From assembly GCA_028066245.1 (NCBI GenBank), contig JALCBR010000058.1, positions 1 through 32,831 on the forward strand: a DNA stretch of 32,831 nt. The letters run 5' to 3'. Both the position numbers and the translations under genes were made by a program. The notes beneath the pieces were generated by a model. The model ran no database searches, was not told the origin of the DNA, and worked only from the letters and a program-made list of their open reading frames with translations. Each line of letters opens with the position of its first letter. Position 1 is the first letter of the stretch. Origin of the DNA: Pirellulales bacterium (GTDB taxonomy: Bacteria; Planctomycetota; Planctomycetia; Pirellulales; S012-138). Positions 1 through 32,831 of this stretch are shown piece by piece.

Positions 1-1
1 G

Positions 2-691
2 GCCAACTACGTACCAACAACGACATACTACGCGCCAAGCAGCTCCTGCTGCACAACAACAAACTACGCGCCCTCACAAACCTGCAACTACGTGCCGACA
101 ACGACCTATCGTCAACAGGTCGTCAGCACTCCGGTCACAGGCTATCGAGCAATCACGCGTTACAACTGGCTGACCGGCTGGCCAGTCACGCGGTATCGCC
201 CGGTGACAACCTACGTGCAACACGTTCAATATCAGCCGACGACAAGCTACCGATTGCAGTGCACGCCCAACTACGTGGCGCCCGCGACAAGCTATCCCAG
301 CACAACCCCGACAACGCAACCAGGTGATACCGCAGCACCGAGCATGGCGCCGGGAACCGCCACACCACAAAACACGTTTCGCCCAGAGACGGATGCCAAC
401 GGAACAACGGGACAGCCGACCCGTGCGTTGAAGCCGATTCCGGACGCCAATACTGACGGCGCTTCGGACGCCGTGGAGACGGGTGATGACGGAAGTTCAC
501 TGCTGCTACAGAATCCGAATAATCACACGGCTCAAGCATCCACAGGCTGGCGAATTCGTACGGCCGTTTCTCACGAAGACGAACTCAGGCCACGCGTCAT
601 TCCAGCGGTGGATTCTAATCCGGTGAACGCGAACGCCGTCAAAAAGCCGGTGATAAGCAGCGATGGATGGCGAGCAGCCAAGAAGAAATAG
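2..691 (+). CDS. Tyr/Thr/Pro repeat protein, 5' end outside window
   Basis: The reading frame is open from base 2 and ends at TAG 689-691, so the N-terminus lies outside the window; a GTG at 92 is internal and probably not the start. The visible first half is built from short Y/T/P-rich units such as NYVPTTTY, PVTTYVQHVQYQPTTSY and repeated T-x-Y pairs, with a few Cys. The second half is hydrophilic and low in complexity and ends in a Lys-rich tail. Such Tyr-rich repeat proteins are common among exported planctomycete proteins. A cell-surface or periplasmic role is inference, and no catalytic domain is visible. A strong terminator follows at once. Confidence 0.75.
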   Translation, partial: ANYVPTTTYYAPSSSCCTTTNYAPSQTCNYVPTTTYRQQVVSTPVTGYRAITRYNWLTGWPVTRYRPVTTYVQHVQYQPTTSYRLQCTPNYVAPATSYPSTTPTTQPGDTAAPSMAPGTATPQNTFRPETDANGTTGQPTRALKPIPDANTDGASDAVETGDDGSSLLLQNPNNHTAQASTGWRIRTAVSHEDELRPRVIPAVDSNPVNANAVKKPVISSDGWRAAKKK

Positions 692-725
692 GCTGATTCA
701 TTCCTGCATATCGTTTTTCTCACAC

Positions 726-751
726 GCCCGGCTTATCCCGCCGGGCTTTTT
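726..751 (+). terminator. Rho-independent terminator after the repeat protein
   Basis: A perfect 7-bp stem, GCCCGGC (726-732) with GCCGGGC (740-746), encloses a 7-nt loop and is followed by five T (747-751). It ends transcription of the Tyr/Thr/Pro repeat gene 35 bases upstream and separates it from the next gene. Confidence 0.85.
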
Positions 752-938
752 GCTGCGCTGAAGGTTTTGACATCTTCGACAGCATGCGGTCCCGATGGGG
801 TTAGTTACGCGACCGTTACACACTCCAGCTCCATCTGCGGATAGGATTGCGCCGAAGACTGAGTCACGGTGTGGCTCGGCGCACTTCAGTTTGGCCAGGC
901 CACAATGCTTGGAATGCAACAAGAGAAGGAGCGGATCA

Positions 939-2522
939 ATGAGCGTGAAATCCCAACTTCCCAAGGTGGTCACTGGCGGAGTTATTGTCATGGCGATCGT
1001 CGTGGTCGCCTGCCAAGGCTTCGTTGACGCACAGCAGCAAAAGCTCAGCCAGAAGGGACGCTGTGCTGAGGAAAACTTGCTGAGCCTGTTGGCGGAGACA
1101 TCACCTGCCGATTTGACGGAAAACGAGTTGGAGTTTCTCGCTAAGGCGGCCGTGAGCGAAAATCAAGCGAACGCGGATCAAGCCATCGAGCAGCTGCGTG
1201 CCGCGGGGCAGGCCGGCTTGGATGCGTTGTTCAACACGCACCGTGCGACAATCGAACAGGCACGCACGGCCGCCAGTCAGCCATTTTCGTTCGGAGCATC
1301 AGCTTGGGAAAGTCCCGAACTCGCACGGCTCAAGCGCGCTCTTGAGGCAGTCTCTCGTCAGTACGACGCCCACGCAAGCTGCTTGTTCTGGCACACAGAT
1401 CTCGAGGCCGCCAAGAGTGAGGCCCAATCCACCGGCAAGCCGATTCTCTCCTTGCGGTTGCTTGGCAAACTGGATGAAGAGTGTTCATGTGCCAACAGCC
1501 GTTTTTTCCGTACGGCCCTGTACGCCAACAATCAAGTTGCGGATCACCTGCGTAACAACTTTGTGCTGCATTGGAAATCCGTCCGTCCGGTTCCCAAGAT
1601 CACCATCGACTTTGGCGATGGCCGCGTGATGGAACGCACAATCACCGGCAACAGCATTCATTACGTCCTGACGCCGGACGGCCGATTGGTTGATGGGCTG
1701 CCAGGGCTCTACGGCCCGCAGGCGTTTCTCAACAACCTGTCGCAGATTCAAGAATTCACCGCCCGCATGCTGGTGAGCGCCCCAGAGACACAGGATGCCA
1801 TGCTCAAGCGGTACCATGCGGATTCCGCGACGAGCCTCGCTGCACAAATGCGATCAGACCTCGCCGCGGTCGAAGCTGCAACGGTAGAAGCATCCACGGC
1901 TGAGGCGACGGAGAACGTTTCCGCGGAGACGATCGTTGTTAAGGCCGTTGTCACGAACTCTGACGTTGGCGGCAGTATCAACGCGGCGCAAGCGGGCGAA
2001 CTTGCTTTTGGTAAGAGCTTCATTGAAACCCCCATCCTGACGGCCATGTCAATCACCGCGGAGGACGCGCGGTCGAATGCCGAACTGACCGAGTCCATTA
2101 GCGACGAGATGTGGACGCGAATCGCCGCCTTGCATTCGGACAATTCCCGGCTTGACGAGTCCAGCGTCGCGCTGATGCGCGAACATCAGCCCAACGCCGT
2201 TGTTGCCAGCGCTCTGACCGTCTCCAAAGCGCGGATAGAAGATCCCATGGTGCGGATCGTCACCAACTTTGAGCGATCGATTGCTGAAGACACAGTGCGC
2301 AACGAGTACATCTTCCGCCGCCAAATCCACGAGTGGTTTGCCTTGGCGGATGTGCCGCCTCGCGAAGTTGATCCGTTCAATGAACGGGTCTATGCCCAGT
2401 TGTTCCTTACACCCAGCAGCGATCCCTGGTTGGGGTTGATGTCCGGAGAGTATTCCGCGCTGCGTGCCGACGGTTTGCAGCCAGCGACGGCCATCGGTTC
2501 ACCGAAAGTGAACCACCAGTAA
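939..2522 (+). CDS. Exported thioredoxin-like protein
   Basis: The chosen ATG at 939 has a good ribosome binding site (AAGGAG, 8-10 bases upstream) and begins a clear signal peptide: a short basic start, a hydrophobic stretch of about 18 residues and a likely cleavage after VDA near residue 33. The open frame to 795 adds an implausible leader. The product is 527 residues. Residues about 155-280 look like a thioredoxin fold of the kind that starts 'W.TDLEAA..EA...GKPI'. At the usual CxxC place there is ECSCANS (about residue 181), so the redox pair is altered. The C-terminal half is Ala/Glu/Ser-rich and unrecognised. It is probably periplasmic or membrane-anchored. Redox activity is uncertain because the cysteines are CxC. 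Confidence 0.7.
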   Translation: MSVKSQLPKVVTGGVIVMAIVVVACQGFVDAQQQKLSQKGRCAEENLLSLLAETSPADLTENELEFLAKAAVSENQANADQAIEQLRAAGQAGLDALFNTHRATIEQARTAASQPFSFGASAWESPELARLKRALEAVSRQYDAHASCLFWHTDLEAAKSEAQSTGKPILSLRLLGKLDEECSCANSRFFRTALYANNQVADHLRNNFVLHWKSVRPVPKITIDFGDGRVMERTITGNSIHYVLTPDGRLVDGLPGLYGPQAFLNNLSQIQEFTARMLVSAPETQDAMLKRYHADSATSLAAQMRSDLAAVEAATVEASTAEATENVSAETIVVKAVVTNSDVGGSINAAQAGELAFGKSFIETPILTAMSITAEDARSNAELTESISDEMWTRIAALHSDNSRLDESSVALMREHQPNAVVASALTVSKARIEDPMVRIVTNFERSIAEDTVRNEYIFRRQIHEWFALADVPPREVDPFNERVYAQLFLTPSSDPWLGLMSGEYSALRADGLQPATAIGSPKVNHQ

Positions 2523-2586
2523 GACCGTCCATGGCGGCATTGCCAAGACAATCAGGCACAGTGAAGTTCAACGTGAAGTCCATCGC

Positions 2587-2619
2587 GCGGCGCGATTCGA
2601 GGAGTACGAATCGCGCCGC
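2587..2619. terminator. 13-bp perfect hairpin, terminator or regulatory structure
   Basis: Arms GCGGCGCGATTCG (2587-2599) and CGAATCGCGCCGC (2607-2619) pair perfectly around a 7-nt loop, 64 bases after the thioredoxin-like gene and 88 bases before the response regulator ATG. There is no T run on either side, so it is not a classical intrinsic terminator. It may act as a Rho-assisted stop, an mRNA stabiliser or a protein binding palindrome. Confidence 0.6.
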
Positions 2620-2706
2620 TCACTTTGTCCATGATCGCTCCGTCAAGCTATCATGGAGCAGAACCAAGAACACTTAGGAGCCGTCCACCGCAAGCCGCGC
2701 TGGTCC

Positions 2707-3423
2707 ATGAACAACGTTTCCCCAACGATTTTGGTCGTCGAGGATGATGCCGCGATCCGGCGCGGCATTGTCGATGCGCTATCGTTTGAAGGGTATGCGA
2801 CTTTGGAAGCCGGGCGCGGTGAGCAAGGCCTGGCCATGGCTTTGGGGACCGGATGTGATCTCGTCCTCTTGGATCTGGTTCTGCCGGAGAGGGATGGGCT
2901 GGATATCCTTAAAGAAGTCCGCTCAGCGCGGCCAACCTTGCCCGTCATCATTCTCACGGCGCGCGGTGCTGAGGAAGACCGGGTGGCGGGCTTGAGGCTG
3001 GGTGCCGATGACTACGTTGTGAAGCCATTTTCCGTCAAAGAGTTGCTCGCCAGGGTGCAAGCCGTGCTGCGGCGATCTCCTGAGCGACCGCTGGATGTGG
3101 CCAACCTGGAGTTTCCCGGAGGTGAACTCGACTTGGAACGTCGAACCTTGCAGTTGGCGGATGGGTCACAACGGGAGCTCTCCGAGCGTGAAACAGAGTT
3201 GGTTCGCTACCTGGCCAGCAATGCCAACCGCGTGATCTCGCGTGAAGAGTTGCTCTCCCACGTGTGGCGGATTGACCCCCGCGGCATCAACACCAGAACC
3301 GTTGACATGCACGTTGCCCGCTTGCGTGAGAAGTTTGGTGACGCTGCGGAAGAATTGATCCGCACCGTACGCGGCAAAGGCTATGTCTTCTCAAATTCCA
3401 CCGAACACGAACCGTCAAAGTAG
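2707..3423 (+). CDS. OmpR/PhoB-type response regulator
   Basis: This is a two-domain DNA-binding response regulator of 238 residues. The N-terminal receiver domain shows the acidic pair D13-D14, the phosphoacceptor D56 in LVLLDLVLP, a Thr in ILTARG and the conserved Lys in VVKPFS. The C-terminal half is a winged-helix effector with L(S)ERE, ISREELL and RTVDMHVARLREKFG. I chose ATG 2707 because it sits just before the receiver domain. An upstream ATG at 2653 would add 18 unconserved residues. Neither has a well placed Shine-Dalgarno; AGGAG at 2676-2680 is too far from 2707. The next gene, 74 bases downstream, is a histidine kinase, so the two form a two-component pair, probably one operon. The signal is unknown. 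Confidence 0.93.
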   Translation: MNNVSPTILVVEDDAAIRRGIVDALSFEGYATLEAGRGEQGLAMALGTGCDLVLLDLVLPERDGLDILKEVRSARPTLPVIILTARGAEEDRVAGLRLGADDYVVKPFSVKELLARVQAVLRRSPERPLDVANLEFPGGELDLERRTLQLADGSQRELSERETELVRYLASNANRVISREELLSHVWRIDPRGINTRTVDMHVARLREKFGDAAEELIRTVRGKGYVFSNSTEHEPSK

Positions 3424-3497
3424 CGCAGGAAGCACTCGTCAGCTTCGCACAATGGATCGCATGACTTTGCCAGTATCACCAACCGTTGGTGAATTCA

Positions 3498-5408
3498 ATG
3501 AAACGTCAATGGCATGTGTGGGTGATCTTTTTCTCCAGCCTGATTGCGCTGTTGGGAGGACTGTCGTGGATCACGGTGGTTGCGTTGGACCTTGACGCCG
3601 CGGAGCAGCAAGCCCAAGCCCGCGGTCAATGGGAGGAGGATGTCCGCCTGGCGTTGTGGCGAATGGATTCGTATCTCACCACGATGATTTCCGCGGAAGC
3701 GTCGCGACCGTACTTTGTTTATTCATCTGCGTATCCGCCATACAGGGCCTATGCGCACATGTTTAGCGAAGAAGCTCGCAGCAAAGGAGGAGCCGAGCCG
3801 CTGTTGATGCCTTCACCGCTGTTGCTGGCCACTCCCCCGCATGTGAAGTTGCACTTTCAGGCGACGCCTGGCGGGGAGTTTTCATCGCCGCAGTCACCAA
3901 CTCAGACTGTTCAGAATTTGGTCAATGGCCGCATCGCCACGCCGGAGCGATGGGTCACGGCTCACAATCAACTCGAAGAACTGCGACTGGATTTGAACTG
4001 GGATGAGTTGCAGGACTTCGTGCCTGACATCGTATCCCCAACCTCGGGTCCGTTGATTGCGGCCTCAGGCGGGCCCGACCCGCCGCAGACAGGCGTTTCG
4101 TTTCAGTCTGACCCAGGCTCTCCCCGACAACAACGTCCTACACAAACGAGACTGGGCGCAAACTCAACTCAATTGCCGGCCAACCTGCCGCCGCAACAAT
4201 TTGTTGGGTCGAATGGCCGCTCGCGAGGGAATTCTGCCGAGCAGCAGGCGATTAGCCAAATGGAGTTCTACAACCGCTTGCAGGGTTCTCAGAACCTCTT
4301 CTCGGAGAACTCCGATAGCATGCCTATCTCTGAGGACGTGCGGGCTTCCGTGATGAGCCCGGCGTGGTTTGGCGATCGGCTGTTTCTGCTGCGCCGAGTT
4401 GAGGCCAATGGCGATGAGTACATCCAAGGCGTCTGGCTGAATTGGAGATCGCTCCGCGGGACTTTGCTCGGGCTGGTCGCGGATATCTTCCCGAATGCGC
4501 AGCTCTCACCCGTTGCCGCGCTTTCCAGCGCAGGTGCAGAAGGCTCCGAACGAATGTTGGCCGTGTTACCCGCTCGGTTGCTCCCTGGTGAAATCGAGCT
4601 TCCGCCGCTTGCCAACTGGACGCCAATCCGCATTGCGCTGGCATCCGCCTGGCTGTGCATGTTGTTGGCCGCCGCCGCGGTCGCAGCACTGCTGACAGGC
4701 GTGTTGCGGTTGAGCGAACGCCGGGCGGCTTTTGTCTCCGCAGTGACGCATGAACTCCGTACGCCGCTGACAACATTCCGCATGTATTCGGAAATGCTCT
4801 CGTCCGGAATGGTCGACGGCGAGGAAAGGCAGAACCAATATCTTGACACATTGCGGCTGGAAGCGGATCGCTTGGGTCACTTGGTGGAGAACGTGCTGAG
4901 TTTTGCTCGGCTGGAACGAACGCGCGCTACTGACCGATCCCTGGCGGTTGAACCAGGCGACATCATGGCGAAGATCGAACCGCGGCTGCGAGATCGGGCC
5001 GCTCGTAGCGAGATGGAATTGGAGGTTGTGGCTCCAGAACGATCGCCTGAACGGCATGTCAAAGCGGAAGCTGGCGCCGTGGAGCAGATCTTGCTCAACC
5101 TGGTGGACAACGCCTGCAAGTACGCGTCGTCAGCGCGCCCCGGCGTTGTGCGCGTCGAGCAGATTGCCACCGACGCAGGCTGGGAAATTCGCGTTTGCGA
5201 TCAAGGGCCTGGCATCTCCAAGCACGAGTCTCGCACACTCTTTCGTCCCTTCACCAAGAGCGCTAGCGAAGCGGCCCATTCCGCGCCGGGCGTTGGTCTG
5301 GGGCTAGCCCTTTCTCGCCGGCTGGCGCGAGAAATGCGCGGCGAATTGCGATTGGACCACGCCTATTCACAAGGGGCGTGTTTTGTCCTCCTGCTTCCTT
5401 GGGCATAA
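3498..5408 (+). CDS. Membrane sensor histidine kinase
   Basis: This is the partner kinase of the preceding response regulator, 636 residues from ATG 3498 (GTG 3489 and TTG 3486 are possible upstream starts). TM1 spans about residues 7-30 and TM2 about 375-402, which leaves a periplasmic sensor of about 340 residues. That sensor contains a Gln/Pro/Ser/Asn-rich, probably disordered section and resembles no domain I know. After TM2 the DHp domain begins almost at once, with no room for a HAMP linker. The phosphorylated His is H418 in VTHELRTP. The ATPase domain shows the N box NLVDNACKYA, the G1 box DQGPGIS and the G2 box GVGLGLALS. The signal cannot be read from the sequence. Confidence 0.93.
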   Translation: MKRQWHVWVIFFSSLIALLGGLSWITVVALDLDAAEQQAQARGQWEEDVRLALWRMDSYLTTMISAEASRPYFVYSSAYPPYRAYAHMFSEEARSKGGAEPLLMPSPLLLATPPHVKLHFQATPGGEFSSPQSPTQTVQNLVNGRIATPERWVTAHNQLEELRLDLNWDELQDFVPDIVSPTSGPLIAASGGPDPPQTGVSFQSDPGSPRQQRPTQTRLGANSTQLPANLPPQQFVGSNGRSRGNSAEQQAISQMEFYNRLQGSQNLFSENSDSMPISEDVRASVMSPAWFGDRLFLLRRVEANGDEYIQGVWLNWRSLRGTLLGLVADIFPNAQLSPVAALSSAGAEGSERMLAVLPARLLPGEIELPPLANWTPIRIALASAWLCMLLAAAAVAALLTGVLRLSERRAAFVSAVTHELRTPLTTFRMYSEMLSSGMVDGEERQNQYLDTLRLEADRLGHLVENVLSFARLERTRATDRSLAVEPGDIMAKIEPRLRDRAARSEMELEVVAPERSPERHVKAEAGAVEQILLNLVDNACKYASSARPGVVRVEQIATDAGWEIRVCDQGPGISKHESRTLFRPFTKSASEAAHSAPGVGLGLALSRRLAREMRGELRLDHAYSQGACFVLLLPWA

Positions 5409-5567
5409 GATCGCGCTTGCGGATTTGCGCGACCTCCAATTGCACGTTTTGCCCACATCTGGTCTGCTTAGTGCTTCTGCTAGGCAGCTTCTGTCGGCAG
5501 GAGGTCACGCTGCGCAAACCAGGGTAGGTGGGTGCACGCTGTTTGTCCTTACACGGAGCAAGGGCTC

Positions 5568-6368
5568 ATGGAAACGGTCACCGTCCGCGATTTTACGATG
5601 GCAATCCAGCGGCAGGGCCAAGGAACACCTGCCTTGGTGCTGGTGCACGGCTTTCCGCTGGATCACACCATGTGGAAGTACCAGCTCGCTGAGTTCTCGC
5701 AGCGTCATCTGGTCGTCGCCCCGGACTTGCATGGCTTTGGCAAGAGCAGCCGCACCGGGGGCAAGCTCACTATGGAACACATGGCGGACGATCTGGAAGC
5801 GATGCTGGGCGCGGCTGGATTGGAGGGCAAGATTGTGCTGATTGCGCTCTCGATGGGCGGATATGTTGCGCTTGAGTTTGCCCGAAAGTACGCCGACCGA
5901 CTTCAAGGCTTGGTGTTGTGTGACACGCGCGCCGGCGCTGATCCACCGGAAGCCGCTGAGGGGCGCATCGCCATGGCGGAGCGAGTGGAAAAAGAAGGCG
6001 TGCTGCCTGTGGTGGAAGCGATGTTTCCCAAGCTGATTGAACAATCGTGGAAAAAGGATAACCCGACCGACGCGGAATTGCTCTGGCACATGATGATGAG
6101 CGCCCATCCGGAGACCGTGGCCGCAGCCCTCCGCGGAATGGCGGAACGAACCGATCACAAGCAAACGCTGGCGGAAATTAACGTGCCCGCCTTGGTGATT
6201 GTGGGTGAGCACGACGCCATTACACCGCCGGCGGAATCGCAATCCATGGCCAAGTCTTTGCCCCAAGCCACGTTGGTGGAAATTGCAGGAGCAGGCCACA
6301 TGGCGCCGCTTGAAAAACCCGTGGAAGTCAATAACGCTCTCCAAGAGTTTCTCACGCAACTGAGTTGA
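5568..6368 (+). CDS. Alpha/beta hydrolase (enol-lactonase/esterase-like)
   Basis: A 266-residue single-domain alpha/beta hydrolase with HGFPLDHTMW (oxyanion-hole region), nucleophile S95 in ALSMGG, an acid Asp in VGEHDAITPP and the catalytic His in GAGHMAPLEKP. The first Gly of the usual G-x-S-x-G elbow is Ala. The overall pattern resembles 3-oxoadipate enol-lactonase (PcaD) and related esterases, but no aromatic catabolism genes are nearby, so the substrate is unknown. ATG 5568 is chosen because GGAG lies nine bases upstream; the open frame reaches a GTG at 5532. The next gene starts 38 bases downstream on the same strand. It is probably cytoplasmic, with no signal peptide. Confidence 0.88.
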   Translation: METVTVRDFTMAIQRQGQGTPALVLVHGFPLDHTMWKYQLAEFSQRHLVVAPDLHGFGKSSRTGGKLTMEHMADDLEAMLGAAGLEGKIVLIALSMGGYVALEFARKYADRLQGLVLCDTRAGADPPEAAEGRIAMAERVEKEGVLPVVEAMFPKLIEQSWKKDNPTDAELLWHMMMSAHPETVAAALRGMAERTDHKQTLAEINVPALVIVGEHDAITPPAESQSMAKSLPQATLVEIAGAGHMAPLEKPVEVNNALQEFLTQLS

Positions 6369-6406
6369 ATGAGTGCCTGCCAGGTTGTCTTCCGTCTTCG
6401 TTTGAA

Positions 6407-7441
6407 ATGGCCTTACTTACGGTACGAAATCTGGGCGTGACCTTCTTGTCCGGCAAGGATCGTGTTCGAGCTGTTGACGATGTCTCATTCCAGTTGGAGC
6501 CAGGCGAACGGTTAGGCGTCGTCGGTGAGTCCGGTAGTGGGAAGTCAGCCTTGCACCTGGCTCTGTTGCGGTTGTTGCCACGGCCACCAATCTGCGAGAC
6601 AGCCGGACAAGCGCTCCTGAACGAGACCGAGATTCTCTCGTTACCGGAGAAAAAGCTTCAGCCCATCCGTGGTGGGCAGATCGCCATGGTGTTTCAAAAT
6701 CCGCTCTCTGCTTTGAATCCGTTTTTGACGGTTGGTGAGCAGATTGCCGAGCCGCTGGTCTATCACCAACGATTGTCAACTCGTGACGCACGCAAAGCCG
6801 CGATCACGCTTTTGGAACGTATTGGCATTGATAAGGCGGCCCAACGTTTTCGCGACTACCCCCATCAGTTTTCAGGCGGTATGCGGCAGCGAGTTATGGT
6901 AGCGATGGCGCTGGCGGCCCGTCCCAAAATCATCATTGCGGACGAACCAACGACGGCGCTCGACGCCAGCGTGCGGCAGCAGATCCTGAAACTTTTCCAG
7001 GAGGTGTGCCATGAGCACAACACGGCGTTGATTCTCATCACGCACGATTTGGCGGCCGCGGCTCAAGTTTGCGGACGGATTCACGTCATGTATGCGGGGC
7101 GCATCGTCGAAGCAGGCCCGACAGAAAAAGTCACCGCGGAGCCACGCCATCCCTACACCGCCGCACTGCTGCAGGCTAGCTTGCGGGAGTCAATCACGCC
7201 TGGCGAGATGCTGCGTGCGATTCCCGGGCGTCCGGCGGATGCCCGCCGTCCCGTTGCGGGTTGTGCTTTTCATCCGCGATGCGAGTTCCGCGAATCACGG
7301 TGTGAGAAAGATGTCCCGCAGCTGCAAAATGACCAAAGCACTAGCAAACGCAGTGGCCAGAAGCACGATTCGCTAGAACGGCAATTCGCCTGCCATGTCG
7401 ATTGGCGCGCGCGCGGAGCGAAGTCCTATTCATCCTCTTGA
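6407..7441 (+). CDS. Oligopeptide/dipeptide-type ABC transporter ATPase (OppD/DppD-like)
   Basis: A 344-residue ABC ATPase with Walker A GESGSGKS (residues 40-47), Q loop VFQNP, signature FSGGMRQRV, Walker B IIIADEPTTALD and switch His in LITHDL. The C-terminal extension has RHPYTAALLQAS and a Cys cluster (CAFHPRCEF...RCEKDVP), both typical of the OppD/DppD/NikD group. This group energises import of peptides or nickel through two permeases and a second ATPase. None of those partners is in the window, so it is an orphan here. ATG 6407 gives the usual N-terminus; the frame is open to a TTG at 6365 that overlaps the hydrolase stop. The close spacing suggests cotranscription with the hydrolase. 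Confidence 0.92.
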   Translation: MALLTVRNLGVTFLSGKDRVRAVDDVSFQLEPGERLGVVGESGSGKSALHLALLRLLPRPPICETAGQALLNETEILSLPEKKLQPIRGGQIAMVFQNPLSALNPFLTVGEQIAEPLVYHQRLSTRDARKAAITLLERIGIDKAAQRFRDYPHQFSGGMRQRVMVAMALAARPKIIIADEPTTALDASVRQQILKLFQEVCHEHNTALILITHDLAAAAQVCGRIHVMYAGRIVEAGPTEKVTAEPRHPYTAALLQASLRESITPGEMLRAIPGRPADARRPVAGCAFHPRCEFRESRCEKDVPQLQNDQSTSKRSGQKHDSLERQFACHVDWRARGAKSYSSS

Positions 7442-7937
7442 TGAACCCGTCTGCCGCTGGTCAAATCAGCGTCGAGCAGTGTCTCCGGTCAAGGGCAATT
7501 CCAGCCCCTCTGGCGAGTGGATTTACGGGAAATTCCACCAGGGGTGCCAACAGGCGCGCCAGGGTCCGAGCCAACAGTGTTTCCGGGAGGTGTTCCCAGA
7601 GGGGCGCCAACCGTTCCTTGGACCGTAGCGCGGAACAGGTTGAAGGCAAGTGTAGCGAAAACCTCCGTTTTTATCGTGACGTCTACTTTCAATTTGACGG
7701 ATGGCAAAATTTGCCTCGATGTGCGTCTGGGGCGCGCTTGATCGCGCGACGGACCGCAGTTCTTGCCTCTCGCTTTTTTGGAAGGTGGAGTCTTGTTTTT
7801 AGATTGACGAAGAACAATCTCACGCGCTCGTCTGCGGAGGTCCGTTCTACCAATCTCTCGAAAATTCCATCTGACTCGATCAAAACGCGAACCTTCAGAA
7901 GGCCGTCTCTTCCAATATCTCTACGCCGTTTCATCTC
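7442..7937. other. Unassigned 496-bp stretch, possible broken gene on minus strand
   Basis: No confident gene lies here. On the minus strand a frame from ATG 7934 to 7689 reads as a Lys/Arg-rich 81-residue peptide. A second frame from 7707 to 7489 continues with a Gly/Pro repeat (GAPLGTPPGNT, GAPVGTPGG). One extra T in the T4 run near 7694 (minus-strand reading) would join them into one protein of about 150 residues. The codon use is not convincing. A plus-strand frame (7517-7741) also has Gly/Pro units, because the DNA itself repeats a GGTGCC/GGCGCC-type pattern at about 7540-7612. Confidence 0.3.
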
Positions 7938-8330
7938 ATGACAATTGATGACCGATATCTCGCCCTCAAAGCGGTCATGATGCCGCGAGACACAAACCCT
8001 CACGGCACGATCTTTGGTGGTGTGTTGCTGAGCTACATTGATCAAGCGGCTGCGGTCGGCGCGCATCACGCGTTGCGCGTTCGCGATTGGGAGGACCAAC
8101 CGTTGGTGACCGTGGCGATGAAGAGCGTAGAGTTTCACCAGCCCGTCTATGTCGGTGATGTCGTTAGTTTTTTGACGCGCGTCGTCCGCATCGGCACCAC
8201 ATCCATCACCATGCACGTTCAAGTTGAAGCCGACCGCGACGAGACGCCCGTCAATCTGACGGAGGCGGAAGTCGTCTACGTGGCGGTCGATTTGGAAACG
8301 CGGCGACCTAAGTCAATTCGAGGTGGCTGA
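7938..8330 (+). CDS. Acyl-CoA thioesterase, hotdog fold (YciA/BFIT-like)
   Basis: A 130-residue single hotdog domain. The signature NPHGTIFGGVLLSYIDQAA (from residue 20) matches the N-terminal catalytic region of YciA/acyl-CoA hydrolases, where the Asp of the helix and the Asn/His-Gly loop form the active site. The later V..VDLE segment fits the family's end. It would hydrolyse acyl-CoA to free acid and CoA in the cytoplasm; chain length cannot be told. ATG 7938 starts exactly at the conserved region. No good Shine-Dalgarno is visible. A second, unrelated hotdog enzyme faces it 69 bases downstream. Confidence 0.9.
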   Translation: MTIDDRYLALKAVMMPRDTNPHGTIFGGVLLSYIDQAAAVGAHHALRVRDWEDQPLVTVAMKSVEFHQPVYVGDVVSFLTRVVRIGTTSITMHVQVEADRDETPVNLTEAEVVYVAVDLETRRPKSIRGG

Positions 8331-8399
8331 TCAGCAGCGCTGCGGTTCAACTTGGGGATGATGACGTGCGTGCTCCGCACCTTGGCTGCCGTGATGGAC

Positions 8400-8798
8400 T
8401 CAGGCCGGTTCATCCAACATCCAATCGGGCAAGCGTTGCGGTTGCCCTTCCTTGTCGACGCAGCAGAGAACGACCTTGGCTTCGGCCAATAATTCGTCGC
8501 CACGGAACAGAGAATACTCATGCTCGACGCGGGCCGCTCTGACCCGCGCAACCACGGTCCGCAATCGTAAGAGATCATCGTATCTGGCCGGACGATGAAA
8601 GCGGCATTCCGTGCGAACAACGACGATAAACCGCCCTGCGGATTCCATATCCTCCTTGTAACTGCGACCGTTCGCACGGAGCAATTCCGTGCGTCCCATT
8701 TCAAAATAGATGAAGTAATTGGCGTGATGCAGGTAACCGCCGGGGTCCGCTTCCGGGTAGCGGACGCGGATTTCGATTTCGTGCTGCGTAATCCGCAT
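8400..8798 (-). CDS. 4HBT/YbgC-type thioesterase
   Basis: From ATG 8798 this is a 132-residue hotdog protein. The motif RVRYPEADPGGYLHHANYF places the catalytic Asp at D18 (EADPGG), as in 4-hydroxybenzoyl-CoA thioesterase and YbgC, followed by the helix FEMGRTELLR. The family hydrolyses short-chain or aromatic acyl-CoA, and YbgC relatives act on acyl groups linked to the envelope. The frame is open upstream to 8936 but those residues are not family-like, so 8798 is preferred; no Shine-Dalgarno is evident. It is convergent with another thioesterase gene and divergent from a small unknown gene. Confidence 0.88.
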   Translation of the reverse strand: MRITQHEIEIRVRYPEADPGGYLHHANYFIYFEMGRTELLRANGRSYKEDMESAGRFIVVVRTECRFHRPARYDDLLRLRTVVARVRAARVEHEYSLFRGDELLAEAKVVLCCVDKEGQPQRLPDWMLDEPA

Positions 8799-8959
8799 GG
8801 AACTGAGGGGAGAGGGATTGATCGTCGTAGAAAAATGATTGACTGCCCGCCATCGTTGCTGAAGATAGAATGAACGCAGTGTGAAGGGAATGGGCGGATC
8901 GCAGGCGTGAACACGCCACCGACAGCAGTCAGCCAATCCCCATCGTTTCAGGTGAAGGC

Positions 8960-9247
8960 ATGAACTCCGAACAAATCGCCAACCAGATCGTGATGCGTTT
9001 CTTGGGATCGCTTCCCAAGGACTTGATTCGTGGTTTGCCTGACGATCATATCAAAGCGCTGCGAAATTGTATTCGGGACGTCTTGGGCATCACCGCCCGC
9101 GGCGAACGCGAGGCATGTGCGCAACTTGCCGAGACGCTGGACGCTGCTCCCGAGATTGTTCAGCAACTCGCTGAAGCCATCCGCAACCGCAGACCGAAAC
9201 AAGATCATTCCGGCAGCAGCAAACCGGTGGAAGGCACACCGGCCTAG
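8960..9247 (+). CDS. Small uncharacterised protein
   Basis: A 95-residue protein from ATG 8960, preceded by AGGTGAAGGC, which serves as a ribosome binding site. Residues 1-75 look mostly helical (MNSEQIANQIVMRFLGSLP..., then AQLAETLDAAPEIVQQLAEAI). The last 20 are basic and low in complexity. There is no signal peptide, membrane helix or recognised motif. The codon pattern and start signal suggest a real gene. Its function is unknown. It converges with the protoporphyrinogen oxidase gene. Confidence 0.7.
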   Translation: MNSEQIANQIVMRFLGSLPKDLIRGLPDDHIKALRNCIRDVLGITARGEREACAQLAETLDAAPEIVQQLAEAIRNRRPKQDHSGSSKPVEGTPA

Positions 9248-9297
9248 CGGCTCGTTTAGGTATCAATGGGCTGGCCCGTTGACAAATCAACAGGCAA

Positions 9298-10812
9298 CTA
9301 AGCTTTCAGCGCAGCAATCACGTTCGCCGCAGCTTGCTCTCCGGCACGTACACAATGCGGAATTCCTACGCCGCGCAAATAATTGCCGGCCAGCCCCAGC
9401 CCTGGCAAATGAGCGATCCGTTCTTCAATCGTTCGCACGCGGTCCCGATGCCCGAGATGATATTGCGGCATCGCTTGACGCCAACGGGCAACGCGCGAGA
9501 ACAACGGGGCTCCGCGCGCACCCAACAAGGCCTTGAGTTCCGCAAGGGCGATCTCCTTCAACTCGTCCTCATCCAGGTCAACGAGATCTGGTTGCAGAGC
9601 GCCGCCAAGGAACGCGCGCACCAAGACGCATCCCTCAGGTGCACGGTCAGGAAACTTCACGCTGGGAAAACTCGCCGCCAACAGCGGACGGTTGGCAGCC
9701 TGAGGAACAACAAATCCAAACCCATTCAGGGGATGTTCAATCTCGCTACGTAAGAATCCGAATGACACGACGGCGCTAGATGCGGCAGGAATTTCAGCCA
9801 GCACATCGGCCAACTTGGCGTCAACGCTTTTCAGAAGCATCGCGGCGCCTGGTAATGCTGTCGCCAGGATGATTGCATCGAACTCGCCCGAGATTGTCGA
9901 AACGCCCTGATTTGCACCGCCTTGATTCCAGGTGATGCGCCACTTTGAACCTGCCTTCTCCAGTGCTGAGACGCACGATTCGAGACTGATCGTGTGTTGC
10001 GCAATTCTCGCCGTGAGCGCAGAGATCAGGCTCGAATAGCCGTGACGCGGTGTCACAAACATTCCATAGCGTGCCCCGGAGCCTTGCGAAGAGTTGAGCG
10101 ATGGCACATCCTCATCCCGGTCAATGTTTCCATGCTTGTGCTTGGCACGCTTGCGTACCTTCCACGCGGCGCGGATCAAGCTGCCGTGTTTTTGCTCCAT
10201 CTCAGCAAATCGGGGAAGCGCTGCCGGCAGGCTGAGTTTCTCGCCATCGGCAGTAAAAATGCCCGCGACAAGCGGCTCGACCAACCGCTCGTAGATCTGC
10301 TTGCCAAAGCGGCGGCGAGTGAAGTCCGCCAAACTTTCGTCCGGATTGGTACTGCGAGAAACAAACAGCTCACAGGCGGCGCGGGCTTTTCCCGTCCAAC
10401 TCAGCAGCGGCGTTGTCAACAAAGCTCGCAACTTGCGCGGTTGCAGAAGCGCGAACTCTTCAGGCGTGGGAATCAGCTTGTCGCGGTAGAGCACAAACGC
10501 CCGGCGATGCTTCTCGTTCGTCTGGATCAAGTCGTCCAGGAGGTCCGCGCGACGAAGAAAGTCGACTGTGTCCGCGGCATCGACAAGAAAGCTGTCCGCC
10601 CCCTGTTCGACAAGAAACACCCCCTGCGACCCATCAGGCAACGTCACCGTCTCAGTGCGCGTCCATAAAGCGCCACCCAGGCGATCAGATGATTCCAGCA
10701 GGGTAAGTTCTGCCTCGGGCGCCTGCTCCTGCAACGCCACCGCGGCTGCTAGACCGCTGATCCCGCCGCCAATAATGGCAATCTTCAAACTAGCAGCATC
10801 AGCGTTCAACAT
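9298..10812 (-). CDS. hemG: Protoporphyrinogen oxidase, HemY-type
   Basis: A 504-residue FAD enzyme of the oxygen-dependent protoporphyrinogen/coproporphyrinogen oxidase family. It starts with the dinucleotide-binding motif IAIIGGGISGLAAA (about residues 11-24), then LLESSDRLGGALWT. Later come VEQGADSFL, LVAGIFTADGEKLSLPAALPR, and the C-terminal FAD segment LAGNYLRGVGIPHCVRAGEQAA. The family oxidises protoporphyrinogen IX to protoporphyrin IX, or the coproporphyrin form in some lineages, in late haem synthesis. The length is usual. The symbol follows the family name used for this flavoprotein and does not mean the unrelated E. coli flavodoxin HemG. No other haem gene is beside it. It lies 113 bases downstream of the TPR gene on the same strand, so cotranscription is possible. 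Confidence 0.9.
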   Translation of the reverse strand: MLNADAASLKIAIIGGGISGLAAAVALQEQAPEAELTLLESSDRLGGALWTRTETVTLPDGSQGVFLVEQGADSFLVDAADTVDFLRRADLLDDLIQTNEKHRRAFVLYRDKLIPTPEEFALLQPRKLRALLTTPLLSWTGKARAACELFVSRSTNPDESLADFTRRRFGKQIYERLVEPLVAGIFTADGEKLSLPAALPRFAEMEQKHGSLIRAAWKVRKRAKHKHGNIDRDEDVPSLNSSQGSGARYGMFVTPRHGYSSLISALTARIAQHTISLESCVSALEKAGSKWRITWNQGGANQGVSTISGEFDAIILATALPGAAMLLKSVDAKLADVLAEIPAASSAVVSFGFLRSEIEHPLNGFGFVVPQAANRPLLAASFPSVKFPDRAPEGCVLVRAFLGGALQPDLVDLDEDELKEIALAELKALLGARGAPLFSRVARWRQAMPQYHLGHRDRVRTIEERIAHLPGLGLAGNYLRGVGIPHCVRAGEQAAANVIAALKA

Positions 10813-10910
10813 TTGACGAGGTCGCGGACATCGGCAGGGCTAAGCGAGTCTCTGACAACTCTCTTTGTAGCTGGATGGCCGCGTAGTTGACAGTCCTCAA
10901 GCGTCAACGG

Positions 10911-10935
10911 TTATTGGCGCTGTGATTATTGGCGC
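10911..10935. repeat. Short tandem repeat over the TPR gene stop codon
   Basis: TTATTGGCGC occurs at 10911-10920 and again at 10926-10935, a 15-base period. The second copy contains the stop codon of the TPR gene (TAA on the minus strand at 10928-10926), so the first copy is a downstream echo of the end of the gene. It probably arose by slippage. Confidence 0.6.
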
Positions 10936-13900
10936 GGCGCTCTTCTTCCCCACCCTGAACCGTAGCGGTTAGCCGTACGCAAAGATTCCTGCTGCCGGGC
11001 GAGATCATCCGCGATCTCCCGCTCGAGTTTTTCCATGGCGGATTTCGCTTCGGCGGAATCACCGTCAAGCCGGACTGCTTGGCGAAGGTCCGTCAACGCC
11101 GCAGTCCGTCGCTCTTGCTTCAACCACAGTTGAGCACGGACGACGTAGTAGGGAGCAAACCGCGGGCGACGTAAAATCGCATCGTTGTACTTCGCAATCG
11201 CGGCATCGACCTCGGAAATCGTCGTCACCGATTTGGGGTCGGGCAGCAGCACGCCATCAAACTCCAAGCTCTGCACTTCGTCCGTTGCCGCGTTCTCATC
11301 CGTGCTGGATTTCACGACCGACATTTGCGCGTCATCCTGGCTTTCCTCGCGATCATCTTCTGTGGAGTGAATCGTCTCGCCGATGCCGATTCGCGTTGAA
11401 GGTGTGGCAATCACCGCAAAAGGGTCGCTCGCTTCGTTTGCGTTCATCGAGGACTCGTCGCGCGTGATGATCTGGAACAGAGAACCATCACCTCGAAGGG
11501 CAGCCCGCGAGACAGCGCGATTACGGCGTGTCGCCGCCCACAACGCGTCAGTGTCGGTTTCCGCTGTCACTTCACCGGTTGTGGAAGTGGATGGTTCTTG
11601 GACGGGCGACTCCACGATGTGGGACTTAGTCGGAAGAGTCACATCTTCCTCAACCTTCTCGACCACTGACTCCACAGGTTTCGGGTCCGCTTCAGTGACG
11701 CGGACGAAGGTTCGCTTGTGACGCGGCAACGTGGTGCTCCCGCCACCGAGCACGATTCGCATCGGCTTCTTCTCGGGTTCAGTCGGTTGCGGGGTCACGT
11801 TCGCCGTCTCATCCATGCTGCGACGATTTGGATCTTGCAACAAAGTGCGCTCCGGATCGGCCACGTTTTTGGCAACGTTATCTGGCGAAGCAAGCGTCGG
11901 AGACGCAGCAACATCGGAGGATGAAGTGGTCTCGGGAACTGTGCTTTGAGATGAAGTGGTTGGCGGTTGAGCCTCAGCGACACTCTCCGTTGGTGGTGTC
12001 TGATCGACAACCTTCTGGTCGCTCTGCGGTGTGCCAGATTTTGGGGCACTGTTCTGGGCGACGGTCTCCTGCCGGGGACGACCGCCTGAGAAGAACGGGT
12101 CATTGGCAAGATCGCCAATCACGCCAGGCGTGGTCTTGGCAATCAAACTCTTTGGAGCCTGCCCCTCTGAGTTCTGCTGGGCACCGGTTGGAGGCATCTC
12201 TACGGTGGTGATGGGTTCGCCCGAACGGCGAAGGCGGGTCAGCAGTGATTCCCATTTGGAGTCCTGCATTTTCGGTTCAGACAATTGCTCAAAGTTCTGC
12301 AATGCCGAATAGAAATCCCCGCTCAGCGCGTAGGCAAGCCCACGGTCATAGACGGATAGGTCGTCAGATTCATCCAGCGCAATCGCAGCGTCCAGGATAT
12401 CCACGGCATCCTCGTATTCGCCATTGAGCATCAGCATGGTGCCATACTGGGCGTGCGCCAGGGCGAAATCCGGCTTGAGACGAATCGCTTCTTCGTAGTC
12501 TCGGGCTGCTTTTTCCAGTTTTCCAGCCACGCGATAAGTTTCCGCGCGATCGTAGTAGGCTTTGGCCATCTTCGGTTTGAGGCGCAACACGATGTTGAAG
12601 TCGTATACCGATTCGCGATACATCTTTTGCTCGCGATAGGCCAGGGCTCGATTTCCGTAAGCTTCCAGCCCATAGGCATCCAACTCGATCGCTTTGGAAT
12701 AGGCCGCAATCGCCTGTTTAAATTTCTGCTCGATGGCAAGTGACTTACCGCGATTGAGCCAGTCTTCGTAGGTCTTGGGCGTCTTCGTCGTGGCTTGCTC
12801 TCGACGGTTGAAGCGTTCCGCCATGGCCTTGAGCGCGGCGTTGTCTTGCCGCTGCGGATCTCTGACGCGAACCAGCGGTTGATTTGCCAGGCTCGATGGC
12901 GGCGTGTTCTCCGCAGCGCTGGTTTCAGCAGGCTTGTTGTCGTTACTTGCCGCCGGGGGCGTCATGCCAAGTTCGGCGTCGCTTGGTCCCAACCGCGATG
13001 AGTTCGCGTGGGCTGAAGCCATCTTGGGTGGCAACGCGGTTTCGTTCTGAGACGATCGTTGCCGGGTCGGTGAGTGCGTCTGCGCGCGGCGCTGACGGCG
13101 TGCTTGTGGAGTCACCCGCGGTGAAGCCAGCTGCGGCGAGCGCGCGACTTCGGTCCCTCGCCGGCCGGCAGGTGATTCGGCAACTTCAGGCTCTGGCGCC
13201 AATTCTGGTGAGCCACTTGGTGGCATCATCGGCATGGGGCCAGGACGGCCGTTGACGAGCATCTCTGGCAGCATGGACATCAAGCCGGAGCGCCGCTCCT
13301 CTGTCTGCTTCGGCGGAGGAGAATGGCCAAAGGCACTGTTCGCGCGCGGTGCTGGTCGCCGCGTGGGCGGGGGCACTTGATGTCGCCTGTGGCGCGCCTG
13401 ACTGGACTGCGGTACCTGCTGACGTTGCGGAGGATTATGGCGGTTGCCAAAGAGATCCAACAACGGGTTGAAGAGACCGCGCCGCTGGCGCGGTTGGGAG
13501 TTGCGACTCGCGCCCGGTTGATTCGGCACGCCATGATCATGATTTCCATGCGGTCGATCCGCCAAAGCACGTCCATGCGAGTGCGAATCACGCGTTGGTC
13601 CGATGGGGCGACCACTTGTTTCCTCTCGTGCGGAGTTGGTTGTCGGCTCAAACGCGTCCGCAAGCGATTGATCGCGAGACTGACGTGAGGACGTGCCTAA
13701 CGGTCGGCGACCTGTATTGGCGGTCGGCGAACGAAACTGCGAGCTAGGCGTTTGAGACTGCGGCTGACTGGCATCGCTACGGGGTTGAACATATGACCGG
13801 TTGCCAGAATAGGCTGACGGTCGTTGGTTGCGCGTCGTGCGATGAGCAGGATACTCACCTTGCGATGCTGCATCCCGTGAGTTGCGTCCACCCGTCAGCG

Positions 13901-14081
13901 CGTCCCAAAGGGAAAACCGCTTTGGCTCGCTCTCCCGGCGCGCAGAGGGAGCCTGGGACGAGGACGGTTGACGGCCGGACGATTGCGCATGGACATGCGG
14001 TTGCTGCGCGTATTGCGCGGCCAATGTGCCGATCATCAATCCGCAAACAACAATCGCCAGTGAGGCGGCGCGGAGATGCAT
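10926..14081 (-). CDS. Large exported TPR protein with long disordered regions
   Basis: 1051 residues from ATG 14081, with GGGGGA about ten bases upstream as a ribosome binding site. Residues 1-22 form a signal peptide (LAIVVCGLMIGTLAAQ). Residues 30-430 are Arg/Ser/Pro/Gln-rich and probably disordered. Residues about 437-600 hold four to five tandem TPR units (for example YGNRALAYREQKMYRESVYD). Then follow a Thr/Pro/Glu-rich linker to about 950 and one more TPR pair near the C-terminus (YVVRAQLWLKQERRTAALTD). TPRs mediate protein contacts, so it is likely a periplasmic or envelope scaffold. No enzyme domain is visible. Many acidic/Thr-rich linker residues resemble other planctomycete surface proteins. 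Confidence 0.85.
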   Translation of the reverse strand: MHLRAASLAIVVCGLMIGTLAAQYAQQPHVHAQSSGRQPSSSQAPSARRESEPKRFSLWDALTGGRNSRDAASQGEYPAHRTTRNQRPSAYSGNRSYVQPRSDASQPQSQTPSSQFRSPTANTGRRPLGTSSRQSRDQSLADAFEPTTNSAREETSGRPIGPTRDSHSHGRALADRPHGNHDHGVPNQPGASRNSQPRQRRGLFNPLLDLFGNRHNPPQRQQVPQSSQARHRRHQVPPPTRRPAPRANSAFGHSPPPKQTEERRSGLMSMLPEMLVNGRPGPMPMMPPSGSPELAPEPEVAESPAGRRGTEVARSPQLASPRVTPQARRQRRAQTHSPTRQRSSQNETALPPKMASAHANSSRLGPSDAELGMTPPAASNDNKPAETSAAENTPPSSLANQPLVRVRDPQRQDNAALKAMAERFNRREQATTKTPKTYEDWLNRGKSLAIEQKFKQAIAAYSKAIELDAYGLEAYGNRALAYREQKMYRESVYDFNIVLRLKPKMAKAYYDRAETYRVAGKLEKAARDYEEAIRLKPDFALAHAQYGTMLMLNGEYEDAVDILDAAIALDESDDLSVYDRGLAYALSGDFYSALQNFEQLSEPKMQDSKWESLLTRLRRSGEPITTVEMPPTGAQQNSEGQAPKSLIAKTTPGVIGDLANDPFFSGGRPRQETVAQNSAPKSGTPQSDQKVVDQTPPTESVAEAQPPTTSSQSTVPETTSSSDVAASPTLASPDNVAKNVADPERTLLQDPNRRSMDETANVTPQPTEPEKKPMRIVLGGGSTTLPRHKRTFVRVTEADPKPVESVVEKVEEDVTLPTKSHIVESPVQEPSTSTTGEVTAETDTDALWAATRRNRAVSRAALRGDGSLFQIITRDESSMNANEASDPFAVIATPSTRIGIGETIHSTEDDREESQDDAQMSVVKSSTDENAATDEVQSLEFDGVLLPDPKSVTTISEVDAAIAKYNDAILRRPRFAPYYVVRAQLWLKQERRTAALTDLRQAVRLDGDSAEAKSAMEKLEREIADDLARQQESLRTANRYGSGWGRRAPRQ

Positions 14082-14253
14082 CGTTTCGTCCCCCAGGATT
14101 GAGAATCACCCAAGATTCGCTTGAAAGCCAATGCGCAAACCGCGCGGCGCGGATTGTGCTCATCGATGTCATCGGCAGATTCTGCAAATCCGGTTGAACC
14201 GAAAGAATCCGGATGACCGGCAAAGGCAAGTTGCGCCAGCATTGCCAGCGCGC

Positions 14254-14292
14254 AAAAAAAGCGGCGCGTCAACACTCAAGGCCGCGCCGCTT
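14254..14292 (-). terminator. Rho-independent terminator of the peptidyl-prolyl isomerase gene
   Basis: On the minus strand a 10-bp perfect stem (plus-strand arms AAGCGGCGCG 14259-14268 and CGCGCCGCTT 14283-14292) with a 14-nt loop is followed by a run of seven T (A run 14254-14260 on the plus strand). It lies 30 bases beyond the isomerase stop and separates that gene from the TPR gene. Confidence 0.88.
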
Positions 14293-14322
14293 CTCAGGTT
14301 GAGTTTGGTCGAGCTGAGGCGC

Positions 14323-15672
14323 TCAGTTCCCGCCGCCGCCATCTCCACCACCGCCTCCGGTGTTGCTGCCGCCACCGGAGCCACCATCACCGGCGCCAGT
14401 ATCATTTGAGCCATCACCGCCGCCAGCGGCATTTCCACCGCTGTCACTGCCAGCGGCGTCAGTTCCTTCCTCGGGATCACCGACTTTGCGGAACTTGTAC
14501 TCGTGGTCGCGCGCGTTAAGCACGGTGGCCTTGATGATGCGATCAGGTTCGGAAATCGTCCCGTCCTCGCTCCTGGCATCAGGACGCGCGAACTTGGTGA
14601 CAGTGTCCATCCCTTCGACAACGCGGCCAAAAACGGTGTATTCCCCGTCTAACTGACGCGCGTTATCACGCCGAAAAGTGATGAAGAATTGAGAACTCGC
14701 TGTCTCTTTTGAAATCGCCTGACGGGCCATTGAGACAGAGCCGCGGAAGTGCTTGCGATAGGGTTCTTCGCTGGCCTCAAAGGGAATCTCGTATCCGGCC
14801 CCGCCATTACCGGAATTAGTCGGATCGCCAACGAGCGCTGATTCTCCCTCGACCACGCGATAGAACTCAAGACCGTCGTAAAACCCTTTGCGGACGAGCG
14901 TGATGAAGTTGGCCACCGTGTTGGGAGCTTCGTTCTCAAACAGTTCGATCACGACCATCCCCGTCGAGGTTTCCAGCTGGACGCGGGGCAATTCCAGAGC
15001 ATCCCCCGAAGGCTTTTCATCCGCTTTTTGCGCGGCCAATTCCGCTTCCCAGGCTTGGCGATCCAGATCGAGGTTGGCCCGCATGGACTGTGCCTCCGCT
15101 GAAAGTGGTCGGCGTCCCGCTAGCTCCTTTTCCGCGTCTTCGAGAGTCTTCTGGGCTGTGGAGTAATCGTTGAGCAGGTATTGGCACTGACCTGCATAAT
15201 CCAAATGCTGCCCCCGCCGATCCGTACTCCTGTCCAACAAGACGTTCCACAAGCGGAGTGATTCTTCGAATTTATCTTCTTTGAAGAGCAGAAAGGCTAG
15301 CGATTCAAGGAACTTGGCCTTCTCCTGATCTTCCGGGTTTTCCCGATAGGCCGCCTCGATCAGGGCTTGAAGCTGAACCGACATCTCCTTGGCTTCACCC
15401 AGTAACTGGTCGAACTGTTGCTCCATGGCCGGCCGATCTTCAGGGCGGGATTGTTTGTAGTCCACCTGGAGCTTTCGCATCGCGTCGAGCTTCGTTCGCC
15501 ACTGGGCGAAGAGCGCGTCGAACTCTTGTGCCGCCTTGCCTGGCTGTCCCCCGCCCGTTTGCTGACCGGTAGCTTGTGTGCCATCTTGTGCGGCGACGAT
15601 CCCCACGGTGGCAACAGTTATGCAGGTGATAACCGCCAACACGCACGTAACATGTGACCATTTTCGCATCAT
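14323..15672 (-). CDS. Exported cyclophilin-type peptidyl-prolyl isomerase with Gly-rich tail
   Basis: 449 residues from ATG 15672, which has AGGAG five bases upstream. Residues 1-29 are a signal peptide ending near VAAQ. Residues about 40-215 are helical and TPR-like (RSTDRRGQHLDYAGQCQYLL). Residues about 230-390 are a cyclophilin domain: NFITLVRKGFYDGLEFYRVV keeps the catalytic Arg of F-[HY]-R-V, and ASSQFFITF and GEYTVFGRVVEGMD are typical. The usual FMIQGGDP is altered to SALVGDP and the drug-binding Trp is absent, so activity may be reduced. The last 45 residues are almost all Gly/Ser/Asp/Asn. It is likely a periplasmic folding helper. Confidence 0.88.
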   Translation of the reverse strand: MMRKWSHVTCVLAVITCITVATVGIVAAQDGTQATGQQTGGGQPGKAAQEFDALFAQWRTKLDAMRKLQVDYKQSRPEDRPAMEQQFDQLLGEAKEMSVQLQALIEAAYRENPEDQEKAKFLESLAFLLFKEDKFEESLRLWNVLLDRSTDRRGQHLDYAGQCQYLLNDYSTAQKTLEDAEKELAGRRPLSAEAQSMRANLDLDRQAWEAELAAQKADEKPSGDALELPRVQLETSTGMVVIELFENEAPNTVANFITLVRKGFYDGLEFYRVVEGESALVGDPTNSGNGGAGYEIPFEASEEPYRKHFRGSVSMARQAISKETASSQFFITFRRDNARQLDGEYTVFGRVVEGMDTVTKFARPDARSEDGTISEPDRIIKATVLNARDHEYKFRKVGDPEEGTDAAGSDSGGNAAGGGDGSNDTGAGDGGSGGGSNTGGGGGDGGGGN

Positions 15673-16334
15673 GAATGCTCCTGAAGAACTGATCCCCAGT
15701 CCGCGGTGAGCGATCTCTCGCGGACGGGCTGTCAGGTTGCTGGGTTAAAGTGGGATCAGGCTAACATCTTTGGCGCAAACCGTTAAGAGCCGCACGCCGG
15801 CGTTGAGAGTTCGCGATTTTCCACGCAATGGCGACGGTCATCTCGATCACATCCCCAGGGAATGTGTGTGAATGATCTGGAGCCGGTCTCAAAGCGGCAC
15901 TCTCTTGGTCCGTACGAAAAATCGCCACATCAGTTCCCACAATTGGAATTGCCGAAAGAGTCAACGTGGTGCACGCAATGTGCTACTTTTGCCCTAGTTG
16001 ACACTCAAAGCGCTGATGGACTACACTCCGGACTTTCCGTAACAGGCGCAGGGGATGGAACTTATACAGCGTCGTCGAAATCCGGTGCAGGTCGTCGGTT
16101 TGCACGAGTCAGCCAGGCGGAATTCCAGGTGAAGGATCATCAAATCCTGGGAAAACTCAGACGGAAAACACTCTCAAATAAAGGGTTACGAGGAAAGTCG
16201 TGACTCGTCTTCCCGTTCGTGGCGCCAGCCGAGGCCAGATTCGGCAATCCGCGTACGGGAGTCGTTGATCCAAATCTTGTTACGAATTTCACAAGCGGTC
16301 GTTTCTCTCGTTGTATTGCGGAAAAGGCAATCGG
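15673..16334. other. 662-bp divergent intergenic region
   Basis: This lies between the minus-strand isomerase and the plus-strand pyrophosphatase. No gene, tRNA or riboswitch fold was recognised. A 113-residue plus-strand frame at 15862-16203 has no coding character. It must hold promoters for both flanking genes; one candidate is listed separately. Confidence 0.5.
15998..16027 (+). promoter_or_regulatory. Candidate sigma-70 type promoter upstream of hppA
   Basis: TTGACA (15998-16003) matches the -35 consensus exactly and TACACT (16022-16027) matches four of six bases of the -10 box, with an 18-base spacer. If used, it would give a 5' leader of about 300 bases before the hppA ATG. This is a sequence match only. 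Confidence 0.35.
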
Positions 16335-19022
16335 ATGAAGCAATTGAAAACAAAAGGTCGAACGAGCGCCCCCAAATGGCGCCGCTGGCTCCTGACGGGG
16401 CTGGCATTTCTCATTCCCGCCGTCATCGCGATGGCTGTGCTGCCCGGCACCCTCTTCGCCCAGGGCGGAGAGGCTGGCACAGATGCCGAACCAGCTCATG
16501 AAACCAGTGGATTGGCTGTCGCCATCTGGGTGATCGCATTCGTGGGCGCTTTGGTGGCCCTGATTCAGGCCTGGGTCTTCTACAAGAAGATGAAGGAGGC
16601 CGATGAAGGCAACGAGACCATGATTGAGATTGCCGGGCACGTCCGCGAAGGGGCAAATGCCTATCTCAAGCAGCAGTACATCGTTGTCGCGATCTTCTTC
16701 GTTGTCATCTTCGCGCTGCTCTCATACGCGGCTTACGTGCTGGACGCCCAAAGCGGCTGGGTTCCGTTTGCTTTCATCACCGGCGGATTCTTCTCCGGGT
16801 TGGCCGGTTGGTTTGGCATGAAGACGGCCACCTGGGCCAGCAGCCGAACAGCCGCCGGCGCTCAGAAATCACTCAACCAAGGTTTGCAGGTCGCCTTCCG
16901 CTCGGGAGCTGTGATGGGCCTGACGGTTGTCGGCCTTGGCTTGTTGGATATCACGCTCTGGTTCGGCTTCCTCCACTGGGTTTGGCCGATGATGACCGGC
17001 AAGTCGATGGACTTGGTTGAGATCACCGTGACGATGCTTTGTTTCGGCATGGGGGCCAGTGCACAAGCGTTGTTTGCCCGTGTTGGAGGCGGCATCTTCA
17101 CCAAGGCCGCCGACGTTGGTGCGGACCTTGTTGGTAAGGTTGAAAAGGACATTCCGGAAGACGATCCCCGCAACCCGGCCACAATTGCTGACAACGTGGG
17201 TGACAACGTGGGTGATGTCGCCGGAATGGGCGCGGACCTGTACGAATCGTACTGCGGTTCGATCCTGGCAACCGCCGCTTTGGGTGTGGCTGCCTATGCG
17301 TCTTCAAGTGAGATCCTGCCTGAGGGCATGACCAGCCACAACGCACAGATGCAGTCGCTGTTGTTGCCCATGGCGATCGCCGGCGTTGGTATCTTCCTTT
17401 CTATTCTGGGCATTTACCTCGTCCGTACGGATGAAGATGCCTCTCAGAAGACGCTGCTCAAAGCTTTGGGACGGGGAATCAACTTGTCCACGATGCTGGT
17501 TGCTGTAGCGGCCGCTGGTTTGACGTATTTGCTGATGCCGCTCTCTCCGGGCACTGAGTTGTTTGGCTTGCCCATCTCCGGAGTCGCTGCCAGTGTTGTG
17601 GTCGGCCTCTTTGCCGGCTGGGTGATTGGAAAATGGACTGAGTACGCCACCAGCGATGAATACGCACCGACAAAGAATCTGGCGGCTCAGGCCGAAACCG
17701 GAGCTGCGACCATCATCATCGGCGGAGTCGCCGAAGGCATGGCCAGCGTTTGGGTTCCGGTCATTACTGTCTGTATTGCCACTTTGCTGGCATTTGGCTT
17801 TGCCGCCGGATGGCAGTTTGATGACATGAGTTACTTCGCTCTCGGCCTGTACGGCGTCGGCATCGCCGCCGTCGGTATGCTCAGCACGCTGGGTATCACG
17901 CTGGCCACGGACGCTTACGGTCCTATTGCGGATAACGCCGGCGGCAACGCCGAGATGGCTCACCTGGAACCCCAAGTTCGCCAACGAACGGATGCCCTGG
18001 ACAGCTTGGGCAATACCACCGCCGCCACGGGCAAGGGTTTCGCCATCGGTTCGGCCGCTTTGACCGCTTTGGCTTTGCTGGCCGCCTATGTGGAAGAGGT
18101 TCGCATCGGTTTCGAACGCTGGGGGCAGTCAGCGGTGACCACGGAAATGTCCGACGGATTCTACAAGGTCTCCAACCAGTTCCTTGTGCACAAGGAAGGA
18201 GACGAGCCCGAAGAATGGCACATGTATCTGGCCATGCCTGAACAGGTCCGCGAAGTCGAGAACTGGAAAGAAATCGAGTTCCTTGGTTCGCCGTTGGAGG
18301 AAAGCATTGTCAAAATGGCGAACGATGCTTCACCGGGCGAAGGAGATGAGGCGACACACAGAGCCGTCTTTGGTCCGGATGAATCCGAACTCGTTAAGCT
18401 CAAAGAAGCCACGCTGCCACAGTTTGCGACCTATTACGACGCTTCACTGATGAATCCCAAGGTTCTCGTCGGCGTCTTCCTGGGAGCAATGGCTACCTTC
18501 GTCTTCTGTGCGATGACGATGAAAGCTGTTGGCCGCGCCGCCAAGGGCATGGTGGAGGAAGTCCGCCGTCAGTTTCGTGAGAACCCCGGCATTATGGACG
18601 GGTCCGCCAAACCGGACTACGCCCGCCCGGTGGCCATCAGCACCAAGGCTGCTCAGAAGGAAATGATCCTGCCGTCATTGCTGGGCCTGGCCACGCCTGT
18701 GGTTGTTGGGCTCTTGCTCGGCGTTTCCGGAGTCATGGGCTTGCTGGTCGGTGCCTTGACCGCTGGGTTCTGCGTGGCCGTCTTCATGGCCAACTCTGGT
18801 GGAGCCTGGGACAACGCCAAGAAGTACATTGAGGCCGGCCATTTCGGCGGCAAAGGTTCAGATGCCCACAAAGCTGGCGTCGTTGGCGATACTGTCGGCG
18901 ATCCGTTCAAGGATACTAGCGGTCCCAGCTTGAACATCCTCATCAAGCTGATGTCGATGGTCAGCGTGGTTATCGCCGGACTGATCGTTCGCTACAGTCT
19001 GTACGCGATGGGCGTCTTCTAA
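16335..19022 (+). CDS. hppA: Membrane-bound pyrophosphatase (ion-pumping)
   Basis: 895 residues from ATG 16335 (AAAAGG about 9 bases upstream). It couples hydrolysis of pyrophosphate to pumping of H+ or Na+ across a membrane. The substrate-binding block around residues 255-305 ([20 protein letters not shown], then [20 protein letters not shown]) and the C-terminal block [19 protein letters not shown] are intact. GNTTAATGK at 559-567 has Ala563 and Gly566, the signature of the K+-dependent class; the ion pumped cannot be decided here. Around residues 590-700 there is a hydrophilic segment of roughly 100 extra residues between two membrane helices. The family is usually about 670-800 residues. 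The N-terminus carries an extra hydrophobic, signal-like helix. A strong terminator follows. Confidence 0.96.
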
Positions 19023-19342
19023 GAACCTCTGATTTGTTCGAACCGGATTGACCCACACCGTTCGTTCTCAAAGCGGCAGCCGTGCAAATGGCTGCCGCTT
19101 TTCTGCGCGCTGGCGTTGTATGTCCCGTTTGAAAGTGCCTACACGCCATTCAAACCTGATGTCAGCAACTTCAGGAATTGCGCGCAGGCGGCGTAGGGGA
19201 CGGTATACTCCTGATCGAGTTCCCGTGTGTTCAGAACGGCTCACTAGAGCTCAATCGAACAAAGCTTCGTAGAGATCGTGTCAGACCTTGCCGTTGACTG
19301 AAGTTGATGAAAGAGCCGAATAGCTAAATCAATACGAAACAA
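19023..19342. other. 320-bp convergent intergenic region
   Basis: It separates the hppA stop from the end of the SUKH gene. Apart from the hppA terminator, nothing recognisable was found. The short frame at 19048-19272 has no coding character. Confidence 0.5.
19070..19101 (+). terminator. Rho-independent terminator after hppA
   Basis: A perfect 12-bp stem, AAAGCGGCAGCC (19070-19081) with GGCTGCCGCTTT (19090-19101), surrounds an 8-nt loop. The right arm ends in TTT and one more T follows at 19102. It lies 48 bases after the hppA stop. Confidence 0.85.
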
Positions 19343-19963
19343 TCAAATCATGTCCTTGTCGACCTGATTCCATTCCTCTGGGTATTCCATGCGAGCGAAT
19401 TTTTCCGCCGCCGCAATTTCAGACGCTAAAAAACGTTCAAACGACCGCCATTGCTGGACCTTCTTTCCACCTTCTAAATACGAGGAGATTGCCCCCGTCT
19501 CACTCAAGAAATAGCCACAATTTTCATTGTCAGAATAACACCGACCACCAAACATAAGCCACTCTGGATCAACTTCGTAACTGTGTTTTTCGGTTCGATT
19601 GGCCGTCGATAAATCAAGACACTGAAAACCTGACCGATCCAATAGTGGTGGATCTTTCAACATCCCGTAAGACATCCCAAAAAGGTCTAAGTCAAACGCT
19701 TGAAAACCGTTGCTCAGCAGAAGAAACTCTCGGTAAATTTCGGGAATCTTGATTTGGTGAAGTTTTTGGTACGTCTTGAAGTCTCTCTTCTTTGCAGGTG
19801 GAAACACCCAAAAAGCATAAGACTCGGGGCCTTCCCAAGGTTGATGCAACAACCGCAACGCGTCGTCTCGATCATCAACTCTTGCTTTTCCAAACCGAAC
19901 GCAAATCTTGGCCAACGGGCGAGGTAGCCGTTTCAATCGTCTTTGATGCTTTTGCTGAAGCAT
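19343..19963 (-). CDS. SMI1/KNR4 (SUKH) family protein
   Basis: 206 residues from ATG 19963. The central part carries the SUKH pattern: IPEIYREFLLLSNGFQAFDL (about residues 73-92) followed by a Phe-Gly strand, and later WLMFGGRCYSDNENCGYFL and W..F..FLASE. SUKH proteins are often immunity proteins that neutralise polymorphic or contact-delivered toxins; others have unrelated binding roles. No toxin, secretion or polymorphic-toxin gene lies beside it. Its DNA is visibly richer in A+T than its neighbours, with many AAA/TTT runs, which hints at transfer from elsewhere. The family call is good; the immunity role is inference. Confidence 0.8.
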   Translation of the reverse strand: MLQQKHQRRLKRLPRPLAKICVRFGKARVDDRDDALRLLHQPWEGPESYAFWVFPPAKKRDFKTYQKLHQIKIPEIYREFLLLSNGFQAFDLDLFGMSYGMLKDPPLLDRSGFQCLDLSTANRTEKHSYEVDPEWLMFGGRCYSDNENCGYFLSETGAISSYLEGGKKVQQWRSFERFLASEIAAAEKFARMEYPEEWNQVDKDMI

Positions 19964-20114
19964 AAGGATCCATTCTCCATGATTTTCTTGAAAGCAGCCT
20001 CGAAACTCTGTTCAGGCCCTCGGTAATCGTTTCGTGGCGAAATCGCTGGTCTTGAAGCTTCTTCTTAGTTCTTTTGAAGACATGTCACCAACATTTATCA
20101 CTAACGGGATCACC

Positions 20115-20678
20115 ATGAACAGAACCATCTTGATTGTCAGCCTAGCCACGTTCAGTTTGGGGTTCCCTTTTTCGACCGGGGCGGGCGACACTCCGACTTC
20201 CGCCGACGATTTTGATCAGCGGCTGGCTGAACTTGGCTACGAACTGCCGCCGGTGGCTGGTTCTGTGGGCATCTACAAGAGCGTGGTGGTTGTTGACAAC
20301 ATGGCCTATCTGGCCGGACACATTCCGCGAAATGCTGAAGGCGAGATTATGCGCGGCAAGGTCGGCGAGAGTGTCACGCTGGAACAAGCCCAGGCCGCTG
20401 CGCGCCGTAGCGGGCTGGCGATGTTGGCTTCACTCAAAGCCGAGTTGGGCACGCTGAATCGCGTCAAGCGACTCGTTAAAACCACTGGCATGGTGAACTG
20501 CACGGCGGACTTTGTCGATCAACCCAAGATCATTAACGGATGCAGCCAACTGTTCAAGGATCTCTTCGGTGATGATCGTGGCGTGGGTGCCCGCGCCACG
20601 GTCGGCATGAACTCTCTGCCGGCTGGCGCGATTGTCGAGATCGAAGCCATCTTCGAACTGGAGCCGACCGAGCGATAG
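20115..20678 (+). CDS. Exported RidA/YjgF family protein
   Basis: 187 residues from ATG 20115. An upstream frame to 20034 adds unlikely residues. Residues 1-24 form a signal peptide (ILIVSLATFSLGFPFSTGAG), which is unusual for RidA, normally a cytoplasmic protein of about 130 residues. The RidA domain covers about residues 35-185: YLAGHIPRN, LEQAQAAARRSGLAMLASLK, and GARATVGMNSLPAGAIVEIE, which holds the conserved Arg that binds the substrate carboxylate. RidA hydrolyses reactive imine/enamine intermediates released by PLP enzymes to keto acids and ammonia. It converges with an exported PLP-dependent aminotransferase, which fits that role. The subgroup, and whether it is a true deaminase, are not certain. 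Confidence 0.88.
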   Translation: MNRTILIVSLATFSLGFPFSTGAGDTPTSADDFDQRLAELGYELPPVAGSVGIYKSVVVVDNMAYLAGHIPRNAEGEIMRGKVGESVTLEQAQAAARRSGLAMLASLKAELGTLNRVKRLVKTTGMVNCTADFVDQPKIINGCSQLFKDLFGDDRGVGARATVGMNSLPAGAIVEIEAIFELEPTER

Positions 20679-20731
20679 GCAAGGTGCTACGGGAATAGAT
20701 CAGCAAGTGAGCCGCAGCACAGTCAACTCCT

Positions 20732-22054
20732 TCACGCGACAGCGCGGATGAACTCTTCAATCTCGCTCTTGGACGTGAACACGTTTGGTGAGACACGCAG
20801 GTTGTTTAGCCCGAGATTGCTAAAGGGGCGCACAACAATGCCGCGCTCGTTGAACAACTTGCGTGACAATGCTCCCGCCGGACGAGAAACGCGGATGGAA
20901 TAGAGCGAACCGGCCAGTTTCCAATCATCGGGCGACGTCCAGCTTAAAGAATCTGCCTGTTCAACAAGGCCCTGCGTGAAGCTCCACAAATCGCGGAGCC
21001 GGTCCTCGCGCTGCCGCCAGGTGAGCTTCTGCAGGAATGTCATGGCGTCGTCCAGGGCCAACACGTCTGGCATGTTTCGCGTTCCGTAGTCTTCATAACG
21101 GCGGGCGGAACCAGACCATTGTGCCTGTCCCCAGGTCACGGAGAGCGGCTGCAATGTGTCGTGAATCCGCCCGTTGACATAGGCCAGCCCGGTCCCTTTT
21201 GGTCCTCCCAACCATTTGTGGCCACTGGTGGCCAGCACATCCACGTTCATCGCTGCGGAATCCAGCTTCAGCATGCCGGCAGTCTGCGCCGCGTCCACGG
21301 CGATAAATTCCACTCCACGCTCGCGGGCCATGTCCGCGATTTCCTTGACCGGATGACGAATGCCCACGGTGTTGTCAATGTGGGGAAAAACCAGCAAACG
21401 CGTGCGAGGACTGATTTCTGCTGCGTGGGCGGCAACAATCTCGTCCGCCGTGATCCCGGGAAGGGAATCGGTAGGAAACGCAAAACGCCGCACTCGGAAC
21501 TTGCCCAGCTTGGCCCGTTCCGTAAACGGCAAACTTGCGCCAGCATGGTTGAGCGTACTGAAAAGCACTTCATCGTCCGCTTTAAGCGGCAAACCCAATG
21601 CCAGAGTGTTGAACATCTCTGTTGTGTTGTGGGTGATGGCAACATCGCTCGATCGGCAACCTAATGCTTCGGCGGCAAGTTCGCGTGTGTGCGCCAGCGG
21701 CTCATCCCAGGCATCTCCCCAGATATGCAGCCACGGGTTGGATTCGCAAAGCTCCACATATTGTTGGAATGCCGCCTGCACGGGACGGGGGATTGTCCCG
21801 ATGGCCGCGTGGTTCAAATAGTTGACGGAATCGGCCACAGAATATTGCTTGGCCAACGTGGCGAAGCGGTCCTCAGAGACAGACTCCACCTGCTGTGAAA
21901 CAGCGGCGACTGACTGGCGAATGCCGGCCAGTTGCGCGGCGAAGACTCCCGCGACACCTGCGGTTGCCGCTCCGGATGTTGCCAGGAATGAGCGGCGAGA
22001 TTGCCGCGGCGCGGGTGGGTTGCCGGAAGAATCACTGGAGGTTTGCTGGAACAT
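20732..22054 (-). CDS. Tat-exported class V aminotransferase/cysteine desulfurase-like PLP enzyme
   Basis: 440 residues from ATG 22054. The frame is open to 22114, but starting at 22054 places a twin-arginine signal (SRRSFLATSG) near residue 20, followed by an Ala/Gly-rich hydrophobic stretch. The mature part is a class V fold: NHAAIGTIPRPV, ITHNTTEMFNTLALGL, VFPHIDNTVGIRHPVKEIAD, VDAAQTAGMLKLD, and the PLP lysine in ATSGHKWLGGPKGTG. Isopenicillin N epimerase and SufS-like enzymes share this fold, so the reaction is open: transamination, epimerisation or C-S/C-N lyase. Export of a folded cofactor protein through Tat fits PLP being loaded in the cytoplasm. The aldehyde dehydrogenase lies 68 bases upstream. 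Confidence 0.9.
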   Translation of the reverse strand: MFQQTSSDSSGNPPAPRQSRRSFLATSGAATAGVAGVFAAQLAGIRQSVAAVSQQVESVSEDRFATLAKQYSVADSVNYLNHAAIGTIPRPVQAAFQQYVELCESNPWLHIWGDAWDEPLAHTRELAAEALGCRSSDVAITHNTTEMFNTLALGLPLKADDEVLFSTLNHAGASLPFTERAKLGKFRVRRFAFPTDSLPGITADEIVAAHAAEISPRTRLLVFPHIDNTVGIRHPVKEIADMARERGVEFIAVDAAQTAGMLKLDSAAMNVDVLATSGHKWLGGPKGTGLAYVNGRIHDTLQPLSVTWGQAQWSGSARRYEDYGTRNMPDVLALDDAMTFLQKLTWRQREDRLRDLWSFTQGLVEQADSLSWTSPDDWKLAGSLYSIRVSRPAGALSRKLFNERGIVVRPFSNLGLNNLRVSPNVFTSKSEIEEFIRAVA

Positions 22055-22122
22055 CAGGTCGCCTTTTCTTGTTGAGTCAACTTCCAAACTGCTCTGCCCC
22101 GCCGGTGAAATCAAGCGTCTGG

Positions 22123-23634
22123 CTAAAGTCGGACGGTCACGGCTTTGGTTTCTGTGTAGAGTTCGATGGCCTCACGTCCCATTTCGCGTCCCCAGCCGGA
22201 TTGTTTGTACCCGCCGAAGGGGAGCGCCGCATCGAACACGTTGTAGCAATTGACCCACACACTGCCGGCACGAAGCTTTCTCGCCAACCGATGTGCCTGA
22301 CTGACGTCTCGCGTCCATACGGCAGCCGCCAAACCGTAGACGCTGTCATTGGCCGCGTCCACGAGCTTGTCAAGATTGTCATACGGCACAGCAGCCACGA
22401 CAGGGCCAAAGATCTCTTCGCGCATCACCGACATATCCGGCCGCGTGTCGACGAGTACGGTTGGTTCGACAAAGTAACCAGCATCGCCCAGCCGGCTCCC
22501 GCCTACGACCGCTTTAGCGCCGTCTGCGAGACCTGATTCGAGATATCCGCAGACGCGGTCCTGCTGGATCTGCGAGACCATGGGCCCCATTTCCGTTTCT
22601 GGGTTCATTCCTGGGCCCACCTTGATGCGGCTGGCTGCACTCGCAATGCCCTCAACAACCTGATCAAACTGGCTCTGATGGACAAACAATCGCGAGCCGG
22701 CGCAGCAACATTGGCCGTGGTTAAAGAAGATGGCGCTGGCCGCTCCGGGGATGGCGGTTTCCAGGTCGGCATCGGGCAAGATGACGTTGGGGCTCTTGCC
22801 GCCCAGTTCTAGCGTGATGCGTTTGAGATTGGTCTCACCGGCGGCTTTGACGATCAGCTTGCCAACTTCCGTTGAACCGGTGAACGCGACCTTGTCGACG
22901 TCTGGATGAGCGGCCAGCGCTGCGCCGGCTGTTTCGCCAAACCCGGTGATGATATTTACAACGCCAGGGGGAAAACCGGCCTCCTGGATGAGTTGCCCAA
23001 GCCGCAACGCGGACAGTGGCGTCTCTTCGGCAGCCTTCAGAATCAGTGTGCAACCGGTCGCCAACGCTGGGCCAAGCTTCCACGCCGCCATTAACAAGGG
23101 AAAGTTCCAGGGAATGATCTGCCCGACCACACCGACAGGCTCGCGGAGCGTATAGCTATGGAATTCCACGTCCGGCATATAGGGGACGGAGATTGGAATC
23201 GTCGATCCTTCCACCTTGGTTGCCCAGCCGGCCATGTAGCGAAACAGGTCCACCGCCAACGGCACATCCGCGACCGCCGCAACAGCCCGTGGCTTGCCGT
23301 TGTCCAAGCTTTCGATCTCGGCAAACTCGTCGAGATGGGCTTCGAGCAGATCGGCCAATTTCCAAATCAGCTTGCCTCGCTCTGACGATGTCATTCGTGG
23401 CCAGGGCCCTTCGTCAAAAGCATGTCGTGCTGCGCTGACCGCCGCGTTGATGTCCAGAGCGTCTCCTTCCGCCACATTTGTCAACGTCTCGCCACTGGCA
23501 GGGTCTTTGACTTCAAACTGCTTACCCGAGGCGGCATCAACCCACTGGCCACCAACCAGCAACTGATGCGGTTGTCGTAGGAACTGGCTCACTTGTTCGC
23601 TGATCTCAGGCGATGGTGTTGTCAGAACGGTCAT
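22123..23634 (-). CDS. NAD(P)-dependent aldehyde dehydrogenase
   Basis: 503 residues from ATG 23634, with GGAG seven bases upstream. The longer frame to 23844 is rejected for lack of family likeness. It shows IIPWNFPLLMAAWKLGPALA (coenzyme region), KVAFTGSTEVGK (Rossmann loop), general base Glu in ITLELGGKSPN, the catalytic Cys in HGQCCCAGSR (about residue 306), EEIFGPV, and LPFGGYKQSGWGREMG at the end. This is the ALDH1/2-type class, which oxidises a range of aldehydes to acids. The next gene downstream is the Tat-exported PLP enzyme; the pair may be one transcript. It has no signal peptide. The exact substrate is unknown. Confidence 0.93.
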   Translation of the reverse strand: MTVLTTPSPEISEQVSQFLRQPHQLLVGGQWVDAASGKQFEVKDPASGETLTNVAEGDALDINAAVSAARHAFDEGPWPRMTSSERGKLIWKLADLLEAHLDEFAEIESLDNGKPRAVAAVADVPLAVDLFRYMAGWATKVEGSTIPISVPYMPDVEFHSYTLREPVGVVGQIIPWNFPLLMAAWKLGPALATGCTLILKAAEETPLSALRLGQLIQEAGFPPGVVNIITGFGETAGAALAAHPDVDKVAFTGSTEVGKLIVKAAGETNLKRITLELGGKSPNVILPDADLETAIPGAASAIFFNHGQCCCAGSRLFVHQSQFDQVVEGIASAASRIKVGPGMNPETEMGPMVSQIQQDRVCGYLESGLADGAKAVVGGSRLGDAGYFVEPTVLVDTRPDMSVMREEIFGPVVAAVPYDNLDKLVDAANDSVYGLAAAVWTRDVSQAHRLARKLRAGSVWVNCYNVFDAALPFGGYKQSGWGREMGREAIELYTETKAVTVRL

Positions 23635-23765
23635 CGGGAAGCTCCATGCGGGACGGGGAGGTTGCGCCTGTGCGAATGATAGAACTCGTGGGAAAAATTC
23701 GCAACTTTCGCCGAGCCCAGTAGAGGGCGGAGTTGCTGGACAAGCGCGAGTGATCTCGATTGCGC

Positions 23766-23793
23766 AAAAGAAAAGCCCCGGCATAGCCGGGGC
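23766..23793 (-). terminator. Rho-independent terminator of the ECF sigma gene
   Basis: Plus-strand arms GCCCCGGC (23775-23782) and GCCGGGGC (23786-23793) with a 3-nt loop; on the minus strand the stem is followed by TTTTCTTTT (23774-23766). It lies about 100 bases beyond the sigma-factor stop and before the aldehyde dehydrogenase start. Confidence 0.85.
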
Positions 23794-23891
23794 GGGCGCC
23801 TGCTGATTTATGATGGCACTCGATTTCCCGGTCGCCGCGCTCAACGCGGCACGGCGACCGGCCTTGGCAAAATCAACGGGAAATCGCGGTG

Positions 23892-25352
23892 TCAGTCTTT
23901 CTTGCCGAGCTTCCGTTTTAGCTCTTCAACTTGCTTTCGCAGTTCGGCGTTTTCCCGTTGTAGCCGCATGTTCTCACGATAGATTTCGAGCTGCTGCTCC
24001 AACTCTTCGATACGTTGCTCGAGCCGAGTGCTTCTTGTGTCCGCCGTAGCCCTGTTGGCAAGCATCTGCTGCAATGCAGCTTGATAGGCCGTTTGGACGG
24101 GAGGCAGCAGCTCCAGTGAACTTTTTGCCGCTTCCGTGCTCTGCGCATGGAGAGCGGATTCGATCGCTCGCTGCGCGAGCAGTTGTTGGATTAAAGAGGA
24201 ATTCGCAGCAGCTTGCTGCCTGGGGGCGATAATTCTCAGATAGTCGGCCACAGAGTTCGCGGCAGCACTTTCTACCTCAGCATAGCCTTGCGCGCTGGAG
24301 TGTTTCTTGCGGAGATCTTGCAGGCTGGCGTCAAGCACCCTCAGGTAGCTCGCTTCCCTCTCTTCATCCTGCTGGTTTTCCGTGACGACTTGCGCTTCGT
24401 CGTCATCTTGAACCCGTGTCGGTCCAGACGGAACATCAGCAAGCGTAACCAGTACTCCAGCGGCATTCGAGTTCGGCTCCTGGGCAATCGCCATGGCTGA
24501 GATGGCGACCAAGCCCACCGATGCTCCGAGGATCATTGTCATTGTTGACTTCACGAAAGTGGTCATGAACATCGTCTTCAAGACTCCTTGAGCTAGGGTC
24601 AGCGATGCCTGCTGTCCGGATGTCGCCAGCAGCCCATTGGCCCAGGCGATCCGAACTTGCGCGGCGACAAGAACGGTTGAATTCAAAACACTTGCGGAAG
24701 GCAAAGTGGTCCCAGCAGAAACAGCCTGGGAAAGGCTCGCCACCGTGATGCCTGCGATGCCCAACACTCCCAGTCGGCGACGGAGCATGGTACGTCCACG
24801 CTGCACCCGTTTGTGCAGTGCGGCTTCACTGATCTTCAGCCGCTTTGCTGCTGCGGCACGCTCCTCTCCCTGGAGATAACAAACAATCAAAGGGGTACGA
24901 TACTTTTCCGGCAGCCGATCAAGTTGTTCATGCAATGCCAGGATCGTGGCTCGCGTGGAAACCTTTTCCAGGCTCCCCTGCGGCAACGCATCCTCAGGGG
25001 GGAGTTCGGTTGTTTTTCGTCTCGCGATACGCTTACGCGCCGCCAAGGCGGATCTCAAAGCCACGCGGTGCAGCCAAGCGACAAGACTCTCCTTCTTGCT
25101 GATGCCGGACGCCTTCCGCGCGAGTACGAAGAAGGTTGCTTGGAACGCATCCTCCGCATCGGCACGATTTCCCAACACCGCCGTACAGACCGATGACACC
25201 ATGCGGGCGTGCCGTTGAACGATGGCGCGGAATCCCGCCTCGTTTCCAGTTTCGCAGAAATCCGTCAACAGGGCCGCGTCGCTCAAGTCAGCGACGGACA
25301 CATCCGGCGGTTCGGCCTCATGAGATTGTGTTGTCACATTCAACGGGATCAT
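23892..25352 (-). CDS. ECF sigma factor with membrane helix and C-terminal coiled coil
   Basis: 486 residues from ATG 25352 (no clear Shine-Dalgarno). Residues about 25-110 form sigma region 2 (FRAIVQRHARMVSSVCTAVL, NRADAEDAFQATFFVLARKA). Residues about 135-195 form region 4 with its helix-turn-helix (LPEKYRTPLIVCYLQGEERA, KRLKISEAALHKRVQRGR). After about residue 195 the protein continues: a weakly hydrophobic section, then a convincing membrane helix near 270-290 (TMILGASVGLVAISAMAIAQ), then about 190 residues of charged helix ending in a leucine-rich coiled coil (RIEELEQQLEIYRENMRLQR). An ordinary ECF sigma is about 180-200 residues. The tail is likely to act as a built-in sensor or anchor in place of a separate anti-sigma factor, as inferred for other extended planctomycete sigmas. 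A terminator follows. Confidence 0.9.
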   Translation of the reverse strand: MIPLNVTTQSHEAEPPDVSVADLSDAALLTDFCETGNEAGFRAIVQRHARMVSSVCTAVLGNRADAEDAFQATFFVLARKASGISKKESLVAWLHRVALRSALAARKRIARRKTTELPPEDALPQGSLEKVSTRATILALHEQLDRLPEKYRTPLIVCYLQGEERAAAAKRLKISEAALHKRVQRGRTMLRRRLGVLGIAGITVASLSQAVSAGTTLPSASVLNSTVLVAAQVRIAWANGLLATSGQQASLTLAQGVLKTMFMTTFVKSTMTMILGASVGLVAISAMAIAQEPNSNAAGVLVTLADVPSGPTRVQDDDEAQVVTENQQDEEREASYLRVLDASLQDLRKKHSSAQGYAEVESAAANSVADYLRIIAPRQQAAANSSLIQQLLAQRAIESALHAQSTEAAKSSLELLPPVQTAYQAALQQMLANRATADTRSTRLEQRIEELEQQLEIYRENMRLQRENAELRKQVEELKRKLGKKD

Positions 25353-25570
25353 CCAAAACGACTTTGCTGCGCGGCATTGATAGAATAGAGTGTCGCAGCA
25401 CGTCGGTCGTGGACAAAGAAATCAGAGATCTGGAAATTTGGCGATCTTGCGAAATGCCAGGGTTCGCCGTTGTTGATTGTTCGCCATCACGGAGATCACT
25501 TGTTCACGGCAAGCAGGAACGCATTTCCGCCAAGTGTTCACCCCTAGGTAACTCCAACTGCCGACGTTCC

Positions 25571-26242
25571 ATGCAGCCTGTGCAAAACAATCCGGCCTTC
25601 TTACCAGGCTTCATCTGTGGCCTTATCTTTGCCGTGACGGTGGTGACGCTGATTGGCGGCCTAATCCTGCGGCTTTCAGTCAGCTGGTTTAACAAGATGC
25701 GGGGGGCAAGCGGAAGAGGAATGCCTTCGCTGCCACCGGAAGACGCCCCACGTGAAGATGCACCCATTGAACTCGCGCAACCTCCGCTCCCGGGCGAGAA
25801 TCCGTACGCGGCTCCCTCCGCGATGAACTACGCGCCACCCCGAACACAAGGCAAGGAATATGCTGGCCGCGGGGCGCCGGTGCCCGGCTACGGCAAAGCG
25901 ATGGGAATCGTCTTCTTACGGGTGATTATCGATCGGGCGATCAGATTCTTCGTGTACACCGTACTCCTGCCGCAGCCAGTTCCCGCTCAACCGATGAACG
26001 CAGCCGGACCGACCCCGGATGTGATTCTCCCAATCATCATAGACTCGTTGGCGGATGGCATCGCGATCAGTGCGGCGCTCACAGTGCTTTCATTTCTGAT
26101 CGGCGCGTTGATCCTCAAGGCCATGCTCCCCGCGTCACTCGGTAAGGCGTGCGTGATTCAGTTGCTGGAGTACCTGATCGGCCTGGCAATCTTGCTCGTG
26201 CTCGGCGTCCTCATTGTGGTGCTGATCTCCGTCCTCGCGTAA
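25571..26242 (+). CDS. Four-helix membrane protein of unknown function
   Basis: 223 residues from ATG 25571; the frame is open to 25136 but that part overlaps the sigma gene and is not protein-like. TM1 covers about residues 12-35. A Pro-rich cytoplasmic or periplasmic loop contains ENPYAAPS; NPY-x-x-P motifs recur in planctomycete membrane proteins. TM2 is about 105-128 (FLRVIIDRAIRFFVYTVLL), TM3 about 155-180, and TM4 about 190-222 (YLIGLAILLVLGVLIVVLIS). No catalytic motif is visible. It is divergent from the membrane-crossing sigma gene, with 218 bases between the starts, so the two may share regulation. A role as partner of that sigma is only a guess. Confidence 0.7.
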   Translation: MQPVQNNPAFLPGFICGLIFAVTVVTLIGGLILRLSVSWFNKMRGASGRGMPSLPPEDAPREDAPIELAQPPLPGENPYAAPSAMNYAPPRTQGKEYAGRGAPVPGYGKAMGIVFLRVIIDRAIRFFVYTVLLPQPVPAQPMNAAGPTPDVILPIIIDSLADGIAISAALTVLSFLIGALILKAMLPASLGKACVIQLLEYLIGLAILLVLGVLIVVLISVLA

Positions 26243-26290
26243 GCGTCACCGGGACGTGAAATCGCTGATAACTTTAATGAGCCTGCCCCC

Positions 26291-26334
26291 AATAAGAAAA
26301 CCGGAAAGCGCTGCGCGGTGCAGAGCTTCCCGGT
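26291..26334 (-). terminator. Rho-independent terminator of ahcY
   Basis: Plus-strand arms ACCGGAAAGC (26300-26309) and GCTTCCCGGT (26325-26334) pair with one mismatch, and an inner CTGC/GCAG stem extends the hairpin. On the minus strand it runs into TTTTCTTATT (26300-26291), a T-rich tail 30 bases past the ahcY stop. Confidence 0.78.
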
Positions 26335-26364
26335 CCTTGGTTGTTGTGGTTATGGTCAGCCGGC

Positions 26365-27678
26365 TCAATACCGGTAGAACTCTGGCTTGTAAGGGCCGTT
26401 CACTGGCAAGTCCAGATAATCCGCCTGTTTCTCCGTCAGCGAAGTCAGCTTGGCACCCAAGTGATCCAAGTGCAACCGAGCGACTTCTTCATCCAGGTGC
26501 TTGGGCAGGGTGTACACGTCAATGTCATACTTCTCGTGATTTTCCCACAGCTCAATCTGAGCCAAGACCTGGTTGGTAAAGGAGTTGGACATCACAAACG
26601 AGGGATGGCCTGTCGCGCAGCCTAGGTTCACCAATCGCCCGGAAGCGAGCATGATTACGCTGTGCCCATCCGGATAGATGTATCGATCTACTTGCGGCTT
26701 GACCGTGACTTTCTTGATGTCCTTGTTGTTCTCCAACGAGGCAACATCGATCTCGATATCAAAGTGGCCAATGTTGCAAACGATGGCGTCGCCGGTCATG
26801 CGAGCCATGTGATCACCGGTGATGATGTCACAGCAACCAGTCGCGGTGACAAAGATGTGAGCCTTGTCAACGACGTCATCCATGCGGACGACTTCAAAGC
26901 CTTCCATCGCAGCTTGTAGGGCATTAATGGGATCAATCTCGGTCACCAGCACGCGAGCGCCGAGGCCGGCCATCGATTGAGCGCAGCCTTTGCCAACATC
27001 GCCATACCCGGCAACGACAACCGTCTTTCCAGCAACCATGACGTCGGTCGCCCGCTTGATGCCATCGGCCAGGCTTTCGCGGCAGCCATAGAGATTGTCA
27101 AACTTGCTCTTGGTGACAGAGTCATTGACGTTGATGCAGGGCAGCTTCAACGTCCCCTTCTTCATCATTTTGTACAGCGCGTGAACGCCTGTTGTGGTCT
27201 CTTCGGAAAGCCCTCGAATGCCTGGCAGCAATTCCGGAAACTGCTCATGAACCATGGCGGTCAGATCACCACCATCATCCAAAATCAGGTTGAGTGGTTG
27301 GCCGTCAGGGAAGTGCAGCGTTTGCTCAATGCACCAGAGGAACTCTTCCTCGGTTTCGCCCTTCCAGGCATAGACAGGAACGCCGGTGGCGGCGATGGCC
27401 GCAGCGGCATGGTCCTGAGTGGAGAAAATATTACAACTGCTCCAGGTGACCTCCGCGCCCAGTTCGGTCAGTGTCTCAATGAGCACCGCCGTTTGGATGG
27501 TCATATGCAGGCAACCGGCGATTCGGGCACCCGCCAGCGGCTTATCCTGGCCGTATTTCTTTCGCAAAGCCATCAGCCCTGGCATCTCGTTCTCCGCCAG
27601 TTCGATTTCCCGGCGGCCAAACTCGGCCAGACTCATATCAGCGACTTTGTAAGGCAGCTTTGTTTCCACTTGTGACAC
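26365..27678 (-). CDS. ahcY: S-adenosylhomocysteinase
   Basis: 437 residues from a GTG at 27678; AGGAG lies six bases upstream, which decides this start. It splits S-adenosylhomocysteine into adenosine and homocysteine, removing the product of SAM-dependent methylation. Visible marks are [70 protein letters not shown] (substrate and catalytic Lys/Asp/Asn), the NAD motif [23 protein letters not shown] and the C-terminal PYKPEFYRY with its NAD-contacting Lys and Tyr. The length fits the family. It is a single gene with its own terminator. The leader was examined for an SAH riboswitch and does not fit. Confidence 0.97.
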
Positions 27679-28041
27679 TGGTGTCTCCTTCCAGTCAGAA
27701 TGGCGAACTCAGCCAGCATCTTAGGATTTGCGGGTTTTTTCGACAAGGCGAAGCAAACCGGTGATCTTGAAGAGCGGTCCTCGGTTTACACACAAAAATG
27801 TGTGCAATTGATGGCTCTCCCACTGACAGCGGGGCTCCCGCAAGGTGGCCAATGGCATCCATCGCTGGGACAGTGGGGCATCATCACAGAGACCCTTCTT
27901 GTTGCAATCGCTCAAAGATTGCCTACATTGGCCATTCGCCTGCCTTCTTCAGCGTACACATGCTCGCAGGCGACCGGGGTATGACAGGGGCTGAAGTCTC
28001 TGCGCTTCACTTCTTTGAATCTCTAGCAACGGGGTATCCAG
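27679..28041. other. 363-bp divergent intergenic region
   Basis: This lies between ahcY and the secreted protein gene. It contains a 6-bp hairpin, CACACA-AAAA-TGTGTG (27789-27804), and an inverted repeat AAACCG/CGGTTT (27755-27760 and 27782-27787). Their role is unclear. No gene was recognised. It must hold the promoters of both flanking genes. Confidence 0.45.
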
Positions 28042-28623
28042 ATGTTGAGTAAACGAGCTACTGTCTTGTCGTCTTGTCTGTTTCTGGCTGTCAGCTTCGT
28101 GATTTCCGGTGAGCTCCTGGCCCAGCGCAGCCAGCCATTTTTTGTTTTTGGTGGTGGTGTCGCGCCCAACGGATTGCCGCTGCCTGGCCAAGGTGCCGGC
28201 GACCACTGGGCTGTGGGGTGGGCCAGTAGCGTTGGGCTCCATTTCGGGTCGGGCGCTGTCCAGACCGATTCCGCCAACCCTCAACCAAACGGAACCATCA
28301 CAGGGGAATTTGGCAGTGCGGAGCCCTTTGTGTTCCGCGGATTGTCAGGAAGTTTGGCCACACACTACGGGCGCACGGCGTTTGGAGCCAGTTCACCTGG
28401 GACGTTCACGGCAGAAGTACTCGATGTCCTTCCTGATGGCACATTGATTGTGACGGTTGAATTTGTGGCCGAGTTTGTGGTCCAACCGAACTTGAGTACC
28501 GGCAGATTTCGCGGGGCAACCGGCAAGTGGACGATGATCGCCAATACCGAACCTTTTGCCTTGGGAACGACTGAGCCACTCAAGTATTCGTGGTACGGGT
28601 ACGGTTCTATCTCTACGCGATGA
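28042..28623 (+). CDS. Secreted protein of unknown function
   Basis: 193 residues from ATG 28042. Residues 1-27 are a clear signal peptide (ATVLSSCLFLAVSFVISGEL, then LLAQ). The mature part is rich in Gly, Phe, Thr and Ser with alternating beta-strand-like patterns (GTFTAEVLDVLPDGTLIVTV, FRGATGKWTMIANTEPF), so a small beta-barrel or beta-sandwich is likely. No known domain is recognised. The next gene on the same strand, 118 bases downstream, is an ECF sigma factor; they may be cotranscribed. Confidence 0.72.
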   Translation: MLSKRATVLSSCLFLAVSFVISGELLAQRSQPFFVFGGGVAPNGLPLPGQGAGDHWAVGWASSVGLHFGSGAVQTDSANPQPNGTITGEFGSAEPFVFRGLSGSLATHYGRTAFGASSPGTFTAEVLDVLPDGTLIVTVEFVAEFVVQPNLSTGRFRGATGKWTMIANTEPFALGTTEPLKYSWYGYGSISTR

Positions 28624-28741
28624 GCAAACGAGACACGCACGGACACGGCAAGACCTGGTCGCCGTTGAATGGTTTGGCTGTGGACGCCACAATGGTCGAG
28701 ATGCAAGCGGTGACTTTGTGTTGCCGTGTCCGTGCCGATCG

Positions 28742-29410
28742 ATGAAAAGGCGTCCAGAATCTGTGTGGCCGGAAGCTGACAAGACCGAGGAACTGCTCGC
28801 CAAGGCGCAAGGTGGTGACGATGCGGCGGTCGGCAATTTGCTTGACCGCCACCGCACGGCGCTACGGCGGATGGTCGATATGCGAATGGATGCGGCGCTC
28901 AAACGCCGGGTGGACGCCAGTGACATCGTGCAGGATGTCTTGGTCGAAGCCAATCGACGGTTGCAGGATTATCTCAGCAACCCGGCGATGCCATTTCACC
29001 TTTGGCTGCGGCATATGGCCAAGGACCGGATCATTGACGCGCACCGCCGGCATCGGGTGGCGCAACGGAGAAGCCTGGACCGCGAGCAACCACTGGTGGC
29101 GCCCGGAGGGATGGACCATTCCACCATGGAACTGGCGGAGGAACTGTGGGATGGCGAGTTGACGCCGCAAGCCGCTGCCACTCGCCGGGAAGCCATCATT
29201 CGCTTTCAGCAAGCGCTGGAAGAACTTGATGAAGCTGATCAGGAAATCGTACTGATGCGCAACTTTGAGCAGCTTTCCAACCAGGAAGTTGCCCAGGCGT
29301 TGGGATTGTCCGAACCGGCAGCCAGCATGCGGTACCTGCGAGCGATACGCAAACTGCGTCCCAAGCTGGGTGGTGACGAAGGGGATGGGGATACACCTAC
29401 AGATCGCTGA
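28742..29410 (+). CDS. ECF-subfamily RNA polymerase sigma factor
   Basis: 222 residues from ATG 28742 (the frame is open to 28556 but overlaps the previous gene). No ribosome binding site is evident. Region 2: GNLLDRHRTALRRMVDMRMD and KRRVDASDIVQDVLVEANRR, then LWLRHMAKDRIIDAHRRH. Region 4: EELDEADQEIVLMRNFEQLS, followed by the helix-turn-helix NQEVAQALGLSEPAASMRYLRA. The pattern (R-R-V-D-x-S-D-I-V-Q, A-S-M-R-Y-L-R-A) matches the short sigma group common in planctomycetes. No anti-sigma gene is adjacent, and the downstream convergent gene is a histidine kinase. Targets are unknown. Confidence 0.9.
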   Translation: MKRRPESVWPEADKTEELLAKAQGGDDAAVGNLLDRHRTALRRMVDMRMDAALKRRVDASDIVQDVLVEANRRLQDYLSNPAMPFHLWLRHMAKDRIIDAHRRHRVAQRRSLDREQPLVAPGGMDHSTMELAEELWDGELTPQAAATRREAIIRFQQALEELDEADQEIVLMRNFEQLSNQEVAQALGLSEPAASMRYLRAIRKLRPKLGGDEGDGDTPTDR

Positions 29411-29462
29411 GATGAGAGCATCTGGAGACACGAGCGTAGCCAACGGTATGAGCGAGTGCTGC

Positions 29463-31193
29463 TCATGCCCCTTCGATTCGCTCGCCATCGAGCGTCGGTG
29501 AGGCCGGCGCGTCGGCGTTCTCCTCGCCACATGCCCGTAACGGCAACGTCAGCGTGAACCGCGTTCCTTGTCCGGGTACGCTTTCCACCGTAACGTCACC
29601 TCCATGCTCGGTGAGCACCTTCTTGGTGACTGGCAATCCCAGTCCGGTTCCTCGGCTTCGTTTCTCGGAGACAAAGAGTGTGAAGATGTTCTCGATCTCG
29701 GTTTCAGGAATGCCGGCGCCATTGTCCTCAATGACAATGTCCGCCAGTCTGGATTCCGGTTGATACTTGGTTGCCACGAGGATTCGCCCTGCGTTCTGGT
29801 CCGCGCAAGCGTCAATGGCGTTTGTAATCACGTTGAGGATGGCGCCGTGTAGGGCTTCCGCATCGAACTCGCCGACCGGCAGTGACTCATCCGCTTGGAA
29901 ATCTATCCGGGCGCCGTGTTCGCTGGCGCGCGCCCGCATCAGGTCGACGACGTCGAAAACTGTCTGATTAAGGTCCGCCGGCTGGAGGTCAGGCTCGCGC
30001 TGTTTGCTGTACGTCAGCATATCCGAGATCACCTTGGTGATTCGTGCTTGGTTCTTTTCAACGAACTCCCAACCGCGGCGGACCATCGCTTCATCGTGTT
30101 GTTCCAACCCTTCCCGAATCAGGAATCCGCCACCTTCTAATCCCTGCAGAATATTCTTGATATGGTGAGCCATCATGGCGATGGTTTGCCCCACCGCGGC
30201 CAACCGTTCCGTACTGACCATGGCGGAGTAATACCGAGTATCTTCCACCGCTAGTGCTGCCTGATGGGCGATGGCGACCATGAGCTTCAAGTGCTCTTCC
30301 GTGAGCTTGGTTTGCGCGGGACGTTGCAGCAACACATCTTGTGCAGGCGTCGTGCTGTCAATGTAGATCACGCCGAGCATGTCATAGCGCCCCTGCATCG
30401 GTACGCAGATAGCTTCGCGGATGCCCTGCTGCATGATGCTCACCGCCGGCTTGAACCGCTGATCTTCTTGGGCGTTGGTGGTGAGGACGCCCTCATTGTG
30501 CTCGACGACGAAATCCAGGATCGTCCGAGAAATGCGGATTTCATCCTGTGCAATTCGCTTATCGCGAGCTTCAAAAGCGGCCGGCTCCAGGCTGCCGCTT
30601 TCCTGCGAAAGCAGCATGATGCAGCCGCGGTCTACGTCTACCCAATCAAAGATCAACTGCATGATCCGTTTGAGGAGCTGATCAATGTCCAGCGTATGGC
30701 TAACCGCCAGGGCCGTCCGATACATCACCTGCAGATGCCGCTGCGCTCTGGCAAGCCAATCACTTGGCGTGACCTCAGCCTCGACATTGGAGGCCGTGCC
30801 GCCAAAGTCCCCAGGGCGGATGGTTTGCACAATGCGAGACTCTTCCGCATCGGCCTTGGGAACGATTTGAATCCGATCGCGCGCGGATTGGCGACCGGTA
30901 GCCAGCGATGTATCGGAAAACTCCAGGACCGTGTCGCCCAGTTGAATCTGATCGCCGGCGCTCAACTCGTGCTCGGCAACACGCAATCCATTGATATAGG
31001 TTCCGTTGCTGCTCGCGCGGTCTTCCAGCAGATAGATGCCGTCAACAGGTTTGATGCGCGCGTGAAAGCGGGAAATCTGCGGGTCACCAAGGTGGAGATG
31101 ATTGGAAGCGTCGCGACCGATTGTCAGCGGCGTCTCGTCAAGCTCGCAGCGACTTCCCTGGTTTGGTCCGTGAATGATATGCAGAAACGGCAT
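29463..31193 (-). CDS. Soluble FHA-GAF sensor histidine kinase
   Basis: 576 residues from ATG 31193; the frame is open to 31349 but the FHA domain begins at once after 31193. Residues 1-92 are an FHA domain, which binds phosphothreonine (LTIGRDASNHLHLGDPQISR, then RASSNGTYING). Residues about 150-330 are a GAF-type sensor (HTLDIDQLLKRIMQLIF, CIMLLSQESG). The kinase core has the phosphorylated His in MMAHHIKNILQGLE (about residue 343), an N box NVITNAIDACADQ, DNGAGIPETE and GTGLGLPVTKKVL. No membrane helix is present, so it senses inside the cell. FHA suggests input from Ser/Thr protein kinases, which planctomycetes have in number. No response regulator is adjacent. Confidence 0.92.
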   Translation of the reverse strand: MPFLHIIHGPNQGSRCELDETPLTIGRDASNHLHLGDPQISRFHARIKPVDGIYLLEDRASSNGTYINGLRVAEHELSAGDQIQLGDTVLEFSDTSLATGRQSARDRIQIVPKADAEESRIVQTIRPGDFGGTASNVEAEVTPSDWLARAQRHLQVMYRTALAVSHTLDIDQLLKRIMQLIFDWVDVDRGCIMLLSQESGSLEPAAFEARDKRIAQDEIRISRTILDFVVEHNEGVLTTNAQEDQRFKPAVSIMQQGIREAICVPMQGRYDMLGVIYIDSTTPAQDVLLQRPAQTKLTEEHLKLMVAIAHQAALAVEDTRYYSAMVSTERLAAVGQTIAMMAHHIKNILQGLEGGGFLIREGLEQHDEAMVRRGWEFVEKNQARITKVISDMLTYSKQREPDLQPADLNQTVFDVVDLMRARASEHGARIDFQADESLPVGEFDAEALHGAILNVITNAIDACADQNAGRILVATKYQPESRLADIVIEDNGAGIPETEIENIFTLFVSEKRSRGTGLGLPVTKKVLTEHGGDVTVESVPGQGTRFTLTLPLRACGEENADAPASPTLDGERIEGA

Positions 31194-31391
31194 CGTGAGA
31201 GCCTTGTGGCGCAAACAAAGGACTCTTCCGGTCGCCTGAGCGCACGATCCGTGCGTGTACCGGAGACCAAATCGCCAATAGCATATCTTAACAGCTTCTC
31301 GCTCAAGATGCCTGAACAGCAAGCATTGCCGCCAAGGCCCACTCAGCATGATGCTCGCACAGAGCCCCCCAGAAACAGCGATGGCACGGCG

Positions 31392-31637
31392 TCAATCGCC
31401 AACATACGGCATCAAAGCCATGAATCGCGCTCGCTTGACGGCCTGAGTCACGGCATGCTGGCTCGCGGCGTGGCAGCCGTTCTTCCGGCGGCCGATGATC
31501 TTGCCCTGGCGGCTGGTCAATTTGCCCAACAGATCCAGATCTTTGTAATCCACGTACATTGGTCGTGGCCGTTTGCCGTCAACATAGACCGGATCTTTCC
31601 GTTTCGCGCGAGTGGTCGGTTTGCGCTTCTTACCCAT
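31392..31637 (-). CDS. rpsR: 30S ribosomal protein bS18
   Basis: 81 residues from ATG 31637. The core matches bS18: VDYKDLDLLGKLTSRQGKII, then GRRKNGCHAASQHAVTQAVK and RARFMALMPY. S18 sits on the small-subunit platform next to S6 and S11 and binds 16S rRNA. The N-terminus is a short basic stretch (MGKKRKPTTRAKRKDP) without the C-x-x-C zinc pair found in some S18. The usual neighbours rpsF, ssb and rplI are absent; here it stands alone, 198 bases upstream of the FHA kinase on the same strand. The segment GCHAASQHAVTQ differs from the usual GTSAKHQRRL, which may mark a second-copy or lineage-specific form. Confidence 0.9.
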   Translation of the reverse strand: MGKKRKPTTRAKRKDPVYVDGKRPRPMYVDYKDLDLLGKLTSRQGKIIGRRKNGCHAASQHAVTQAVKRARFMALMPYVGD

Positions 31638-31831
31638 AATCAGCTACTCGGATTGGAAAGGCCGTGGCGTAAGCCCCAAGGCGGGTTGTACGTGTAATTG
31701 CTGGCAGCCCAGTAGTTTAGAGGAAATTGGCCATGGCGTCAAAGGGTCTGCGGTGGGGTAGTGCCCTAGCGTGTGTTGGCGGGGTGAAGAATCCAGGCTG
31801 GTTTGTCCGAATCTTTGTGGTGCTGCAGAGT

Positions 31832-32481
31832 TTAGCGACCGCCAGGCTGTCGCCAGGAAACAGCTCCCGCTTTCATTTCGAGGCCACCCCCGTTGAGCGG
31901 TTGACTTTCATCTGGCGCCAAACCGAGAACAAGCGATTTCAATTCAGCCCAAGCCATACGGTAGTGCAAATATGCAGCCGATGCGCCTGCGAGCGCATCT
32001 AATCTGGAGCGACCATTGAGCGCTTGGAGCCCAGCATCTGTAGCCACAAATCTTCCGTTGAATTCGTACAGCTCATGCCACGACTGCATCTTGAGTTGAT
32101 GCTTACCTGATTTGACTAAGATTGTCGTTAGGCGCGCATCTGGACCAAAGCGAGCATGCCCCAATTCTTCATCGTCGAAGAACCCATCCTTGGCGAGACC
32201 ATCGAGCATGGTCATCAGTTCCCCAGCGTCCGCCTTGCCGGTGAAGTACGGCGCGCCGCCGTGAATCTTGTTTTTCGACCAGACGGCATGTCCGTCTTTC
32301 CAGATCGCCATGACCAGTTTGGGTTCGCCCACCGATGTTAGCCTGTTGTCCTGCGTGTAGATTGCGACAACCGTATCGGCCTCCGTGATCTCGCGAGACC
32401 CATCACTGTCGTCAGCGCAAGTTGTTGCATGCGAAAAAGAGGAGAAACAGCCAAAAGTAATGCAACGGCAGCCATGTTCAT
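31832..32481 (-). pseudogene. Exported protein gene with apparent 1-base frameshift
   Basis: From ATG 32481 the frame gives a signal peptide (MNMAAVALLLAVSPLF). It then leaves the coding frame at a T5 run (A5 at 32434-32438 on the plus strand) and reads unrelated residues to a stop at 32338. The -1 frame continues in good protein style: SHATTCADDSDGSREITEAD, then TVVAIYTQDNRLTSVGEPKL, VMAIWKDGHAVWSKNKIHGG and so on to the stop at 31832. One added T gives a 216-residue exported protein. An in-frame GTG at 32332 could start a 166-residue shorter product but would drop conserved-looking residues and the signal. Function is unknown. The gap to the upstream gene is 29 bases. A true mutation, assembly error or programmed slip are all possible. 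Confidence 0.6.
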
Positions 32482-32510
32482 GGTTCTCTCAATCTTCTGT
32501 GGAGTGAAAA

Positions 32511-32830
32511 TCACGGCACTGGACCACTTACGACGTACAAAGGCGTGCATTCGTTACCAGGCTCAAGATGGAGGTAGGTGCGTTCCCCCATCCTCCTCCC
32601 ACCGACGAAGGTGCCGACTGCCGCGCCAGGCGGCGGGGGTTCGAGGTCGCCCAGGAAGATTTGAGGCGGCGTCCTTCGCATCTTTTTGTGGCTTTGCAAC
32701 GATGGCCACTCGGCAAGCCAGCACGAATGGAAGAGTGGGCGACCTTAGAGCACTTGTCCGGTTGCTGTTCCGCCGCCAGAACGGACGCTTTCAAATCGTC
32801 CCGCGATGGGAGGCCACACGCCCTGCTCTC
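32511..32830 (-). pseudogene. Broken or frameshifted gene end, 5' part outside window
   Basis: Minus-strand reading from the window edge gives a coding-like frame, SRDDLKASVLAAEQQPDKCS, then KVAHSSIRAGLPSGHRCKAT. It reaches an A5 run (T5 at 32683-32687 on the plus strand), and the -1 frame carries on as KKMRRTPPQIFLGDLEPPPP, GAAVGTFVGGRRMGERTYLH, LEPGNECTPLYVVSGPVP, stop at 32511. One added A joins them, exactly as in the next gene. No domain was recognised. The start lies beyond the window. The stop is 29 bases before the following ATG, so the two were probably cotranscribed. Confidence 0.45.
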
Positions 32831-32831
32831 A

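Follow-up and report, generated by a model that had tools for sequence, protein, structure and literature searches.

The window, by which we mean the whole stretch of 32,831 nucleotides analysed here from a Pirellulales bacterium (contig JALCBR010000058.1), carries a 486-residue open reading frame (ORF) that runs from 25352 to 23892 on the minus strand, with no internal stop in its translation. The plus-strand frame over 23892-25352 is interrupted by stops; the coordinates given in a preliminary description of this DNA are correct, with minus as the strand of the gene. A Pfam scan of the encoded protein returned Sigma70_r2 (E 1.6e-9) and Sigma70_r4_2 (E 1.2e-9) and no further domain over cut-off, so that sigma regions 2 and 4 are intact, as had been described. 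The two domains are separated by 26 residues with no region 3 between them, the arrangement that defines ECF (group 4) sigma factors. All of the best 25 of 61 matching NCBIfam models were sigma factor models; the protein scored above the threshold set for TIGR02937, the ECF superfamily model, and, among those best 25, for no narrower sigma model. Sequence matches in the PDB were ECF sigmas within residues 4-199, plus two weak matches in the coil region. Past the sigma part the chain continues for 292 residues beyond residue 194, in agreement with the roughly 290 originally noted (Table 1).

Table 1. Features of the sigma factor gene and its product.
Feature	Positions	Strand	Basis
Whole gene: ECF sigma, linker, membrane helix and outer part	23892-25352	minus	Translation, codon-position GC
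Sigma region 2, residues 44-111, including conserved C56	25020-25223	minus	Pfam PF04542
Sigma region 4, residues 138-190, including conserved C158	24783-24941	minus	Pfam PF08281
Conserved linker, residues 195-262	24567-24770	minus	AF2 module model, column conservation
Membrane helix core, residues 271-289	24486-24542	minus	Mean Kyte-Doolittle 2.07; same place in 120/128 relatives
Outer part, predicted extracytoplasmic and mostly helical, residues 290-486, without Pfam match	23895-24485	minus	
Coiled coil at the C-terminus, residues 443-484, with two heptad blocks and one stutter	23901-24026	minus	

The sigma gene is adjoined by an aldehyde dehydrogenase gene (22123-23844, minus strand). On its other side lies a divergent ORF with a likely start at 25571, and after it S-adenosylhomocysteinase (26365-27678). 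When the divergent neighbour was scanned as the longer ORF 25136-26242, no Pfam family matched it at E values up to 0.1. By eye, the ORF at 25571-26242 (about 223 residues) contains several hydrophobic stretches, and it has a 218-base upstream region in common with the sigma gene; it is a possible partner or target of the sigma. No anti-sigma-like gene was found among the immediate neighbours.

The genome of origin (4.94 Mb, 97.5% complete) encodes three close paralogs, on contigs C8 (61% over residues 4-308), C121 (61% over 17-298) and C33 (37% over 14-309). This likeness spans sigma, linker and helix and ends at the start of the outer part. The window gene, C121 and C8 also share a short coiled-coil end, and the stretch between does not match; the outer part of C33 differs. 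Eight other checked sigma matches of the same genome end 4 to 47 residues past region 4. In the C8 paralog (locus L006, 1501-2893) there is a stop at 2701-2703, and the coiled-coil end lies in another frame (2360-2893), reflecting a frameshift either in the gene or in the assembly.

The module made up of sigma, linker and helix is shared by a large planctomycete family. An alignment of 21 modules (A1) found matches at E 1e-40 or better in at least 52 of 392 genomes of the phylum, with six candidates per genome scored. In a set of named genomes, at least 598 stretches matched the motif, 564 of which were confirmed; 79 of the 80 kept matches bear planctomycete names, taking all the genera among them to be planctomycetes, as we partly presume, and the remaining one is Bacterium isolate SCN18. 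From 145 different ORFs matching the module model we retained a family set of 128 (E under 1e-50, model coverage from position 15 or earlier to 240 or later), in which cut copies of two members (from L027 and L030) displaced the complete copies in L033 and L035, so that the set lacks these two. Pairs of family members sit near each other on a single locus in L091, L098, L105 and L114, and also on contigs C151 and C225 of genome G039, as expected from tandem duplication.

We then examined the membrane segment across this family by simple Kyte-Doolittle hydropathy. A helix with a mean value of at least 1.6 is present in 120 of the 128 modules, at a median of 70.5 residues past region 4, and the eight others score 1.40-1.59; the same search over control zones gave 0/128 in the sigma part and 0/114 in the outer part. 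The flank of the helix on the sigma side is the more positive one in 98 modules, the less positive in 10, and equal in 20. Only 5 of 122 tails contain a further segment at the 1.6 threshold, two of them within PEP-CTERM-like ends. Since A1 spans the anchor, recruiting with it favours anchor-bearing members, and a model rebuilt from the sigma part alone was run on loci fetched with A1 or P0001. Among its 133 strong matches, 131 have a tail of at least 50 residues, the two tailless ones being cut by the end of the locus; the helix reaches 1.6 in 123 and 1.4 in 131. Weaker matches, which are other sigmas of the same loci, lack a tail in 9 of 11 cases. The helix cores contain 13% glycine, with two or more glycines in 98 of 120, a content that would suit a site-2 protease substrate. 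The charges fit an N-in/C-out topology, and we strongly infer that the sigma is inside and the outer part in the envelope space. The membrane tethering proposed earlier for this helix is well supported by its conservation in the family, by the positive-inside charges and by the envelope-type domains that relatives carry at the corresponding place.

What follows the helix varies widely. The tails have a median length of 327 residues, and 122 of them fall into 60 clusters, 43 of which are single. WD40 occurs in 13 of the 122 and CarboxypepD_reg in 10; PQQ_2 and PD40 each occur in 11, probably in part as matches to the same propellers. Rarer domains were sought in two batches of 50 and 48 tails, that is, 98 of the 102 remaining (all except L037, L111, L051 and L131), after WD40-like tails had been removed by a crude pattern that still left WD40 in 2 of the 50. 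PG_binding_1 was found in 2/50 and 1/48 tails, and Poly_export, SBP_bac_10 and Big_1 each in 1/50 and 1/48. The first batch further contained one thioredoxin/redoxin-type domain (AhpC/TSA, thioredoxin-like), FG-GAP and Serpin; the second contained PQQ_2 (2/48), one each of STN, CusF_Ec, Laminin_G_3 and Rotamase (PPIC), as well as DUF2807, a chagasin-like inhibitor and PT-HINT. Most of the rarer domains are known from exported proteins. However, SMI1_KNR4 was found in one of the 48 tails and, like WD40, is a domain common inside cells; tails of these two kinds stand against a purely outer reading.

Long tails of L054, L060, L066, L109 and others, behind the membrane helix, resemble WD40 propellers by pattern. 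If the predicted topology extends to them, WD40-like tails would lie beyond the cytoplasmic membrane, which departs from how this domain is usually read. PEP-CTERM-like far ends were seen on the sigma factors L026, L027, L030, L031 and L034, the first of which also gave a weak dockerin match. These five tails come from genomes G033 and G039, a sixth match to the pattern (L145) having been set aside by eye, and such sigmas are apparently anchored at both ends. Exosortase is encoded in G033 and G039 and likewise in G000, G007 and G010; its presence is therefore consistent rather than discriminating. Drawn on the sigma tree, tail types require 14 changes, against a minimum of 7 and 35 in shuffles, so the tails follow the sigma tree in part. 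Within the largest, WD40-like, group 7 changes were drawn, of which starred branches force only 1, and repeated tail swapping is suggested by this tree.

The outer part of the window protein matches none of these tail domains, as no Pfam match falls within residues 290-486. Residues 290-442 are predicted to be mainly helical, at low confidence, from a single-sequence AF2 model of the whole protein (mean pLDDT 46) that served for helix positions only. The leucine-rich coiled coil of the preliminary description is real at residues 443-484 provided that one stutter is allowed (hydrophobic at 11 of 12 core positions, with 0 of 2000 shuffles as good). It is shorter than had been implied, and a strict single-heptad test on residues 417-486 was not significant (p 0.09; range 0.09-0.17). 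Codon-position GC in the outer part is gene-like (GC1/2/3 0.69/0.39/0.58). When the outer 189 residues were searched alone, matches in the genome of origin were limited to the protein itself and to the ends of C8 and C121 that hold the coil, and among 246 genomes of the order two others matched weakly (E 6e-4, across stops, and 9e-4). With hardly any relatives beyond the paralog coils, the outer part is therefore not a family of its own. The earlier emphasis on a coiled-coil outer domain was correct but of narrow reach, since the coil occurs in this genome alone, in the window gene and two of its three close paralogs. The conserved element of the family is the anchor module. The helical, coiled-coil outer part of the window protein probably oligomerises or binds an envelope partner.

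A separate anti-sigma was also sought around 82 family genes, by scanning 100 of 112 neighbour ORFs (the 12 over 700 residues were left out). No anti-sigma appeared among the best 25 of 167 neighbour families, which leaves room for a rare one; the commonest families in these best 25 each occurred in at most 4 of 100 ORFs and were other sigmas. The neighbourhood and the domain scans, within the best 25 of 167 families, thus support the earlier statement that no separate anti-sigma accompanies the gene. Nor was an anti-sigma Pfam domain found in the 21 modules scanned, or the zinc anti-sigma motif HxxxCxxC in any of the 128 linkers.

The linker itself, helical and about 75 residues long, is conserved. 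Across the family, 53-98 residues separate region 4 from the helix core, with conserved positions RRG 196-198, L222, T226, A230, G236, L253, G256, M261, K265 and K267; the window protein keeps L222, T226, A230, L253, G256 and M261 and does not keep RRG. Conservation amounts to 1.4-1.8 bits per column, compared with about 1.1 for the connector between regions 2 and 4. An AF2 model of the module on the 21-row alignment (mean pLDDT 82, pTM 0.74) has two helices within the linker, 205-214 and 220-238, followed by a long one, 248-290, that contains the membrane segment. Regions 2 and 4 are placed nearer to anti-sigma-bound structures (4cxf 7.2 Å, 5wuq 8.0 Å, 5wur 8.6 Å) than to polymerase-bound sigma structures (mostly 22-29 Å), in a comparison that in effect covered model residues 6-185 and was made with the compact module model alone. 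This placement offers only a hint that the linker may act as a built-in anti-sigma.

We assign the window protein, as the most likely reading, to the ECF57 type of sigma, with a coiled-coil exterior specific to its lineage, because of its two conserved cysteines and the WD40 extensions of its family. In the passages of a review that describe it (PMC8999054), ECF57 has a conserved cysteine in region 2 and another in region 4, with WD40-like repeats in some C-terminal extensions. The window protein has both cysteines, C56 and C158, the corresponding columns holding Cys in 117 and 94 of the 128 members, and WD40 is found in tails of the family, not in that of the window protein itself. Both groups are planctomycete. 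The difference lies in the helix: those passages (PMC8999054) speak of protein interaction and name no helix, which may appear in the primary classification papers, whereas the family described here shares a membrane helix ahead of every tail kind, WD40 included, and the window tail is a coiled coil. Searches of the literature on membrane-anchored or transmembrane sigma factors brought up only methanobactin work, and the relevant passages of PMC4672568, PMC11032199 and PMC8195603 name no membrane helix for such sigmas.

Two known systems come close. IutY of Pseudomonas putida, an ECF243 sigma/anti-sigma hybrid, likewise carries its sigma, a membrane helix and a periplasmic part on a single polypeptide, with no separate anti-sigma. 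Its periplasmic domain is of the cell-surface-signalling anti-sigma family, and it has an outer-membrane receptor; neither is seen for the window protein, in which residues 290-486 gave no Pfam match. ECF48, ECF52 and ECF53 of Actinobacteria (e.g. SCO4117) are also sigmas fused to a membrane helix and an outer domain, but carry a zinc-finger anti-sigma domain, the motif of which is absent from the linkers here.

Most envelope signals reach ECF sigmas via a separate anti-sigma and a protease cascade. For the window protein we favour, with moderate confidence, a one-component transmembrane sigma that is held at the membrane and released by cleavage upon an envelope signal. Anchor and linker would hold the sigma away from RNA polymerase, the linker standing in for a separate anti-sigma, while the helical coiled-coil outer part would sense the state of the envelope. 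A signal would bring about a first cut outside the membrane and a second one within it, and this intramembrane proteolysis would free the sigma domain to direct transcription, probably as for IutY, the sigma domain of which is reported to be released by Prc and RseP (PMC5411451). The topological part of this proposal is well supported, and the release step is drawn by analogy. The genome of origin contains ORFs for site-2 proteases (M50); as M50 proteases occur in 14 of 14 control genomes, their presence is weak evidence.

A sigma that works while membrane-bound is less probable. An oligomeric change in the coil would be relayed by the helix to the linker and would make the sigma accessible to polymerase without cleavage, in the way that ToxR- or CadC-type membrane regulators work. 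The single conserved helix, continuous with the juxtamembrane helix in the AF2 model, the coiled-coil end, typical of oligomers, and the conservation of the linker all suit such a route. It is nevertheless unlikely, as a membrane-held sigma would presumably be limited to initiation at promoters within reach, and the only fused membrane ECF presented as characterised in the pertinent part of the review is freed by proteolysis (PMC8999054).

It is rather improbable that the helix is an internal signal peptide, after which signal peptidase would cut (AMAIA-QE), freeing the outer part and leaving the sigma with a membrane stub. All four proteins of the genome of origin do show A-x-A or a similar helix end followed by Q, yet AxA near the helix end occurs in 43 of 128 members, little above control stretches (28/128 and 23/122), and the site was dropped as a family feature. 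Somewhat more doubtful again is a soluble cytoplasmic sigma, with its hydrophobic helix buried and an extension that makes cytoplasmic protein contacts. The WD40 tails, and the review's placing of ECF57, WD40 members included, under protein interaction (PMC8999054), would accord with it; the fixed position of the helix, the charge bias, the envelope-type tail domains and the PEP-CTERM-like ends argue against it, as does the recovery of planctomycete ECFs in the membrane fraction (PMC8567305). It is very improbable that the sigma is active anyway and that its outer part is sequence in decay or of no importance: the scarcity of relatives of the outer part and the C8 stop ahead of an out-of-frame coil speak for this, but its codon-position GC is gene-like and three paralogs have kept the coil although the stretches before it do not match.

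One-component release at the membrane would bring sensor, membrane anchor, likely inhibitor and sigma together within one protein, and across the family with many kinds of outer sensor. This would offer a simple system in which to study the activation of a membrane-held sigma, and a natural set of outer domains that could be swapped onto one sigma. It could also account for planctomycete ECF sigmas in membrane fractions. For five ECF sigmas of Tuwongella immobilis, recovery was confined to the Triton or SDS fractions (PMC8567305), a finding that the same paper ties to new WD40-bearing domain structures; if these sigmas carry a membrane helix, that would be a simple explanation. More tentatively, with chances that we put slightly below even, the whole family may form a phylum-wide planctomycete class in which one sigma-linker-helix module with a built-in anti-sigma is joined to dozens of unrelated extracytoplasmic sensors: peptidoglycan-binding, polysaccharide-export, copper-binding, thioredoxin, WD40 propeller, PEP-CTERM-anchored and coiled coil. 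Were this so, each protein would be a complete envelope-to-gene signalling pathway, and WD40 propellers taken for cytoplasmic adaptors would be outside the membrane.

A shared upstream promoter was considered and dropped, as the paralogs of the genome of origin have no gapped word in common, and no word pair in 128 upstream regions stood clear of shuffles. An upstream pattern noticed by eye occurs in 2 of the 128 regions (shuffle mean 0.5, maximum 3). Elsewhere in the window, a second ECF sigma-like ORF was recognised by eye (28556-29410, plus strand); it lies tail to tail with a gene for an FHA-GAF histidine kinase (29463-31349, minus strand).
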